From Ralstonia soli (GTDB lineage: Bacteria; Pseudomonadota; Gammaproteobacteria; Burkholderiales; Burkholderiaceae): a stretch of DNA of 64,000 nucleotides. Positions 1 to 64,000 of this stretch are shown here, in pieces. How positions within the stretch are numbered: the stretch's first letter is position 1; each line of letters begins with the position of its first letter. Position numbers and translations under genes: made by a program. The notes under the pieces are model-generated. The model was not told the DNA's origin and ran no database searches. It saw nothing but the letters and a program-made list of their open reading frames with translations. The stretch is from NCBI RefSeq assembly GCF_023955655.1, contig NZ_JAMXHT010000005.1, positions 311,462-375,461 on the forward strand, in the 5' to 3' direction.

Positions 1-715
1 TCGCAAGACCAAGTCCGACGAGATGGCCACGTACGCACCGCTGGTACGTCGCATTGCCAACCAGATGATGGTCAAGCTGCCGGCCAGCGTCGAACTGGAC
101 GACCTCATCCAGGCCGGCATGATGGGTTTGCTCGACGCGCTGTCGCGCTACGAGGAAACGCAGGGTGTGCAGTTCGAGTTCTACGCAGCGCAGCGTATTC
201 GCGGTGCGATCCTGGATGAACTGCGCGGCTCCGACTGGCTGCCGCGCGGCCTGCGCCGCAACGCGCGCACGATCGAGCAGGCGATCCAGAAGCTGCAGCA
301 GCAGAAGGGCCGCGCGCCCACCGAAACGGAAATTGCTGCGGCGCTGGGCATGTCGCTGGCCGATTACCAGAAGCAACTGGTCGACCTGCAAGGCAGCCAA
401 CTGCTGTACTACGAAGACTTCGACCGCGAAGACGCCGACGCCTTCATCGAAAACCGTGCCGCCGAGAACGACGCCACGCCGCTGGACCAACTGCTGGACC
501 ACGACCTGCGCGAATCGGTAGTCGCCGCCATCGAAGGCCTGCCCGAGCGCGAAAAGCTCATGATGAGCCTCTACTACGAGCAGGATTTGAACCTGCGCGA
601 AATCGGCGCCGTGATGGGCGTGTCGGAATCGCGCGTGTGCCAGATCCACAGCCAGGCGATTGCCCGCATCCGCGCACGGCTGCGTGACCGTGCATGGCTG
701 CCGACGCCGACCTGA
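1..715 (+). CDS. fliA: RNA polymerase sigma factor FliA (sigma-28), 5' end outside window
   Basis: This is the flagellar class-3 sigma factor, which directs RNA polymerase to late flagellar and chemotaxis promoters. The visible protein begins with the region 2 core (YAPLVRRIA, then VELDDLIQAGMMGLLDA), continues through region 3 (the PTETEIAAALGMS helix-turn-helix) and ends with region 4 (LPEREKLMMSLYYEQDLNLREIG and a recognition helix around SESRVCQIHSQA). An in-frame ATG sits at position 23, but the frame is open back to base 2 (RKTKSDE precedes it), and normal FliA proteins have a few more N-terminal residues, so the true start is probably upstream of the window. The product is otherwise full length and intact. 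A GC-rich hairpin follows the stop. Confidence 0.93.
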   Translation, partial: RKTKSDEMATYAPLVRRIANQMMVKLPASVELDDLIQAGMMGLLDALSRYEETQGVQFEFYAAQRIRGAILDELRGSDWLPRGLRRNARTIEQAIQKLQQQKGRAPTETEIAAALGMSLADYQKQLVDLQGSQLLYYEDFDREDADAFIENRAAENDATPLDQLLDHDLRESVVAAIEGLPEREKLMMSLYYEQDLNLREIGAVMGVSESRVCQIHSQAIARIRARLRDRAWLPTPT

Positions 716-744
716 TGTCGGCTTAGCCTCGACCTGCTAGAACG

Positions 745-1827
745 CTACTGCGCGGCCAGCGAGTCATCTCGTGGCCGCGCTTTGTCTTTGGGAAGTTCGG
801 TGACAAGGCGGGCGCTGGCGGCATCCCACACACGAGTCTCGCCATGGCGGAAGAGGAGGAAGCGCTCGGCCGGCACGTCAGCCGCCTTCAGTGCGTTGGC
901 CAGGTCGGTGATGGGCTGGTCGAGCGGCTCATCCGTCAGCTCGAACGTGCCCCAATGGATGCCCACGGCCTGCCGCGCGCTGATGTCGTGCATCACCTGC
1001 ACGGCCTCGGCTGGGTCGATGTGCTGCGCCTTCATGAACCAGCGCGGTTCATAGGCGCCCACGGCAATGGCTGCCACATCAAAGTGGCCGAAGCGCGCAC
1101 CGATGTCGCGCGTGTCCTGCGAATATCCCAGATCGCCTGAAAACCAGAAGCGCAGCCGCGGATGCAGCAGCGCCCAGCTGCCCCACAGCGTCTGGTTGCG
1201 GTCGTACAGGCCGCGTGCGGACCAGTGCTGCACGGCGCAGAAGTGGGCGGTAAAAGGGCCGAATTCCGCTTCGTCATCCCAGTCGAACGCACGCACGTTG
1301 GCGTTGTTACCGGTGAGGCGCGCGCCGCGTACGTTGCGGGCAAACCAGCGGTCGATGCCTAGCGGCACGAAAAACATCGGTGCGCCGCCCGGCTGTCGCA
1401 TCAGGGCGCGCACGCTGGCTTTGTCCAGATGGTCGTAGTGGTTGTGCGAAATCAGCACCAGGTCGATATGCGGCAACTGCTTGAGCGACAGGCCCGGCGG
1501 CTGGTGCCGCTGCGGCCCCGCAAACGGCAGCGGCGAGGCACGCTTGGAGAACACCGGATCGGTTAGCACGTTCAGCCCGTCGATTTGCAGCAGCAGCGTT
1601 TCGTGGCCGATCCAGGTCAACTGCGGCACATCGGGCGGCTGGTGTACGGCGGCCAGATTCGGCGCAACGCACGAGAGGTCTTGCGTGGGCGGTTTGGGCA
1701 GCTTCAGGCGCCGGCGCTCGCGCTGCCATTGCCAGAAGTCGCCGCCGGGGCGTGGGTGGGGATAGCGATTGCGGAAGCCATCCGGCGTGTGGTGGGGCTT
1801 GGACGGATCGTAGTGGGGATTTTTCAT
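745..1827 (-). CDS. NAPE-PLD-like metallo-beta-lactamase-fold hydrolase
   Basis: This is a zinc-dependent hydrolase of the metallo-beta-lactamase fold, in the branch that includes N-acylphosphatidylethanolamine phospholipase D and bacterial RomA-like proteins. The metal-binding motif LISHNHYDHLD, the preceding LTDPVFSKRASP, the later WFSGDLGYS, and the segment IAVGAYEPRWFMKAQHIDPAEA followed by GIHWGTF are all features I recognise from the NAPE-PLD family. The start is placed at the ATG of MKNPHYDP (1827); a longer open frame runs to 1944, but its first 39 residues look like non-coding translation. The length is 360 residues. No secretion signal is seen. The physiological substrate is unknown, a phospholipid-like ester being only a family-based guess. 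It is convergent with fliA and divergent from aroG. Confidence 0.85.
   Translation of the reverse strand: MKNPHYDPSKPHHTPDGFRNRYPHPRPGGDFWQWQRERRRLKLPKPPTQDLSCVAPNLAAVHQPPDVPQLTWIGHETLLLQIDGLNVLTDPVFSKRASPLPFAGPQRHQPPGLSLKQLPHIDLVLISHNHYDHLDKASVRALMRQPGGAPMFFVPLGIDRWFARNVRGARLTGNNANVRAFDWDDEAEFGPFTAHFCAVQHWSARGLYDRNQTLWGSWALLHPRLRFWFSGDLGYSQDTRDIGARFGHFDVAAIAVGAYEPRWFMKAQHIDPAEAVQVMHDISARQAVGIHWGTFELTDEPLDQPITDLANALKAADVPAERFLLFRHGETRVWDAASARLVTELPKDKARPRDDSLAAQ
750..787 (+). terminator. Hairpin after fliA, probable terminator
   Basis: A 9-bp perfect stem (GCGCGGCCA paired with TGGCCGCGC, 750-758 and 772-780) with a 13-base loop is followed by TTTGTCTTT. It lies between two convergent genes and overlaps the last codons of the minus-strand hydrolase. 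The T tract is interrupted, so termination strength is uncertain. Confidence 0.5.
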
Positions 1828-2040
1828 TTCACCATGGCGGTGGCATCCAGCGGAAAAAGGAGAGGCGCGGACGCTTCGGCTCGGTTGGGAAGCTGGCAGA
1901 GGGGCAGAATTCACCCAGATCAGGGCGGTGCGGCGGCTTCGCAAGGGTACTCCCCCGTGCCGGATTGCGCTTCATCACCCCATTGGCGGTCGACTTGTAG
2001 CACCATGCGGGTTGCCCATGCCTTTCGAACCTCGCTTTCC

Positions 2041-3159
2041 ATGATGCGTATAGACAACCCCCAGCATGACCAGGAAGTCGGCGTGGCCGACGCCACCCAA
2101 GACACGACCCGTATCGATGACGTACGCATCGGCGCGGTGCGCCCGCTGATCTCTCCGGCGCTGCTGCTGGATGAACTCCCGGTGTCGCCCGAGGTGCAGG
2201 CCCATGTCGAGGCGAGCCGCATCGCCATCACAAACGTCCTGAACGGGCGTGACGACCGCCTGATCGCTGTGGTCGGACCGTGCTCGATCCATGACCACGA
2301 TCAGGCGATGGAATACGCGCATCGGCTCAACGACGTCGCGCACCGGCTGCGCGATGACCTGCTGATCGTGATGCGCGTGTATTTCGAAAAGCCGCGCACG
2401 ACGGTCGGCTGGAAGGGCTATATCAATGACCCGCGCCTCGATGGCAGCTTCCGCATCAACGAAGGGCTGCGCCGCGCCCGCGAGCTGCTGCTGGAGGTCA
2501 ACGCGCTGGGGCTACCGGTCGCCACGGAGTTTCTCGATCTGCTCAGCCCGCAATACATTGCCGACCTGGTGGCCTGGGGCGCGATCGGCGCTCGCACGAC
2601 CGAGAGCCAGAGCCATCGCCAGCTTGCCTCGGGCCTGAGCTGCCCGATCGGCTTCAAGAACGGCACCGATGGCGGCGTGCAGATTGCGGCCGACGCAATT
2701 CTGGCGGCGCGTTCGTCGCATTCGTTCATGGGCATGACGAAGATGGGGATGGCCGCCATCTTCGAGACGCGCGGCAACAGCGATGCGCACGTCATCCTGC
2801 GCGGCGGCAAGAAGGGGCCGAACTACGATGCGGCGGCCATTGAAGAGACCGGTGCGATCCTGCGCAAGGCCGGGCTGCGCGAGCAGGTGATGGTCGATTG
2901 CTCGCACGCGAACTCGGGTAAATCGCACCTGAAGCAGATCGATGTGGCCCAGGACGTGGCGCAGCAGCTGTCTGCCGGCGAGCGCCGCATCACCGGTGTC
3001 ATGATCGAAAGCCACCTGGAAGAAGGGCGCCAGGATCTGAAGCCGGGCGTGCCTTTGCAGCGTGGGGTGTCGATTACCGACGCCTGTCTTGGCTGGGGCC
3101 AGACCGAGCCGGTGCTGGAGACGCTCGCTGCGGCGGTGCGAGCCCGGCGCGGCGGCTGA
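2041..3159 (+). CDS. aroG: 3-deoxy-7-phosphoheptulonate synthase (DAHP synthase, class I)
   Basis: It condenses phosphoenolpyruvate with erythrose 4-phosphate, the first step of aromatic amino acid synthesis. Recognisable class I motifs are VGPCSIHD, RVYFEKPRTTVGWKGYINDP, the GARTTESQ segment, GFKNGTDG, and VDCSHANSGK near the C-terminus. The start is uncertain: two adjacent ATGs at 2041/2044 give about 372 residues, while an upstream in-frame ATG at 2005 is possible; none has a strong ribosome binding site. Class I enzymes of this length are feedback-regulated by single aromatic amino acids, but which one cannot be read here. The gene is monocistronic, closed by a strong terminator. Confidence 0.93.
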   Translation: MMRIDNPQHDQEVGVADATQDTTRIDDVRIGAVRPLISPALLLDELPVSPEVQAHVEASRIAITNVLNGRDDRLIAVVGPCSIHDHDQAMEYAHRLNDVAHRLRDDLLIVMRVYFEKPRTTVGWKGYINDPRLDGSFRINEGLRRARELLLEVNALGLPVATEFLDLLSPQYIADLVAWGAIGARTTESQSHRQLASGLSCPIGFKNGTDGGVQIAADAILAARSSHSFMGMTKMGMAAIFETRGNSDAHVILRGGKKGPNYDAAAIEETGAILRKAGLREQVMVDCSHANSGKSHLKQIDVAQDVAQQLSAGERRITGVMIESHLEEGRQDLKPGVPLQRGVSITDACLGWGQTEPVLETLAAAVRARRGG

Positions 3160-3205
3160 ACCACCGCCTGCACCCGCCGGATCAAAAACCGGGGGAAGGG
3201 CATCG

Positions 3206-3234
3206 GGCAGCAGTGTAAACTGCTGCCTTTTTTT
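3206..3234 (+). terminator. Rho-independent terminator of aroG
   Basis: An 8-bp perfect stem (GGCAGCAG and CTGCTGCC) around a TGTAAA loop is followed by seven T residues. It ends 12 bases before the next start codon, so the motor-like operon downstream must have its own promoter at or after the hairpin, or be reached by readthrough. Confidence 0.9.
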
Positions 3235-3245
3235 GGCACTCGAGC

Positions 3246-3965
3246 ATGGCGCACGACCCGCCGCGCACGGCACTCAGCGGCCCTGTGCTGATCCGTTTAC
3301 TTGCTCGCCTGGCGGACGTCGATGTGCGCGAATCGCGGCAATTGCTCTCAGACCGGCTGAGCCAATGGCTGAACTGGACTGACGCCATCACATTGTCGTC
3401 GGCACTGAGCACCCATCCGCCGGCCTTTGTTTCGAGCGGACGGCCCGTGGTGGCGGATGCAGAGGCCATGTGCGCTCGCCAGCGCACCGCGTTGACCAAG
3501 GCCATCGCCTCCACCTGCGCACCCGAGACACGACCGGGCGGAAAGGCGCGCCAGCCGATCCAGAGCGCGCCTGCGCCGCTGACGGTCGACTATGCGGACT
3601 ACCGGCAGCGGTACGTGCTGATGCAGCAGACCATGGAACTGGAGATCGGCACATTGCGCGATCGCCTGCGGCGGCTGTTGGCGGCGGCAACGCCCGACTT
3701 GGCGCGGCTTGCAGTGCTGGATGCCAGCATGGAGCAGGCGCTGGCCCCACGCGAGCGTGCGCTGCTGAGCACGATTCCGGCATGGCTTGGCAAACACTTC
3801 GAACGGCTGCGCGCTACCGAACCGCCTGCCGAGAGCCTATCTCCGGCCAAGTCGCGTGCGTGGCTGGAGGCGTTCCGCAAAGACATGCAGAGCGTGCTGC
3901 TGGCGGAATTGGATGTGCGTTTTCAACCGGTCGACGGGTTGCTTGCAGCCCTTCGGCCCAGTTAA
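3246..3965 (+). CDS. DUF3348 family protein, first gene of motor-like operon
   Basis: This 239-residue, soluble-looking protein matches the DUF3348 family, known to me from Burkholderiales next to DUF802 and OmpA genes. Residues 1-50 hold an LARLADVDVRESRQLLSDRLSQWL segment; the middle is rich in Ala, Arg and Pro; residues 110-235 look largely helical, with RQRYVLMQQTMELEIGTLRDRLRRLLAAATPDLARLAVLDASMEQALAPRERALLSTIP as the most structured part and a C-terminal LAELDVRFQPVDGLLAALRP. There is no signal peptide or membrane segment, so it should act in the cytoplasm. It starts just after the aroG terminator and is 15 bases from the DUF802 gene. A role as a cytoplasmic partner of the motor-like complex is inferred only from gene order. 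Confidence 0.8.
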   Translation: MAHDPPRTALSGPVLIRLLARLADVDVRESRQLLSDRLSQWLNWTDAITLSSALSTHPPAFVSSGRPVVADAEAMCARQRTALTKAIASTCAPETRPGGKARQPIQSAPAPLTVDYADYRQRYVLMQQTMELEIGTLRDRLRRLLAAATPDLARLAVLDASMEQALAPRERALLSTIPAWLGKHFERLRATEPPAESLSPAKSRAWLEAFRKDMQSVLLAELDVRFQPVDGLLAALRPS

Positions 3966-3980
3966 GCAGGACAGCGGGAC

Positions 3981-6083
3981 ATGATGTCCAGAAACCACCT
4001 GAATCTTTTCTTGTTTGCCGTTGGGCTGGCGGCCGTGGGCTGGATTGCCATCGGCTATCTCGTCGGCCTGAACCTGCTCGCGCTGGTCGTGACGATTGTC
4101 ATTGGGGCGGTCTACCTGGCGGGCGCGCAGGAGTTGCGCCGCTATCAGCAGGCCACGGGCGCCTTTGCAAACGCGGTTGCCAGTCTGTCCGAGGCGCCAG
4201 CGTCGCTTGGTACATGGCTTGAACACCTGCCGCCGAGCCTGCGCAATGCCGTGCGCCTGCGTGTGGAAGGTGAGCGCACCGCATTGCCTGCGCCTGCGCT
4301 GACGCCGTATCTGGTGGGCCTGCTCGTCTTGCTCGGCATGCTGGGCACGCTGCTCGGGATGGTGGTCACGCTCAATGGCACCGGCGCCGCGCTGGAGAGC
4401 GCAACCGACTTGCAGGCCATTCGCGCCTCGCTCGCCGCGCCGATCAAGGGGCTCGGGTTTTCGTTCGGTACCTCGATTGCCGGTGTGGCGACCTCCGCCA
4501 TGCTGGGGCTGCTCTCGGCACTGTGCCGGCGCGAGCGGCTGCAGGCGGTGCAGGCGCTCGACGCCAAGATCGCGACGACGCTGCGCGTTTTTTCGCACGC
4601 GCATCAACGTGAAGAGACCTTCAAGCTGCTGCAACGCCAGTCCGACACCATGCCGGCGCTGGTTGACCGGCTGCAGGCCATGATGGCTGCGCTGGAGCAA
4701 CAGGGCACGGCCAGCCACGAACGGCAGCTCGCCAACCAGCAGGCGTTTCTCGACAAGGCGGAACTCGCCTACAGCCAGCTCGCGTCTTCGGTGGGGCAGT
4801 CCTTGAGGGAGAGCGCCGCCGAGAGCGCCCGCGCGGCCAGTGCGGCGCTGCAGCCCGTTGCCGAGTCGACCATGGCGGGGCTTGCACGCGAATCGGCTGC
4901 CTTGCACGAGGCCGTCACGCAGGCGGTGCAGCGTCAGCTCGATGGCATGTCGACGCGCTTTGAAGCCGCAACCGAAACCGTGGCCGGCCATTGGAACCAT
5001 GCCCTGCAGGCGCAACAGCGCGCCAGCGAAACGTTGGTGGGCCACGTGGGTACTTCGCTGGAGCGTTTTGCCGCGACGTTCGAGCAACGCGCGGCCGGGT
5101 TGGTCGACAGCGTGTCCGCGCGGCTGGAGGCCACAGCCGGCGACCTGTCCGGCGCCTGGAGCGATGGGCTCGCACAGCAAGCACGTACCCATGCCGAACT
5201 GGCCAGCCAGAATCGACATGCACTGGAAGCGGCCACCGCCACGTTCGAGCAGCACGCCGCATCGCTGCTGCAATCGGTGGGGCAATCGCACACGGCCTTG
5301 CAGGCGGCACTGGAAGCGCGCGACCAGCAGCGCCTCGCAGCCTGGACGGATGCGCTCGGCGCCACCGCCGCTGCGCTGAGCCAGGCCTGGGAAGCGGCGG
5401 GCAACGACACCGCGCGTCGCCAGCAGGCCATTTGCGATGCGCTGGCGCAAACCGCGAACGATATCTCTGCGCAAACGCAGGCCCACGCCAATGGCACCAT
5501 CGCGGAGATCTCGCGCCTGGTGCAGACGGCATCGGAAGCGCCCAAGGCCGCGGCTGAAGTGGTGGCCGAACTGCGCCAGAAGCTGTCCGATAGCATGGTG
5601 CGCGATACGGCCATGTTGGAAGAGCGCACGCGCCTGCTCGGCACGCTGGAGACGCTGCTCGACGCCGTGAACCATGCGTCCACCGAGCAACGCACAGCGG
5701 TGGATGCGCTGGTCGCGACATCGGCCGGTTTGCTCGAACGGGTCGGCACCCGGTTCACGGATCATGTTGAGGCCGAAACCGGCAAGCTCAGCACCGTGGC
5801 CGCACAAGTCACCGGCAGCGCCATCGAGGTGGCCAGCCTGGGCGAGGCGTTCGGGGCGGCCGTTCAGCTGTTCGGCGCATCGAACGACAAGCTGGTGGCA
5901 CATCTGGAGCGCATTGAATCCGCGCTGGACAAATCCCTCACGCGCAGCGACGAGCAGCTTGCCTACTACGTGGCACAGGCACGCGAGGTGGTGGACCTGA
6001 GCATGCTGTCGCAGAAGCAGATTCTGGAAGATCTGCAACGCCTGGGCGGTCATCGGACCGTGACAGGAGTTGCCGCAGCATGA
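3981..6083 (+). CDS. DUF802 protein: MotA/ZorA-like inner-membrane subunit with long helical tail
   Basis: The 700-residue protein has two hydrophobic segments near the N-terminus (about residues 8-27 and 30-48), a cytoplasmic stretch, then two more (about 109-131, GLLVLLGMLGTLLGMVVTL, and 158-181, GLGFSFGTSIAGVATSAMLG). This spacing and the G-x-L-G-T-x-x-G and T-S-x-x-G signatures are those of MotA/TolQ/ExbB/ZorA stator proteins. Residues from about 200 to the end form a roughly 500-residue Ala/Glu/Gln/Thr-rich helical tail containing several DUF802-type repeats (for example around ESAAESARAASAAL, LEATAGDLSGAWSDGL). A MotA core with a very long intracellular tail is also the architecture of ZorA of the Zorya defence system. 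The downstream OmpA gene overlaps its stop by ATGA, implying coupled translation and a shared complex. The function is unproven. Confidence 0.82.
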   Translation: MMSRNHLNLFLFAVGLAAVGWIAIGYLVGLNLLALVVTIVIGAVYLAGAQELRRYQQATGAFANAVASLSEAPASLGTWLEHLPPSLRNAVRLRVEGERTALPAPALTPYLVGLLVLLGMLGTLLGMVVTLNGTGAALESATDLQAIRASLAAPIKGLGFSFGTSIAGVATSAMLGLLSALCRRERLQAVQALDAKIATTLRVFSHAHQREETFKLLQRQSDTMPALVDRLQAMMAALEQQGTASHERQLANQQAFLDKAELAYSQLASSVGQSLRESAAESARAASAALQPVAESTMAGLARESAALHEAVTQAVQRQLDGMSTRFEAATETVAGHWNHALQAQQRASETLVGHVGTSLERFAATFEQRAAGLVDSVSARLEATAGDLSGAWSDGLAQQARTHAELASQNRHALEAATATFEQHAASLLQSVGQSHTALQAALEARDQQRLAAWTDALGATAAALSQAWEAAGNDTARRQQAICDALAQTANDISAQTQAHANGTIAEISRLVQTASEAPKAAAEVVAELRQKLSDSMVRDTAMLEERTRLLGTLETLLDAVNHASTEQRTAVDALVATSAGLLERVGTRFTDHVEAETGKLSTVAAQVTGSAIEVASLGEAFGAAVQLFGASNDKLVAHLERIESALDKSLTRSDEQLAYYVAQAREVVDLSMLSQKQILEDLQRLGGHRTVTGVAAA

Positions 6084-6742
6084 GCGGCATGGGCGACGAG
6101 TTCGACGGTGGCGTAGAGGCGAGCGCGCCCGTCTGGGCTGCGTTTGGCGATCTGATGTCGGTGCTGCTGGGCGCCTTCGTGCTGATTCTCGTGGGCGTGA
6201 TCGGCGTGCAGCTGGAGCTGTCGTCCAAGCTGGCGAACGAGGTCAAGCAGCGCGAGGCCGAGGCGCAGCGCCGCAAGACGCTGGAGCAGGCGCTGGCCGG
6301 ACCGCTGGCGGCGGGGCGCGTGACGCTCGTCAATGGGCGGATCGGCATCAATGGCAGCGTGCTGTTCGCGCTCAATTCCGACCAGTTGCAGCCCGGGGGG
6401 CGCACGCTGCTGAAGAGCCTGGCGGGGCCGCTGTCTGCCTATCTCAAGTCGCGCGACGAGATCCTGATGGTGAGCGGCTTTGCCGACGACCAGCAGGTGA
6501 GGGCGGGCAACCGCCAGTTTGCCGACAACTGGGAACTATCGGCCAAGCGCGCGCTGACGGTGACACGCGCGCTGATCGATGAAGGCATTCCCGCTGCAAG
6601 CGTGTTTGCGGCGGCGTTCGGGTCGGAGCAGCCCGTGAGCTCCAATGCCGACGACGAGGGCCGTGCCAAGAACCGGCGTGTGGAGATTGCACCCGTGCCG
6701 AGATCGGCGGCATCGAATGGCGGACGCGGTGAGCAGCACTGA
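6080..6742 (+). CDS. MotB/ZorB-like OmpA-domain membrane protein
   Basis: This 220-residue protein has one N-terminal membrane segment (about residues 18-44) that contains an Asp at residue 24 (FGDLMSVLLGAF), in the position where MotB, ExbD and ZorB carry their proton-binding Asp. A short charged helix (residues 45-75) leads to an OmpA-like peptidoglycan-binding domain (about 85-205) with the typical NWELSAKRALTVTRAL and DDEGRAKNRRVEI motifs. The layout predicts a periplasmic domain anchored to the cell wall and driven by a MotA-like partner, which is the preceding overlapping gene. Its end overlaps the start of the DUF2894 gene by 26 bases. Most OmpA-type lipoproteins lack such a charged membrane helix, which argues for the stator reading. 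Confidence 0.85.
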   Translation: MSGMGDEFDGGVEASAPVWAAFGDLMSVLLGAFVLILVGVIGVQLELSSKLANEVKQREAEAQRRKTLEQALAGPLAAGRVTLVNGRIGINGSVLFALNSDQLQPGGRTLLKSLAGPLSAYLKSRDEILMVSGFADDQQVRAGNRQFADNWELSAKRALTVTRALIDEGIPAASVFAAAFGSEQPVSSNADDEGRAKNRRVEIAPVPRSAASNGGRGEQH

Positions 6743-7331
6743 CCCGAGCATCGCGGCCCAGCTCGACCGCCTGCGTGAGCAAGGCGTGGAGCGGCGCGAC
6801 CCTATTCGTTTCCACTTGATCGCGGCCCTGCATCGGCGCGCCGCCAGTCAGACCGGCGAGGCACGCCGTGTTGCGGACGAACGGCTGCGCGCATTGTTGG
6901 CGGCAGGCGCCGACAGTCTGGATCCGACAACTTCCACCGCCTCGTCCGAGGCGGAGCGTGGCGCACTGGCGGTGTTGCTTGCAGACATGGCCCGTCAACG
7001 CCGCGGCGTGGGCGGGGTGGGCGGCGTGTATCCGGATCTGGGCATCCTCGAAGACTTTCGCGAAACGTGGTCCAGGCTCAGCGCCGAGAAACAGGTACGG
7101 CAGTCGGTGGATCAGGTGCCGACCAACGCCGGCCCGTTGAATTCGCAAAGCCTGGTGCACCGGTCGCTCGCCTTGATGCGGCAGGTCTCGCCGGAATACC
7201 TGCGGCAGTTTCTGGGGTATGTCGACGCGCTGTCCTGGCTGGAGCAGATGGGCGGCGACAGCGCCATCACGCCCCAGGATGCGCCGCGCACCGGCGGCGG
7301 CAGGAAGAGCACGCGAAGCAAGTCACGCTGA
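6717..7331 (+). CDS. DUF2894 family protein, last gene of motor-like operon
   Basis: This 204-residue protein of the DUF2894 family begins at the ATG of MADAVSSTDP, inside the end of the OmpA gene, so it is translationally coupled. Residues 12-75 are helical and charged (AAQLDRLREQGVERRDPIRFHLIAALHRR...). A GVGGVGGVYPDLGILEDFRETWSRLSAEKQVRQSV motif follows, then LVHRSLALMRQVSPEYLRQFLGYVDALSWLEQM. The tail is Gly, Lys and Arg rich. There is no membrane segment or signal peptide. The function is unknown; its constant partnership with DUF3348, DUF802 and OmpA genes suggests a cytoplasmic accessory of the same complex. Confidence 0.8.
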   Translation: MADAVSSTDPSIAAQLDRLREQGVERRDPIRFHLIAALHRRAASQTGEARRVADERLRALLAAGADSLDPTTSTASSEAERGALAVLLADMARQRRGVGGVGGVYPDLGILEDFRETWSRLSAEKQVRQSVDQVPTNAGPLNSQSLVHRSLALMRQVSPEYLRQFLGYVDALSWLEQMGGDSAITPQDAPRTGGGRKSTRSKSR

Positions 7332-7538
7332 TGCGGCGATGGCCATCCCGAGCCTGCTGGAATATCAACTTGTGTTGGTTTCTGAACTTCGGACAGACCG
7401 CTGCCTAGGCTGAAACGGCCTCGCCGAGGCCTGCTGTACTGCGGCAGATCCACCTCCTCACATCGTCCTCATAGCGCCACCATGCATTCACACCATCCAT
7501 TGGCCTGCCAAATCGATGTCACGGACGCCCGCGATGCG

Positions 7539-7578
7539 AAAAAAAAGGGGCCGGTAGCCATCGTCATTTAACCGGCCC
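7539..7578 (-). terminator. Orphan terminator-like hairpin on the minus strand
   Basis: An 8-bp perfect stem (GGGCCGGT at 7548-7555 and ACCGGCCC at 7571-7578) has a run of eight A residues on its left side, so on the minus strand it reads stem-loop followed by eight T residues. No minus-strand gene is seen immediately to its right, since both neighbours are plus-strand genes. It may stop antisense transcription or be a relic. Confidence 0.5.
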
Positions 7579-7588
7579 GCAGGAATCG

Positions 7589-8350
7589 ATGCCGCAAGAC
7601 CAGACGGTCTTGCTGGCTGATGCCCGGATCGCGACATTTCCCCCACGCTCCACCTCCTCACCCTCCTCCATACGCCATCGCGCCTCGCCCCGCTTCCTGC
7701 TGGGGGAATCGGCGCGACAGATCAGCGGAAGCGCGGCCTGGCTCGCGCAACTGCCATCGGGCGCCGTTGTCGGTATCAACGACTACCGGCTTGCAGGCGA
7801 TACCGCCGGGCTGGCTGACCTGCATCTGCAACGCGGTTACCTGCACGGACGCTGGACGCACGGGCAGGTACGCATCGGCGTGCGCCCGGCAGCCGTGGGC
7901 GGCCATGCCGGGGATTTCCACTACGCGGTAGTCGAGCATTGGAATGTGCCTGTGCACCAGCAGACGGTGCGCGGCAGCGAAGGGGTATTCACCACGCCGA
8001 CCGTCATGGGCGGCGCCGGACTGTCGGCCACGGTGGTCGGCAAGCTCGACATGGTCTGGTGCAACGGCGTGCTTTGCATTGCGGGCAAGCTCGACCTCTG
8101 CGTGGGCGGGGCAGCGGCCAGTCTGCTGATTCGCCAGTGCCAGCCGACCCTTGGCGTGGCTTGCCAGGGCGGCAGCCTGTTTGGCGGCAGCACGTATCGG
8201 CTGATTCCGGCTGTTACCGAAAGCGGGATGTTGCGCTGCGTCATCCTGTACTGCGTGCGGTTCGATTCGGGCGCGCTTTATCAAGGAGTTGGGATGTTCG
8301 AAGCGCACACGCATTTCGGAACGCAAAATATGTACACAAAAAACGATTGA
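7589..8350 (+). CDS. Unknown 253-residue protein, Cys-containing
   Basis: I do not recognise this family. Coding is supported by strong G/C third positions, especially from residue 50 onward, and by an AGGAA ribosome binding site five bases before the ATG. The first 45 residues are low complexity (Ser, Pro, Arg). Residues 55-130 contain many Gly, His and aromatic residues (HLQRGYLHGRWTHGQVRIGVRP, HAGDFHYAVVEHWNVPVHQQ), and residues 150-230 hold a series of Cys (WCNGVLC, LCVGG, RQCQPTLGVACQGG, LRCVILYC), suggesting disulfides or metal binding. No clear signal peptide is seen. It stands alone, followed 147 bases later by the permease gene. Confidence 0.55.
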   Translation: MPQDQTVLLADARIATFPPRSTSSPSSIRHRASPRFLLGESARQISGSAAWLAQLPSGAVVGINDYRLAGDTAGLADLHLQRGYLHGRWTHGQVRIGVRPAAVGGHAGDFHYAVVEHWNVPVHQQTVRGSEGVFTTPTVMGGAGLSATVVGKLDMVWCNGVLCIAGKLDLCVGGAAASLLIRQCQPTLGVACQGGSLFGGSTYRLIPAVTESGMLRCVILYCVRFDSGALYQGVGMFEAHTHFGTQNMYTKND

Positions 8351-8497
8351 AATTGTTGACAGGAAAATGATGCGCCGCCAAGATTCCGGCAAATACGCGG
8401 CATCATGCCGCGCGAATGCCGGCAGACGGGATTCCATCCCTTTTTGCCCCAAGCACGCTCCCTGCACCGACACGGGAGCGGCCTCAGGAGACAGACA

Positions 8498-9922
8498 ATG
8501 CGCCAATCCCCCGGCCAACCCTCGCCTGCTTTGTCGACAAACGTCGACGCCCCCGTAGATCCCGTCAACGAGTTCCTGCCGCTGCCGCGATTGTTCGCGC
8601 TCGGCCTGCAACACTTGCTGGTGATGTACGCCGGCGCGATCGCCGTGCCGCTGATTGTCGGCAATGCGCTCGGCCTGTCGAAGAGCGACCTCTCGTATCT
8701 GGTCAATTGCGACCTGTTTGCGGCCGGTATCGGCACGCTCATCCAGTCGCTTGGCTTCCTGATCTTCGGGATCCGGCTGCCGGTGATGATGGGCGTGACT
8801 TTCGCCGCCGTGGCGCCGATGATCGCCATCGGCGTCGAGCCCGGCATGGGCCTGCCCGGCATCTTCGGGGCGTCCATTGTGTCGGGTGTGTTCGGCATTG
8901 CCGTTGCGCCGCTGATGGGCCGGCTGCTCGGGCTGTTCCCGCGTGTGGTGACGGGCACGGTCATCATGCTGATCGGCTTTTCGCTGCTGAGCGTGGGCAT
9001 CAATTGGGCCGCCGGCGGCCAGCAGATGATTCCGCAGGTGGTGGATGGCGTGACCCACATGGTGCCGAACCCGGCCTTCGGCGATCCGTTCGGCCTGGCC
9101 ATCGCCGCGCTGGTGCTGGTAACCATTCTGCTGCTGACGAAGTTCGGCAATGCGCTGCTGTGCAATATCGCCGTGCTGCTGGGCATCGTGATCGGCACGC
9201 TGGTGGCGGCTGCCTTCGGCAAGGTGTCGTTGGCCGATGCGAGCGCCGCGCCGCTGATGACGCTGGTCACGCCGTTCCACTTCGGCATGCCCAGGTTTGA
9301 GCTGTCGGCCATCATTTCGATGTGCATCGTGATCGTGATCACGCTGGTGGAGTCGACCGGCATGTTCCTCGCGCTGTCGCACGTGGTGGGCAAGCCCATC
9401 TCGCGCAACGAGCTGACCAACGGCCTGCGCGCCGATGGTCTGGCGACGGTCGTGGCCGGTGTGTTCAACACGTTCCCGCATACGTCGTTCTCGCAGAACA
9501 TCGGGCTGGTGTCGATCACGGGCGTGCGTTCGCGCTACGTGGCGGCGGCCGGCGGCCTGCTGCTGATCGTGCTGGGGCTGTTTCCGAAGCTGTCGTACGT
9601 GGTGGCCTCGGTGCCGCAGTACGTGCTGGGCGGCGCGGGCCTGGTGATGTTCGGCATGGTGGCCGCAGCCGGCATCCGTATGCTGGGCATGGTGGATTTC
9701 CAGCAGCAGCGCCACAACCTGCTGATCATTGCCGTGTCGGTGGGCTTTGGCATGGTGCCGACGCTGGCGCCGACCTTCTTCCATCACTTCCCGGACTGGA
9801 TGCGCCCGATCACCCACAGCGGCATCGTGCTGGGCACGCTGGTGGCGGTGGTGCTCAATGCCTGGTTCAACGGCGTGCGCGGCTCGCACGAGGTGATGCA
9901 CGGCGCCGCCGCGGCGCACTGA
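8498..9922 (+). CDS. NCS2-family xanthine/uracil permease
   Basis: This is an inner-membrane nucleobase:cation symporter of the NCS2 (nucleobase-ascorbate transporter) family, 474 residues. It has about 14 hydrophobic segments, the first within GLQHLLVMYAGAIAVPLIVG, a typical family N-terminus. The helix-8 region VESTGMFLALSHVVG and the helix-10 region FNTFPHTSFSQNIGLVSITGVRSR are the family signature segments; the Phe/Ser context resembles xanthine or uric acid transporters rather than UraA, but the substrate is not certain. The start at 8498 follows a CAGGAGACA ribosome binding site. A strong terminator lies 23 bases after the stop, so it is monocistronic. Confidence 0.9.
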   Translation: MRQSPGQPSPALSTNVDAPVDPVNEFLPLPRLFALGLQHLLVMYAGAIAVPLIVGNALGLSKSDLSYLVNCDLFAAGIGTLIQSLGFLIFGIRLPVMMGVTFAAVAPMIAIGVEPGMGLPGIFGASIVSGVFGIAVAPLMGRLLGLFPRVVTGTVIMLIGFSLLSVGINWAAGGQQMIPQVVDGVTHMVPNPAFGDPFGLAIAALVLVTILLLTKFGNALLCNIAVLLGIVIGTLVAAAFGKVSLADASAAPLMTLVTPFHFGMPRFELSAIISMCIVIVITLVESTGMFLALSHVVGKPISRNELTNGLRADGLATVVAGVFNTFPHTSFSQNIGLVSITGVRSRYVAAAGGLLLIVLGLFPKLSYVVASVPQYVLGGAGLVMFGMVAAAGIRMLGMVDFQQQRHNLLIIAVSVGFGMVPTLAPTFFHHFPDWMRPITHSGIVLGTLVAVVLNAWFNGVRGSHEVMHGAAAAH

Positions 9923-9944
9923 GTACCGCAAGCTGCAATCCCGC

Positions 9945-9973
9945 AACACCCCGCTTTCAGGCGGGGTGTTTTG
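9945..9973 (+). terminator. Rho-independent terminator of the NCS2 permease
   Basis: A 10-bp perfect stem (AACACCCCGC and GCGGGGTGTT) closes a TTTCAG loop and runs into a short T tract. It lies directly after the permease stop codon. Confidence 0.9.
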
Positions 9974-10102
9974 CTTTGGCGACGCCCGGCTGAGCGCAAG
10001 CGTTTGCACTGCAATGGCTTTGCGAAAGACGCACAGCTTTCACGTTCCTGCAAATAAGCCGCCTTAGGTTGTGGCCGATCTTCGGGGGAGAGAGGAGGAG
10101 CC

Positions 10103-10618
10103 ATGCAGGGGCTGGCAGGACGATTCGAGAAAACCGAGGCGGGGCGCCACGAAATCGCCACGCGCGGCGGCGCGCTGAACCGATCGAGCCGCGCACTGCT
10201 GATCATGGTGGACGGCCATGCCACCGGCGAGGACCTTGCCGCGCGTGCCGGCCAGATTGGCCTGGGGGCACAGGCCGTGCTCGACCTGGTGCAGGCGGGC
10301 TTCATCCGCAGCCGGGCGGATACCGACGATACGCCGGTGGCCGAACCCGAGGCGCCCAAGGCCGCTGTCCCCAACCGCAAGCGCTCGCTGGCCGCAGCGC
10401 GCATGTACCTGATGGATATTGCGGCACGGACATTCAGCTCGGCGGAACATCCGATCCGCGTGCGCCTTGTCGAGGCGACCGACCGCGCTGCGGTGGAGGG
10501 TGCCTTTGAAGCATTGATGACCGCGTTGCACGAGGTCACCTCCGCGTCGATGGTGGAACAGGTCAAGACGTCTTTTCGGGGGTTTCTGCCGGCCGAAGAC
10601 AACAGCATGCTGAGCTAA
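10103..10618 (+). CDS. Conserved hypothetical protein, two-part helical
   Basis: A 171-residue cytoplasmic protein starts at an ATG preceded by a GAGGAG ribosome binding site. Residues 1-70 (EKTEAGRHEIATRGGALNRSSRALLIMVDGHATGEDLAARAG..VLDLVQAGFIR) resemble a small winged-helix-like module of a kind I have seen in Burkholderiales proteins of unknown role. After a Pro-rich linker (75-95), residues 97-160 form a helical domain (RMYLMDIAARTFSSAEHPIRVRLVEATDRAAVEGAFEALMTALHEVTS). There is no membrane segment. The function is not known; a regulatory role is only suggested by the first module. Confidence 0.65.
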   Translation: MQGLAGRFEKTEAGRHEIATRGGALNRSSRALLIMVDGHATGEDLAARAGQIGLGAQAVLDLVQAGFIRSRADTDDTPVAEPEAPKAAVPNRKRSLAAARMYLMDIAARTFSSAEHPIRVRLVEATDRAAVEGAFEALMTALHEVTSASMVEQVKTSFRGFLPAEDNSMLS

Positions 10619-10773
10619 GGCTGGCAGCCGCCTTTGCCCTCCGGGTACCCGCGACCGCCGCACGGCTCGGCATGGGCCATGGGTGAGTAGAGGGCTGCAT
10701 AAGCGACAACGGTGCCGCTCACCGCAGTCAGCATCGCAACGGCGAGCAGGAAACGCATCGTCATGTGTTTCAT
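10615..10773 (-). CDS. Small exported Gly/Cys-containing peptide
   Basis: This 52-residue product starts at the ATG of MKHMTMRF, preceded on its strand by AGGAGAAGCC. Residues 1-32 look like a signal peptide (hydrophobic FLLAVAMLTAVSGTVVAYAAL, then MAHAEP as a likely cleavage region), leaving a mature peptide of about 20 residues with two Cys (PCGGRGYPEGKGGCQP). It overlaps the end of the preceding convergent gene by four bases. The function is unknown. Confidence 0.55.
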   Translation of the reverse strand: MKHMTMRFLLAVAMLTAVSGTVVAYAALYSPMAHAEPCGGRGYPEGKGGCQP

Positions 10774-10896
10774 GGCTTCTCCTGGGGTGGCAGGCATCGT
10801 CCCCTGAAGTCTAGGTCGGCTGAAGACCAGAACGCCATGCGAGACGCAAACAGGCACCCAGCGCCGGGCGGGGCGCTTGCTCGCGTGGCTGCGTGA

Positions 10897-11565
10897 TCAC
10901 GCTGCTTTTTGCGCCACGTCATCCTGCAGCAGACCGCGCGCCCGCTGGTTCGACTTGTAGATGTTGTCGCGCACCGGCGCCGCGCCGGTCTTCACGCTGT
11001 GCACCCATTCCTGGGTCGACATCACGGCCGCAAAGCGCGACTGCAGTACCACGCTGAACACGCGGTGGATCTCTTCCGCGCTCGCCAAGCCGGCCTGGTT
11101 CTGATACGGCACCGAACCCGACGCGTCGTGCAGAAACTCCACCGCCGTGCCGTTGTGCAGCGCGTGGTTGATGGTCGATGCGTCGCAGTTGTGCGTCATG
11201 TAGCCGACCACGGTGAGCGTGTCGATGCCGCGTGCTTCCAGCCACTGCGCTAGATCGGTTTGCGGGTACGCGCTGGGCAGCAGCTTGCGCAGGTAGTGGT
11301 CATGCGGGCGCGAGGCCACCACCGGGTGCAGTTGCCAGCCATCGGTGTCGATGGCAAACAGCGGCGAGCTGGCCGGCGAGGTCTGCTGCACAACGATCAC
11401 CGGAATGCCTGCCGCACGCGCCGTGTCCATGGCGACGCCGATATTGGCGACGGTCTGCTGCGGGTCCGGATACTCGATCGGCAGGCCGCCCGTGAAGTAT
11501 TCGTTTTGTACATCGATGACGATCAGGGCGCGCTTCGGGGTGGCCGGGGTGGCGTTGGCAGTCAT
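10897..11565 (-). CDS. Isochorismatase-fold cysteine hydrolase
   Basis: A 222-residue member of the isochorismatase-like hydrolase family. The catalytic Asp lies in IVIDVQNEYF and the Cys in VVGYMTHNCDASTINHAL; both are in place, so it is probably an active amidase or nicotinamidase-like enzyme, with unknown substrate. The start at 11565 has a good ribosome binding site (CAGGAGC). It is divergently transcribed from a GlxA-type AraC regulator 136 bases away, a common pairing for this family, so it is probably controlled by it. Confidence 0.88.
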   Translation of the reverse strand: MTANATPATPKRALIVIDVQNEYFTGGLPIEYPDPQQTVANIGVAMDTARAAGIPVIVVQQTSPASSPLFAIDTDGWQLHPVVASRPHDHYLRKLLPSAYPQTDLAQWLEARGIDTLTVVGYMTHNCDASTINHALHNGTAVEFLHDASGSVPYQNQAGLASAEEIHRVFSVVLQSRFAAVMSTQEWVHSVKTGAAPVRDNIYKSNQRARGLLQDDVAQKAA

Positions 11566-11701
11566 GGCAAAAGCTCCTGGAGCGGGTTGGGATCGGGCGT
11601 TTGTGCGAGCCCGTGGACAGCATCTTCGTGGATGGCTATGCTTCCCGACAGTGGCCCAAAAGACATTCATCGAAAGAATCGGGCCAAAGCGAGGTGTCTA
11701 C

Positions 11702-12670
11702 ATGCATCCCCAGGAAATTGCCGTTCTGGCCTTTAACGACATCAGCCCGTTTCACCTCTCCGTGCCGTGTCTGGTGTTTGAAGACCGCATCTGGGCGGGG
11801 CTGCCGTCGTACAACCTGCGCATCTGCGCCGGAGAACCCGCCCCGAAGGGCGCCCTGCGCACCACCGCCGGGTTTGCCGTGCAGACCGACCTGACGCTCG
11901 AAGATGCAGCCCGCGCCGATGTGCTGATCGTGCCCTCATGGCGCGATACCCACGAGCGTCCACCCGCCGCCATGGTGAATGCCGTACGCGACGCGTACGA
12001 GCGCGGGGCCACGGTGGTCGGACTGTGCCTAGGGGCGTTCGTGCTGGCCGAAGCGGGCGTGCTTGACGGCCATGAAGCCACCACGCACTGGAGCGCGGTC
12101 GAAGCGTTCTCACAGCGCTATCCGCGCGTGAAGCTGGTGTCGGATGTGCTGTATCTGGATGCCGATGATGGGCGGCTGGTGACGTCAGCGGGCACGGCTG
12201 CGGGACTGGACTGCTGCCTGTACCTCGTGCGCCGCTGGCATGGCGCCGAAGTGGCCAACCGCATTGCGCGGCGGCTGGTGGTGGCGCCGCACCGGCAGGG
12301 CGGCCAGGCGCAATACATCGAGCAGCCGCTGCACGATGCACCCGGCGGGGATCGTCTTTCCGATTTGCTGAACTGGACCGTCGCCAACCTGGCCGAGCCG
12401 CACACGCTCGACTCGCTGGCCGAGCGCGCGGCCATGAGCCGCCGCAATTTCACGCGGCGCTTTCGCGAACTGACGGGCACGACCGTCGGCCAGTGGCTGC
12501 TCGGCCAGCGCCTCGCCTATGCCCAGCGCATGCTGGAGACCACACACCAGCCCGTCGAGTCGATCGCGCAGCTGGCGGGATTCGGCAGCGCGGTGTCGCT
12601 GCGGCAGCATTTCAGCCGGACATATCACACGTCGCCGAGCGCCTACCGCGCACTCTTCACGCAAGCCTGA
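11702..12670 (+). CDS. GlxA-family transcriptional regulator (DJ-1/PfpI domain plus AraC DNA-binding domain)
   Basis: This 322-residue regulator has an N-terminal class I glutamine-amidotransferase-like (DJ-1/PfpI) domain at residues 5-190, with the nucleophile-elbow sequence GLCLGAFVLAEAGVLDG, and a C-terminal AraC-type double helix-turn-helix at about 215-320 (LAERAAMSRRNFTRRFRELTGTTVGQWLLGQRL, then VESIAQLAGFGSAVSLRQHF). The DJ-1 domain in this group normally senses a metabolite rather than catalysing. It is divergent from the cysteine hydrolase at 10897-11565, its most likely target. Confidence 0.88.
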   Translation: MHPQEIAVLAFNDISPFHLSVPCLVFEDRIWAGLPSYNLRICAGEPAPKGALRTTAGFAVQTDLTLEDAARADVLIVPSWRDTHERPPAAMVNAVRDAYERGATVVGLCLGAFVLAEAGVLDGHEATTHWSAVEAFSQRYPRVKLVSDVLYLDADDGRLVTSAGTAAGLDCCLYLVRRWHGAEVANRIARRLVVAPHRQGGQAQYIEQPLHDAPGGDRLSDLLNWTVANLAEPHTLDSLAERAAMSRRNFTRRFRELTGTTVGQWLLGQRLAYAQRMLETTHQPVESIAQLAGFGSAVSLRQHFSRTYHTSPSAYRALFTQA

Positions 12671-12694
12671 GGGAGGCTGCGAGCGCTTGGCCGG

Positions 12695-12877
12695 TTACTT
12701 CTCCAACTCGTGGCCGATCACCGCGCCTGCCGCCGCGCCACCGATCGTGCCGGCCGTACTGTGCGTGAGTTCGTGGCCCGCCACACCGCCTGCCACTGCG
12801 CCGCCTGCCGTACATGCCGAGAGCGTGGGCGCCAGTGCAGCCGCCACGCAGATCAATGCCGTTTTCCAATGTTTCAT
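12695..12877 (-). CDS. Small glycine-zipper lipoprotein
   Basis: This is a 60-residue product starting at MKHWKTALIC. The signal peptide ends in a lipobox (LSAC), so the Cys at about residue 23 should be lipidated. The mature part consists of Gly-rich zipper repeats (GGAVAGGVAGHELTHSTAGTIGGAAAGAVIGHELEK), as in the small 2TM glycine-zipper surface antigens. It probably sits in the outer membrane. The exact role is unknown. Confidence 0.75.
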   Translation of the reverse strand: MKHWKTALICVAAALAPTLSACTAGGAVAGGVAGHELTHSTAGTIGGAAAGAVIGHELEK

Positions 12878-12976
12878 GATGGGCTCCTGAAGACCACCGG
12901 GGTACGGAACATTGAGCAAACGACATGCCGTGGCGGCGTGATCCTGGCGCCCGCACCGTGGGGGGCGCATCGCCGT

Positions 12977-13534
12977 TCACATGAACAGCGGTGACAGCGA
13001 CAGATGCGACAGCGCAATCACGATCACCTGCGCCACCACCAGGAGGATCAGCGGCGAAAGATCCAGCCCGCCCAGCGGTGGGACCACGCGGCGGATCGGG
13101 CGCAGCAGCGGGTCGACCAGCGTGCCGAGCACCGCGCCCATGGGCGAATGCGGCGCCACCCACGACAGCACGGCCGACGCGATGGTCACCCATACCAGCA
13201 CGTTGAACGCCCACTTGATGACGGTGAAGAGTGCCGCCACAAAGCCCATCGGCAGAAACGCTACCGGGCTCACGCCCACCGAGGCCAGCACCAGGAGCAG
13301 GTACACCAGCGCCGTGGCATACGTGGCGACCAGGCACGACCAGTCGATATAGCCCGTGGCCGGAAGCACCCGGCGCAGCGGGTGCACCAGCCAGCCGGTC
13401 AGTTGGAAGATCGCCTGCGACAGCGGGTTGCGCGGTGACAGGCGCACCGCTTGCGTCCAGGCACGCAAGAGCAGTGCAGCGCCGAAGAGCGTGAAGATCG
13501 TGTCGAGCAGAAAACGCGTGATATCGCCGAACAT
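12977..13534 (-). CDS. YggT-family integral membrane protein
   Basis: A 185-residue protein with two copies of the YggT unit: each has a hydrophobic helix, a loop with NPLSQAIFQLTGWLVHPLRRVLP or SPMGAVLGTLVDPLLRPIRRVVPPLGGLDLSPL, and a second helix. The (D/H)P(L)LRPIRR motif is the hallmark of the family. It starts at the ATG at 13534 behind an AGGAG. YggT proteins are linked to osmotic adaptation and, in some bacteria, to cell division or photosystem assembly; the role here is open. Confidence 0.9.
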   Translation of the reverse strand: MFGDITRFLLDTIFTLFGAALLLRAWTQAVRLSPRNPLSQAIFQLTGWLVHPLRRVLPATGYIDWSCLVATYATALVYLLLVLASVGVSPVAFLPMGFVAALFTVIKWAFNVLVWVTIASAVLSWVAPHSPMGAVLGTLVDPLLRPIRRVVPPLGGLDLSPLILLVVAQVIVIALSHLSLSPLFM

Positions 13535-13711
13535 GCGTCCGGATCTCCTATGGTCAGGTCAGGCAACAAGCACGAGGCAGCGGGGTGCCCCGGGGCGGAC
13601 TATTGTCGCACGGGACTCTGAGGGCAATCTGTGCGGTGATGTGGCCGCCACGGACGTTGTATTCGCATAGTGTGGTGGCCGTCCGTCGGCTTCCTTTCCA
13701 GGAGATGCATC

Positions 13712-14269
13712 TTGAAATCCCCTCTGTTTTACGCGCTGTTCTCGTGGGCTTGCCTGTCTGCTGCGCCGCACGTCTATGCGCAGGCCGACACGTTCGCCAT
13801 TCGATCGGCCGCGTTTGCAGACAACGGCGTCATGGACCGCAAATACGCCGGTAAGAACGCCGCCAACGCCAACTGCACGGGTGACAACCTCTCGCCGCCA
13901 CTGGCGTGGTCCAACGTGCCGGCCGGCACCGCGAGCCTGGCGCTGATCGTAACGGACCCGCAGGGCGCGGGTGGCTTGGGCGTGAACCATTGGATGGCCT
14001 ACGGCATTCCCGCCACGCAGACGAGCTTGGCCGAAGGTGCAGGTACGGGGAGTGGGCTTCGCATGGCACAGAACGCCATCGGCAAGCCGGCCTACCTGGG
14101 GCCGTGTCCGCCCAAGGGCACGGGCTTGCACCACTATGTGTTTGTGCTGATCGCCACCGACCTCGCACCAGATGCCCTGGCCAACGGGCTCACCCGCGCA
14201 GAACTCGACGCCGCGCTCCAGGGGCACACCAAGGGGGCAACGGCGCTGATCGGTCGCTTTGGCAACTAA
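13712..14269 (+). CDS. YbhB/YbcL-type (PEBP, Raf-kinase-inhibitor-like) exported protein
   Basis: A phosphatidylethanolamine-binding-protein fold with the motifs NLSPPLAWSNVPAGTASLALIVTDPQG, NHWMAYGIPA and GPCPPKGTGLHHYVFVLIATD. The best start is a TTG at 13712, because an AGGAG lies seven bases upstream and the product then opens with a clean signal peptide (MKSPLFYALFSWACLSAAPHVYAQA). An in-frame ATG at 13670 would put extra residues before the signal sequence. The mature protein is probably periplasmic, about 160 residues. The function of bacterial PEBP proteins is largely unknown. Confidence 0.85.
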   Translation: MKSPLFYALFSWACLSAAPHVYAQADTFAIRSAAFADNGVMDRKYAGKNAANANCTGDNLSPPLAWSNVPAGTASLALIVTDPQGAGGLGVNHWMAYGIPATQTSLAEGAGTGSGLRMAQNAIGKPAYLGPCPPKGTGLHHYVFVLIATDLAPDALANGLTRAELDAALQGHTKGATALIGRFGN

Positions 14270-14299
14270 CGTCCGATGGCCTTGCCTGCACCACCGCGC

Positions 14300-14488
14300 T
14301 TACTGCGGTGTCGCCGGCTCCATGCCTTTGCGCTCGAGCAGGGCGGCGGCCTCCTTGCTGCCTAGCGCATCCAGCAGTGTCTGCGCGTCTTTCACGCTTT
14401 TTGCATGGGCGCTGAGGCCGGCGGCATACACGGTGTCGTTCTGAATGGCAGGGGGCAGCGGCCCGACGTACTGGATATGCGGCACCAT
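14300..14488 (-). pseudogene. C-terminal remnant of a ModA-like substrate-binding protein
   Basis: The 62 residues match the last part of ModA-type extracellular binding proteins (PF13531): the pattern LPPAIQNDTVYAAGLSAHAKSVKDAQTLLDALGSKEAAALLERKGMEPA is the usual C-terminal lobe ending. The first two thirds of the protein and the signal peptide are missing, and an in-frame TGA lies seven codons upstream of the ATG. Unusually, the ATG has a good ribosome binding site (GGAGG), so a short peptide may still be made. It is the last member of the minus-strand AprA-like gene group. Confidence 0.6.
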
Positions 14489-14585
14489 GATTCCTCCAGA
14501 GAGTCAGGTGTTGTGCGGTCGATGCTACGGACCGCCCGTGCGCGAAGGAACGAACAAGATTGCATGTGCATAGACGCAGCTGGCG

Positions 14586-14876
14586 TTAGCCTGTTGCTAT
14601 GGCAGCCAGTTCAGCCAGGTAGGCCCATGGATAGATGCCACGCGCGTGTCCATCGCTGAAGATCAGTTGCACACCGTAGCCCACAGGCTCAATGGCAGTG
14701 ATGCGCACATCGGCCGGCGCACTGACGGGCGTGCCGTGGTGGCGCTTGAACTGGCACTCGGCGCAGCGGCAGGCTTCGCGCAGCGCGGCGTGGTCCAGTG
14801 CAATGGCAGCGTGGGCCCAGCCCAGCTGCAATTGGCCGTGTGTGACGTCGTTGTCGATGCGCTCAGGTGGCTGCAC
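14586..14876 (-). CDS. DUF971 domain protein
   Basis: This 96-residue protein has the DUF971 fold (also found as the N-terminal domain of gamma-butyrobetaine hydroxylases): LREACRCAECQFKRH near residues 28-42, then ITAIEPVGYGVQLIFSDGHARGIYPWAYLAELA, the standard end. I place the start at a GTG (14876) that overlaps the end of the HEAT-repeat gene by 14 bases and has GAGGGC just upstream; no ATG in frame gives a sensible length. The Cys pair CRCAEC could bind metal. DUF971 proteins occur beside Fe-S protein genes, which fits the neighbouring ferredoxin. Confidence 0.8.
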   Translation of the reverse strand: MQPPERIDNDVTHGQLQLGWAHAAIALDHAALREACRCAECQFKRHHGTPVSAPADVRITAIEPVGYGVQLIFSDGHARGIYPWAYLAELAAIATG

Positions 14877-15822
14877 TGGCGCCCTCGATCTGCGCAAGCG
14901 CAATGCGCACTGCCTTGATGACTTCGGGGTCGCCATCGCTCTGCGCATTGCGCAGCGTGGGTAGGGCAGCGGCTTCGCCGATCTCGCCAAGTGCCAGCGC
15001 CGCTTCCTTGCGCAGATTGCTGATGGGGTGCGCGAACAGCGCGGCGAGCGCATCCACGGCATGCGCGGCGCGCCAGCGGCCGAGCGCCCGAGCGGCTTGC
15101 AGGCGAACTTGCCAGTAATCATCCGCCAGCGCTGCAACCAATGCCTGAGAGACGTTGGGATCGGGCGCGAGCGCGCGCAACTTGCCGAGCGTGCTGGCGC
15201 TTTCCTCACGCACACGCCAGGCGCCGTCGCGCAGCGCATCGAGCAACGCGGGCAGCACGGAGGCATCTGTCGCCAAGCCGAGCGCGCCCACGGCCGCGCG
15301 GCGGACTTCCGCATCTTCGTCATGGTGTGCACGTTCTGCCAAGGCCGGCAGTGCGGCGATATGCTTGCGCCAGCCCAGTACAGCCACGGCTTCGCGGCGG
15401 ACGGTGGCATCGGTGTCTTGCAAGGCGCGCAGGGCGGGCGCTTCGCTGTCGGGCACGCGCAACTCGCGCAAGCCACGCAGGGCCGCTGCACGGACAAAGG
15501 CGCTTGCGTGGCTCACGTAGGGCAACAGCACGGCGGCCGAGTCCGCCAATTTCAATTCGCCCAGGCCGAGCGCAGCCGCATCACGCACGGCTGCATCAGT
15601 GTCTTCGAGCGCGCGGGCGAGTGCAGCCACGGTGTCCGGCTGTTCCCAGGTTGCGAGGATGCGCGCGGCTTCCAATCGCACCTCGGGCGCGGGGTCGTCC
15701 GCCAGCAGCGCAATCACATCGGGCAGCGCATCGGCGTCTTCTTCATCGGCGAGCTGCAACAGGGCGACGCGGCGTGTGGCCGCATCGATGTCATGCAATC
15801 GTGCCAGGTGTGTTGTCGTCAT
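14863..15822 (-). CDS. HEAT-repeat (PBS-lyase-type) protein
   Basis: A 319-residue soluble protein made almost entirely of about nine HEAT-like repeats of roughly 31 residues; a typical unit is DPAPEVRLEAARILATWEQPDTVAALARAL. Such repeats form an alpha-solenoid that binds other proteins; related repeats occur in phycobilin lyases and in accessory proteins of redox enzymes. It lies 7 bases after the ferredoxin gene and overlaps the DUF971 gene, so it probably serves the flavoprotein-ferredoxin pair, for example in assembly. No catalytic motif is visible. Confidence 0.85.
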   Translation of the reverse strand: MTTTHLARLHDIDAATRRVALLQLADEEDADALPDVIALLADDPAPEVRLEAARILATWEQPDTVAALARALEDTDAAVRDAAALGLGELKLADSAAVLLPYVSHASAFVRAAALRGLRELRVPDSEAPALRALQDTDATVRREAVAVLGWRKHIAALPALAERAHHDEDAEVRRAAVGALGLATDASVLPALLDALRDGAWRVREESASTLGKLRALAPDPNVSQALVAALADDYWQVRLQAARALGRWRAAHAVDALAALFAHPISNLRKEAALALGEIGEAAALPTLRNAQSDGDPEVIKAVRIALAQIEGASAAT

Positions 15823-15829
15823 CGCGCCC

Positions 15830-16093
15830 TCAACGCAGCAGGTAGGGGATGTCGACCTTCACCGCGCCGGTCGGGCAGTCCTGCTCGCATGGCATGCAGT
15901 ACCAGCACTCGTCGAACTGCATGTACGCCTTGCCTTTGGTCAGATCAATGGCGAGCAAGTCGAGCGGGCAGACATCCACGCACACCGTGCAGCCCTTGTC
16001 GGCAATGCACTTGGCTTCGTCGATGGTGACAGGCGCGCTGCTGCGCGAGGCGATGTCGTGAGGCGTGTGAAACGAGAGTAGGGCGTGAGACAT
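15830..16093 (-). CDS. 4Fe-4S dicluster ferredoxin (AprB-like)
   Basis: An 87-residue protein with two 4Fe-4S binding motifs, CIADKGCTVCVDVCP and CWYCMPCEQDCP, the second being irregular as in adenylylsulfate reductase beta subunits. It ends with VDIPYLLR. It is 2 bases from the AprA-like flavoprotein gene and must be its electron-transfer partner. It is shorter than a true AprB (about 150 residues), which has a C-terminal wrap-around tail, so full dissimilatory APS reductase activity is doubtful. Confidence 0.85.
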   Translation of the reverse strand: MSHALLSFHTPHDIASRSSAPVTIDEAKCIADKGCTVCVDVCPLDLLAIDLTKGKAYMQFDECWYCMPCEQDCPTGAVKVDIPYLLR

Positions 16094-16095
16094 GA

Positions 16096-17820
16096 TCAGG
16101 CTGCCTGGGGGATGCGCAGGTGCGCGTAGGAATCGGTACCGCGTACATCGACGGGGATGACGTAGGGTTCGACGGCTTGCTTGCGGCTGGCCATCGCGCC
16201 GCGCGCGTCCTTGACCAGGCGCGTGTGGCAGAACCAGTTGGCGTCGTCGCGCTCGGGGTAATCCACGCGGTGGTGGTAGAGGCCCCAGCGGCTCTCGGTG
16301 CGGAAGAGCGAGGCGCGTGCTGCCATCTCCGCGCAGTCGCGGATGAAGCTGACTTCCATCGCGCGCATCAACTCGTGCGGGTTGCGTGCGTGCAGGTGCG
16401 TGATGTCTTCGGCAATCTCGTCGAAGCGGCGCAGGCCGATTTCCATCTTGCGTGTGACCTTCGGCGGTTGCAGGTAGTCGTTCACCATGCGGCGCAGCTT
16501 GTATTCCACCTGCGCGGGAGCGAGGCCATGATCACGTTGCAGCGGCGCGAAGATGCGCGCGCGCTCGCGTTCGATCTGCTCACTATCGATGCGTGCTTCG
16601 CCATGCCGGCCGGCGATGTAGTCCGCCGCGTTCTGCCCGGCAAACCAACCATAGGTGAACGCGCCCAGCATGTAGTTGTGCGGCACGGCGGCCATGTCGC
16701 CAGCGGAGTAGAGGCCCGGCACCGTGGTCTCCGCCCGCGCATTCACGTACACGCCCGATGCGCTGTGTCCGCTGCAGAAGCCGATCTCGGAGATGTGCAT
16801 CTCCACCATCTGCGTGCGGTAATCGGTGCCGCGCCCGGCGTGGAAGCGGCCGCGGCTTGGGCGCTCGTTGGTGTGCAGGATGGTCTCGATGGTCTGGATG
16901 GTTTCTTCGGCCAGGTGGTCGAGCTTGAGGAACACTGGCCCCTTGCCACCCTGTAGTTCCTGGTAGAACTCCCACATCATCTGGCCGCTCCAGTAGTCGC
17001 ACTGGATGAAGCGCTCGCCGCGCGCGTTGGCGGTGTAGCCGCCCAGTGGGCCGGTCACGTAGGCGCAGGCGGGGCCGTTGTAATCCTTGATGAGCGGGTT
17101 GATCTGAAAGCATTCCAGGTTGGCGAGTTCCGCACCGGCGTGATACGCCATCGCATAGCCGTCGCCCGCGTTGGTGGGGTTCTCATACGTGCCCATCAGA
17201 TAGCCCGATGATGGCAGCCCGAGCCGCCCGGCCGCACCGCAGCTCAGCACCACGGCCTTTGCGCGCACCACCAGGAAATCCGCCGTACGGCAATCGAAGC
17301 CGAGCACGCCGCACGCTGCGCCATCGGCATCGGTCAGCACGCGCGTGACGACGATGCGGTTGGTGATCTCCACCCGCGCGCGCTTGAGCTGTCGATACAG
17401 GACTTTCTTGATGTCGTGCCCCTCCGGCATCGGCAGCACGTAGCTGCCCATGTGGTGCACCTTCTTGACGGCGTAGTCGCCCGTCTCGTCCTTTTCGAAC
17501 TTTACGCCCCAGCGGTCGAGCTGCTCGATGGTGGCAAAGCTGTGCTGCGCATACGCATACACGGCCGATTGATCGACGATGCCGTCATTGGCCAGCGTGA
17601 TCTCGCGCGTGTATTGCTCGGGCGTGGCATGGCCGGGAATGACCGCGTTGTTCAGCCCGTCCATGCCCATCGAGATGGCGCCGCTGCGCTTGACGTGGGC
17701 CTTGTCGATCAGCAGCACGCGCAGCGCGGAGTTGCGCTCCTTCGCCTTGATGGCGGCCATGGGGCCGGCTGTGCCGCCACCCACGATGACGAGGTCGTAT
17801 TCCAATTCCAGCGTGTTCAT
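16096..17820 (-). CDS. AprA-like FAD-dependent oxidoreductase (fumarate reductase/APS reductase superfamily)
   Basis: A 574-residue flavoprotein with the N-terminal dinucleotide-binding motif VIVGGGTAGPMAAIKAK, a GLYSAGD segment near residue 365 that closes the FAD site, and a helical C-terminal domain with FRTESRWGLYHHRVDYPERDD, close to that of adenylylsulfate reductase alpha subunits. It is annotated in many genomes as succinate dehydrogenase/fumarate reductase flavoprotein, but the ferredoxin partner and the lack of membrane subunits favour the AprA branch. The true substrate is unknown. The start codon overlaps the GntR stop (ATGA), so one operon is likely. Confidence 0.85.
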   Translation of the reverse strand: MNTLELEYDLVIVGGGTAGPMAAIKAKERNSALRVLLIDKAHVKRSGAISMGMDGLNNAVIPGHATPEQYTREITLANDGIVDQSAVYAYAQHSFATIEQLDRWGVKFEKDETGDYAVKKVHHMGSYVLPMPEGHDIKKVLYRQLKRARVEITNRIVVTRVLTDADGAACGVLGFDCRTADFLVVRAKAVVLSCGAAGRLGLPSSGYLMGTYENPTNAGDGYAMAYHAGAELANLECFQINPLIKDYNGPACAYVTGPLGGYTANARGERFIQCDYWSGQMMWEFYQELQGGKGPVFLKLDHLAEETIQTIETILHTNERPSRGRFHAGRGTDYRTQMVEMHISEIGFCSGHSASGVYVNARAETTVPGLYSAGDMAAVPHNYMLGAFTYGWFAGQNAADYIAGRHGEARIDSEQIERERARIFAPLQRDHGLAPAQVEYKLRRMVNDYLQPPKVTRKMEIGLRRFDEIAEDITHLHARNPHELMRAMEVSFIRDCAEMAARASLFRTESRWGLYHHRVDYPERDDANWFCHTRLVKDARGAMASRKQAVEPYVIPVDVRGTDSYAHLRIPQAA

Positions 17821-18605
17821 ACGGTGTCCTGCAAGGGGAGGATGGATTGCGAGGCGGCAGCCACTTGCCGGTCCAGCCGCAGCCGGTACTGGAAGGCGTC
17901 GCCGCGGAAATACAGGCGTTCAAAGTCGATGGGCGTGCCGTGGGCGTCGTGCGTCAGGCGCTCCACGCGCAGCAGTGGCGCGCCTGCGCCGGTATCCAGC
18001 GCGGCGGCGGTGGCGTGATCCGCCAACGCGGCATCGATGGCCAGCGTGGCGTGCCCGAGCGCCACACCGGCGTCCTGCTCCAGCACGAGAAACACATCGC
18101 GCGTGGCCAGGTCGGCGCGGGCGACGATGTTGCCGAGCGCTTCCGGCAGCCACGTCACCTCGAATGACACAGGCGATTGATCAAGCAGCCGCACCCGATG
18201 CAACTCCGCAACCGGCGCACCGGGCGCCAGTTGCAGCGCCTGGGCGACATCGGTGGGGGCCGGCACCGTTCCCAGCCGCAGCACGCGGTTGCGGATCGCG
18301 TGACCGTGCGCGGACATCGCTTCGGCAAAACCTTGCAGCGCCGTCACGTTCTGGAAGGCCTTCGGCAGGCTCACGAACGTGCCCTTGCCGTGGCGGCGGA
18401 AGATCAGCCCCTCGTTCTGCAGATCGGCCAGTGCCTGGCGCACGGTGATGCGGCTGGCGCCGAACTGCGCGCACATGGCAGCTTCGGAAGGCAGCAAGGA
18501 CGCTGGCGCGTACTGCCCGCTGAGGATGCCCTCGCGCAACGCGCCCTTGATCCGCTCATAGAGTGGCGGGGCCGGCAGGCGTGGGGAGGAGAGGGACGTC
18601 GTCAT
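17817..18605 (-). CDS. GntR-family (HutC/UTRA) transcriptional regulator
   Basis: A 262-residue regulator with an N-terminal winged helix-turn-helix (YERIKGALREGILSGQYAPASLLPSEAAMCAQFGASRITVRQALADLQNEGLIFRRHGKGTFV, residues 15-77) and a C-terminal UTRA ligand-binding domain (about 95-255, with VAELHRVRLLDQSPVSFEVTWLP). It heads the operon with the AprA-like, ferredoxin, HEAT and DUF971 genes, and probably controls it in response to a small effector. It faces the MarR-GNAT gene across a 160-base gap. Confidence 0.9.
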   Translation of the reverse strand: MTTSLSSPRLPAPPLYERIKGALREGILSGQYAPASLLPSEAAMCAQFGASRITVRQALADLQNEGLIFRRHGKGTFVSLPKAFQNVTALQGFAEAMSAHGHAIRNRVLRLGTVPAPTDVAQALQLAPGAPVAELHRVRLLDQSPVSFEVTWLPEALGNIVARADLATRDVFLVLEQDAGVALGHATLAIDAALADHATAAALDTGAGAPLLRVERLTHDAHGTPIDFERLYFRGDAFQYRLRLDRQVAAASQSILPLQDTV

Positions 18606-18706
18606 CTGGGTGCGAACTCGTCATAACAAGTGCGCCCAGTCTAAAAAGCTGGCGATTGCAGGGGAACGAAGCTTTTTCGATATGGTTCTGCGGATTTCTT
18701 TGGTGC

Positions 18707-18735
18707 TTGAAAAGGTTGTTGCGTGCAACTATATT
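18707..18735 (+). promoter_or_regulatory. Sigma-70 promoter for the MarR-GNAT gene
   Basis: TTGAAA (18707-18712) and TATATT (18730-18735) are separated by exactly 17 bases, close to the ideal sigma-70 promoter. Two inverted repeats overlap it: one fills the spacer and one covers the expected start point. Confidence 0.75.
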
Positions 18736-18751
18736 GGTTGCTCGGTGCAAC
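18718..18751. promoter_or_regulatory. Two inverted repeats, candidate MarR operators
   Basis: GTTGC-GT-GCAAC (18718-18729) is a perfect palindrome inside the promoter spacer, and GTTGC-TCGGT-GCAAC (18737-18751) is a second dyad with the same half-sites just after the -10 box. TTGC/GCAA half-sites are typical of MarR-family operators, so the MarR domain encoded 15 bases downstream probably represses its own gene here. Confidence 0.7.
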
Positions 18752-18765
18752 TTGATGGGGCTGGC

Positions 18766-19764
18766 ATGGATTTCATCGAAGCGCCCGCGCAATCGCGGGA
18801 GCAAACCATCCGCGAGCTGCGGGAGGTCTCGCGCAAGCTCGTTCGCGAACTCGGCTTCATGCGCAACACGCTGGCGGAAAGCGATCTGCCGCCGTCGGCC
18901 GTGCACGCGGTTCTGGAGATTGCCGCTGCGCCCGGTATCGCCGCGCGTGATCTGTCCGAGCTGTTGCGCTTGGACAAATCCAGCACCAGCCGCCAGGTCA
19001 CCCGGCTGGAATCGGCGGGGCTCATCGAGCGCCGCGCGTGCAATGACGACGGCCGATCTTCCGAACTGTACCTGACCAAGGCCGGCCAGCAACTGCGGCG
19101 CAAGATCGATGCGTTCGCGTCTGACCAGGTATCGAATGCGCTGCGCCACCTCACGCCGGCGGATCAGCAGCGGCTGGTGGCATCGCTATCGCAGTACGTG
19201 AGCGCGCTGGCGGATGACAACGATCACAAGCCGCCGCAAAACGCCGTCGCCACCGCTGACCCGGGCCCGCAGATCGTGCAGGGCTACGTGCCCGGCTGCA
19301 TTGGCGACATCGTCAGCCTGCACGGGCGGTTCTACGCAGAGCACTGGGGGTTTGGGGTGTTCTTCGAGCGCCGCGTCGCGAAGGAGCTGGCGGACTTTGC
19401 GCAATCCCTGCCCGACGCCAACAAGGCACTGTGGCTGTGCGTCGAGAATGGTCGCTGCCTCGCATCGCTGGCCATCGACGGCAACTCCCACTATCGTGCT
19501 GCACATCTGCGCTGGTTCATCGTGGACGATTCCCTGCGCGGCACCGGCGTCGGACGCAAGCTCATGTCGGAAGCCATGCGTTTTGTCGACGCACACTTTG
19601 ACGAAACCTACCTGAACACCTTCAAGGGCCTGGATGCCGCCCGCCACCTGTATGAGTCGTTCGGCTTCGTGCTTACGCGGGAAGAAGAGGGTACGCAGTG
19701 GGGCAGCGCTGTGACCGAACAGCAGTTCCGCCGTCGCTCACACGTGCAAGGAGACCGCTCGTGA
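18766..19764 (+). CDS. MarR-GNAT fusion: MarR-type regulator with C-terminal N-acetyltransferase
   Basis: This 332-residue protein joins a MarR winged helix (residues 10-140: GIAARDLSELLRLDKSSTSRQVTRLESAGLIERRACNDDGRSSELYLT) to a GNAT acetyltransferase domain (about 165-325), where LRWFIVDDSLRGTGVGRKLMSEAMRFVD is the acetyl-CoA binding loop with the R-G-T-G-x-G-x-x-L core. Such fusions are known, but their acetyl acceptors are mostly not. It starts at 18766 behind a promoter with two dyads. Its stop overlaps the GTG start of the arylamine N-acetyltransferase gene (GTGA), so two acetyl-CoA-dependent enzymes are co-expressed. Confidence 0.88.
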   Translation: MDFIEAPAQSREQTIRELREVSRKLVRELGFMRNTLAESDLPPSAVHAVLEIAAAPGIAARDLSELLRLDKSSTSRQVTRLESAGLIERRACNDDGRSSELYLTKAGQQLRRKIDAFASDQVSNALRHLTPADQQRLVASLSQYVSALADDNDHKPPQNAVATADPGPQIVQGYVPGCIGDIVSLHGRFYAEHWGFGVFFERRVAKELADFAQSLPDANKALWLCVENGRCLASLAIDGNSHYRAAHLRWFIVDDSLRGTGVGRKLMSEAMRFVDAHFDETYLNTFKGLDAARHLYESFGFVLTREEEGTQWGSAVTEQQFRRRSHVQGDRS

Positions 19765-20573
19765 CAGATTCCATCAACCTGGACGCCTACTTCAATCGCA
19801 TCCAGTGGGGCGGCAGCACGCGCCCGACCTACGACACGCTTGCGCAGTTGCTCCACGCGCACATGCGGCACATCCCCTTCGAGAACCTCGACGTGCTGCT
19901 CGGGCGCGGCATTCGGATCGATCTGGACAGCGTGCAGAAAAAGCTCGTGCACGCGCGCCGCGGCGGCTACTGCTTCGAGCATGCGACGCTGTTTGCGGCG
20001 GTGCTGGAGCAGCTCGGTTTCCAGCCGGTCCGCCACTCGTCGCGCGTGATCATCCTGACGCCGCGCACCGAAGCACCGCGCACGCACATGTTCCTGACGG
20101 TGCCGCTGCCCGAAGGCACGTTCGTCGTCGACCCCGGCTTTGGCGGGCTGGCGCCCCGCGTGCCGGTGCCGCTCATCGACGGTGAGTCGGCAAACATTGA
20201 TGAGGAAACGCACTGGATGGTGCGCGATGAAGGCCGATGGGTGTTGCGCGCGCAGGTGATGAGCGACACACCGGTCAACGCGTGGGTGACGTCGATGGAG
20301 CAGGACTACCCCATCGATTTCGAAATGGCGAATCACTACACGTCGACGTATCCGGCCTCGCCGTTCATGAACCGCATCCTGATGCGCGCACTGACCGACG
20401 AGGGCCGCGTGACGGTCATGAACCGCGATGCCACGATCTGGCGCGGCGGCACGCCCCGCAAGTTCGAGCTGGAAGACCGCCGCGCGCTGCGGGGGCTGCT
20501 GGCGGAGTACTTCGGCATCGACCTCCCGGAAGTCGAGCACATGCGCGTGCCCGGCGTTCCGGAGTGGGCGTAA
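19761..20573 (+). CDS. nat: Arylamine N-acetyltransferase
   Basis: This cytoplasmic enzyme transfers acetyl from acetyl-CoA to aromatic amines and hydrazines. The catalytic triad is visible: Cys71 in RRGGYCFEH, His109 in RTHMFLTV and Asp124 in VVDPGFGG, numbering from the GTG start. The N-terminal helical segment holds HIPFENLDVLLGR, another family signature. The start is the GTG at 19761, chosen because AAGGAG lies just upstream and it overlaps the preceding stop; length 270 residues. Coupling to a MarR-GNAT gene suggests it answers to an aromatic or drug-like signal. Confidence 0.93.
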   Translation: MTDSINLDAYFNRIQWGGSTRPTYDTLAQLLHAHMRHIPFENLDVLLGRGIRIDLDSVQKKLVHARRGGYCFEHATLFAAVLEQLGFQPVRHSSRVIILTPRTEAPRTHMFLTVPLPEGTFVVDPGFGGLAPRVPVPLIDGESANIDEETHWMVRDEGRWVLRAQVMSDTPVNAWVTSMEQDYPIDFEMANHYTSTYPASPFMNRILMRALTDEGRVTVMNRDATIWRGGTPRKFELEDRRALRGLLAEYFGIDLPEVEHMRVPGVPEWA

Positions 20574-20597
20574 TCAAAAGTAAGTCAGCAACGCAAA

Positions 20598-21614
20598 TCA
20601 GCCATTGCGGAACAGGAAGCTGTAACCGTTGAGCGCCGGCACGCCGCCCAGGTGCGCATACAGCACGCGCGAGCCGGCCGGAATGTCGCCGCGGCGGATC
20701 AGGTCGATCATGCCCTGCATCGATTTGCCCTCGTACACCGGGTCCGTCAGCATGCCTTCAGCGCGGGCGCACAGGCGGATGGCGTCGAGCGTTTCTTGCG
20801 ACGGCACGCCGTATTCCGGATACGCATAGCGCGTGTCGAGCACCACGTCGGCCTCGGTAATGTCGCGGCCCAGGTCCACCTTGTCGGCGGTCTGCCGCGC
20901 AATGCGCAGGATCTGCTCGCGCGTCTGATCCGGCTTGGCTGAGGCATCGATGCCGATCACGCGGTCTGCGCGCCCATCGGCTGCAAAGCCCACCACCATG
21001 CCCGCCTGCGTGCTGCCCGTGACCGAGCACACGACGATGTAATCGAACTGGAAGCCGAGCGCCTTCTCCTGCTCGCGCACTTCCTCTGCAAAGCCCACAA
21101 AGCCCAGACCGCCCAGCGGGTGGTCCGACGCACCGGCGGGAATCGCATACGGCTTGCCGCCCGCGCGGCGCACGTCTTCCAGTGCCTGCTCCCAGCTCTG
21201 CTTGAACTCGATGCCGAAGCCCGCATCCACCAGCCGCACGTCCGCACCCATGATGCGCGAGAGCTGGATGTTGCCCACGCGGTCGTACACGCTGTCGAAC
21301 CAGTTCACCCAGTTCTCCTGCACCGTCACGCAGCGCATGCCCAGATGCGCCGCCACCGCCGCCACCTGCCGCGTGTGGTTCGACTGGATGCCGCCAATGG
21401 TGACCAGCGTGTCGCAGCCCTGCGCCAGCGCCTCCGGAATCAGGTACTCCAGCTTGCGTGTCTTGTTGCCGCCAAAGGCCAGGCCGCTGTTGCAGTCCTC
21501 CCGCTTGGCGTAGATCTCCACCTTGCCACCCAGTTGGGCGGAGAGGCGCGGCAACGCCTGGATGGGCGTCGGCCCGAAGGTGAGCGGATGACGGGGAAAG
21601 CGCTGCAGATTCAT
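20598..21614 (-). CDS. acdS: 1-aminocyclopropane-1-carboxylate (ACC) deaminase
   Basis: This PLP enzyme cleaves ACC, the plant ethylene precursor, to 2-oxobutyrate and ammonia, lowering plant ethylene around the bacterium. At 338 residues it has the standard length. The PLP lysine is Lys51 ([12 protein letters not shown]), and the residues that separate true ACC deaminases from D-cysteine desulfhydrases, Glu295 (VYEGKSMQG) and Leu322 ([10 protein letters not shown]), are both present. It is divergent from the Lrp-type gene that regulates it in related bacteria. Confidence 0.95.
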
Positions 21615-21753
21615 GGGCGAGCTCCGGTTGGATCGATGCCCACCATGCTAGGGAAGAACGCACGAAACAGGGTTGTGAAGATTCATCTATTGGCGCATCA
21701 TGGCACGCAGAATTAGGTACGCTGGTATCTGAAATTGTGCGAAAGTGAATTTT

Positions 21754-22305
21754 ATGGCAACAAAATTGCGTACAAGAGCCAAAGCGGCCCCCGCATCTGC
21801 CAGAGTGGCAACCAACGCGAAAACCAAAGCCGCCGCCAACCCGCCGCCCGAGCTTGATCGCACAGACAAGGCCATCCTGCGCGCCCTGCAGAAAGACGCG
21901 TCCATCAGCAACGTCACGCTGGCCAAGCGCGTGAACCTGAGCCCGGCCGCGTGCCTGCGTCGGGTGGAGCGGCTCAAGGCCACAGGGGTGATCCGGGGGG
22001 TGGTCGCGCTGCTCGATCCGCAGACGCTGGGGGCGGGCACGGTGGTGCTGATCGGCGTGGTGCTCGACCGCTCCACGCCGGAGTCCTTCGCCGCCTTTGA
22101 AAAGGCCGCGCAGAACATCTCCGGCTGCATGGAGTGCCACCTGGTGACGGGGGAGTTTGATTACTTCCTGCTGATCCGCACGCGGGATTCAGAGAGCTTT
22201 ACGCGGTTGCATGCGGAGCAGTTGTTGTATCTGCCGGGGGTGCGGCAGGTGCGGTCGTTTATGGGGTTGAAGGAGGTGGTTAGTCGGACGGAAGTGGTGG
22301 TGTGA
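21754..22305 (+). CDS. acdR: Lrp/AsnC-family regulator of ACC deaminase
   Basis: A 183-residue leucine-responsive-type regulator. The first 30 residues are a basic Ala/Lys tail; residues 33-85 form the helix-turn-helix (LDRTDKAILRALQKDASISNVTLAKRVNLSPAACLRRVERLKATGVIRG); and the C-terminal RAM ligand domain includes GCMECHLVTGEFDYFLLIRTRD. An in-frame GTG at 21745 is an alternative start. Its position back to back with acdS identifies it as AcdR, which activates acdS when ACC is present. The last ~100 bases have a lower density of G/C third positions than the rest. Confidence 0.9.
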   Translation: MATKLRTRAKAAPASARVATNAKTKAAANPPPELDRTDKAILRALQKDASISNVTLAKRVNLSPAACLRRVERLKATGVIRGVVALLDPQTLGAGTVVLIGVVLDRSTPESFAAFEKAAQNISGCMECHLVTGEFDYFLLIRTRDSESFTRLHAEQLLYLPGVRQVRSFMGLKEVVSRTEVVV

Positions 22306-22326
22306 TCGTCTTCTAACGGCTTGCTT

Positions 22327-22580
22327 ATGTTCCCTGCGCGGGCGAACCCGATGCTTTGACCAGAATGACAGGACATTCCGCCCGCGCAACAACGCGATTG
22401 GCCACAGACCCCAACACGGCATCGACGAATGCACCACGCCCGTGTGAACCCATGACAATCGCCCCAGCCTGAACCGACCGGCTGTATTGAACAATGCGTT
22501 CCGGAGCGAAACCAACCAGTCCATGCGTTTCCAGTTGATGCTAGGTGGCAATGTCGGTATAGCGCGCTATGGCCGCCTAG
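22327..22580 (-). pseudogene. Broken copy of a universal stress protein gene
   Basis: On the minus strand this stretch encodes the C-terminal half of a UspA protein (ETHGLVGFAPERIVQYSRSVQAGAIVMGSHGRGAF...ECPVILVK) followed by a different tail and a TAA. The 178 bases at 22354-22531 are identical to part of the intact usp gene at 26857-27333. Just upstream about 60 bases are missing compared with the intact gene, after which weak similarity (TGATGC.AGGTGGCAATGTCGG) resumes and fades. No start codon or N-terminal half remains. Confidence 0.8.
22354..22531. repeat. 178-bp perfect direct repeat, left copy
   Basis: All 178 bases are identical, base for base, to 26910-27087. The left flank differs immediately and the right flank diverges after GCGTTTC. 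The two copies bracket the three-gene ABC exporter. Confidence 0.95.
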
Positions 22581-22604
22581 TGAAAGAGTCGCCGTTCAGG
22601 CAGC

Positions 22605-23774
22605 CTATTTCAGAGGGCGGACGTTCATGCTGTCGCCTAGCGTAGTTGGAGGATAAATGACTACAGTGTCGCGATCCTGGAGCCCGTCGAGTATCTGCGC
22701 TTCTTCCGCATTCCGCTGTCCGATCTGGATGATTCGCTGCATGGCTTTCCCATTCTCGACGATAAATGCGCACCAGTGCTCACCGCAACGGAATAGCGCG
22801 CCGATCGGTAGCTTCAGTGCGTCGGGCCGTTCCCAGATGACGATGCGGCCTTGCACGTGATACCCATCATTCAATCTTCCAGGTGGATCTACAAGATCCG
22901 CGACAATATGGACGCGCTGTTCTTCGACTCCGAGCGCTGACACCTTGGTAAACGCCCCCGGGCCCACTGTTCGCACTGTAGCGTTGACTGCCAAAGGACC
23001 ACCCCACTCCACTACCAATACGCGCATGCCGGGACTGACCTTGACCGCATCGGTCGATAGCACGTCTACGACGAGTTCATAGCGGGAGGTGTCGGCCAGA
23101 AGCATGAGAGCCGTGCCTGCAAGTACCACGCGCTCACTTTGTTGTTCGATGCGCAACAGCACTGTGTTGGCCGGGGCGCGAACTTCAACAGGTTGCCCGG
23201 CTTCCAACGCCTTCAGATTTGCCATTGCGACGCGAACGTCGGCTGCGGCCGATGTCTCCCTTGCGCGCGCTGCGGCGAGGTCGCTGGCACTCGAGGCAGA
23301 CATAGTGCGCATCTGCTCCACTTCCTGTCTTGACATGGCACCGGTGCTCAGGAGCATCTCGCCTCGGTCCATGTTTCGCCGCGCTTGCTCGTAGTCCGCC
23401 CGGGCGTGAGCAGCTCGCGCCTGTGCCTCACGAAAGATCGCTTCAGCCGCGTCAACACGGGCCCGTTGGGCAGCTCGCTCCCCCGGCGTCATCGGCACCG
23501 GTACCAAGACGGCGATCACCTGGCCGCCCTTAATCTGATCGCCCTCATGCAGTTCAACGCGAAGCAGTCGGCCGGCGATCGGCGCAGTGATGATGTAGCG
23601 ATCATGCGCACGAATTTCTCCATCTTCGTCAATCGTGACTTGAAGTGGCCCACGTGTGATGCGTCCAGTGTCCACTGTGGCGGGAGTAGGCCAGAGCGCG
23701 TACGTGAGCGCCAATGCGAGCACTAACACAGCACTTGCAAGAGCGAGCGTCTTTCGCAGGGCACCACGCTTCAT
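22605..23774 (-). CDS. HlyD-family periplasmic adaptor of ABC exporter
   Basis: A 389-residue membrane-fusion protein. It has an N-terminal membrane anchor (residues 8-28), a lipoyl half-motif (APIAGRLLRVELHEGDQIKGGQVIAVL), a helical hairpin rich in Ala, Arg and Glu (about 95-200), the second lipoyl half (PVEVRAPANTVLLRIEQQSERVVLAGTAL) and a beta-barrel region ending with GDSMNVRPLK. It links an inner-membrane exporter to an outer-membrane channel. The start ATG overlaps the stop of the permease gene, so ATPase, permease and adaptor form one operon. No outer-membrane factor is in this operon. Confidence 0.88.
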   Translation of the reverse strand: MKRGALRKTLALASAVLVLALALTYALWPTPATVDTGRITRGPLQVTIDEDGEIRAHDRYIITAPIAGRLLRVELHEGDQIKGGQVIAVLVPVPMTPGERAAQRARVDAAEAIFREAQARAAHARADYEQARRNMDRGEMLLSTGAMSRQEVEQMRTMSASSASDLAAARARETSAAADVRVAMANLKALEAGQPVEVRAPANTVLLRIEQQSERVVLAGTALMLLADTSRYELVVDVLSTDAVKVSPGMRVLVVEWGGPLAVNATVRTVGPGAFTKVSALGVEEQRVHIVADLVDPPGRLNDGYHVQGRIVIWERPDALKLPIGALFRCGEHWCAFIVENGKAMQRIIQIGQRNAEEAQILDGLQDRDTVVIYPPTTLGDSMNVRPLK

Positions 23775-26140
23775 GATTCTCTTGCCTTGAGAACTGCGAC
23801 GATATCCAATCGTCTGATCTTGGCCCCCACCAGCAGCCCCGAACACACAACCGCCCCACCAGCCACAACGAACGCGTAAGCGAAGGTCGCGGCATGAACC
23901 ACGAGTGGGAGGCGGTATAAGTCAGTTGCCAGCCGAGCGGAGAGGAGCCCGCACACGCCGTAGCCAAGCAGCAGCCCGGCTGGCAGCGCAATGGCCGTGA
24001 GCACGAACTGCTCCCCCAGCAGAATCCAGGCAACTTCGGCCTGCGTGAACCCGAGCACACGCAAGGACGCCAGCTGCTGAACACGTTCGGAGTAAGCGAT
24101 ACGCATACCGTTGAACGCCACGCCAAACGCGATCACACAGGCAAAGGCAAAGTTGATCGACGTGGATAGTCTGACGCTTTCATCCATGATCTTGCGGAAG
24201 CTGGCGATAACGGACTGGCGAACCGCCACTGCATTCACCACCGGTAGCTGCTTGAGCGTCGCATACAGGTGCGAAGCCGCATGCCGATCGACGGACAGCC
24301 TCGCCCCTGACCAGTTTCCGCTTTCTCCCAGCAGCTTCGCCAGCGCTTGCTGGTCCATGTAGGCGGCGATGCCCACCAGGTCTGCGGACAGATGCATCAG
24401 CATGACTTGCTTGGTTTGGCGCTCTCCTTCGAGCACTTCGATCGTGACCGCATCACCGGGTTTTATGCCAAGCACCGCGGCAAGTCTGGCCGAGACCACC
24501 AAGCCATCCGGAGGCATATGCAACGGTCTGCCCTCATCATCGACCAGCCTGTGCAGATCGGCCTTCTGAGCGATTCCGCTCAACGAGACGCGCCGAGACC
24601 GATACCCCGCGGATAGCTTGACCGGTACATCGCGAAACCCCTCAACCTTCAGCACGCCGGGCAGACGCTCGAGCGCGTAGGTGGCGCGGTGGGATAACGG
24701 TTGGGAAAAGGCCACTGTCACATCCTGGCGCTCGATTTTCTGAAATTGGGTATCGAAAAGGAAATCGATCGAATCGAAGAAGAACCCGCCGACGACGAGA
24801 ATCGCGCTCGCGCATGCAATGGCCAGAGAACCAAGGAGCGACTTGACGGGCTGGCGCGCGATATTGCGCGCAATCATTCGCCACACCACGCTCAGTTGCC
24901 GATACATGCCTGCCCGCTCCACCCAGCCCACTGAAAACGCCGGCGGAACGACTGCGCGAAGCGCTTCAACCGGCATCAATCTCATGGCTTTCGCAGTGCT
25001 CGCGATGGCACCGCCTATTGCCGTTCCGAAGCTGATGAAGAACGCCCCGGCCATCGTCGAAAGATCGGCGTGAAACTCGAGATGGGCCAGCCGATAGTAC
25101 CGGGCATAAAGGTCCGTCAGATGCGCCCCTAACGCCAATCCGCCACCAATACCGACAACGGTGCCTGCGGCAGCCACGACACATCCCAGCTGCAGGTAAT
25201 GCAGACCTACTGAAAGGTCACTGTATCCAAACGCCTTCATCAAGCCGATCTGTGAGCGTTGTGTATCAATCAACCGGGTCAACGCGTTCTGCAACAGAAA
25301 CATCGCGACAAGAAAAAAGATGGCCGGCACATAGGTGGCAGTCACGCGGTTCTGTGCGATCTCATCGGTAATGAATCGATTCGATATCTGGTTTTCCCGG
25401 CTGATTGTTCCAAGTCCGCCGTACGGCAACAACATTCGATCGATCTGTGCGATGAGGTGCGGCGCAGGCACGCTGCCATCGAGAGACAACACGAGATCAT
25501 TGAAAGCACCATCCATGCGGAACGCTGCCGAAACCGCATTCGTTCCCATCCACACCACGCCGTAATGGCGGTTGTCCGGGAAGATGGAGCCTGCGCCTGC
25601 CTCGTAGACATACTCCGGGGAGATTGCAAGACCAACAATGTGCAGACGCTTCCAGCGGCCGTTCAGGATGGCGCTGAAGTATTGGCCCGCTCGCAGGCTG
25701 TTGGCATCTGCGAAGGCTGCGCTGAGCAACACCTCGTCCTCTCGGCCCGGCGATATGTATCGGCCGCTTTGAAGATGCAGAAGGTTGAGCGCGGGCCAAC
25801 CGAGTTCCGGTATCGAAACGAGGTGCGCCGTGGCTGGCTCGGAAAGGCCGGGTATGTCGACGGTGACATCTGACACCACGCGCGCGTCCACATGTGACAC
25901 TCCAGGCAATGCAGCAACGCGCGAGGCTGTCTCGAGTGGGGCGCGCTTCAGATGCACGAAGAGATCGGCAAAACGGTACGACGCGTAGTACTCCTGCTGA
26001 GCGTTTAACAACGCCAGATACGTGCTGCGCATCGCAACAAACGTGGCGACGCCGCATCCGACAACCAGGACTGCAGCCACGACCTGCGCACGCATTTTCC
26101 AGAGATCCCGCCAGAGTAGCCGGGCAAGCATATTCACCAT
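23771..26140 (-). CDS. FtsX-like ABC transporter permease, duplicated (about 8 membrane segments)
   Basis: A 789-residue permease with two FtsX modules. Each has a membrane segment, a large periplasmic domain, then three membrane segments: first module about residues 15-390 (with [21 protein letters not shown]), second about 420-785 (with [19 protein letters not shown]). Such fused permeases export lipids, peptides or macrolide-like compounds with HlyD adaptors. The ATG at 26140 overlaps the ATPase stop by 7 bases; a second ATG at 26131 is possible. The substrate is not predictable. Confidence 0.88.
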
Positions 26141-26838
26141 GCCAGATCCCTCACTCGGGCACGCCGCGCGTTGCGGCGGTGTTCGACAATGGTGCCGCTG
26201 CTCATACGAACGACGCGGTCCGCCATCTCCGCGATGACGGCGTTGTGCGTGACGATGACGATCAAGGTGCCGAACTCGCGGTTCACCTGTTCAAGTACCT
26301 CAAGCACCAGTTGCCCCGTCCGAAAGTCCAGTGCCCCTGTCGGCTCATCGCACAGAAGGACGTCTGGCCGCTTTGCGACCGCACGGGCGATGGCAACGCG
26401 TTGCTGCTCACCACCCGACATCTGCGAGGGAAAGTTGTCCGCCAACGCCCCGATCCCGACCCTGTTCAGGGCTTCCTGGGGATCCACCGGATGCTCCGCG
26501 ATGTCCGTCACCAGTGCGACGTTCTCACGCGCAGTCAGACTTGGAATCAGGTTGTAGAACTGAAAGACAAATCCAACGTGTTCCCGTCGGAATCGCGTAA
26601 GGCCTCGGTCCCCCGCGTGGGAAAGATCGTGGTCTCGATACACGATGGAACCGCTCGTTGGTGTATCAAGCCCGCCCATCAAGTTGAGTAACGTGGATTT
26701 GCCACTGCCCGACGCGCCGAGCAACACAACGATCTCACCCGACTCAAGTTCCAGATCGACGTGTTCCAGGGCGTGCACGCTCACGCTCCCCATTGGGTAG
26801 ACCTTACTGACGGCCTGAATGCTGAACACTGTTTCCAC
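26134..26838 (-). CDS. ABC exporter ATP-binding protein (LolD/MacB type)
   Basis: A 234-residue ATPase with Walker A GASGSGKS (about residues 41-48), Q-loop [18 protein letters not shown], signature MSGGEQQR, Walker [13 protein letters not shown] and a switch His in VTHN. The FYNLIP motif is typical of the MacB/LolD/FtsE group. It energises the FtsX-like permease encoded immediately downstream. It is the first gene of the three-gene exporter operon, beginning 19 bases past the end of the usp gene. Confidence 0.92.
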
Positions 26839-26856
26839 AACACACCAACCGGCCAG

Positions 26857-27333
26857 TTATGGTGATTGTGTTCCAGGCGCCTGGTGGCCATCCTCGATCG
26901 GCTTCGGCACTTTGACCAGAATGACAGGACATTCCGCCCGCGCAACAACGCGATTGGCCACAGACCCCAACACGGCATCGACGAATGCACCACGCCCGTG
27001 TGAACCCATGACAATCGCCCCAGCCTGAACCGACCGGCTGTATTGAACAATGCGTTCCGGAGCGAAACCAACCAGTCCATGCGTTTCAAAGGGAATGCCC
27101 GCATTGCCGAGAATGGCAACAACAGAAGCCATGGCCTTGGCACTCTCCTCCTGATGCCAAGCGGCAATGTCGGACTGCCCGAGAAACGACTTCACTTCTC
27201 CACTGACCTCTGGCGTGCAATGAAGCACATGCACAATGATGTCTTGCGTAAGCAGTTTGCGGCCCGCTATGCAACGCGCAGCCGCGTCTGAATAAGCGGA
27301 GCCGTCTGTGGCCAACACAATGGTCTGCGTCAT
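26857..27333 (-). CDS. Universal stress protein, UspA family
   Basis: A 158-residue single-domain Usp. The start is set at MTQTIVLATDGS (27333), matching the family N-terminus. The ATP-binding loop GSHGRGAFVDAVLGSVANRVVARAECPVILVK near the end is the G-x-x-G-x(9)-G-(S/T) motif, so it should bind ATP. Bases 26910-27087 are duplicated exactly in the broken copy at 22354. The neighbours (metal pump, ABC exporter) suggest a stress-response block. Confidence 0.92.
   Translation of the reverse strand: MTQTIVLATDGSAYSDAAARCIAGRKLLTQDIIVHVLHCTPEVSGEVKSFLGQSDIAAWHQEESAKAMASVVAILGNAGIPFETHGLVGFAPERIVQYSRSVQAGAIVMGSHGRGAFVDAVLGSVANRVVARAECPVILVKVPKPIEDGHQAPGTQSP
26910..27087. repeat. 178-bp perfect direct repeat, right copy
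   Basis: This copy lies inside the intact usp gene and is identical to 22354-22531, which starts 4,556 bases to the left. Confidence 0.95.
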
Positions 27334-27492
27334 TTCGGTACCCTCTCCGAATCGGCGGATACTCCCAACGTACTGCATGCGCCGCCCGACACGCTGATCT
27401 CGATCAATGGATCCCGAGACGGCCCTTTCACGCAGACCGCCCAACCATGGCGCAGACCAGCCGAACTCGGCGAAGCAACACTGGGCAGCAGC

Positions 27493-28137
27493 TCAGCGCT
27501 CCGCTTCCGTTCGGGCATTTTTAGAGGGCGATGCAGTTGATTCCGGTCGCCGCCAGCGCAAGCGCCTCGTTTGCAGAAGGTGCCGCCAATCCACTTTGGC
27601 GAACCCATACACGAGCGCAAGAAACACGACCTGGGACACGACAAAGTACACGCTCATATAGGCTCCGTCGATCTCGGCCTCTTCGTCCAGATAGCGGGCG
27701 CCGATCTGGGCAAGGTGCGTCCAGGTCAGGTAGCTCATCCAACGGCCAACGAAGAACGGAAGTCCGATCAACCAAAGCCGCATCCCAGTCAAACCGTAAG
27801 CAATGAAGATGTAGTTGGACGGAAAGGGGCTGAACGCGTATGCGAGCATCAGCCCGACCGTCATACCCTTGCGGTCTTCCAGCCAGGCGCGCACCACGTC
27901 GATGTTCTGACGGTCCGCTTCGCGCATCCAGCGGTTGCGCACGAGCGCGCAAGAGAGCTGCGCGAGCAACAACCTGCCGAGAGTGGCTGCGCAAGCGGCA
28001 ACACCCGCAAGAAGGACTGGATTGGCATCGGGTTGCGAGAAGCCGATCCACGACATCACCATCCACGTCGGCGGCGCAAAGGCCGGCATCACGTTCAGCA
28101 ACAAGACGGTCGCAAACAATGCAAGCAGGTTTGACAT
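27493..28137 (-). CDS. DedA/VTT-like inner-membrane protein
   Basis: A 214-residue protein starting at MSNLLALFATVLLL. It has four to five hydrophobic segments and a central FSPFPSNYIFIAYGLTGMRLWLIGLPFFVGRWMSYLTW region resembling the re-entrant loop and following helix of the VTT/DedA superfamily (the F/Y-x-P-x-P-S-x-x-x-F pattern). The last 30 residues are basic. It is 5 bases downstream of the P1B-type ATPase gene and so part of that operon. DedA-like proteins act in lipid scrambling and membrane homeostasis; family membership is likely but not certain. Confidence 0.65.
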   Translation of the reverse strand: MSNLLALFATVLLLNVMPAFAPPTWMVMSWIGFSQPDANPVLLAGVAACAATLGRLLLAQLSCALVRNRWMREADRQNIDVVRAWLEDRKGMTVGLMLAYAFSPFPSNYIFIAYGLTGMRLWLIGLPFFVGRWMSYLTWTHLAQIGARYLDEEAEIDGAYMSVYFVVSQVVFLALVYGFAKVDWRHLLQTRRLRWRRPESTASPSKNARTEAER

Positions 28138-28142
28138 GACGA

Positions 28143-30434
28143 TCAAGCCTCCGCTCCGAGCACATGGAACAGCTCGTCTTCTTGAGCGCAATGCAGCCGC
28201 AGGATGGCATCGAGCCCATACAGCAAGCGTTGCAGCTCGTGCGTCACAGCGGCATCGGGGCCGTCGGAGGAAACATCTGCCACGATGCGGCTCAGCAGGT
28301 CCGTCACGCGGAAGATCTCGCGATGCATGGCGCTCATTGCCGCCATCGGGTCATCTCCGCCGAGCAGGCGGGCGACGTCCGGATAGAGTTGCGTATCGTC
28401 TCGGCGCTCATGTGGCACCAGAACGTCGGCCAAGGACTGGTTGAGCGATAGCAACGCGGCTTTTGCCGCACTGCCGGCCATTTGGGGCAGCGAGTCCGCG
28501 ACTACGCGGATCCGGCTCAGAATGGGCTCCAGTTGGGCGTGTTCAGCCTTGAGCCGCTCGACGTCTGCGCAGACGAGTGAACGGGTTGCCGCGTCTTCTG
28601 TTGGCCGCAGGGCCCGCAACGCGTTGGCGATTGCCAATACATCGATGACCTCCTGCAGCATGGCGCCTGGCAACGGTGGTAGATAACCGAGCGCTGCGAC
28701 AACCATGGCTGCCAGCGACAGCGACATGCCGATCATCACGCTCTGCAGCGCGACGCGACGTGTGCGGTGTGCAATCCGGACGGCATCAACGAGCCGATCC
28801 AGACGGTCCACCAACAAGACAATGTCTGCGGCTTCCGACGAGGCAGCCGCGCCGCGCGCACCCATTGCCACGCCAATGTCCGCAGCAGCGAGCGCAGGCG
28901 CATCGTTGACGCCATCGCCGACCATGATCACCGTGCCGTCGGTGCGGGCTTCCCGAATCGCCGCGAGCTTGGCCGCTGGCGACAGGGCCGCATAGACCTC
29001 CGTCACCCCCAACATGGATCCGACCGATTCGGCAACGTCTGCCCGATCCCCGGTCAGCATCGCCTGCCGTGTGATGCCCTCTCGGCGCAGGAGTCGCAGC
29101 GCACGGGGTGCCTCAAGGCGAATGCGGTCGATCAACTGCAATGCGCCCGCCAGTTCACCGTCCACGCCGACAAAGACAGCCGACGCGCCGGCGTAGCTCA
29201 CGCGCTTGACGAACGCTTCCACCCAGGACGGCACGGCGGACGAACCCAGGACATAAGGCAACGAGCCAATGGAAACAACGTGCCCTTCAACGCGGCCGCA
29301 CACGCCGGCGCCCGGACTCTCGACAACCGCGCTGGGCAGTCGCAGCGTCGCACCCTGTTCGCGCGCGGCCTTGGCAACCGCTTCTGCCGTGACGTGATTC
29401 GATGCCTGTGCGAGTGACCCGGCCAGGCCCAGCACAGCATCTGGCGCGTACTGCGGTGCGCATTCCACGTCAACGAGTCGTGCATATCCGCTGGTGAGCG
29501 TGCCCGTCTTGTCGAAGAACAGTGTGTCGGCCAAGGCCAGTCGCTCCAGCGCGCTGCCGCCTTTGACCAGTACGCCTCGCTTGGCACAACGCGACAGGCC
29601 CGAAACGATGGCGACAGGCACTGCCAGGATGAGCGGGCACGGCGTGGCGACGACGAGCACGGCCAGACAACGCGCCGAATCGCCCGTGAGGATCCAACTT
29701 GCCCCTGCCAGGAGAACGGCGACGCCTCCAAAGGCAAACGCGTAACGGTCAGCCAGCCTCACGGAAGGACTGCGCTCGGACTGCGCCGCACTGACCAGCC
29801 GGACAACGCCCGCAAACGTACTCTTGTCGGCAGACGCGCTCGCGATCATTTCGAACGCCGCCCCCACATTCAGCACGCCGCTGCAAATGGCATCGGCCGC
29901 CGGACGATGGCGGGTAAGCGATTCGCCAGTCAACGTGGATTCATCGAGATCGGCGGGCTCGGACAAGGTGCCGTCCACCGGCACGACTTCGCCGTGCCGC
30001 ACCAGCAACCGGTCACCGGCTTGCACCATCTCCAGACTGACTTGGCGCCACTGCCCGTCGTCAAAGCGATTGGCGCGCTTGGGCGCATGGCCGAGCAATG
30101 CAGTCATCTCCCGTTGCGCACGCGCTTGAGCGAAGTCTTCCAACGCGCGCCCCGTTGCGAGCATCAACGCAATGACCGCTGCGACCAGCACCTCGCCAGA
30201 CAGGAGCGCAAAGCTGATCGACATCACTGCCAGAATATCCACGCCCGCTTGCCGTCGCATCAGGGCCCGAACAATCGTGACCGCCAGGGCCAGCCAGTTC
30301 GGAGCGACGCCAATCAGCCAGAGTTGCCGTGCCAGGACATCGGCACCGAGGTAGCTTGCCCATAACCCCACCGCCAAAGTCAACGCCGACAAGGCAAGCA
30401 ATACAACGTTGGCGAGCAGGCGCGTGGAGTGCAT
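28143..30434 (-). CDS. P1B-5-type metal-transporting ATPase with C-terminal hemerythrin domain
   Basis: A 763-residue metal pump of the P1B-ATPase family. It lacks an N-terminal metal-binding domain. Key motifs are TGES (169-172), the membrane metal site TPCP (264-267), the phosphorylation site DKTGT (308-312), the TGD and VGDGVNDAPAL loops, and QEVIDVLAIANALR in a late membrane helix. TPCP with QExxD is what defines the P1B-5 group, linked to Ni or Fe efflux. Residues from about 620 on form a His/Glu-rich hemerythrin-like helical domain (VERLKAEHAQLEPIL, VPHERRDDTQLYP, MHREIF, LHCAQEDELFHVL), which may bind a di-iron centre and sense oxygen or iron. The start at 30434 is preferred for its AAGGGA ribosome binding site; an ATG at 30464 is possible. 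Confidence 0.88.
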   Translation of the reverse strand: MHSTRLLANVVLLALSALTLAVGLWASYLGADVLARQLWLIGVAPNWLALAVTIVRALMRRQAGVDILAVMSISFALLSGEVLVAAVIALMLATGRALEDFAQARAQREMTALLGHAPKRANRFDDGQWRQVSLEMVQAGDRLLVRHGEVVPVDGTLSEPADLDESTLTGESLTRHRPAADAICSGVLNVGAAFEMIASASADKSTFAGVVRLVSAAQSERSPSVRLADRYAFAFGGVAVLLAGASWILTGDSARCLAVLVVATPCPLILAVPVAIVSGLSRCAKRGVLVKGGSALERLALADTLFFDKTGTLTSGYARLVDVECAPQYAPDAVLGLAGSLAQASNHVTAEAVAKAAREQGATLRLPSAVVESPGAGVCGRVEGHVVSIGSLPYVLGSSAVPSWVEAFVKRVSYAGASAVFVGVDGELAGALQLIDRIRLEAPRALRLLRREGITRQAMLTGDRADVAESVGSMLGVTEVYAALSPAAKLAAIREARTDGTVIMVGDGVNDAPALAAADIGVAMGARGAAASSEAADIVLLVDRLDRLVDAVRIAHRTRRVALQSVMIGMSLSLAAMVVAALGYLPPLPGAMLQEVIDVLAIANALRALRPTEDAATRSLVCADVERLKAEHAQLEPILSRIRVVADSLPQMAGSAAKAALLSLNQSLADVLVPHERRDDTQLYPDVARLLGGDDPMAAMSAMHREIFRVTDLLSRIVADVSSDGPDAAVTHELQRLLYGLDAILRLHCAQEDELFHVLGAEA

Positions 30435-30469
30435 CGTTGGGTCCCTTGTCGGCGCCGTTTCCATATGCG

Positions 30470-30994
30470 CTAGATCATGCGACGCAGCAGCCGGTCTTTC
30501 AGAATGAACTCGTGCCACAGCGCCGCCGCGGCGTGCAGCCCCACCGCGATATAGACGAGCGTGGCGCCCGACTCATGAACTTCCTTGGCCAAGTGGGCAA
30601 ATGTCTTGTCCTGCGGAAGCGCCAACGTCACATCCAGCCCGAACGGCTGGATCGGCTTGCCTGCCCAGGCGAGCGCAAGCACACCAAGAACGGGCATCCC
30701 GACCATCAGCACATAGAGCACGCCATGCGTGAGCCGCGCAGCACGCTGCACCAACGGTGAACCCGGGACGGGAGGTGGCGCCTGCGTGCCTACCCGGGCG
30801 AACAGGCGCAGCACCATCAGCGCGAGCACGGAGAGCCCGGCTGTCTGATGGACCATGAATAGAGCGGCACGCGCGGCGCTGCCCTTCGGGAAGGCATCGA
30901 GAATCTCGATCGCCGCCACAGCGATCAACACCGCCAGAACCACCAACCAATGGAGTGACCGCATGACGAAGGCGTATTTCAGTTCGGATTGCAT
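30470..30994 (-). CDS. Cytochrome b561
   Basis: A 174-residue di-heme membrane protein with four helices. His residues in the expected places are His15 (helix 1), His49 (helix 2), His140 and His154 (helix 4 region), which ligate two b hemes. YceJ/CybB-type b561 proteins oxidise quinol, and some protect against superoxide. It lies between the RND outer-membrane gene and the metal ATPase on the same strand, so it may be part of the same metal or oxidative-stress transcription unit. Confidence 0.9.
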   Translation of the reverse strand: MQSELKYAFVMRSLHWLVVLAVLIAVAAIEILDAFPKGSAARAALFMVHQTAGLSVLALMVLRLFARVGTQAPPPVPGSPLVQRAARLTHGVLYVLMVGMPVLGVLALAWAGKPIQPFGLDVTLALPQDKTFAHLAKEVHESGATLVYIAVGLHAAAALWHEFILKDRLLRRMI

Positions 30995-31039
30995 AGCGTT
31001 ATCCAGAATGTGTTGAGTAGGGGAAGAAGCGGCTGCAGA

Positions 31040-32296
31040 TCAATCGTCAAAGTCCCACATCCGATGCAAATCGAGCTGGAGGCGACTGTCTGCCTCCCAC
31101 GCGTCCACGTGAGCGAGGCGCTCCGCCAGCACTGCGTCGGCCAGACTGCGGCGTGCCGCAAGAAGTTCAGCGAGGCCCGACTCGCCTGCGCGATACGCGC
31201 GCGTTGCACGGTCAGAAGCGCTTCTCTGCAACGTAACGGCTTCCATCTGCGCTTGCGCGCTCGTTCGTTTGCCTTGCAAATTGCCATAGAGCACATCAAA
31301 TTCCGCGCCTAGCCGACGCTCCGAACCGAGCCTGCGCCGCGCAGCCGCTTCCGCGTCGGCGGCGGCTGCCACGGCCGCCGAGCGCCGATGCGCGGACCCG
31401 AGCGGCATCGCAACGCTCACGCCCATGATGCGCTCCGCACCGCCGCGCTCCACCGTGACGAACATACCGACAGTCGGGTCGGGCCGGCGCTCCAGATCTG
31501 CGCGCTTGGCCATCTGCAGCGCCTGGGCTTCCTCTGCCATGGCTAGCCGGTATTCGTGGCTATCTTGGATGTACCGGATGCGCAATCGATCTGGTGGATC
31601 TTGCGGCAACGCCGGCAGCGCGGCATCGGCGCCGAATGCGGGATGACCCAGGCCAGGGAACCGGGCTTGCAGCTCGGCCTGCGCTGCTTGTTCGGCTGAG
31701 ACAGCCATTGCCAGCGCAGCTTGCATGCGGGCGCGATCGGCCGCGGCGAGTTCGCCGTCCAGGCGTGAGGCATCGCCCAGTTGAACCCGCCGTGCCGTCA
31801 GTGTCGCCAAATCGGCGGCCGCCTTGGCATTCTCCTGCGCAGCCTGGCGGGCTTGCCCCGCGCGCACGGCGCCAAACCAGAGGGCCAAGATCTGGCGCGA
31901 TGCCTCGTGACGTGCGTCTTTCACGGCAAGCTGGCCGGCCTCGGTCGCCGCATCGGCAAGGTGACCGTCAGCTTGCGCTTTGCCCCATAGCCGCAAGGAC
32001 CGCTCCACAGCGATCTGCCCTTCGGCATGGCGCTCGGAAGGGTCGCGCACCTGGCGCCCTTGACCAATTGCGCGCACCACGGTTTCCGCGGTGCCGGCGC
32101 GGATGCCTTCGGCACGGGCCAGAGCGGCGTCGCGTCGGGCCTCCGCCGTCAATACGTCGGGCGACTGTGCAACGGCCTCGCGCACCGCGTTCTCCGCCGG
32201 CAGATAGCTCGGCGAAAATTGCGCCTGCACTGCGGTACTCCAAAACAGCACTGCGCTGACGCCTGCCAATGCGATGCGAAATAGATCCAACCTCAT
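31040..32296 (-). CDS. TolC-family outer-membrane channel of RND pump (CusC/CzcC-like)
   Basis: A 418-residue outer-membrane factor with a signal peptide (cleaved near AVQAQ, residue 25) and two OEP repeats of long Ala/Arg/Glu-rich helices (about residues 35-215 and 240-410), for example LPAENAVREAVAQSPDVLTAEARRDAALARAEG. It forms the outer exit duct for the pump. Its start overlaps the stop of the CusA-like gene by four bases. It is shorter than CusC (about 457) and closer to CzcC in length. Confidence 0.9.
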   Translation of the reverse strand: MRLDLFRIALAGVSAVLFWSTAVQAQFSPSYLPAENAVREAVAQSPDVLTAEARRDAALARAEGIRAGTAETVVRAIGQGRQVRDPSERHAEGQIAVERSLRLWGKAQADGHLADAATEAGQLAVKDARHEASRQILALWFGAVRAGQARQAAQENAKAAADLATLTARRVQLGDASRLDGELAAADRARMQAALAMAVSAEQAAQAELQARFPGLGHPAFGADAALPALPQDPPDRLRIRYIQDSHEYRLAMAEEAQALQMAKRADLERRPDPTVGMFVTVERGGAERIMGVSVAMPLGSAHRRSAAVAAAADAEAAARRRLGSERRLGAEFDVLYGNLQGKRTSAQAQMEAVTLQRSASDRATRAYRAGESGLAELLAARRSLADAVLAERLAHVDAWEADSRLQLDLHRMWDFDD

Positions 32297-35200
32297 TGCG
32301 AATCTCCTTGCCCAGCGGCCGCGCGCGACCGAGGCAACCCAAAGCGTTCAAACAGCAGGGGCAGAAGCAGCAGCGTCAGCGCGGTGGAGGAGATCAGCCC
32401 GCCAGATACAACGATCGCCAGCGGCCGCTGAATCTCCGACCCTGGTCCGCTCGCCAGCAGTAACGGAATCATCCCCAGTGCGGTAATGCAGGCCGTCATC
32501 AGGACGGGCCGCAAGCGGTCTCGCACGCCCGCGCGTACCGTCTCCGCCATGCTCAACCCAGACTCCAGCAGCGTATTGAAGTGCGAGACCAGTACCACTC
32601 CGTTGAGCACCGCGATCCCGAGCAACGCGATGAAGCCGACAGAGGCGGGTACCGACAGGTATTCGCCCGATATCCGTAACGCCGCAATGCCACCCACGAG
32701 TGCGAACGGAATGTTGGCGACCACCAGCACCGCCTGTCGCAGTGAGCGGAACGTCAACATCAGCAGCAGAAAGATTGCGCCCAGGGCCAACGGCACAACC
32801 AATGCCAAGCGCGCCGCGGCGCGTTGCTGATTCTCGAACTGGCCGCCCCACACCACGCGCAACCCTTTCGGCAGCGTGCCGATACCGCCAACGGCTGACT
32901 GCGCTTCCTGCACGAAACCGGCCAGGTCCCGACCATCAACGTTGGCCTGGATGACGGCAAACCGGGCGCCGTCTTCATGATTGATGCGCACGGGCCCATC
33001 CACGCGCTCGATACGTGCCAGAGACGTGAGCGGCCACGCTTTGCCGTCCGGTGCCGTCACCAGAAGGTTGGTCAGATTCTCGGGTGCCTGCCGCAAGCCC
33101 GCGCCGCCACGCAAGATCAACGGTGTGCGGACAATGCCCTCGGGCACCACGCCAATCCGGTCGCCTTCGATCAGCGCGCGCAGTTGAGCCTGCAGCGCAT
33201 CACCGGAAAAACCGGCGTGGCCAACCGCAGCCCTGTCGAGCGACACCTTCAGGTATTGCACGCCGCTGTTGCTGGGCGCAATCACCTCAGCCGCACCGGG
33301 GATGGTGCGGACCTTGGCAGCGATGGCCTGTGCCGCTGCATCGATGGAGGCAAGGTCATTTCCGAAAAGCTTGATGGCAACGTCGCCACGTGTGCCGGTC
33401 AGCATTTCCGAGACGCGCATTTCAATGGGCTGAGTGAACCCGTAGATGACGCCGGGAAAGCGTTCCATCACGCGCCGGATCGCCGCAGCGATGTCCTCCT
33501 TGCTGCCGCGCCACTGATCCTTGGGCTTGAGCACCAGGAACGTATCCGTTTCGTTCAGGCCCATCGGATCGAGGCCGAGATCATCCGAACCCGAGCGTGC
33601 GACGATCGAACGAATTTCCGGCACCTCCTTGAGCAATGCCTGCTGCACACGTTGGTCCATGTCGAGCGACGCTGCAAGCGAAACCGACGGTGCTTTCTGC
33701 AACTGCACGATCAGGTCGCCCTCATCCATCGTCGGCATGAACGTCTTGCCGACCGACATGTACAACACCACGGCCAACGCCAACGCCGCCCCTGCGAGAC
33801 CGAACACGATGCGGCGATGCGTTGTCGTCCATGCCTGAACTCGCGCAAAACCGTTCGCGACCTTGCGCATCAACCAAGGCGGCTCATCCGCATGCACGAG
33901 CAAGAGCAAGGAAGCGAGCGCCGGGACCACCGTAAAGGCAATCACTACGGAAGACGCCAGCGCCAGCACGATGGTGAGCGCCACTGGCCCAAACAGCTTG
34001 CCTTCCAGCCCCTGCAATGACAGCAGCGGCAGAAACACGATGGCGATAATCGACACGCCCGACAGCATCGGTACCGCCACCGTTGCCACAGCGTGGCGGA
34101 TGACCGCACCGCGTAGCGCGGGATCTGTCTTGTGGTCTTGCGCGCGCGCCATGGCCGTCTCGATGTTTTCGACCACGACTACGGCGGCGTCCACTAGCAT
34201 GCCCAGTGCAATAGCAAGGCCGCCAAGGCTCATCAGGTTGGCCGTCAGGCCCACATAGCGCATCAGGAGGAAGGTCGCCAGCATCGACAGCGGTAGCGTG
34301 GCCGCCACCACTAGCGCCGCACGCACCCCACCCAGGAACAGGTACAACGTGATGACGACCAGCACGCTGGCTTCGATCAGGGCGCGCACCACGGTATTGG
34401 CCGCACGCGTCACCAGCTCGCCGCGGTTGTAGAAGACGTGGGTCGACATGCCTTTGGGCAACTGCGGGCCGAGCGCATCGAGCCGCGCCTGCACCGCCTC
34501 CACCAGTTTGCGAGCATCGCTGCCGCGCAGGCCCAGCACCAGCCCCTCCACCGTCTCACCATTGCCATCTTTGCTGACAGCGCCGTTGCGGGTTGCCTCA
34601 CCCAGCCGCACGGTTGCCACATCGCCGACCGTGACCGCGGGCGCGGAAGACAGGCTCTGTGCCGGGACCACGACAATCGCACGCAAATCGTCCAACCCAC
34701 GCACGCCGCCTTCGACCCGCACGACCCAATGCTCGTCTCCGCGATCAAGCCGTCCGGCCCCGTCGTTACGGTTGTTGGCGTCCAGTGCCAGGCGCAATTG
34801 CTCAAGGGTGATGCCGCGTGCGCGCAGCCGTGCGGGGTCGGGGGTCACCTCATAGCTGCGCACCTCGCCGCCCAGGGCATTAACGTCTGCTACGCCGGCA
34901 ACGGTGCGCAGCGCCGGCCGGATCACCCAATCCAGCACGCGGCGCCGCTCGGCCAATGAATGGCCATCGCCCTCCACCGTAAACATGAACATCTCGCCCA
35001 ACGGTGTGGTGATGGGTGCCAGGCCGCCCACAGCCGTCGACGGCAGATCGCGCGCCAAGCCGGCTAGACGCTCCGACACTTGCTGGCGCGCCCAGTAGAC
35101 GTCCACCCCTTCTTCAAAATCGACGGTCACGTCGCTGATGCCGTATTTGGACACCGAACGCACGATCGTCTTGTGCGGCAGGCCGAGCAGCTCCTGCTCG

Positions 35201-35409
35201 ATCGGCGTCGAGACACGCTGCTCGACCTCCTCAGGGGTCATGCCAGGCACCTTCAGCACAACCTTGACCTGCGTCGGCGAGATATCGGGAAACGCGTCGA
35301 TCGGTAGGTTCAGATACGCCCAGACGCCGGCCGCAGCGAGTACGCCAGCCGCGATCAGCACCAGCACGCGTTGGCGCAGCGAGAACTCAATCAGGCGGGG
35401 CAACATCAC
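32293..35409 (-). CDS. Heavy-metal-efflux RND pump, CusA/CzcA family
   Basis: A 1,038-residue inner-membrane proton antiporter that drives metal export. It has the N-terminal LPIDAFPDISPTQVKV motif, two large periplasmic loops and 12 membrane helices. The helix-4 motif GGLAIALGMLVDAAVVVVENIE keeps one Asp and the VEN Glu but has Ile-Ala-Leu-Gly where the Zn/Co/Cd class has Asp-Phe-Gly, resembling CusA-like or unassigned members. The metal therefore cannot be named with certainty; Cu/Ag or an unusual divalent substrate is possible. The genes for adaptor and channel overlap it on both sides by four bases. Confidence 0.9.
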   Translation of the reverse strand: MMLPRLIEFSLRQRVLVLIAAGVLAAAGVWAYLNLPIDAFPDISPTQVKVVLKVPGMTPEEVEQRVSTPIEQELLGLPHKTIVRSVSKYGISDVTVDFEEGVDVYWARQQVSERLAGLARDLPSTAVGGLAPITTPLGEMFMFTVEGDGHSLAERRRVLDWVIRPALRTVAGVADVNALGGEVRSYEVTPDPARLRARGITLEQLRLALDANNRNDGAGRLDRGDEHWVVRVEGGVRGLDDLRAIVVVPAQSLSSAPAVTVGDVATVRLGEATRNGAVSKDGNGETVEGLVLGLRGSDARKLVEAVQARLDALGPQLPKGMSTHVFYNRGELVTRAANTVVRALIEASVLVVITLYLFLGGVRAALVVAATLPLSMLATFLLMRYVGLTANLMSLGGLAIALGMLVDAAVVVVENIETAMARAQDHKTDPALRGAVIRHAVATVAVPMLSGVSIIAIVFLPLLSLQGLEGKLFGPVALTIVLALASSVVIAFTVVPALASLLLLVHADEPPWLMRKVANGFARVQAWTTTHRRIVFGLAGAALALAVVLYMSVGKTFMPTMDEGDLIVQLQKAPSVSLAASLDMDQRVQQALLKEVPEIRSIVARSGSDDLGLDPMGLNETDTFLVLKPKDQWRGSKEDIAAAIRRVMERFPGVIYGFTQPIEMRVSEMLTGTRGDVAIKLFGNDLASIDAAAQAIAAKVRTIPGAAEVIAPSNSGVQYLKVSLDRAAVGHAGFSGDALQAQLRALIEGDRIGVVPEGIVRTPLILRGGAGLRQAPENLTNLLVTAPDGKAWPLTSLARIERVDGPVRINHEDGARFAVIQANVDGRDLAGFVQEAQSAVGGIGTLPKGLRVVWGGQFENQQRAAARLALVVPLALGAIFLLLMLTFRSLRQAVLVVANIPFALVGGIAALRISGEYLSVPASVGFIALLGIAVLNGVVLVSHFNTLLESGLSMAETVRAGVRDRLRPVLMTACITALGMIPLLLASGPGSEIQRPLAIVVSGGLISSTALTLLLLPLLFERFGLPRSRAAAGQGDSQ

Positions 35410-36491
35410 TGTTCTCCCGCAAGCAGGCCTTTGAGCGCGCCGACACCCGTAACCGCTACGCGCGTACCCGCTGGCAGGTTGGCACGAAGGACGGCGATGG
35501 CATCGTCTGTACTGGCGACGGCGACTTCCTGGAAGCGAAAGCCCTGCTCGGTGGCGACAAATACCCCCGGCACACCATGCACATAGACCAGCGCAGCCAC
35601 GGGAACCCGCACCATGCCTGATGCGCTTGCATTGGCCGGCCCGCGCAGCTTGAGCGTAACGCTTACGCTTTCGCCAGCATGCAAGTCCCCGCGCCGCTCC
35701 AACGATGCGCGTACGCGCAACCCCGCCGTGCCATCGCCCGAAGGCGCAACACCGATGACGGTGCCGCCCGCACCGCGTTGTGCAACCTCGACGCGGTCGC
35801 CCGTGGCCGGTACCGGTATATCGCGGCCGACAAGCAAGTCCAGCTCCAGCGCCGCCGGGTCAACGATCTTGAAAAGCGGTGCTGCGGCTTCTACCCGCGC
35901 GCCCGGAACAGCGTTGACTTCGGACACCACGCCGCTACGGTTGGCGACCAACTGCGCTTCTCCGCCTGATCTGACGAACGCGATACCCGTCGAGGCCAGC
36001 TCTGCCCGACGCGCCTTCACCATGGCGTTGGTTTCAGCGGCACGCGCCTGCGTTGCCTGCCAGCGGCTTGCGGCGATGATGCCGTCGTCGTACAGCGCCT
36101 TGTCGCGGGCGAGCGATTGCTGCGCCAGACGTGCCTGCGAGTTGGCCTCCGTCAGTGCACGGTTGGTCTCGAAGAGTTGCGGGCTCAGAAAGCTTGCCAG
36201 TGGCTGGCCCGCGCGGACGGTTTGCCCCACCGACACCAACACCCGGGGCACCATGCCCGCATACGGGGCCGCCACCACATATTGCGCATCCGGCTTGAAG
36301 ACGACACGTGCGTGCGTGCCGACCTCCAGCCCTGTGGATGCAGCAACTGGGCTGAAGCGAATGCCGAGCGAGCGCGCTTGTTCCACCGATAGTCGCGCTG
36401 CCTGAGCAACTGCTTGGGCAGCCGTTTGCTCGAGAGGAAACGCGGTCAGCGCAATACACACACTGGCCGTGAGGATCTTTTTGGAAAACAT
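35406..36491 (-). CDS. RND efflux periplasmic adaptor (CusB/CzcB-like)
   Basis: A 361-residue adaptor. The start is taken at the ATG of MFSKKILTASVCIALTAF (36491), which gives a normal signal peptide; the open frame extends further upstream but without a plausible start. The domain order is beta-barrel, lipoyl (VVAAPYAGMVPRVLVSVGQTVRAGQPLASFLS), helical hairpin (ALTEANSQARLAQQSLARDKALYDDGIIAASRWQATQAR), second lipoyl half and membrane-proximal domain. No Met-rich N-terminal metal site like that of CusB is visible. It is the first gene of the overlapping adaptor-pump-channel operon. Confidence 0.9.
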   Translation of the reverse strand: MFSKKILTASVCIALTAFPLEQTAAQAVAQAARLSVEQARSLGIRFSPVAASTGLEVGTHARVVFKPDAQYVVAAPYAGMVPRVLVSVGQTVRAGQPLASFLSPQLFETNRALTEANSQARLAQQSLARDKALYDDGIIAASRWQATQARAAETNAMVKARRAELASTGIAFVRSGGEAQLVANRSGVVSEVNAVPGARVEAAAPLFKIVDPAALELDLLVGRDIPVPATGDRVEVAQRGAGGTVIGVAPSGDGTAGLRVRASLERRGDLHAGESVSVTLKLRGPANASASGMVRVPVAALVYVHGVPGVFVATEQGFRFQEVAVASTDDAIAVLRANLPAGTRVAVTGVGALKGLLAGEQ

Positions 36492-36753
36492 GCCTGACTC
36501 CAATACGCGAAGGCAACGGTAAGGACGCCACCTCCGATTCCGTCGCACACGCGTGTGACGCGGACGACCCACTCTTACGGTGGAAGGCCGGCGAGAAGCG
36601 AAGCCGTTACCGCTGCGTAGCGTTAGGCGAGCACAGCGGATCAGAAGACGGTGCTTCCGATGCATTCATCATCGCCAATGCAGACACAAGAGGCTTGTTG
36701 CAAGTCAACAAGTTGCGGTGCAACGCGCACGCCGGCCGTCAACCGGGTACGGA
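36492..36753. other. Leader region of the RND operon with dyad symmetries
   Basis: No gene is seen. Near its right end CTTGTTG and CAACAAG (36694-36700 and 36706-36712) form a 7-bp inverted repeat, followed directly by GTTGC-GGT-GCAAC (36712-36724). Both could be operator sites for the efflux operon to the left, but they lie about 200 bases from the adaptor start codon, and the upstream gene ends at 36754. Confidence 0.45.
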
Positions 36754-37224
36754 TCAGGACAGCAGAGGAGGGGCTTGGGCCGGAGGCGGCCGATTGATGC
36801 GATCGCGCCAGCGCGCACGCATGGGCGCTGGCCGATAGGCGGGACGTAATGCACCGGCGCAAGCAAGCGCCGCCAGCAGGAAAAACGTCAGCGCGGATAT
36901 CCCGGCAGACGACGCTGCCCAGAGAAATGCGGCAAGGTCAGCCGGGCCAATGGCCAGCTCGACATCCACCTCGAAGGGTTCTTGGCTGGTCAACACCCAG
37001 TCATGGTCACCGATGGCGTTTAGCTCCGCAGAGAGGCGCCCGTGGCCAAAAAGTGTGGATTGAAAATGAGAATCAGCCGCGACAGGGAGCGCTGTATGTA
37101 CGTGCAGGCCAGCTTGTTTCGGAGTTCCGAGATGGCCGTGCAGAAGCGGGCTTAGCAGTTGCGCCAACACGATGATGAGCAACATGGCTGCCCGAAGCGA
37201 GACGCTTGGGGATGCACGTGACAT
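36754..37224 (-). CDS. Hypothetical membrane protein upstream of the RND operon
   Basis: A 156-residue product starting at MSRASPSVSLRAAMLLIIVLAQLLSPLLHG. The N-terminal hydrophobic stretch could be a signal or anchor; a central region contains His residues (LHGHLGTPKQAGLHVHTALPVAADSHFQ, GHGR, GDHDW); a second hydrophobic segment lies at about residues 100-125, and the tail is basic and Pro-rich. I do not recognise the family. Small His-containing exported proteins often head metal RND operons (CzcI- or CnrX-like position), so a metal-related role is inferred from position only. Confidence 0.6.
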   Translation of the reverse strand: MSRASPSVSLRAAMLLIIVLAQLLSPLLHGHLGTPKQAGLHVHTALPVAADSHFQSTLFGHGRLSAELNAIGDHDWVLTSQEPFEVDVELAIGPADLAAFLWAASSAGISALTFFLLAALACAGALRPAYRPAPMRARWRDRINRPPPAQAPPLLS

Positions 37225-37319
37225 GCGCGAATTGTAGTGCAACTTGTCGTCGTAGCGCGTGCGCTGCAACCAGTGTCGCTTGTTGACTGACCGAGAACAC
37301 AGCTGGCCAGCAATAGCGC

Positions 37320-37690
37320 AAACCTCCGCTTGCAGAGTTCAGAAGCCAAAACTGCGGGCCAATCGACCTGAACACCGAGCTAAGAACCCAATCCGCCGCG
37401 TTCAGAACTTCGAGCATGGGTCTCCGAGCACCAACGTCGGCCAGAAAAGCCCAGTGGGTTGCTGAAAAAAACAGCAAGCGCTAGGGTAAAAGCCTCGCGC
37501 GCCGAGAAAAAACGCTCGCAACCCGTGTTCAGAACGTCGCACGCCGAGGAAAGAGCCTCACCCCCATGCTGAGAAAAGCAGCAGCTACCGGGCAAAAAGC
37601 CCCGCGATCGTCGCTCCGAGCCTCGCCCGTGACGCTTTGAGCCGCAAGCACGAGGTTCCGGACTCCATGCTCGTGTAAAGGGGCCGGCAG
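37320..37690. repeat. Degenerate tandem tract with 21-bp periodicity
   Basis: Read on the minus strand, a core of the type GCGAGGCTTTTACCCTCGGCG recurs every 21 bases, with only two small indels (steps of 22-23). TTCTGAAC occurs three times, at distances of 127 (about 6 x 21) and 63 (3 x 21) bases. At least 13 units can be followed between 37337 and 37605, and weaker ones reach 37320 and about 37690. Several units form short stem-loops with T-rich loops (A-rich on the plus strand). The 21-base period equals seven codons, but frames shift at the indels and there is no credible start, so this is a decayed heptad-repeat gene or a non-coding minisatellite. Confidence 0.7.
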
Positions 37691-37719
37691 CACGGACGTA
37701 TTTGGCGCGCGTGCCAACG

Positions 37720-38235
37720 TCATTGGGCTCGCTTCAGCACGATTTCTCCGGAGCCTCCCCCTGAGGCAGCAGGCGTGGTCCATCGCAATTCATCTCCGGA
37801 GAGCACAAACGGCCTGCGCTGCTCGACCCCGTTCCAGTTCGGGAATGTGCTCGCATCGATGCGAAAAGTGATGGTCTTGTCTGCCTCGTTGACGACGTAT
37901 CGGCCAAAGTGGGCGATTGAACCCTGCGCCACTGCGCGATATTCGTCGGCGCTGCCTTTCATCCGATCGTTGGAACCATACTTGGGCAGGTCGCTGCGTG
38001 AATTCACCAGCGCGTAATGGCCGTGACCATCAAAGATCACCAGGCCCTGGGGATGCGGCCCATACATGGGGGTGCGGCTCCCGTCCGGGTGGACCGTGTC
38101 GACCGAGACGTACGTCCAGGCTCCGGCCAGTTGCTCGTCCAGTGATGGTTCGCCGAGTGCAACGCCCGATGGAAGGGTGAGCCCCAGAAGTACCCATCGC
38201 GCAATGCTGGTGACGATGATGTCGGGATGTTTCAC
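37720..38235 (-). CDS. Exported lipocalin-like domain protein
   Basis: A 171-residue protein beginning at a GTG (38235) with GAGGAG eight bases upstream. The first 29 residues are a signal peptide (cleavage near VALGEP). The mature part has the lipocalin-like signature: LAGAWTYVSVDTVHPDGSRTPMYGPHPQGLVIFDGHGHYAL, FGRYVVNEADKTITFRIDASTFPNWNGVEQRRPFVLSGDELRW. It starts 19 bases after the cupin gene, so the two are probably co-transcribed. The ligand is unknown. Confidence 0.85.
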   Translation of the reverse strand: MKHPDIIVTSIARWVLLGLTLPSGVALGEPSLDEQLAGAWTYVSVDTVHPDGSRTPMYGPHPQGLVIFDGHGHYALVNSRSDLPKYGSNDRMKGSADEYRAVAQGSIAHFGRYVVNEADKTITFRIDASTFPNWNGVEQRRPFVLSGDELRWTTPAASGGGSGEIVLKRAQ

Positions 38236-38254
38236 CGGCGTCTCCTCTACAGAG

Positions 38255-38698
38255 TCACACGCCGAGGCGCGCGCCGTATCGAGTCCCGATTTCGACCAGC
38301 TTTGGCACGTCGGGTGGCATCGAACTGGCCTCATGGTCGATGGCCGTGAACAGGTTCGCCGCCTGGCTGGTGTGGCTGGTGATCGACAGCATTTCAACGC
38401 CGCCCGGGCCGCAGCGGAAACTATGTACCGTTCCTGCCGGGAAATGGACAAACGCGCCTGCGGTTGCGGCCAGCGTGGTGCCGTTGCAATTGAATTCAAC
38501 GTGGCCGGCGAACACGTAGAACGATTCGTCCCACTCGTGGGTGTGTGGGGGCGGGCCACTGCCTTCGGGGCCCTGTTGCAGGAAGACTTCGTAGCCTTGC
38601 GTGGCGGCGCGGTCGGCAAGGACCGTGATCTTTTCGCCGAGAACGTTGAGCGCGCGCGCGTAGGTTTGCGGCGTTACAAACAGCGGCTGCGATTCCAT
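38255..38698 (-). CDS. Cupin-domain protein
   Basis: A 147-residue single-domain cupin starting at MESQPLFVTPQTYARALNVLGEKI. The two cupin motifs are GPPPHTHEWDESFYVFAGHVEF and HFPAGTVHSFRCGPGGVEML, with the His-x-His...Glu...His metal-binding set (HTH, E, H). It could be a small dioxygenase, isomerase or a sensor-like protein. It lies upstream of the lipocalin-like gene in one unit. Confidence 0.85.
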   Translation of the reverse strand: MESQPLFVTPQTYARALNVLGEKITVLADRAATQGYEVFLQQGPEGSGPPPHTHEWDESFYVFAGHVEFNCNGTTLAATAGAFVHFPAGTVHSFRCGPGGVEMLSITSHTSQAANLFTAIDHEASSMPPDVPKLVEIGTRYGARLGV

Positions 38699-39011
38699 GT
38701 CGGTCTCCTCGATCGTGTTACGACACAGTGGGGCAGCATGCGGCGGATTGCGTGGCCGGATACGCCCGGGGGCCGGTGCAGTCATGACGCCCAACATCCA
38801 GAGGGGCAGAGCAAATTCCACGCCGCCTTCGATGGGCGTTGGATCGGACAGGATCCTGGGCGGCGCAGCGCGTCTTCCGTGCACGAAGATGTTTCTGTTC
38901 CGAAACACCGTGCCGACTTCCACCACGCTGTTTTGTTGCCTAGTCTTACGTCACGCCGTTCCCCCGGTACTTCCCGATCTGGAAACCCGCCTACGAAGAC
39001 AAAGCCTGTCC

Positions 39012-39581
39012 ATGCAAAACCCGACCCTCGTCCCATCGAAAACCGCACTTCTGGTCATGCATTACCAGACCGACATCACGGCGCTGTTCCCCTCGGTCGC
39101 CCCAACACTGCTCTCCAACACGCGCCAACTGTGCGACGCGGCGCGGGCTGCAGGCGTCAGCGTGTATTTCGCCAAGTTCCACTTCAGCCCCGGCTATCCG
39201 GAAGTCAGCCCGCTCAACAAGAACGGGCAGGGCGTCAAGCAACTGGGGCTGTTTGTGGAGGACCGAATCTCGCCGGAGCTCGGCCGGCAGCCCGGCGAGC
39301 CGATCATCATTGCGCATCGCGCCAGCGTGTTCTATGGCACCGACTTGCAGGTGCGGCTCTCGGCGCGGGGTATCGATACGCTGGTCATGGTGGGTATTGC
39401 GTCGACGGGCGTGATGCTATCGTCCATGGCCTATGCGAGCGATGCGGATTTCCGGCTCTTCACCGTCAAGGATTGCTGCTACGACCCGGACCTGGTCGTG
39501 CACGACCATCTGTTTGCAACGGCGTTTGAGTCGCGCACGACGGTGCTTTCGCTGGCGGAGGCGTTGCGGTTGCTAGCGTAG
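39012..39581 (+). CDS. Isochorismatase-fold protein without the canonical catalytic Asp and Cys
   Basis: A 189-residue member of the isochorismatase superfamily (LLVMHYQTDITALFP near the N-terminus, IDTLVMVGIASTGVMLSSMAYASDADFRLFTVKDCCYDPD later). In active cysteine hydrolases the first motif carries Asp (IDMQ) and the later motif Cys (for example GxxTDxCV); here they read MHYQ and IASTGVM, so both catalytic positions are changed, although a nearby Asp and two later Cys remain. It may bind a ligand or use another mechanism. The longer upstream frame lacks coding character; the start at 39012 is preferred. Confidence 0.82.
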   Translation: MQNPTLVPSKTALLVMHYQTDITALFPSVAPTLLSNTRQLCDAARAAGVSVYFAKFHFSPGYPEVSPLNKNGQGVKQLGLFVEDRISPELGRQPGEPIIIAHRASVFYGTDLQVRLSARGIDTLVMVGIASTGVMLSSMAYASDADFRLFTVKDCCYDPDLVVHDHLFATAFESRTTVLSLAEALRLLA

Positions 39582-39632
39582 AGCGGGCAGTCGGGCAGGG
39601 CTTGTCGATGGCGTGTGATGACCGCCATCAAC

Positions 39633-40064
39633 TCACCCGCGCATCCTCAGCAGGTCCGCATACGACACCAGCTTGCGCTTGCCCGTGCCCAGTTGCTTGC
39701 GTTTTGACGTGGACCGCGCCGGTTTGCCGCGCTCGAACTTGGCGGCGGCGCGTGCGTCTTCCTTGGCGTTGATGCTGGCGGTCTTGGCTTCGGCTTTCAG
39801 GCGCTCCGCTTCCAGCCGCGCGGCAACGCGTTCTTCCCGTGCAACGTCCTGCGCAGCGGCGAGAATCTCGGCCTTGAGTTGATCGCGCCGTTGTTTGGCT
39901 GCAATGCGCGCGGCCTGCAACTGCTCTTTGCGTTGCCGCAGCCAGTCTTTCCGGCTGACCGGCGCGGGCCGGGCTTCCGGCGGCACACTCAAGCGGAGTG
40001 CCCGGCTGGCGGCAACCTTCTCGGCCAGCAGCGTGCGCCGCGTTTTCAGTTTCGCGTCACTCAT
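39633..40064 (-). CDS. Highly charged helical hypothetical protein
   Basis: A 143-residue protein made of Ala, Lys, Arg and Glu-rich helix (RKDWLRQRKEQLQAARIAAKQRRDQLKAEILAAAQDVAREERVAARLEAERLKAEAKTASINAKEDARAAAKFERGKP), likely a long coiled coil, with a basic tail KRKQLGTGKRKLVSYADLLRMRG. There is no signal peptide. A nucleic-acid-binding or structural role is possible from composition only. It starts at the ATG at 40064. Confidence 0.6.
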   Translation of the reverse strand: MSDAKLKTRRTLLAEKVAASRALRLSVPPEARPAPVSRKDWLRQRKEQLQAARIAAKQRRDQLKAEILAAAQDVAREERVAARLEAERLKAEAKTASINAKEDARAAAKFERGKPARSTSKRKQLGTGKRKLVSYADLLRMRG

Positions 40065-40243
40065 GGTGCGTGGCCTCCCCGACAGCACATGTGTGCGGCC
40101 AATGCACCAACAGTGGGGGAATGTTCAAGAGGCTCATGCCGCCAACCGTACCATAGGCGCCCACGTTGCGTAGACCCGAACGGCCAGGAGGCGGGGCGCG
40201 CACGTCCTTGGACTGCCACGAACCCCGGGTGAAATCGATCCGG

Positions 40244-40687
40244 TTACACGCCCTCGATCGCCGAGACGGCCGCACGCAGGGCCAGCAGATAACTCTGCAC
40301 CCCGAAGCCGCAGATCTGCCCACGGACGATGTCGGCAAACACCGAGTGATGCCGGAACGGCTCGCGTGCGTGGATGTTGGACATGTGCAGTTCCACGATG
40401 GGGCACGTCAGGATCGCCAGCGCATCGCGGATGCCGTAGCTGTAGTGCGTCCAAGCGCCTGCGTTGATCAGCACAGCGCTCTGGCCTTCTTCGAATGCGC
40501 GATGAATGCGCTCGCACATCGCGGCTTCGCTGTTCGTCTGGAACGACTCCACTTGCACGCCCAGTTCGGCGCCCAGTGCTTGCAGTTTTGCGTCGATCTC
40601 GGCCAGCGTGATCGTCCCGTACTGCACGGGGTCGCGTTTGCCGAACATGTTGTGGTTGATGCCGTGGAGCATCAGGATGGATTTCAT
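40244..40687 (-). CDS. aroQ: Type II 3-dehydroquinate dehydratase
   Basis: It interconverts 3-dehydroquinate and 3-dehydroshikimate. The 147-residue length fits. Motifs are LMLHGINHNMFGKRDP (family: LNGPNLNLLGxR), the catalytic region QTNSEAAMCERIHRA, INAGAWTHYSYGIRDAL and VELHMSNIHAREPFRHHSVFADI; the usual Tyr of the first motif is here near Phe/Gly-Lys-Arg. The start has a GGAGG site. Its neighbours (QuiC, shikimate dehydrogenase and a shikimate-type transporter) suggest a catabolic role in quinate/shikimate use rather than biosynthesis. Confidence 0.9.
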   Translation of the reverse strand: MKSILMLHGINHNMFGKRDPVQYGTITLAEIDAKLQALGAELGVQVESFQTNSEAAMCERIHRAFEEGQSAVLINAGAWTHYSYGIRDALAILTCPIVELHMSNIHAREPFRHHSVFADIVRGQICGFGVQSYLLALRAAVSAIEGV

Positions 40688-40778
40688 GCGGGCCTCCATG
40701 GCCGTCCAAGGTGAGGGCACGATCGAGACCGGCCTATAGGTCGATCGCGGCGAGCACACCGCGACCGACCGCGCTGCG

Positions 40779-41843
40779 TCAGAACTTGTGGCGCACGCCC
40801 AGCATCACGCCCAGGCGCGAGTTGTTGCCGTACAGGTTGCCGGAGTTGTTGAACGCGGCGGCGCTGTCCAGCGCAATCCAGCCGCCTTTCAGGTGCGTGT
40901 AGTCGACTTCGGCGTACACGTCAGTTCGCTTGCTGAACGCGTAGTCGAGCATGCCGGCGGTGGTCAGGCGTTGGCCGCTGGTGCTGAGGTGGCGCATCCA
41001 GTCGTACTGCACGGTGCCGATGAAGCTCAACGGGCCGGAGAGGGGCACCTTTGCGCCAACGTAGGCGACCTGGTTCTTGTAGTCGGCCACGTCGAGGCGG
41101 CTGTTCGTGTAGCCCAGGTACCACGTGGCGATCGACGTATCGAGCTTGCCGCCAAAGCCCCAGACCGTCTGCTTGCTTGCCAGTGCGGCCGGCACGGCGC
41201 CGAAGAACGCGGAGGACACGTCATGCGTGACCTGATACACCGCGCCCACTTCGGCAGAGCCCATGCTGTAGACGATGGAGCCCGCGCCGGCCGAGCTCTT
41301 GCTCACGCTGCCGGCCGCCTCGCCAAACGTCCATGCGCCGGCCAACTGCAGGCCGCCGAACGACTTGATGTACTTGATCGTGTTGTCGTAGCGCAGGCCG
41401 GTGTAGTTGCCGCCCTGGTAACCGACGATGGAGTTGTTGGCAAACGCCATCGCTTCATACGAAGACAGCACTTCGTGCGCCAGCGTGTATTGACGGCCGA
41501 GGTAGAGCTTGCCGTAGTCGCTTTCCAGGCCGACCACAGCCGTGCGCCCGAACAGCCGGCCACCTTGCTGGCTCACGCCGGTATCCGGGGCGAAGCCCGA
41601 TTCCAGGATGAACAGGGCCTTGGTGCCGCCACCCAGGTCTTCCGTGCCGCGCAAGCCCCAGCGGCTGCCGGTGAGTACGCCGTCGGTCATTTGCAGATTG
41701 CTGTTGCCCGCGGCGTTCTCGTGCGTGCTGTAGCGGATGGTGGTGTCGATCAACCCGTAGAGCGTGACACCGCCGGTGCTCTGTGCTGCAGCCGGCAGAC
41801 TCGTGGCTCCGAGTGCCAAGGCGGTGATGATTGTTTTACGCAT
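40779..41843 (-). CDS. General porin (Gram-negative, beta-proteobacterial type)
   Basis: A 354-residue outer-membrane trimeric porin with a signal peptide (cleaved after LPAAAQ), the early strand VTLYGLIDTTIRYS, the segment SRWGLRGTEDLGGGTKALFILESGF, and the C-terminal LGVMLGVRHKF ending in the Phe needed for outer-membrane assembly. Upstream on its strand lies an (AAC)11 simple repeat. It may serve uptake of the aromatic or cyclohexane carboxylates handled by the surrounding enzymes. Confidence 0.93.
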   Translation of the reverse strand: MRKTIITALALGATSLPAAAQSTGGVTLYGLIDTTIRYSTHENAAGNSNLQMTDGVLTGSRWGLRGTEDLGGGTKALFILESGFAPDTGVSQQGGRLFGRTAVVGLESDYGKLYLGRQYTLAHEVLSSYEAMAFANNSIVGYQGGNYTGLRYDNTIKYIKSFGGLQLAGAWTFGEAAGSVSKSSAGAGSIVYSMGSAEVGAVYQVTHDVSSAFFGAVPAALASKQTVWGFGGKLDTSIATWYLGYTNSRLDVADYKNQVAYVGAKVPLSGPLSFIGTVQYDWMRHLSTSGQRLTTAGMLDYAFSKRTDVYAEVDYTHLKGGWIALDSAAAFNNSGNLYGNNSRLGVMLGVRHKF

Positions 41844-41960
41844 GGCTCCCCTGTCTCCTTTTCGATGTGGTGGGTGCGGAAATTGGTTGCTGCGTGTGCA
41901 GCGTGCGCGTTGGGTGATGCCGCCCACGGCTGCGCGTGGCCGTGGGTGTTGAAGTCGGGC

Positions 41961-41993
<33 letters not shown>

Positions 41994-42002
41994 GCTCTGT
42001 GC

Positions 42003-42842
42003 TCAAGCCGGGTTGAATGCGGGCAGCCCCAGGAGCGCCCGTGCCTGTGCAGGCGTGGCGACGGCGCGCCCGTGCTGTTCGCACAGGCTGGCAACGCGGC
42101 TGACCAGTTGGGCATTGCTGGTGGCCAGCGTGTCTTTGTCCCAGCGGATGTTGTCTTCCAGTCCGGTGCGGCAATGGCCGCCCAGTTCCAGCGTCCACTG
42201 GTTGACCGTGAGCTGGTCGCGGCCGATGCCGGCGGCGGTCCAGGTGGCGCCCGGCAGTAGCTTCTGCAACTGCGCCACTTCGAATTCCAGGATTTCGCGG
42301 CGCGCGGGCAGGGCGTTGCGGATGCCGAAGACGAACTGCACATGCGGCGGCGCCGCGATCAGGCCTTCCGCAACGAGTTGCGCCGTGCTGTAGAGCATTG
42401 CCAGATCAAAGATCTCGATCTCGGGCTTGATGCCGAAATCGCGCATGGTCGTGGCCAGCGTGCGCACGAAGTCGGGCGGGTTCTCGTACACGCTGGTCGG
42501 AAAGTTGACCGAACCCGTGGCCAGCGATGCCATGTCCGGGCGCAAGTACAGCATGGCGCCGCGTTGTGCCGCTTCGCGTCCACGGCCACCCGTGGAGAAC
42601 TGCACGATCATCCCAGGGCAGTATTTGCGGATGCCTTCCTGCACGGCGGCAAAGCGCTCGGGGTCGGAGCTGGAGTTCTGCGCCTCGTCGCGCACGTGCA
42701 CGTGGACCAGCGTTGCGCCCGCTTCAAAGCTGGCGTGCGTGCTCTCGACCTGCTCGGCCACGGAAATCGGCACGGCAGGGTTGTCCGCCTGGCGCGGCAC
42801 GGAGCCCGTAATGGCAACGGTGATGATGCAAGGGTCATGCAT
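42003..42842 (-). CDS. BKACE-family enzyme (3-keto-5-aminohexanoate cleavage enzyme-like)
   Basis: A 279-residue zinc-dependent beta-keto acid cleavage enzyme, formerly DUF849. Visible motifs are ITVAITGSVPRQADNPAVPIS, GATLVHVHVRDE (metal-binding His-x-His), PGMIVQFSTGGRG and PEIEIFD. Members condense a beta-keto acid with acetyl-CoA and release acetoacetate and an acyl-CoA; the substrate varies. The start at 42842 has GGAGA upstream. It lies 38 bases after the QuiC stop on the same strand, so it may use a product of that pathway. Confidence 0.88.
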   Translation of the reverse strand: MHDPCIITVAITGSVPRQADNPAVPISVAEQVESTHASFEAGATLVHVHVRDEAQNSSSDPERFAAVQEGIRKYCPGMIVQFSTGGRGREAAQRGAMLYLRPDMASLATGSVNFPTSVYENPPDFVRTLATTMRDFGIKPEIEIFDLAMLYSTAQLVAEGLIAAPPHVQFVFGIRNALPARREILEFEVAQLQKLLPGATWTAAGIGRDQLTVNQWTLELGGHCRTGLEDNIRWDKDTLATSNAQLVSRVASLCEQHGRAVATPAQARALLGLPAFNPA

Positions 42843-42880
42843 GGCGTGGTGTCTCCAATCGTGTGTGTTGTGTGGGCCGC

Positions 42881-44776
42881 TCACTCGGCGTGTGCTGCGC
42901 CGTTGCGGCTCAGTTGCGCCTGCACTGCCATGCGCACCGCGGCGTTGGCCATGCCGTAGCCCGTGTAGCCATCGCGCTGGACCAGTTCGAAGAAGAAGCG
43001 CTCGTGGAACGGCTCGGTGTAGGCGTGCAGGAAATCGCCCTGGGCATCGCGGTCGTAGAGCAGTCCGTCGCGTTGCAGGCGTGCGATGAGCGTGTCGTCC
43101 AGGCCGAGCCTGGCGGCCACGTCGTCGTAATAGTTGTCGGGCACGTGCAGCATGCGGGCCGCAGCGCGGTCGATCGATTCGACGGTCTCGAACAGGCGAG
43201 GGGTGCGAAAGGCAACGTGGTGGATGCCCGAGCCCGCATAGGCGGTAATGAAGCGCCCCGTTGCCGTGCGCCCGCTTTCCGATACGTTGAGCGTGACGCG
43301 CACGCGCTGGTCTGGGCTCACCACCGCGCGGCTCTTCACCAGGCCATACGGGTCGGGGATCTCGTGCACGGTGCCGCCACTCATGCCGAAGATGGTGCGG
43401 TAGAACAACACGAAGCTATCGAGACGGTGTGCGGGCAATGCCTGTGCAATGTGGTCGATCGACGTCAACCCCGTGGCTTCGCTGCCGATATCGGCAGCGG
43501 CATGCGGGTGCAGGACGAAATCGCTTTCGTAGATGCTGCGGTCGGCGTCGCGATCGTCGATCAGATAGAACAGCATGCCGTCGGGGGCGCGCAGCGCCGG
43601 AATGGTGCGCTCACGCGGGCCCACCGGGCTGCGCCACTCGTGGCAGTGCAGTGCGCGGGCGCGCTCCATTGCGCGGCTGGCGTCGTCCACCTTCAGCCCG
43701 ATCGCGCACACCGATGGCCCGTGCAGCTGGAAATGCTCTGACGCGGCACTGTCCTGCTCCATGTTCAGGATCACGTTGACGTGGCCCTGCCGATAAAGAT
43801 CGACGGCCTTGGAGCGGTGGTGCCCAGCGTAAGTAAAGCCGAGTGCACGCAGGCGCGTCTGCAACTCCTGCCCGGCCGCGGCATCCACGGCAAATTCCAG
43901 GAAGTCGACGCCTTCCAGGCTTGCGGGGGCGGGCAGTGCGGCGCCGCCGGCTTCGGATTCCAGCCAGATCAGCGAGCGGATGCCGTCCTGCGCCGTGAGG
44001 CGGGCCGGCGCCGAGCGGAATTCGTCATTGAAGACCTCGAGGGACAGCGGCCCGGTATAGCCCGCAGCCAGCAGGTCGCGCGCAAAGTCCACCACCGGCA
44101 GGTCGCCCTGGCCGGGGAAGTTGCGGTGGTGGCGGCTCCACGACAGCACGTCCATTGACAGCTTGGGTGCATCCGCGAACTGGACGAAGAAGAGTTTTTC
44201 TGCCGGGACCTCGCCGAGGCCTTCCAACGAGTCGCCCAGCGACAGCGTGTGAAAGCTGTCAAGGATCAGCCCGAGCGCGGGATGGTCCGCCTGCTTGACG
44301 ATCTGCCAGGCCTGGCGCCAGTACCGCGTGTGCCGGGCCCAGGCAAGCGCCTCGTACCCCACGCGCAGGCCGCGCTGCCCCGCGGCCTCGGCCATCAACC
44401 GAAGATCGGCGGCCGCAAGCGACGGATCATCGATGGCGATGTCCTGCACGTTGCTGCAGACCAGGACGTTTTCCACGCCCAGTTCCGCCATGACGTCGAA
44501 CTTGCGCTCAGCGCGGGCCAGGTTGCGGGCCAGCTGCTCGCGCGGCATCGCCTCGAAATCACGGAACGGCTGGTACAGCATGATCGCGAGCCCGAGGTCG
44601 GCCGCCATGCGGCGCACGCTGGCCGGCGAGCCGTCGAAATTCAGCAGGTCGTTCTCGAAGATCTCGATGCCGTCAAAGCCCGCCGCAGCGGCCGCTTCCA
44701 GCTTTTCCGGAAGCGTGCCGGACAGGCACACGGTGGCGATGCAGGTGGGGTGGCGTCGCAGGTTTGGCGAACTCAT
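42881..44776 (-). CDS. quiC: 3-dehydroshikimate dehydratase, QuiC type (isomerase-like domain plus HPPD-like domain)
   Basis: A 631-residue two-domain enzyme that converts 3-dehydroshikimate to protocatechuate. Residues 1-280 are a TIM-barrel of the AP endonuclease/sugar isomerase family (GFDGIEIFENDLLNFDGSP, LGLILDSFHTLSLGDSLEG, GPLSLEVFNDEFR, with the metal-binding Glu, Asp, His, Glu set). Residues 295-625 form a VOC domain pair related to 4-hydroxyphenylpyruvate dioxygenase (SIDHIAQALP, GIHHVAFRT, FFFELVQRDG). Bacterial fused forms have this length. It is divergent from an IclR regulator 131 bases away. Confidence 0.92.
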   Translation of the reverse strand: MSSPNLRRHPTCIATVCLSGTLPEKLEAAAAAGFDGIEIFENDLLNFDGSPASVRRMAADLGLAIMLYQPFRDFEAMPREQLARNLARAERKFDVMAELGVENVLVCSNVQDIAIDDPSLAAADLRLMAEAAGQRGLRVGYEALAWARHTRYWRQAWQIVKQADHPALGLILDSFHTLSLGDSLEGLGEVPAEKLFFVQFADAPKLSMDVLSWSRHHRNFPGQGDLPVVDFARDLLAAGYTGPLSLEVFNDEFRSAPARLTAQDGIRSLIWLESEAGGAALPAPASLEGVDFLEFAVDAAAGQELQTRLRALGFTYAGHHRSKAVDLYRQGHVNVILNMEQDSAASEHFQLHGPSVCAIGLKVDDASRAMERARALHCHEWRSPVGPRERTIPALRAPDGMLFYLIDDRDADRSIYESDFVLHPHAAADIGSEATGLTSIDHIAQALPAHRLDSFVLFYRTIFGMSGGTVHEIPDPYGLVKSRAVVSPDQRVRVTLNVSESGRTATGRFITAYAGSGIHHVAFRTPRLFETVESIDRAAARMLHVPDNYYDDVAARLGLDDTLIARLQRDGLLYDRDAQGDFLHAYTEPFHERFFFELVQRDGYTGYGMANAAVRMAVQAQLSRNGAAHAE

Positions 44777-44907
44777 GATGGGGCGGCGGTCGGGAGATGG
44801 CCGAAGCGTAGGCGGACGCCCCTCACCCATACAAGCACCATTCGCGCACCTGCGTGCGATCAGCGTACAATCACGCGCACATATCGCTCGTACTTAGGGT
44901 TATCGCC

Positions 44908-45681
44908 ATGACCGTGAAGAAGGAACCGTTGAGCCGGCGCGACTGGATTGCCGGTCTGGAAAAGGGGCTGGCCATCCTCGAGGCGTTCGACCATGAGCAC
45001 CCGAGACTGACGCCCACGCAAGCCGCCGAGCTGACCGGCCTGACGCGCACGGCGGCGCGCCGCTACCTGCTGACGCTGGAGCACCTGGGGTACACCACGA
45101 GCGAAGGCACGCTGTTCAGCCTGACGCCGCGCGTGCTGAAGGTGGGCTGGTCGTATTTCGACTCCGCCCGCCTGCCGCGGACCGTGCAGCCGTTCCTGCA
45201 GCAGATCACGGCGGCAGTGGGCGAGGTGGCCTACCTGAGCGTGCTCGACGACTGGGAGTTGGTTTTCATCTCGCGCACCAGCACGAGCCGCGTCATGAGT
45301 ACGGGCTTCGTGCTCGGCGCGCGCGTGCCGGCGCCGCTGGCCGCGGCCGGAGTGATGATGCTGGCCGCGGAGCCCGAGGAGAAAGTCCAGGCGTGGCTGG
45401 AAACCTGCGTGCTGACACCGTACACGCCGTACACGATCCTGCAGCGTGAGCGCCTGCTCGACGAGATTCGCAAGGCGGGCCGGCAGGACTACGCGGTGGT
45501 CGAGCAGCAGTTGCAGATCGGCGTGCGGGGTGTGGCGGTGCCGCTGCGCGATCGGCATGGCAACGTCGTCGCGGCGCTGAGCGTGAACATGCAGATCGGC
45601 GAGGAAAGCGCTGAACACGCCGTGCAGCGGGTGCTGCAGGCGCTGCAGGACACAGCGCTTTCAATCATGCGTGTGCTGTAG
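44908..45681 (+). CDS. IclR-family regulator (PcaR/PobR/QuiR-like)
   Basis: A 257-residue regulator with an N-terminal winged helix (ILEAFDHEHPRLTPTQAAELTGLTRTAARRYLLTLEHLGY) and a C-terminal effector domain (LSVLDDWELVFISRTSTSRVMSTGFVLGARVPAPLAAAGVMMLA, then YAVVEQQLQIGVRGVAVPLRDRHGNVVAALSVN). The group includes activators of protocatechuate, 4-hydroxybenzoate and quinate genes. It is divergent from quiC and is followed by the transporter, so it is the likely local regulator with a shikimate-pathway acid as effector. Confidence 0.9.
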   Translation: MTVKKEPLSRRDWIAGLEKGLAILEAFDHEHPRLTPTQAAELTGLTRTAARRYLLTLEHLGYTTSEGTLFSLTPRVLKVGWSYFDSARLPRTVQPFLQQITAAVGEVAYLSVLDDWELVFISRTSTSRVMSTGFVLGARVPAPLAAAGVMMLAAEPEEKVQAWLETCVLTPYTPYTILQRERLLDEIRKAGRQDYAVVEQQLQIGVRGVAVPLRDRHGNVVAALSVNMQIGEESAEHAVQRVLQALQDTALSIMRVL

Positions 45682-45897
45682 CCTGATGCGCACTTTCGCC
45701 AATCCCCCAGGAGCGCACCGACAGCGTGCCTGACTCGGAAAAACCCTTGGGTCGTGCGTTATTCGCACAATGCCGTGCGATGATCGTTCGTCGGCAGGCG
45801 TTGTTCGCTTGTGCCGGCTATCCCACCGGACTACGCTGCGTTCCGTGTTGAAGACGGCCAGCCGCCGCCACGCACAAAAAAATATTTGGAGACAACC

Positions 45898-47280
45898 ATG
45901 ACCGCAGCCAGTGCCCGCGAACCCCAGGGCAGTCACCAGTCGAAAAAAGCCGCTGCCAGCGGCTGGATCGGCTCGGCGCTCGAGTACTACGACTTTTTCA
46001 TCTACGCCACCGCGGCGGCGCTGATCTTTCCGCAGATCTTCTTCCCGAAGGGCGATCCGAAGACAGCCATCATCGCGTCGCTCGCCACTTATGGCGTGGG
46101 TTACGTGGCCCGTCCCATCGGCGCGTTCGTGCTCGGCCACCTGGGCGACACGCACGGGCGCAAGAGCGTACTGCTGTGGTGCATGTTCCTGATGGGGTTT
46201 TCGACCATCGGCGTCGGCCTGCTGCCGACGTATGACCAGGTCGGGCTGCTGGCGCCGGCGCTGCTGGTCATCATGCGCCTGATCCAGGGCTTTGCCGTGG
46301 CCGGTGAGATCTCGGGCGCCAGCTCGATGATCCTGGAGCACGCGCCGTTTGGCCGACGCGGTTTCTTTGCCAGCTTTACGCTGCAGGGCGTGCAGGCCGG
46401 GCAGATCCTGGCGGCCGCCGTGTTCCTGCCGCTGGCGCACTACATGCCGGCCGAGCAGTTCAATAGCTGGGGCTGGCGCATTCCGTTCCTGGCGAGCTTC
46501 GTGGTCATCATCGCGGGCTACATCATCCGCAAGGAAGTGCACGAAACGCCGGCTTTCACGGAAGAAAAGCAAACCGAGCGTCCCCGCTCGCCGGTCGTTG
46601 ACGCCTTCAAGTACAGCACGCCCGACATGCTGCGCGTGGTTTGCATGGCGCTGATGAACGTGATTCCCGTCGTGGCCACCATCTTCGGCGCGGCTTATGC
46701 CGTGCAGCCGGCCTATGGCATCGGTTTTGCCAAGGACGTGTATCTGTGGATCCCGGTGGTGGGCAACATCGTCGCCGTGCTGGTGATCCCGTATGTCGGT
46801 GACTTGTCCGACCGCATCGGCCGCAAGCCCCCCATCGTGATCGGCTCGCTGCTGGCCGGCTTGCTTGCCTTTGCCTATCTCTACGCCATCAGCATCAAGA
46901 ACGTGCCGCTTGCGTTCGGTATGTCGGTGCTGATGTGGGGTGTGGTCTACCAGGGCTACAACGCGGTGTTCCCGAGCTTCTATCCGGAACTGTTCCCGAC
47001 CCGCACGCGTGTTTCGGCCATGGCGATCTCGCAGAACGTCGGCACGGCCATCACGGCGATGCTGCCGGCCCTGTTCACGGCCGTGGCGCCCCCGGGTGCC
47101 GCCAACATCTGGCTGATCGTCGGTGCCATCGCCTTTGGTGTGACCGTGATTGCCGCCATCGCCGCACTCAGCGCCCGTGAGACGTATCGCATCCACATGG
47201 ATGATCTGGGCCAGCCGAGTGCGCAACCGGTGGATAAGGCCGAGTACGCTCGCCAGCGCGCCGGCGCCCTGACCGCTTGA
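45898..47280 (+). CDS. MHS-family MFS transporter (shikimate/aromatic acid type)
   Basis: A 460-residue proton symporter of the metabolite:H+ symporter group. After a polar N-terminus the family signature ASGWIGSALEYYDFFIYATAAALIFPQIFFP appears, followed by HLGDTHGRKSVL (the MFS loop 2-3 motif) and RLIQGFAVAGEISGASSMILEHAP. ShiA-type shikimate carriers share this layout, and the gene sits between the IclR gene and a shikimate dehydrogenase, so shikimate or quinate is the probable cargo. Confidence 0.88.
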   Translation: MTAASAREPQGSHQSKKAAASGWIGSALEYYDFFIYATAAALIFPQIFFPKGDPKTAIIASLATYGVGYVARPIGAFVLGHLGDTHGRKSVLLWCMFLMGFSTIGVGLLPTYDQVGLLAPALLVIMRLIQGFAVAGEISGASSMILEHAPFGRRGFFASFTLQGVQAGQILAAAVFLPLAHYMPAEQFNSWGWRIPFLASFVVIIAGYIIRKEVHETPAFTEEKQTERPRSPVVDAFKYSTPDMLRVVCMALMNVIPVVATIFGAAYAVQPAYGIGFAKDVYLWIPVVGNIVAVLVIPYVGDLSDRIGRKPPIVIGSLLAGLLAFAYLYAISIKNVPLAFGMSVLMWGVVYQGYNAVFPSFYPELFPTRTRVSAMAISQNVGTAITAMLPALFTAVAPPGAANIWLIVGAIAFGVTVIAAIAALSARETYRIHMDDLGQPSAQPVDKAEYARQRAGALTA

Positions 47281-47317
47281 CCCGAGTGACTGTTTGCAAC
47301 GCACGCACCGTCTGACC

Positions 47318-48151
47318 ATGATTTCAGGAAAGAGCACCCTCATCGCCCACATCGGCTACCCGACCGAGACGTTCAAGTCGCCGATGATCTACAACCCGTG
47401 GTTTGAGCAGAAGGGCATCGACGCCGTGGTGGTACCCATGGGCGTGAAGGCGGAAGACTACCTGCAGAGCTTCGCGTCGATCATGCGCTTCACCAATCTG
47501 CGCGGCGCCCTGATCACCATGCCGCATAAGGTGACGACGGTGGGCCTGGTCGACGAGGTGACGCCGGCCGTGCACATTGCCGGCGCGTGCAATGCGGTGC
47601 TCAAGCGCCCTGACGGTACGCTGCTGGGCGATCAGTTTGACGGTGCGGGCTTTGTGCGCGGCGTGCTGCGCAGGGGCCGGCAACTGAAAGGCGCGCGGGT
47701 GTTGATCTCCGGCGCGGGCGGCGTGGGCTCTGCGATTGCCGCCTCGCTGGCCGCAGCTGGCGTGGGCGAACTGGCGCTGTACGACACGCGTGCCGAATCG
47801 GCTGAATCCCTGGGCCGGCGTCTGCGCGAGCACTATCCGGCGCTGGTGGTGCGTACCGGTTCGAATGATCCGGACGGCTTCGATGTGGTTGTCAACGCAA
47901 CGCCCATGGGCATGAAGGAAGACGACCCGCTACCGTTCGATGTGGCGCGCATCGCGCCCAGCTGCTTCGTCGGCGAGGTGGTCATGAAATCGGAATACAC
48001 GCCCCTGCTACGCGCGGTGCGCGACAAGGGCTGTGAAGTCCAGGTGGGCACCGACATGCTGTTCGAGATGATTCCGGCTTACCTGGAGTTTTTCGGCTTC
48101 GGCCACGCCACGCCGGAAGAACTGCGGCTCACCGCTAAACTCGCGTATTGA
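47318..48151 (+). CDS. Shikimate dehydrogenase family protein
   Basis: A 277-residue NAD(P)-dependent dehydrogenase: an N-terminal substrate domain with IAHIGYPTETFKSP and RGALITMPHKVT (the Lys of the catalytic pair), then a Rossmann domain with VLISGAGGVGSAIAASLAAAGVGELALYDTR. The Asp following Tyr in LYDTR favours NAD+ over NADP+, typical of catabolic enzymes. It probably oxidises shikimate or quinate to the dehydro form used by QuiC. It lies 37 bases after the transporter gene and ends with a terminator, so the two form one operon. Confidence 0.9.
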   Translation: MISGKSTLIAHIGYPTETFKSPMIYNPWFEQKGIDAVVVPMGVKAEDYLQSFASIMRFTNLRGALITMPHKVTTVGLVDEVTPAVHIAGACNAVLKRPDGTLLGDQFDGAGFVRGVLRRGRQLKGARVLISGAGGVGSAIAASLAAAGVGELALYDTRAESAESLGRRLREHYPALVVRTGSNDPDGFDVVVNATPMGMKEDDPLPFDVARIAPSCFVGEVVMKSEYTPLLRAVRDKGCEVQVGTDMLFEMIPAYLEFFGFGHATPEELRLTAKLAY

Positions 48152-48172
48152 GCTCGCTCACACGTATTTGAT

Positions 48173-48194
48173 GCCGCCTCGAGCGGCTTTTTTT
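48173..48194 (+). terminator. Rho-independent terminator after the shikimate dehydrogenase gene
   Basis: A 5-bp GC stem (GCCGC and GCGGC) around CTCGA is followed by seven T residues. The stem is short, but the T run is complete and the position right after a stop codon is correct. Confidence 0.75.
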
Positions 48195-48204
48195 CGTTAT
48201 CCAC

Positions 48205-49374
48205 ATGCTCCGTCGCCCTCTGAGTTTTGGCCTGCTGCTTCCGCTACTGCTGGCGGCACAACCGGTGGCGACCGACAGCTATCTCGCGGCGCTGCCCGCG
48301 ATTGCCAAGGCGCTGGGGTCGGCCAGTACCAGCCTCACCGTATTTGCGCTGGCATTCGGCATCGGGCAGTTGCCGATGGGCAGCCTGGCCGACCGCTTCG
48401 GCCGCCGGCATGTGCTGCTCGCCGGGCTGGCCGGCTATGTCATTGCCGCGCTGGCGGGCGCCCTGGCGGTCAGCACGCTCATGCTCACCGCCGCGCGTGC
48501 CATGCAGGGTTTTTCGATGGCGGCGATCCTGGTTTGCGCGCGGGCAGCGGTGCGGGACTTGCACCCGGCCCGCGACGGCCCGCACGTGATGGCGCGCGGG
48601 CTCACGGGGCTTGGCATGGTCGCGCTGGTCTTGCCGATTCTGGGCGCCTTCATCACGCAGCACGCGGGATGGCGCTGGGTGTTGGTCGGAATGAGCCTGT
48701 ACGCGCTGGTGCTGTGGGTCATGTGTTGGCGTGGTTTTGCCGAGACGAGGCAGGAAGCTCACCAACAGGCAGGCGGCGTGCGAGAGATCTTTGCAGACGC
48801 GGAGTTCCGCGGCTGGGCGATGCTGGCCGCCGCAACCTACGGCGGGATGTTCTGCTTCCTGCTGCTCTCGCCGATGGTCTATATCGCCTACATCGGGTTG
48901 TCGCCCGGGCTGTATGGCTGGATTCCCTCCGGCGGCACGCTGATCTACATCCTGAGCACCATCGGTTGCCGGCACCTGCTGCGTCGCCAGAGCATGGTGC
49001 GCACGGTGCAGCAAGGCGCGACGCTGAGCCTGGTCGGCGCCGGCATTCAAGGCCTGGGCTGCTGGCTGCTGCCCGGCCATGCGTGGCCGCTGCTGCTGGG
49101 GCACGGCATCTATTGCATGGGGCACGGCATTCACCAGCCGTGCGGCCAGGCGGGTGCGGTCGGCAATCTTCCGCATCTTGCGGGGCGCGCGGTGTCATGG
49201 TCCGGTTTCATCATGATGTTTGTCGCGTTCTGCCTGGGGCAGACCGCTGCGGCGTTCGACGACCCGTCTCATAGCCTGGGCGCGTGGCCCATGGTCGTGC
49301 CGATGATGCTTGCCGGGACCGTGTTGGCGTTGCTCGCGTTCATCTGGCTGCCCAGGTTGCGAACCGCGTCCTAG
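48205..49374 (+). CDS. Bcr/CflA-type MFS exporter
   Basis: A 389-residue drug-resistance-type MFS protein, 12 hydrophobic segments. The N-terminal LAAQPVATDSYLAALPAIAKALGSASTSLTVFALAFGIGQLPMGSLADRFGRRHVLL matches the Bcr/CflA signature (the TD-x-Y-LPA motif). It is separated from the previous gene by a terminator and so has its own promoter. The substrate is unknown. Confidence 0.88.
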   Translation: MLRRPLSFGLLLPLLLAAQPVATDSYLAALPAIAKALGSASTSLTVFALAFGIGQLPMGSLADRFGRRHVLLAGLAGYVIAALAGALAVSTLMLTAARAMQGFSMAAILVCARAAVRDLHPARDGPHVMARGLTGLGMVALVLPILGAFITQHAGWRWVLVGMSLYALVLWVMCWRGFAETRQEAHQQAGGVREIFADAEFRGWAMLAAATYGGMFCFLLLSPMVYIAYIGLSPGLYGWIPSGGTLIYILSTIGCRHLLRRQSMVRTVQQGATLSLVGAGIQGLGCWLLPGHAWPLLLGHGIYCMGHGIHQPCGQAGAVGNLPHLAGRAVSWSGFIMMFVAFCLGQTAAAFDDPSHSLGAWPMVVPMMLAGTVLALLAFIWLPRLRTAS

Positions 49375-49591
49375 GTGCGGGCAGGGCGATGGTTGCTTTC
49401 GTTGCTTTCGTCAATTTCGCCGCTGTTGTCGCCTTCCGCGCGCGCCGTCCCCATTGTTCTGTCGCGCAACGCACCTTAAGCTGCACGGTTGAAGGGCGGC
49501 GCACCTGGCGAGACGCAAACGTATCGCCCCGCGCCGCTGATGGGTACGCTGCAGTGCCACGTTTTCTTGTCTAAGCCATAGGAGTTTGCTC

Positions 49592-50674
49592 ATGGGCCGC
49601 GATGCCGACCTGCCATTCAAGACCGCCGGCCTGGAGTTCATCGAGTTCGCCACCCAAGATCCGGCCGCGCTCGGCCAGGTGTTCAACTCGCTGGGCTTCA
49701 AGGCCATTGCCCGGCATGTGAGCAAGGACGTCACGCTCTATCGGCAGGGCGACATGAACTTCCTCGTCAACGCAGAAGCCGATTCCTTTGCGCACCGCTG
49801 GGCCGAAGAGTACGGCGTGGGTATCTGCGCGATCGGCATCCGCGTGAACGATGCACAGCGGGCCTTCGATCGCGCTGTCGAGCTGGGCGCCTGGCCTGCC
49901 GAGGGCGAGCCGATCGGCCCGGCCGAACTGGTGATCCCGGCCATCCAGGGCGTGGGCGACACGCACCTGTACTTTGTTGACCGCTGGCGCGGCAAGCACG
50001 GCGCTCGGGGTGGGCTGGGCGATATCTCCATCTACGACATCGACTTCCGGCCGCTGGACCCGGCCACCGCGCATGATGACTGGCACCACGCGGGCGTTGG
50101 CCTGGCACGGGTTGACCACCTGACCCAGACCGTCGGACCCGGCCGCCTGCAGGATTGGATCGACTTTTACCGCAATCAGCTCGGCTTTCGGGAGATCCAT
50201 GAACTGCATGCCAACTGGCATGTGGCGACGGACTCCCGTGTCATGGTGTCGTCATGCGGCACGATCCGGATTCCGCTGTATGAAGAAGGCACGCACCGTG
50301 CGCACCTGATGCACGCGTACCTGCCCGACCACCCCGGCGAAGGTGTGCAGCACATTGCGCTGTCCACCGATGACATCCTGCAAACGGCAGCGGCATTGGC
50401 TGCCAATGGCATCCGCTTCGTCGAACCGCCGCCGCACTATTACGACACCGTCGATGCGCGCTTGCCGGGCCACGGGCTGGATCTAGAGGCGCTGCGCCGC
50501 TACGGCATCCTGGTGGATGGAGAGGTCATCGACGGTGTGCCGAAGCTGTTCCTGCAGACGTTCATCAAGCGCCAGCCGGGGGAGATCTTCTTCGAGATCG
50601 TGCAGCGGCGTGGCCATCACGGGTTTGGCGAGGGCAACCTGCCAGTTCTGACAGCGCTGAAAACGGCGCCGTAG
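49592..50674 (+). CDS. hpd: 4-Hydroxyphenylpyruvate dioxygenase (HPPD family)
   Basis: A 360-residue Fe(II) dioxygenase with two VOC modules. The C-terminal module holds the facial triad His176 (RVDHLTQTV), His254 (GVQHIALST) and Glu335 (FFEIVQRRG). It normally converts 4-hydroxyphenylpyruvate to homogentisate in tyrosine breakdown. AGGAG lies seven bases before the ATG. The N-terminal module closely resembles the VOC part of the nearby QuiC (FIEFATQDPAALG / LYRQGDMNFLVN against FLEFAVDAAAGQE / LYRQGHVNVILN), so a related but different keto acid as substrate cannot be excluded. It stands alone. Confidence 0.85.
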   Translation: MGRDADLPFKTAGLEFIEFATQDPAALGQVFNSLGFKAIARHVSKDVTLYRQGDMNFLVNAEADSFAHRWAEEYGVGICAIGIRVNDAQRAFDRAVELGAWPAEGEPIGPAELVIPAIQGVGDTHLYFVDRWRGKHGARGGLGDISIYDIDFRPLDPATAHDDWHHAGVGLARVDHLTQTVGPGRLQDWIDFYRNQLGFREIHELHANWHVATDSRVMVSSCGTIRIPLYEEGTHRAHLMHAYLPDHPGEGVQHIALSTDDILQTAAALAANGIRFVEPPPHYYDTVDARLPGHGLDLEALRRYGILVDGEVIDGVPKLFLQTFIKRQPGEIFFEIVQRRGHHGFGEGNLPVLTALKTAP

Positions 50675-50699
50675 ACGCACTATTGCCGCCCTTTGCCGA

Positions 50700-51863
50700 T
50701 TACGCCGCGGCCGCAAGCCTCACGCGGTTGCGCCCGGCCTGCTTGGCTTCGTACATCAGCACATCGACGCGGCGCAGGATGCTTTCCTGGGATTCCCCGG
50801 CGAGCGCGTCCGTCACGCCAAAGCTCGCCGTAAGCCCAATGTTGATGTCGCCATGCCGCAGCGGCGAGCCTTCCAACGCCAGGCGGATGCGTTCGGCCAC
50901 CTGCTCGGCGGTCGCGATGGTCGTGTTGGGCATCAGGATGACGAATTCTTCGCCGCCGTATCGGCCGAACTCATCTGTTTCGCGGATGCACGATCGCACC
51001 ACGGAAGCCACGTGCGTCAGGGCAGCGTCGCCTACGTCGTGTCCGTATCGATCATTGATCTGCTTGAAATGGTCGAGATCGAACAAGGTGCACGACAGGC
51101 GCACCCGGTGGCGCTGAAGGTTGGCCAGGTGACCGCCCAATCTTTCTGCGATGACGCGCCGGTTCAGCCCGCCGGTCAGGTAATCGTTGGCCGCCAGGCC
51201 TCTCAAGCGATTGACGAGCCTGCCGACCACCACCCCGATGGCCGACATGTTGGCGATTACCAGAAACACCATGAAGCCCCACAGATAGGGGACGAAACTC
51301 AGGTGGAAGTCGCCGATGGGTTGGCTGCCCTGCACCAGCGCCACCAGGATCTGCGCCAGCCGCACGAAGAAGAGTGCCCCGACACACAGGAACGGCACCG
51401 CCAGCAGCGCCCGGCTGTAGTGTTTTGCCAGCCCCTTGAGGCACAGCACGCCGGTGAAAAGCGTGAGGAAGCCGTTGGCGGCGTTGAAGACGAGCGACCG
51501 GACCGGATAGGAGTTGTTGTCCGAAGGCAGGAATGCGGTGGCCACCATTTCCAGCAGCAGGGGCGCGAGCCAGACGGGGAGAAAGAGCCGGCCTGAGCGG
51601 CCGAAGGCGGCAACACCCCTGCAAAAGATCATCAGGCCGCCCACCACCAGCCAGTCCGCCACCTGAACGGTGAGGAAGTTCGACTGGAGCATGCGCTCTG
51701 AAGTCAGTGCCACGCCAACCCCGGTCGAGATGTTGGCGACAAAGAGCAGATTCCCCTGTCTGATCTCTTCGCGGAAGATCTGGCTCAGAACGGCCCACAT
51801 CATCCCGCAAACCGCAAACAGGATCAGCATCACAACCCGCAGGATGCTTTCGCTCTGATCCAT
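50700..51863 (-). CDS. Membrane-bound diguanylate cyclase
   Basis: A 387-residue protein with about six to seven N-terminal membrane helices (residues 8-210) and a GGDEF domain (about 220-385) with the active-site GGEEF. An RETD inhibitory site lies five residues before it, so the enzyme should be product-inhibited by c-di-GMP. The motifs NDYLTGGLNRR and FDLDHFKQINDRYGHDVGDAAL are intact. It makes c-di-GMP in response to an unknown membrane signal and so could influence motility and biofilm. It is divergent from ilvE. Confidence 0.92.
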   Translation of the reverse strand: MDQSESILRVVMLILFAVCGMMWAVLSQIFREEIRQGNLLFVANISTGVGVALTSERMLQSNFLTVQVADWLVVGGLMIFCRGVAAFGRSGRLFLPVWLAPLLLEMVATAFLPSDNNSYPVRSLVFNAANGFLTLFTGVLCLKGLAKHYSRALLAVPFLCVGALFFVRLAQILVALVQGSQPIGDFHLSFVPYLWGFMVFLVIANMSAIGVVVGRLVNRLRGLAANDYLTGGLNRRVIAERLGGHLANLQRHRVRLSCTLFDLDHFKQINDRYGHDVGDAALTHVASVVRSCIRETDEFGRYGGEEFVILMPNTTIATAEQVAERIRLALEGSPLRHGDINIGLTASFGVTDALAGESQESILRRVDVLMYEAKQAGRNRVRLAAAA

Positions 51864-52255
51864 GATCTACGCTCCCCATTCACCGGATTCTTTCTTGATC
51901 CGGTTATTCGATAGCTAACGGCCAAGTTGAAGCGCGGTGAACCCCACTTTGGTCGGGGGCGATAAAAATTTATCGACCGTGTGTTTCACTAGCTAAACAA
52001 AGGCCAAAACGAGGCGCGGTGTCTCGTTGGAACGGTTCAGTTCCTGAGCTTGGCGAGCGCTGCGTCATGAAGATGCGGGCATGATCGAGTCAGGTTGAGC
52101 AGGATCCTCGGGCCCGGCTTTGTTCCCGTGGCAAGAGCACTTTTCCTCGGGCCGCAACACCCCATGCGCACGAATACGCAACCAAATTGCATCGGCATTG
52201 GCGCAAAATAGCGGTTTGGGCGTTTTTGCGCCCCCTCGCACCCCATGGAGACGGT
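51864..52255. other. 392-base intergenic region between divergent genes, with repeats
   Basis: No gene is convincing here. A perfect palindrome, CGATAAA-AA-TTTATCG, lies at 51960-51975. Two related blocks flank it: TAGCTAACGGCCAAG...GCGCGGTG (51912-51939) and TAGCTAAACAAAGGCCAA...GCGCGGT (51990-52020). Near the right end GGCGCAAAA (52200-52208) pairs with TTTTGCGCC (52224-52232) in the ilvE leader. The region should hold both divergent promoters and their operators. Confidence 0.6.
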
Positions 52256-53356
52256 ATGAACAACGTTGTCGAATCGGCCCTTTCGATCGAGAAGAACCCG
52301 AACTGTGTTTCGGCGGACGCGCGCGCCAGCCTGCTGGAAAACCCCGCTTTCGGCCGCGTTTTCACCGACCACATGGCCACCATCCGCTACACCGAGGGCA
52401 AGGGCTGGCACGACGCCAAGATCGGTGCGCGCGGTGTTCTCCAGACGGATCCGGCCACGCAGGTGCTGCACTACGCGCAGGAAATTTTTGAGGGGATGAA
52501 GGCGTACCGCCTGCCGGATGGCGGCGGCGCACTGTTCCGCCCCGATGCCAACGCGCGCCGCTTCCAGAACTCCGCCAAGCGCCTGGCCATGCCCGCGCTG
52601 CCTGAAGACCTGTTCCTGCAATCCGTGCGCGAACTCGTGAAGCTCGACCGCGAATGGATTCCGTCGGGCGAGGGCTCAGCGCTGTATCTGCGTCCGTTCA
52701 TGATTGCCACCGAGGTTGCGTTGGGCGTCAAGCCTGCGGCGGAATATCTGTATTGCGTGATCGCCTGCCCGGTTGGCGCGTACTTCAAGGGCGGCGCAAC
52801 GGCTGCCGTCACGATCTGGGTGTCCGACACCTACACGCGCGCCGCGCCCGGCGGCACGGGCGATGCCAAGTGCGGCGGCAACTATGCGGCCAGCCTGATC
52901 GCCCAGGCCGAAGCCTCGCGCGAGGGCTGCGATCAGGTGGTGTTCCTGGATGCGGTGGAGCGCAAGTGGATTGAAGAACTCGGCGGCATGAACGTCTTCT
53001 TCGTCTTCGAAGACGGCTCGCTGCAGACGCCGCCGCTGACTGGCACGATCCTGCCGGGCATCACGCGCGATTCGCTGATCACCCTGGCGCGCGGCATGGG
53101 CCTGACCGTGCGGGAAGAGCCATACTCCATCGACCAGTGGCAAGCCGATGCCCAAAGCGGCCGCCTGCGCGAAGCCTTTGCCTGCGGCACGGCCGCCGTG
53201 GTCACGCCCATCGGCAAGGTCAAGGGCCACAAGCACAACTTCACCATCGGCAACGGCGGGGCAGGCGAGCTGACGACCAAGCTGAAGGCAGCGCTGGTCG
53301 AGTTGCAGAATGGCCGCGCGCCGGACCCGCACGGCTGGCTCGATCGCGTGTTCTGA
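52256..53356 (+). CDS. ilvE: Branched-chain amino acid aminotransferase
   Basis: A 366-residue PLP enzyme that transaminates Leu, Ile and Val. The first 40 residues end in FTDHMATIRYTEGKGWHD, then comes QEIFEGMKAYRLPDGG; the PLP lysine lies in GDAKCGGNYAASLIAQAEA; the C-terminal ACGTAAVVTPIG segment binds the phosphate. This is the larger class (BCAT type of about 360 residues) like eukaryotic and Actinobacterial enzymes, not the 310-residue E. coli type. A GGAGA site precedes the ATG. Confidence 0.93.
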   Translation: MNNVVESALSIEKNPNCVSADARASLLENPAFGRVFTDHMATIRYTEGKGWHDAKIGARGVLQTDPATQVLHYAQEIFEGMKAYRLPDGGGALFRPDANARRFQNSAKRLAMPALPEDLFLQSVRELVKLDREWIPSGEGSALYLRPFMIATEVALGVKPAAEYLYCVIACPVGAYFKGGATAAVTIWVSDTYTRAAPGGTGDAKCGGNYAASLIAQAEASREGCDQVVFLDAVERKWIEELGGMNVFFVFEDGSLQTPPLTGTILPGITRDSLITLARGMGLTVREEPYSIDQWQADAQSGRLREAFACGTAAVVTPIGKVKGHKHNFTIGNGGAGELTTKLKAALVELQNGRAPDPHGWLDRVF

Positions 53357-53363
53357 GCACGGG

Positions 53364-54176
53364 ATGGCCGAGTCGCTCTCCCAGCCGTCCGTTGAGGCCG
53401 CCGAGGCGTGGATCACCACGCCCGATGGCCGTCTCTATGCCAGGCAATGGGGCGGCCCTGTCAACGACGCCGCCCGGCCACCCATCGTGCTGCTGCACGA
53501 TTCGCTCGGCTGCGTTGAGCTGTGGCGCGATTTTCCACAGCGCCTGGCGCAGTCGACTGGGCATGCGGTCATCGCCTACGACCGGCTCGGCTTCGGCAAG
53601 TCCGATGCCTACCCCGGCCAGTTGGGCCCGGACTTCATCCAGCAGGAGGCGCATGGCGGTTTTGCCGCACTGACCGATCAGCTTGGTGTCGACCGCTTCA
53701 TCGTCTTCGGCCACAGCGTGGGCGGGGGCATGGCGGTGTCGATTGCGGCGGCGTATCCGGACCGCTGCGCGGGCTTGATCACGGAATCGGCACAGGCGTT
53801 TGTGGAAGAGCAGACGCGCGAGGGCATCCGCATGGCCAAGGCGCAGTTCGCCGCGCCTGATCAGATGGGCCGTCTGGAGCGGTACCACGGCAACAAGGCG
53901 CAATGGGTGCTGGACGCGTGGGTCAACACGTGGCTGTCGCCGGCCTTCGCGCAGTGGTGCCTGGATGATGCATTGCTGGCCGTGCGCTGCCCCGTCCTGG
54001 CGCTACATGGCACGGAAGACGAGTACGGCTCGAGCGCGCAGCCCGAGCGCATCGTCACGCTGGCCGGGGCGCCCGCCACGCTCAAACTGGTGCAGCGTTG
54101 TGGTCATGTGCCGCACCGGGAGCAGGAGACGGCTGTGCTCGACGCAGTCAACGCGTTCCTGGCCGCATCGGTGTGA
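53364..54176 (+). CDS. Alpha/beta-fold hydrolase
   Basis: A 270-residue soluble hydrolase starting 8 bases after ilvE, hence probably in its operon. The nucleophile elbow is FGHSVGGGMAV (Ser), the oxyanion-region motif is VLLHDSLGCVELWRDFPQRLA, the acid is probably the Asp of HGTEDEYG, and the base is His in RCGHVPHRE. The substrate is unknown. Confidence 0.88.
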   Translation: MAESLSQPSVEAAEAWITTPDGRLYARQWGGPVNDAARPPIVLLHDSLGCVELWRDFPQRLAQSTGHAVIAYDRLGFGKSDAYPGQLGPDFIQQEAHGGFAALTDQLGVDRFIVFGHSVGGGMAVSIAAAYPDRCAGLITESAQAFVEEQTREGIRMAKAQFAAPDQMGRLERYHGNKAQWVLDAWVNTWLSPAFAQWCLDDALLAVRCPVLALHGTEDEYGSSAQPERIVTLAGAPATLKLVQRCGHVPHREQETAVLDAVNAFLAASV

Positions 54177-54479
54177 CCCTGCCTCTCTCCGTCGGCGTTG
54201 CCCTGACGCGGGCGCATGTGCTCTTCTCCGGGCCCGCGCTCAGTTGCGGCGCATCAAAACCGAACGACCGTTTTTAAATCGGCAGTTTCAATCACCATCG
54301 TTTTTCCCATCCACAGAGGGCTGCGCAGCGGCCGCTTTGTTTGGAAGTTCGCCCCTAGTTTCTGGTGTTGGACTCTTGTCCTGACGCGCCTATAAAGCAG
54401 GCGTCGGGCACGACCCCGGCGGCGTACGCATGTGCGCATACAAGCCAAGCCACCCAGCAGGGCAAACAGGAGGAAGACA
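54177..54479. other. 303-base intergenic region, holds the alkB promoter
   Basis: No gene is seen. It contains a near-ideal sigma-70 promoter (separate entry) 85 bases before the alkB start codon and, further upstream, an A/T-rich patch (CGTTTTTAAATCGGCAG) that could be an activator site. Confidence 0.6.
54368..54396 (+). promoter_or_regulatory. Sigma-70 promoter of the alkane hydroxylase gene
   Basis: TTGGAC (54368-54373) and TATAAA (54391-54396) are separated by 17 bases. The start point would fall near 54403, leaving a leader of about 77 bases. Confidence 0.75.
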
Positions 54480-55643
54480 ATGGCAACACCCGGCATGGTC
54501 GCGTCCGTGGAGTGGACCGACGGCAAGCGCTATTTGTGGATGCTCGGCGCGCTGACCATCACGCTGCCCATCGTGGCGGCGGTTTCGGCGCTGGCCACAG
54601 GCTGGCATCCGTTGTGGTGGGCGGGGCCGTTCATCGTGTTCACCATCATCCCGCTGCTCGATTTCCTGATTGGTGACGACCCGGACAACCCCCCCGAGGA
54701 AGTCGTCCCGACGCTGGAGAAACAGCGCTACTACCGCCGCATCGTCTATCTGGCCACCACGGTGCTCTACGTGAGCTTTGCTGTGGCGATGTGGGTGCTG
54801 CGCACGTACGAGCTCGCCTGGTACGACTATGTGGCGTTTGCGTTTTCGGTGGGCGTGGTGACCGGTATCTCGATCAACACCGCGCACGAGCTGGGGCACA
54901 AGACCGACGGCTTCGAGCGCTGGCTGGCGAAGATCACGCTCGCGCCGGTGGCCTATGGTCACTTCTTTGTGGAGCACAACCGCGGCCACCACGTGCGTGT
55001 GGCCACCCCGGCCGACCCGGCTAGCGCGCGTTATGGCGAATCGTTCTGGGCGTTTCTGCCGCGTACGGTAATGGGCAGCATCAAGTCGGCGTGGGCGCTG
55101 GAGAAGCGGCGGCTGGAGCTGCACGGCCACTCGGTCTGGTCTTGGCGCAACGATGTGCTCAACGCCTGGGCGATGACAGTGGTGCTGTGGGGCGCGTGCA
55201 TTGCGTTTGTCGGGCTCAAGGCGGTGCCGTTCCTGATCATCCAGGCCATCTATGGTGCCTCGCTGCTGGAGGTGGTGAACTATCTGGAGCACTACGGCCT
55301 GTGCCGCCAGCAACTGCCCAGCGGCCGCTACGAGCGCTGCACGCCGCAGCATTCGTGGAACAGCAACCACGTGGTGACGAACCTGTTCCTGTATCAGCTG
55401 CAGCGGCATGCCGATCATCACGCCAACCCGACGCGCTCGTTCCAGGCGTTGCGGCATTTCGAGCATTCTCCGCAGTTGCCCGCCGGGTATGCCGCGATGA
55501 TCCTGGTGGCCTACGTGCCGCCGCTGTGGTTTCGCGTGATGAATCCGCGTGTGGTCGCGCACTACAAGGGCGACATGTCGCTGGCGAACATCAAGCCGTC
55601 GATTCGGGAAAAAGTGCTGGCGCAGTATCCGGCGCGCGCCTGA
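54480..55643 (+). CDS. alkB: Alkane 1-monooxygenase (membrane di-iron hydroxylase)
   Basis: It hydroxylates the terminal carbon of medium-chain alkanes using O2 and electrons from rubredoxin. The 387-residue protein has six membrane helices and the His boxes HELGH (136-140), EHNRGHH (165-171) and LQRHADHH in the C-terminal third, plus the NYLEHYGL segment that marks true AlkB against desaturases. An AGGAGG precedes the ATG. No rubredoxin or rubredoxin reductase gene is nearby; those must be encoded elsewhere. Confidence 0.93.
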   Translation: MATPGMVASVEWTDGKRYLWMLGALTITLPIVAAVSALATGWHPLWWAGPFIVFTIIPLLDFLIGDDPDNPPEEVVPTLEKQRYYRRIVYLATTVLYVSFAVAMWVLRTYELAWYDYVAFAFSVGVVTGISINTAHELGHKTDGFERWLAKITLAPVAYGHFFVEHNRGHHVRVATPADPASARYGESFWAFLPRTVMGSIKSAWALEKRRLELHGHSVWSWRNDVLNAWAMTVVLWGACIAFVGLKAVPFLIIQAIYGASLLEVVNYLEHYGLCRQQLPSGRYERCTPQHSWNSNHVVTNLFLYQLQRHADHHANPTRSFQALRHFEHSPQLPAGYAAMILVAYVPPLWFRVMNPRVVAHYKGDMSLANIKPSIREKVLAQYPARA

Positions 55644-55653
55644 GGCGCGAACG

Positions 55654-55917
55654 CTATCGGCGGCCAACCAGGTACTGCACGCCCTGCGGGCCGTAGCGCT
55701 CGGTGTGCGGTGCGTTGGCAGCCAGGTGGAAGACGTCGCCGGGGCGGTATACGTGCTCGACGCCGCCCGTGCGAATGTGGATTTCCCCCGTCAGGATCAA
55801 TGCCTTGGCTTCGAACGGGTGGGCGTGCTCTTCCAGCTCACCCGCGTCGCGCCTGACGAGGACGAATTCGGCAAAGCCCTCGGCGGTAAGCGCGCTGACA
55901 AATGCGTCGCGATCCAT
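55654..55917 (-). CDS. Small cupin-domain protein
   Basis: An 87-residue one-domain cupin (MDRDAFVSALTAEGFAEFVLVRRDAGELEEHAHPFEAKALILTGEIHIRTGGVEHVYRPGDVFHLAANAPHTERYGPQGVQYLVGRR). It keeps the HAHPFEAKALILTGE and VFHLAANAPH metal-site motifs. It is convergent with alkB, separated by 10 bases. The role is unknown. Confidence 0.85.
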   Translation of the reverse strand: MDRDAFVSALTAEGFAEFVLVRRDAGELEEHAHPFEAKALILTGEIHIRTGGVEHVYRPGDVFHLAANAPHTERYGPQGVQYLVGRR

Positions 55918-56033
55918 GGCGGGTCTCCCTCGTGGCGGCGCCAGAGCTTTACCTTAGACGCTGGGCGCCGGAAGACAAAGACGGCCGGAAGGTCTACGAC
56001 TTCACCGTGCAGAGTCGCTGGCGAACGCCCATG

Positions 56034-56055
56034 AAAAAAGGGGCCGTAGCCCCTT
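56034..56055 (-). terminator. Rho-independent terminator of the HU-like gene
   Basis: On the minus strand a 7-bp stem (AAGGGGC and GCCCCTT) with a four-base loop is followed by a T run. It lies 22 bases after the stop codon of the HU-like gene. Confidence 0.88.
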
Positions 56056-56077
56056 TCTCCTTGCACTTGCTGACGCG

Positions 56078-56488
56078 TTAGCCGTTCAGGGCAGCGTCCT
56101 TGACCTTCTTCAGGGCGCGGACTTTCACGCGCACCGTTGCGGGCTTCGCTTCGAACCACTGGTCTACGCCGGTGAACGGGTTCTTGCCAAAGCGGCGCTT
56201 GGTTGCTGGCACCTTGACCGACGTCACCTTGAACAGGCCCGGCAGCGTGAATTCGCCGGCGCCCTTCTTGTGCAGGGCGGCCGTGATCGTGTTCTCCAGG
56301 TGGAGCAGCACGGCCTTCACTGCCTTGGCGTCAACCTGCGCCTGTTCGGCCAGATGGCTCACCAGGCTGGATTTGGTGAACGTGTCCTTCAACGGTTTGA
56401 CCGACACCGTGGTGGCGGCAGGCTTTTTTGCCGGCGCGGCCTTCTTCGGGGTCGCCTTCTTTGCTGCTGTCTTAGCTTTGGTCGCCAT
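56078..56488 (-). CDS. HU/IHF-family DNA-binding protein with histone-H1-like tail
   Basis: A 136-residue nucleoid protein. Residues 1-32 are a Lys/Ala/Pro tail (MATKAKTAAKKATPKKAAPAKKPAAT) like eukaryotic histone H1. Residues 36-130 are the HU fold (FTKSSLVSHLAEQAQVDAKAVKAVLLHLENTITAALHKKGAGEFTLPGLFKVTSVKVPATKRRFGKNPFTGVDQWFEAKPATVRVKVRALKKVKDAA), with the DNA-arm residues in the KRRFGKNPFTG part. The start is the ATG at 56488. It probably compacts DNA and modulates transcription in addition to the main HU. Confidence 0.9.
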   Translation of the reverse strand: MATKAKTAAKKATPKKAAPAKKPAATTVSVKPLKDTFTKSSLVSHLAEQAQVDAKAVKAVLLHLENTITAALHKKGAGEFTLPGLFKVTSVKVPATKRRFGKNPFTGVDQWFEAKPATVRVKVRALKKVKDAALNG

Positions 56489-56614
56489 GGGAGAAATCAG
56501 AGTTAGGTGAATGGGCCATCCAGGTTTGGCGCGCCGCCTGGGCAACGCGCTTCGCGCAAGAATAGCAAATCTGGCGCCAGCCCAACACCCGCGCCGACTT
56601 CCCTACCTCATCTT

Positions 56615-57151
56615 TCATTCTATTTGGTGTCCGGCGGCCGCAATTTCGTCGGCTGATCGACGCAAATCGTGCTTCAGCTCGCTCAACACCATGTGTCGGG
56701 CGGCATCGTCAAAGTCTTGCCCCCATTCCAGAAGCTGGCGATGGCCTTGGCTGAGCTGATCGGAGGGTAACGGGCGATTGCCGTTGCACGCGTCACCCAG
56801 CAGCGCTCGATATTGCTCCAGCACGTGCACGCCATGCGCCGTCAACGCGTACTCCGTTTCTTTTCCGACCCTGTGCTTCGAGAGGAGGGCCAGCTTTTCC
56901 AGCTTCTTGAGTGCGTAGGTCGCTAAGTGCGGGTCTGTCACGCACAGCTCAAAGCACAAGCGGGAGAACCGGACCGGCACCTCGTGCAGGCCGACCCTGA
57001 CCAGCGCCTTTCTTTCGAGAGGCGACAGATGGCCGATGCCGGCCATCTGGGCACACCGGTGCATCCACTGGTCGACGGACCGCCTCAGCCTGTCGACGGC
57101 ACTGATGAAGTCGAACACGTTATTCAAAGGCATGGCCGTCAGACCTCGCAT
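56615..57151 (-). CDS. Winged-helix regulator, MarR-like
   Basis: A 178-residue protein. The first 50 residues form a helix pair (FDFISAVDRLRRSVDQWMHRCAQMAGIGHLSPLERKALVRVGLHEVPV) and residues 60-110 a winged helix (FSRLCFELCVTDPHLATYALKKLEKLALLSKHRVGKETEYALTAHG). It starts at an ATG overlapping the stop of the NTF2-like gene by one base (TGATG); an in-frame GTG at 57154 and an ATG at 57133 are alternatives. Translational coupling suggests they work together. It is probably a transcription factor; the signal is unknown. Confidence 0.75.
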   Translation of the reverse strand: MRGLTAMPLNNVFDFISAVDRLRRSVDQWMHRCAQMAGIGHLSPLERKALVRVGLHEVPVRFSRLCFELCVTDPHLATYALKKLEKLALLSKHRVGKETEYALTAHGVHVLEQYRALLGDACNGNRPLPSDQLSQGHRQLLEWGQDFDDAARHMVLSELKHDLRRSADEIAAAGHQIE

Positions 57152-57729
57152 CACGGGAGCGGGACGGGCACAGCGAAGCTCTCCATGAAGGACAGCGCCG
57201 GCTGTGCAGCCACCAGGCTTTCGATGCCCTGTTTCAAGGTGTCGACCGCGAGCCAGGGATAGTCCAGCGCCCCCTGAAGTGTGCCCAGCGATGCCGCACC
57301 CGCATCGGCCACCGAATCCATGCGCTCGATATGGATGTGCAGCGCCGCAACGCGGTACGTGCCGTCACCGCCCTTGGAAAAACGCCAGCGGTAGAAACCC
57401 TTGCCGGCGCGCATGGTGTGGGCGGCCGTCTCCCGCATGGCCACGAACCACGCGATCTCCAGCGTGTCGCCCGTGAATGCAAGCGCATCGACGAGGTAGT
57501 AAGTCCGGCAACGATCGAACACCTTGGCAAACTCCGAGACCAGGGTGGTGGCGATGCCGGCCGCACCCTCGGCCCGCAACGGGAAGTTGATGGTGTCGGT
57601 GTTGATCGAGAACGTCAGCAGGGCGTCCGGTGCAAATGCTTTGTGGATCAGTTCGGGGCGGTTGCCGTCCTTGGCTTGCACGTACTTTTCAAGCAGGGAT
57701 CTGGCCGCTTGGAGCGGGATCGATTTCAT
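57151..57729 (-). CDS. NTF2-like (SnoaL-type) protein
   Basis: A 192-residue protein starting at MKSIPLQAARSLLEKYVQAKDGNRPELIHKAFAPDALLTF, the usual opening of the SnoaL/NTF2-like fold: an alpha-helix and beta-sheet cone that binds or isomerises small hydrophobic molecules. Further segments are TYYLVDALAFTGDTLEIAWFVAMRET and TYRVAALHIHIERMDSV. There is no signal peptide. It is divergent from a MarR gene 128 bases away, which may regulate it. Confidence 0.82.
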   Translation of the reverse strand: MKSIPLQAARSLLEKYVQAKDGNRPELIHKAFAPDALLTFSINTDTINFPLRAEGAAGIATTLVSEFAKVFDRCRTYYLVDALAFTGDTLEIAWFVAMRETAAHTMRAGKGFYRWRFSKGGDGTYRVAALHIHIERMDSVADAGAASLGTLQGALDYPWLAVDTLKQGIESLVAAQPALSFMESFAVPVPLP

Positions 57730-57857
57730 GACGTTGAAGGGGAGATGGAGTTGTCGATTGCAAACGCGCTTCCGTGATGCAATGGCGCTGTCGGATGGCT
57801 CATTTGCTAAAATTTCATGCAAAGCTTGCTGAAAAAGCTAAGTGGAGCAGATCGCCA

Positions 57858-58418
57858 ATGGCAACGAGTACTGAAAACAAAACCCTGACGGTCACCCACG
57901 CCGCATGCCTGGTCGACGGCTCGGACCGCGAATTCCGTCATCTGGTCAACGGGCTTCTGCCGTTTGCCGCACGGTTGCTTTCGGTGCGGGATGGTTTCGG
58001 CAACCTCGTTGGTTTGACGGGGGTGCAGTACTCGCTGATCCGCTCGATCGCGCACCTGTCGAAGCAGGATGAAGTGACGGTGAACCAGCTGGCGGACCAC
58101 CTGCACCTGAGCGGGCCGTTCATCACCATCGAGACCAACAAGCTGAAGAAGCTCGGCCTGATCGACAAGAAGGCGAACCCCGAAGACAAGCGCAAGATGC
58201 GCCTGACGGTGACAGCCGCGGGCACCCGGCTCCTGAACGAACTGCTGCCGGTGCAGCAGCGCATCAACGACGTGCTGTTCGAGGGGATCACTCGCACCGA
58301 ATTCAAGGTGCTGTGCTCCGTGGTCGACCGCCTTGTCGCCAATGGCGACCGTGCCGCGCTTGACCTGGGCCACCTGCTGGCGCGCCGGCAGGCCGACAAG
58401 CCCACGTCGGCACGCTAG
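57858..58418 (+). CDS. MarR-family transcriptional regulator
   Basis: A 186-residue regulator with a dimerising N-terminal helix and a winged helix-turn-helix (VGLTGVQYSLIRSIAHLSKQDEVTVNQLADHLHLSGPFITIETNKLKKLGLIDKKANPEDKRKMRLTVTAAG). The start is set at 57858 (MATSTENK). It is divergent from the NTF2-like/winged-helix pair and is probably their regulator. Confidence 0.88.
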   Translation: MATSTENKTLTVTHAACLVDGSDREFRHLVNGLLPFAARLLSVRDGFGNLVGLTGVQYSLIRSIAHLSKQDEVTVNQLADHLHLSGPFITIETNKLKKLGLIDKKANPEDKRKMRLTVTAAGTRLLNELLPVQQRINDVLFEGITRTEFKVLCSVVDRLVANGDRAALDLGHLLARRQADKPTSAR

Positions 58419-58429
58419 CCTCGGCGCCG

Positions 58430-59653
58430 TCAGTGCGCAGCCCATTGGATGGTGCTGAGGTCGACGCCGTCCTGATGCATCTCCCATAGCGGACTGAGCG
58501 TTCGCAGGCGGGATACGGTGCCGCTCACTTGCCGGATGACTTCATCGACTTCGGCTTCGGTTGTGTAGCGGCCCAGCGTGAAACGGATGGAGCTGTGGGC
58601 CAACTCATCGCTGCGGCCCAGAGCGCGCAGTACGAATGAAGGCTCCAGCGAGGCCGACGTGCAGGCCGAACCAGACGACACGGCCACACCCTTGATCCCC
58701 ATGATGAGCGACTCGCCTTCGACATAGTTGAAGCTGATGTTGAGGTTGTGCGGCACACGGTGTTCCAGGCTGCCGTTGACATACACCTCGTCCAGTTGCG
58801 CCAGTCCGGCCAGTAGCCTGTCTCGCAGGGCGCCGACGCGGCGCGCCTCACTCTCCAGCTCCAGCCTGGCCAGCCTGAACGCTTCGCCCATGCCGACGAT
58901 CTGGTGCGTGGGCAGCGTTCCCGAGCGCATTCCGCGTTCATGACCGCCGCCGTGGATCTGCGCCTCCAGGCGGATCCGCGGCTTGCGGCGCACATACAGC
59001 GCGCCGATGCCCTTCGGGCCATAGACCTTGTGCGCAGTCACGGTCAGCAGGTCGATCTTGAGCGCTTCCAGATCGATGGGGATCTTGCCGGCAGCCTGCA
59101 CGGCATCGCAGTGGAAGACGATGCCCGCCGCGCGGCACAGCTCGCCGATTTCGGCCACGGGCTGGATCACGCCAATCTCGTTGTTGACCATCATGACCGA
59201 CACGAGAATGGTGTCCGGGCGTAAGGCGTTGCGCAGCGTGTCCAGCGCGATCAGCCCATCCTCGCCGACATCGAGATACGTGACATCGAACCCCTGGCGC
59301 TCCAACTCGCGACACGTATCGAGCACCGCCTTGTGCTCGGTCTTGACGGTAATGATGTGCTTGCCCTTGCCGCGATAGAAATGCGCGGCGCCCTTGATCG
59401 CAAGGTTGTTGCCTTCCGTCGCGCCGGACGTCCACACGATCTCTCGCGGGTCGGCGTTCAGGAGCGCGGCGACCTCAGCCCGCGCAGTTTCAACCGCTTG
59501 CTCGGCATCCCATCCATAGGCGTGACTGCGGGAAGCCGGGTTGCCGAAGCGCGTGTACAGGAACGGCACCATCTTCTCGACGACGCGAGGATCGACAGGC
59601 GTCGTCGCGCTGTAGTCCATGTAGATGGGGAAGGTGTTCGGTTCGATTTCCAT
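58430..59653 (-). CDS. iscS: Cysteine desulfurase, IscS type
   Basis: A 407-residue PLP enzyme that takes sulfur from cysteine for Fe-S clusters and other thio compounds. The PLP Lys is in [15 protein letters not shown]; the catalytic Cys lies in [21 protein letters not shown], the long loop typical of IscS/NifS; the end IQWAAH matches the IscS C-terminus. No iscU, iscA, iscR or hscA gene is nearby, so it is a solitary paralogue. The start at 59653 gives the standard [20 protein letters not shown] opening. Confidence 0.92.
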
Positions 59654-59918
59654 GGGGGTTCCTTCTGTGCTGCGCAGGCGTTGAAGCGCGTCGGAATCGA
59701 CGGCTTCGATGATCAAAAAGTGGGCCGAGTCTAGCACCGGGTACGCGCAATCTGTGCTCGCCCCATGCCGCCGGCAGGGTTGATTGACGATCTTCTGCGA
59801 GCTTCCTTTGCGTCTTTTCGCACCGGTTCCGGTGTGAATAAATCCTTAAATATCAATTAGTTAGGTTGGTTCTGGCCGCTCGCGTTGCTACGCGCAAGGA
59901 TTGGCTTCAGGGTTTTCA

Positions 59919-59953
59919 CTAGCTTGAATAGCGTTGTTTGCTAGCATTGAATA
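59919..59953. promoter_or_regulatory. Direct repeats CTAGC-TTGAATA upstream of the flavin reductase
   Basis: CTAGCTTGAATA (59919-59930) and CTAGCATTGAATA (59941-59953) are repeated 22-23 bases apart in an A/T-rich region before the flavin reductase start (60015). Two helical turns of spacing suggest binding of a dimeric activator or repressor. Confidence 0.45.
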
Positions 59954-60014
59954 ATACCTAAGTTATAAAGCTAAACGACAAAACAAAAACCCGACAACGT
60001 GCGTAGGAGTGGTG

Positions 60015-60542
60015 ATGGCTGAGTCTTCTGTTGCTTGTGGTGCCGACGTGGATGCGCAGCGCCAATTCAGAAACACCCTGGCGATGTTCGCGACCGGCGT
60101 CGCCGTCATTACGGCGCCGCGGGAAGGTGGTGTGCCGGTGGGGATCACGGTTGCCTCGTTCAACGCGGTGTCGCTCGACCCGCCGCTGATCCTGTTCTCG
60201 GTGGACAAGCGCTGCCAGAGCCTGGGCGATCTCAGTGCAACACGCAGGTATGCCGTGAACGTGCTGGCCGAGGCGCAACAGGACGTCTCCAATCGGTTCG
60301 CCAAGGCGAATTCCGGCAAGTGGGACGGCATCCATTGCAGCCCGCAAGGCGAAGCGGGGCACGTGCTGCTGCCCGAAGCGCTCGCCACGTTCGAGTGCGA
60401 ACCCTATGCGCAGCACGACGGCGGCGATCACGTGATCTTCATCGGACGGGTCACCCGTCACCAGGCACGCCCCGAAGGGCGGCCTCTGATTTTCTTTGGC
60501 GGTAAATACCGGGCGCTCGAAGACACGCCGGTCGCCGCCTGA
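60015..60542 (+). CDS. Flavin reductase of a two-component monooxygenase (HpaC-like)
   Basis: A 175-residue flavin reductase of the HpaC/DszD group. Motifs include FATGVAVITAPREGGVPVGITVASFNAVSLDPPLILFSVDKR (flavin binding) and the C-terminal GGDHVIFIGRVTRHQ...PLIFFGGKYRAL with the GDH segment used for NAD(P)H. It should supply reduced FAD to the HpaB-like oxygenase encoded 43 bases downstream. The start is the ATG at 60015, behind GGAG. Confidence 0.9.
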   Translation: MAESSVACGADVDAQRQFRNTLAMFATGVAVITAPREGGVPVGITVASFNAVSLDPPLILFSVDKRCQSLGDLSATRRYAVNVLAEAQQDVSNRFAKANSGKWDGIHCSPQGEAGHVLLPEALATFECEPYAQHDGGDHVIFIGRVTRHQARPEGRPLIFFGGKYRALEDTPVAA

Positions 60543-60585
60543 ACCAACAACACGCCGACAACACACCGACATGCAGGAGAGCAAC

Positions 60586-62067
60586 ATGATCAAGAACGGC
60601 AGCCAGCACATCGCCATGCTGCGCGATGGTCGCGAGGTCTATCTGGACGGCAAGCGCGTGACCGACGTCACGACGCACCCCGCGTTCCGCAACTCGATTC
60701 GCAGTTACGCCAATCTGTACGACTTCCAGGCGCGCCCGGAGAACGTGGACAAGATGACGTTCCAGCCAGCCGGCACCGACAAGCGCGTCAGCCGCATCTG
60801 GCAACTGCCGACCAGCTATGACGAACTGGTCGAGCGCCGCCACGCATTGGAAGCCTGGACCGAACTGCACTACGGCTTCATGGGGCGTTCTCCGGACCAC
60901 GTGGCGTCGTGCATCTCCGGCATGGTCATGGGGATCGACGTGTTCGAGCAGTACGACCCGGCACGCGCCGGTGCGCTGCGCGACTACTACAAGTACGCCC
61001 GCGACAACGACCTGTTCCTGACCTACGTGATCGTCAACCCGCAGGCCAACCAGTCGAAGTCTGCGCATGAGCAGGAAGACAAGTATCTGGCGGTCGGCAT
61101 TGTTGACCAGGATGCTGAGGGCATCACCGTGCGCGGCGCAAAGATGCTGGCCACCAGCGGCATCATGGCCAACGAAGTCTTCTGCAGCTGCATCCAGCCG
61201 CTGCGCGAAGGCGACGAGATGTATGCACTGTCGTTCGCGATCCCGATGAACACGAAGGGGCTGAAGGTGCTGTCGCGCAAGTCGTACGAGGCGAATGCCA
61301 CGTCGATCTTCGACAACCCGCTCGCGAGCCGCTACGACGAGAACGACGCGGTGCTCTACTTCGACGACGTGAAGGTGCCCTGGGACCGCATCTTCGTGGC
61401 CGGCAACACGGCCATGTGCGCCAAGCAGTTCCACGCCACGCCGGCGCACAGCTATCAGAACTACCAGTGCCAGGTGCGGCTGATGGTGAAGCTGCGCTTC
61501 CTGATCGGCATCGCGCTCAAGATCACCGAGGTCAACGGCACGAACAGCTTCCCGCAAGTGCGCGAGATGCTCGGTCAGCTTGCCGCGGAGGCCGGCATGG
61601 TGGAGGCATGGGTGTACGGCATGGAAGCCAAGGGCCAGATGGTCAACGGCTACTACGTGCCCGACCGCAGCATGCTGTACGGCTCGCAGGTGGTGACCCA
61701 GCAGCTCTACGTGAAGGTGCTGAACACGCTGCGCGAACTGGCCGGTGGCGGAATGATCATGCTGCCCTCCAGCATCGAGGACTTTGCCAACCCCATGCTG
61801 GCCGAGATCATCGGGAAGACGCAGAAATCCCCGACCTGCAGCCCGGAAGAGCGCGTCAAGTTCTTCAAGCTCGCGTGGGATGCCGTCGGCTCCGAATTCG
61901 CATCGCGCCACAACCAGTACGAGATGTTCTACGCCGGCGCGTCGTTCGTCACGAAGGGCCATGCCTACCGCACCTACGACTGGAAGCGCGCCACCCAGCT
62001 GGTCGACAACATGCTCGGCGGCTATTCCCTGGAAGGCGAACTGGCGAGGGTCGCGCACGCTGCGTGA
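60586..62067 (+). CDS. HpaB-family FADH2-dependent monooxygenase
   Basis: A 493-residue oxygenase of the 4-hydroxyphenylacetate 3-monooxygenase family (acyl-CoA dehydrogenase-like fold). Recognisable parts are SYDELVERRHALEAWTELHYGFMGRSPDHVASCISGMVMGIDVFEQYD, VNPQANQSKSAHEQEDKYLAVGIVDQDAEGITVRGAKMLATSGIMANEVF, KVPWDRIFVAGN and GGMIMLPSS. Known members hydroxylate phenols or, in other operons, heteroaromatics such as 2,4,6-trichlorophenol, indole or pyridine derivatives. AGGAG seven bases before the second Met sets the start at 60586. The substrate here is not known. Confidence 0.9.
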   Translation: MIKNGSQHIAMLRDGREVYLDGKRVTDVTTHPAFRNSIRSYANLYDFQARPENVDKMTFQPAGTDKRVSRIWQLPTSYDELVERRHALEAWTELHYGFMGRSPDHVASCISGMVMGIDVFEQYDPARAGALRDYYKYARDNDLFLTYVIVNPQANQSKSAHEQEDKYLAVGIVDQDAEGITVRGAKMLATSGIMANEVFCSCIQPLREGDEMYALSFAIPMNTKGLKVLSRKSYEANATSIFDNPLASRYDENDAVLYFDDVKVPWDRIFVAGNTAMCAKQFHATPAHSYQNYQCQVRLMVKLRFLIGIALKITEVNGTNSFPQVREMLGQLAAEAGMVEAWVYGMEAKGQMVNGYYVPDRSMLYGSQVVTQQLYVKVLNTLRELAGGGMIMLPSSIEDFANPMLAEIIGKTQKSPTCSPEERVKFFKLAWDAVGSEFASRHNQYEMFYAGASFVTKGHAYRTYDWKRATQLVDNMLGGYSLEGELARVAHAA

Positions 62068-62115
62068 GCCTTCATCCATCCATCTCGTTCATCAAACTGG
62101 AGAAAGGAGAATCGT

Positions 62116-62502
62116 ATGGCGATCAACAAGATCCACGACGAGTTTCACACGCTCGATATGCAAGAGGGCTGGCAACTGCCCGAAGGCTACGCGCCGGATT
62201 CCGGCGCACAGGAGTTGATCCTGTCCGGCGCGCTCGACACGGTCAACAAGAAGGGCAGCCGCACGCGCCTGCTGCGCCTGCCAGCCGGCATGTACACGAC
62301 CAAGCCGTTCGTGCACGACTACTGGGAGGAGGTCTTCCTCGTTGAAGGCGACCTGACGGTCGGCAACGATGATCGTGGCCAAGGCGGTACGCCGTTCAAG
62401 GGCTACACCTACGCGGTGCGTCCGCCCGGCGCGTGGCACGGGCCGTTCAAATCGAACGACGGCTGCGTTCTGCTGGAAACCCACTACTACGACCCGGCCT
62501 GA
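62116..62502 (+). CDS. Cupin protein in the monooxygenase operon
   Basis: A 128-residue cupin with a strong ribosome binding site (AGAAAGGAGA). Motifs: LLRLPAGMYTTKPFVHDYWEEVFLVEGDLTVG and YTYAVRPPGAWHGPFKSNDGCVLLETHYYDP, keeping the His/Glu metal set. It resembles ChrR-type and dioxygenase-like cupins. In this operon it may act on the hydroxylated product or as a helper. Confidence 0.85.
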   Translation: MAINKIHDEFHTLDMQEGWQLPEGYAPDSGAQELILSGALDTVNKKGSRTRLLRLPAGMYTTKPFVHDYWEEVFLVEGDLTVGNDDRGQGGTPFKGYTYAVRPPGAWHGPFKSNDGCVLLETHYYDPA

Positions 62503-62504
62503 TC

Positions 62505-63854
62505 ATGGTCCAGACCGTAGAAGCCGCACTGCGTGCGCTGTCGGGCGGCAGCGCAACGGCGGCCTCCCTGCTGGCAGCCTGCGTCGAGCGCATCTGCAAT
62601 CGCGGTGGGGAGGGTGCCCGTGCCTTTCCGCATGGCGTGAGCATGGCCGCGCAGAAGCAGGCCGCCGCCGTCGACATGCTGCGTGATCAGGGCGTGGCGG
62701 GCCCGCTGGCTGGCCTGCCGATCTCGGTCAAGGATCTGTTTGACGTGCAAGGGGATGTGACGCGTGCCGGTGCCTCCTTTGTCCTGCCGGAGGTGCCGGC
62801 GCGCGCGGACGCCGTGGCCATCGCACGCCTGCGGGCTGCGGGGGCCGTCTTCGTCGGCCGCACCAACATGACGGAGTTCGCCTACTCGGGCGTCGGCATC
62901 AACCCGCACTACGGAACGCCCCGCAACCCGTATGACCGCGCGGTTGGCCGTATTCCTGGCGGGTCGTCGTCCGGCGCGGCAGTCAGCGTGACGGATGGCA
63001 TGGCACTGGCTGCCATCGGTTCGGATACCGGTGGCTCGTGCCGGATTCCGGCCGCGCTGTGCGGCATCACCGGTTTCAAGCCGACTGCGAGCCGCATCCC
63101 TTTGCAGGGCGCAGTGCCGCTGTCGGCCAGTTACGACTCGGTCGGATGCCTGGCCAATACCGTGGCGTGCTGTGCCGCCATCGATGCCGTGATGGCTGGG
63201 GACGCGGCTAGCCCGGTCAAGCCGTTGCCGCTGGCTGGCGTGCGGCTGGCCGTGCCGACGCAACTCGTGCTCGACGGGATGGAAGACGTTGTCGCACGGG
63301 CTTATCAGCAAGCGCTCGGCGCGCTGTCGGCTGCGGGTGCGTTGCTGCAGGAAGTTTGCTTCGGCAGTTGGGAGCGCCTTGCTGACATCACAGCCCACGG
63401 TGGCCTGGTGGCGGCAGAGGCCAGCGCCTGGCATGGCGAGTTGCTCGCAGTGCATGCCGATCGCTACGACCCGCGCGTGCTGTCACGCATTCGCCTGGCC
63501 GACCAGCAACGCGCTGCCGATTACCTGCGCATGCATGCCCATCGCGCTGCCCTGTGCCGGCAGGCCGACGAAGAGTTGGCGCAATTCGATGCCGTCGTCC
63601 TGCCCACCGTTCCCATCATCGCGCCTCGCATCCAAGACCTGGAAGGCGACGAAGCTTTCTTCAACGCGAACCGGTTGCTGCTGCGCAACCCAGCCATCGC
63701 CAACATGCTCGATCTGTGCGCGCTGTCCGTCCCGTGCCACCAGCCGGGCGACGCGCCGGTCGGCTTGATGCTGTTCGGCCGTCACCAGACGGACCGCCAT
63801 CTGCTTGCCCTGGGGCTGAGTGTGGAAGCCGCCCTGCAACGGTCAACACGCTGA
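62505..63854 (+). CDS. Amidase (amidase signature family)
   Basis: A 449-residue Ser-cisSer-Lys amidase. The Lys is in LPISVKDLFDVQGDVTRAGA; the cis-Ser and glycine-rich loop are GRIPGGSSSGAAVSVTDG; the nucleophile Ser is in GSDTGGSCRIPAALCGITGFKPTASRIP. It starts 2 bases after the cupin stop, in the same operon. It could release an amide or urea-type nitrogen from the substrate or product of the monooxygenase. Confidence 0.9.
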   Translation: MVQTVEAALRALSGGSATAASLLAACVERICNRGGEGARAFPHGVSMAAQKQAAAVDMLRDQGVAGPLAGLPISVKDLFDVQGDVTRAGASFVLPEVPARADAVAIARLRAAGAVFVGRTNMTEFAYSGVGINPHYGTPRNPYDRAVGRIPGGSSSGAAVSVTDGMALAAIGSDTGGSCRIPAALCGITGFKPTASRIPLQGAVPLSASYDSVGCLANTVACCAAIDAVMAGDAASPVKPLPLAGVRLAVPTQLVLDGMEDVVARAYQQALGALSAAGALLQEVCFGSWERLADITAHGGLVAAEASAWHGELLAVHADRYDPRVLSRIRLADQQRAADYLRMHAHRAALCRQADEELAQFDAVVLPTVPIIAPRIQDLEGDEAFFNANRLLLRNPAIANMLDLCALSVPCHQPGDAPVGLMLFGRHQTDRHLLALGLSVEAALQRSTR

Positions 63855-63910
63855 CCGATTCCACGCCGTCAGTGCCCCCCTGATTCCAATTACAACGGAG
63901 GAAACACATC

Positions 63911-64000
63911 ATGTTTGGAATGCGTATCAACGCAGCTGTACTTGTAGGCGCCAGCCTCTGTGCGACGTCTGTCGCAGTTGCGCAGCCGGCGCGTATCAGC
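63911..64000 (+). CDS. Start of an exported protein, truncated by the window end
   Basis: The first 30 residues form a signal peptide (MFGMRINAAVLVGASLCATSVAVAQPARIS, cleavage likely after VAVAQ). A GGAGGA ribosome binding site precedes the ATG at 63911. It follows the amidase gene by 56 bases. The remainder is outside the window; a porin or a substrate-binding protein for the operon is plausible but unproven. Confidence 0.75.
   Translation, partial: MFGMRINAAVLVGASLCATSVAVAQPARIS

Follow-up and report, generated by a model that had tools for sequence, protein, structure and literature searches.

The 64,000-nucleotide stretch of the Ralstonia soli genome analysed here (the window) raises the question of what a membrane motor pair does in one operon with two proteins of the DUF3348 and DUF2894 families. 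Positions 3246-7331 of the forward strand indeed hold a tight four-gene operon in the order DUF3348, DUF802, OmpA, DUF2894. The first gene (3246..3965) encodes the DUF3348 protein (Pfam 4.3e-83; PADLOC-DB ZorG3, 2.3e-91) and is followed by zorA3 (3981..6083; PADLOC ZorA3, 1262 bits), with a 700-residue product made up of a MotA-like core, a putative helical shaft and a conserved tip, in which Pfam recognises two copies of DUF802 (3.5e-30). An ATGA overlap joins zorA3 to zorB3 (6080..6742), encoding a 220-residue protein with an OmpA-like peptidoglycan-binding domain (Pfam OmpA, 1e-17; NCBIfam PRK09040, 395 bits; PADLOC ZorB3, 1.3e-117). The DUF2894 gene (6717..7331; Pfam 2.5e-50; PADLOC-DB ZorF3, 6e-72) completes the operon, its longest open frame beginning at 6645. 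Of the 38 loci fetched, 37 hold all four genes in one common order and strand, and the last ends at a contig edge. Among 80 named-genome loci the same holds for 74, with the six exceptions running into contig ends. It holds too for 6/6 loci belonging to other orders within the class. This survey bears out the conserved operon of the preliminary description, and speaks against DUF802 genes occurring mostly without the OmpA partner. At one locus (L063, genome G003) ZorA3 is spread over two open frames of 547 and 279 residues, either a true break or an assembly error. Another (L227, genome G236) is a naturally broken operon, in which what lies between DUF3348 and the ZorA tail, including the membrane core, is gone and the upstream element is kept.

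The PADLOC profiles ZorG3, ZorA3, ZorB3 and ZorF3 are matched by all four proteins, and the operon can therefore be securely assigned to Zorya type III, a known anti-phage system. According to the accessible text of Payne et al. 2021 (PMC8565338), in which type III was defined as ZorA, ZorB, DUF3348 and DUF2894, a Stenotrophomonas nitritireducens copy cloned in E. coli reduced plaques for at least one phage. That text names DUF3348 ZorF and DUF2894 ZorG, names which are swapped in PADLOC-DB. Hence the partnership with two unknown genes is not novel, as both proteins were already named Zorya type III components. No ZorC, ZorD or ZorE had been noticed nearby, and none of the 10 neighbouring proteins scanned matched a Zorya profile. 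Phage defence is the best-supported function since a homologue was assayed; a search of the open-access literature found no phage assay of the window copy or of any Burkholderiaceae copy. We consider it quite probable that this Ralstonia locus serves anti-phage defence as a Zorya type III operon, including the motor mechanism proposed below. Three features go beyond the published system: the near-core distribution in the family, a private promoter-like element and growth of the tail by tandem units. No prior account of the near-core spread, the upstream element or the tail repeats was found in the open-access literature.

A profile of ZorA3 residues 1-240 (26 sequences) matches the solved type I ZorA chain 8vvn_C (E=2e-5), and the alignment places the GT and TS motifs of the two proteins in line. 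Together with the conserved residues, this match points to a MotA-like membrane core at residues 1-200. Within the GxLGTxxG motif, G119, G122, T123 and G126 are invariant in 37/37 aligned homologues and L121 is kept in 36/37; all three named residues of TSxxG, including T164 and S165, are likewise invariant in 37/37, in a set that leaves out the broken L063 and the cut L093. ZorB3 has a single membrane helix carrying Asp24 (codon 6149-6151), which is invariant in 39/39 aligned OmpA proteins, and the protein matches chains of MotB, among them 3khn, 6ysf and 8ucs. The ion-pathway residues of ZorAB motors (Asp; Thr/Ser) are thus present in ZorB3 and ZorA3. A Pfam scan of ZorA3 did not match the MotA family. 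The earlier proposal of a ZorAB-type motor pair is upheld by the ZorA3 and ZorB3 profiles, the 8vvn_C match and the motifs, the likeness of the core to the MotA/ExbB/ZorA folds being one of sequence profile. In types I and II, defence requires the same ZorB Asp, along with the peptidoglycan-binding domain and the tail of ZorA, according to the part of PMC11890865 available.

Beyond the core, the window ZorA3 carries two DUF802 repeats in the putative shaft (residues 324-430; 4950..5270, forward strand; Pfam) and a distal tip (residues ~505-690; 5493..6050, forward strand) defined by invariant columns in 37 homologues. Across 113 proteins, with residues counted from a common start and six cut or broken ones having been dropped, ZorA3 length ranges from 629 to 1231 residues with a median of 792; raw open-frame lengths include start extensions, of which the 1302 residues of L130 are one. 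Burkholderia proteins differ by exact 80-residue steps (777, 857, 937, 1017), and in three cases checked length was equal between strains of one species. TRF, at periods of at least 100 bp, detected tandem arrays in 66 of 115 proteins, and all periods are multiples of three; the set contains L063 and L174, which are truncated, and five genomes present twice, and short-read assemblies can collapse such repeats. No tandem array was detected by TRF in the window ZorA3. The units mainly measure 51-131 residues: 87 mainly in Paraburkholderia but also in Cupriavidus and Caballeronia, 80 in Burkholderia and C. metallidurans, 69 in Ralstonia and one distant locus, 51 and its multiples in other Paraburkholderia, and 131 in Achromobacter and kin. 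Arrays stop at least 175 residues short of the C-terminus in 66/66 proteins, and begin at residue 429 or later in 63/66.

With a helical period of 3.636 residues, obtained by a fit over the range 3.45 to 3.75, each of the five main unit lengths corresponds to whole turns; 11 of 20000 random sets did as well. Adding a sixth unit of 62 residues, or taking all eleven listed units, left 0 of 20000 random sets as good, where the 62- and 95-residue units were derived from self-comparison and the lengths are partly dependent, as the units of 69 and 80 could be related. Averaged over 113 ZorA3 tails, the hydrophobicity spectrum peaks at 3.64 residues. The simplest reading of these sequences would be a straight helical shaft that has been lengthened in register; against it stand the whole-tail spectra of L103 and L090, with peaks elsewhere (3.23 and 3.58 respectively). 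We propose that the conserved tip may serve as the docking site for DUF3348 and DUF2894.

DUF3348 is predicted to be all-helical (AlphaFold2, mean pLDDT 85), and DUF2894 to be helical at low confidence (pLDDT 67). Fold comparison of the two models gave no trustworthy match, and neither protein matched an enzyme family, including nuclease or helicase, in Pfam or NCBIfam. As the folds matched nothing clear and the DUF2894 model is weak, the roles given to these proteins are guesses. The last 20 residues of DUF2894 have a net charge of +2 to +9 in 113/113 proteins (median +6), compared with C-terminal medians of 0 for DUF3348, -1 for ZorA3 and +2 for ZorB3. This basic C-terminus suggests that the protein may touch DNA entering the cell, or else acidic lipid. 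Residues 4-69 of DUF3348 weakly match positions 164-226 of the model for the regulator PenR (NCBIfam, E=0.0012), probably by chance. The DUF2894 profile also exceeds its cut-off in a Corynebacterium glutamicum control genome, where Zorya III was unexpected.

The distribution of the operon was determined in even samples of family, order and class genomes. DUF802 is found in 15 of 16 genomes of the genus, and in every one of the 15 that are near-complete (at least 90% complete, at most 5% contaminated), as well as in 209 of 299 family genomes. By genus code the counts are 15/15 in g1, 41/41 in g12 (Burkholderia by tree position), 30/31 in g11, 10/11 in g25, 34/40 in g21, 36/41 in g3 and 33/41 in g10; g13, with genomes of about 2 Mb, has 0/41. 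The Zorya III operon is near-core in the family and near-fixed in its larger-genome genera. A control with type I ZorA, which misses type II, gave strong matches in a patchy 19 of 299 family genomes at a cut of E < 1e-20, placed in the gap before 6.8e-11. Further out, DUF2894 occurs in 13/250 genomes of the order, four of them from the own family including the own genome, and in 8/370 of the class, six lying outside the order and two being the own genome or close kin. Viral contigs yielded 18 pattern matches, none of which is a relative, and phage records OmpA-type matches only, all below 60% identity. Plasmid records gave 27 matches at 60% identity or more, the replicons being between 0.37 and 3.5 Mb in size. 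The preliminary description placed the four genes together in other Burkholderiales, and this spread agrees with that. It also held a core function to be as likely as defence, which stands in changed form: the distribution is near-core, and defence comes in by way of the published homologue assay.

Descent of the operon looks largely vertical. In a quick tree of the ZorA3 N-terminus and ZorB3 (110 rows, SH-aLRT support only), the window and 12 genus rows form one clade (100). Two Dyella rows and one Rhodanobacter row fall within mostly Burkholderia-group sets (96, 99), so transfer between orders has occurred. A methyltransferase gene lies directly upstream of the operon in 13/13 genus-mates, with an HI0933-like gene as the next neighbour in 12/13, and a DUF2252 gene lies downstream in 9/13. 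The window setting differs from that of the 13 genus-mates, the old flanks being split over two contigs: the methyltransferase gene is on C12 and the DUF2252 gene on C27, ~268 kb from the operon. Instead, flhA-flhF-fliA precede the window operon, together with genes for a metallo-beta-lactamase-fold protein and a DAHP synthase (Pfam). This setting behind the flagellar cluster (FlhA, FlhF-like GTPase, FliA) was noted at 23-3159 of the window and 13990-19715 of L050. Homology to the genus-mates starts ~40 bp ahead of the start codon, which suggests that this copy and the element ahead of it travelled as one. Among the 10 neighbours scanned in the window genome there was no clear defence profile, the three weak matches all falling on the FlhF-like GTPase; mobile genes were sought among the Pfam-scanned proteins. 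Loci L194 and L196 have metabolic neighbours. A mobile-looking copy on a 366 kb Aquabacterium plasmid (L195, 9072-13231) lies near an integron integrase, IS elements and an AbiEii-like gene, and in L243 (genome G727) the operon begins ~30 bases past a tRNA-Arg gene (8055-8162, ARAGORN), a possible integration site. Elsewhere in the window, 32293-35409 encodes a 1038-residue protein that resembles, by a motif, a heavy-metal RND pump.

These data bear on whether the Burkholderiaceae operon could primarily be a housekeeping envelope machine, sensing peptidoglycan or cell-wall stress, with phage protection a side effect of overexpression. Its retention across the family, complete in the near-complete genus genomes (15/15) and in g12 (41/41), would fit such a role, as would the constant upstream neighbour in 13/13 genus-mates, the lack of a confirmed match in viral contigs and the 10 neighbours in which only the FlhF-like GTPase drew weak defence matches, three in all. 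Distribution, neighbours and largely vertical descent are together unlike those of a roaming defence island. However, the operon becomes sparse further out (13/250 in the order, 8/370 in the class), has crossed to Rhodanobacteraceae, and is missing from some large genomes (5/41 in g3, 6/40 in g21), while one copy is plasmid-borne, close to an integron integrase, and another directly follows a tRNA gene. Furthermore, a type III operon did lower plaquing, as described in the accessible text of PMC8565338. We therefore regard a primarily housekeeping role as rather unlikely. A flagellar or motility-linked stator is suggested by FHIPEP (FlhA), the SRP54-type, FlhF-like GTPase and FliA upstream of the window copy, but is very improbable: FliA was not matched in 18 other 9-20 kb stretches around the operon (13 of them from genus-mates), the 13 genus-mates have a different neighbourhood in common, and ZorA3 has no MotA Pfam match. 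Anti-phage defence is retained as the preferred reading.

A promoter-like element, GTGTAAACT-N5-CTTTTT, was recognised by its conservation across loci at 3213..3232 on the forward strand. Within it, TAAACT (3216-3221) can be read as a -10 box, and the T-run sits at the would-be transcript start. The element was spotted by eye in an alignment of 14 genus loci and afterwards sought elsewhere. After removal of five same-genome duplicates, 106 loci reach far enough upstream; among these, GTGTAAACT followed by 4-7 bases and the T-run is present in 92, a variant in 10 and neither in four (L067, L089, L090 and L092, of which L067 has the GTGTAAACT part and a weak T-run). The patterns used gave no element in L240-L243 from other orders; by eye, L240 has TTGTAAAATCAATGGTTTTT. 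Between the element and the first in-frame start codon, a spacing of 33 bases is the most frequent (40/92 loci) and is also that of the window. The own genome of 5.73 Mb holds a single copy, and GTGTAAACT-N4-6-CTTTTT gave 111 matches, one each in 111 of 299 family genomes, compared with 2 for the reversed pattern. Of these matches, 89 fall no more than 4 kb from a listed ZorA3/DUF802 position, and each of 20 that were fetched stands before DUF3348. The G236 match stands before the broken operon copy and that of G227 lies on a different contig of a fragmented assembly, leaving 110/111 confirmed at the operon. The strict element is thus present in 110 of 209 DUF802 genomes; the 99 others belong mostly to genus codes g3, g10 and g11, and three such loci viewed (L228-L230) revealed near-variants in two and none in one.

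Element variants retain TA-x-A-x-T, which fits a -10 box; one of them, ATGTAAAAT, is present at two loci in another order. The nine constant motif columns are so by selection and on their own are no proof. Upstream columns -30 to -10 mostly hold less than 0.7 bits, and by column information in the aligned loci no -35-like block stands out. The same element could instead be the hairpin of an intrinsic terminator or attenuator: in the window it sits within a 10-pair stem with a T-run, five pairs form in 10/77 sequences where just 34 of 2000 shuffles reach as many, and a sigma-70 consensus scan of the window upstream region returned no promoter. This is an improbable alternative, given that the first four pairs form in 20/77 distinct sequences with 739 of 2000 shuffled arms as good, that the constant part is the loop rather than the stem, and that TAxAxT is retained by the variants, as in a -10 box. 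The operon seems to be transcribed from its own promoter. At some UTP-sensing promoters, polymerase slips at a T-run by the start; as speculation, the T-run at the expected start could cause slippage here.

By analogy with the solved types I and II, we infer that five ZorA3 and two ZorB3 chains would form an ion-driven rotary motor, with a 5:2 assembly and ion flow also in type III. Upon phage disturbance, ZorB3 would grip peptidoglycan, and ions passing Asp24 would cause ZorA3 to turn or shift, again as for types I and II. The ZorA3 tail, from its sequence, may act as a straight helical shaft conveying the membrane signal to the conserved tip, where DUF3348 and DUF2894 would act in place of ZorC, ZorD and ZorE, the basic end of DUF2894 possibly touching incoming DNA (or acidic lipid). 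More tentatively, Burkholderiaceae Zorya III might have turned from a transient defence module into a resident, largely vertically inherited machine with a once-per-genome promoter and an in-register shaft, stopping phage DNA without cutting it. The straight, proline-poor shaft would carry signal or torque, and species could reset its length by whole-turn units such that motor and tip faces stay in register. Output would then run through two small helical proteins of no recognised enzyme family, one of which might bind DNA through its basic tail.

Defence systems are generally portrayed as patchily distributed and mobile. This operon is near-fixed in the larger-genome genera, and so is well suited to asking at what point immunity turns into core physiology. 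Further points of interest are a motor-linked defence with no known nuclease, shafts that form a natural series of lengths and a one-copy-per-genome promoter-like element. In comparison with the tested Zorya type III, as far as the accessible text of PMC8565338 describes it, the window operon has the same four proteins and likewise lacks ZorC, ZorD and ZorE; the tested operon is from Stenotrophomonas, whereas that of the window is from Ralstonia. With Zorya types I and II, as covered by the available literature, it shares the ZorB Asp, the ZorA GT and TS motifs, the peptidoglycan-binding domain and the long cytoplasmic tail, but the window operon is without ZorC/ZorD or ZorE. A membrane core and an OmpA-like domain are shared with the MotAB flagellar stator, from which the window system differs in its four-gene operon, its long repeat-bearing tail and its ZorA3 without a MotA Pfam match.
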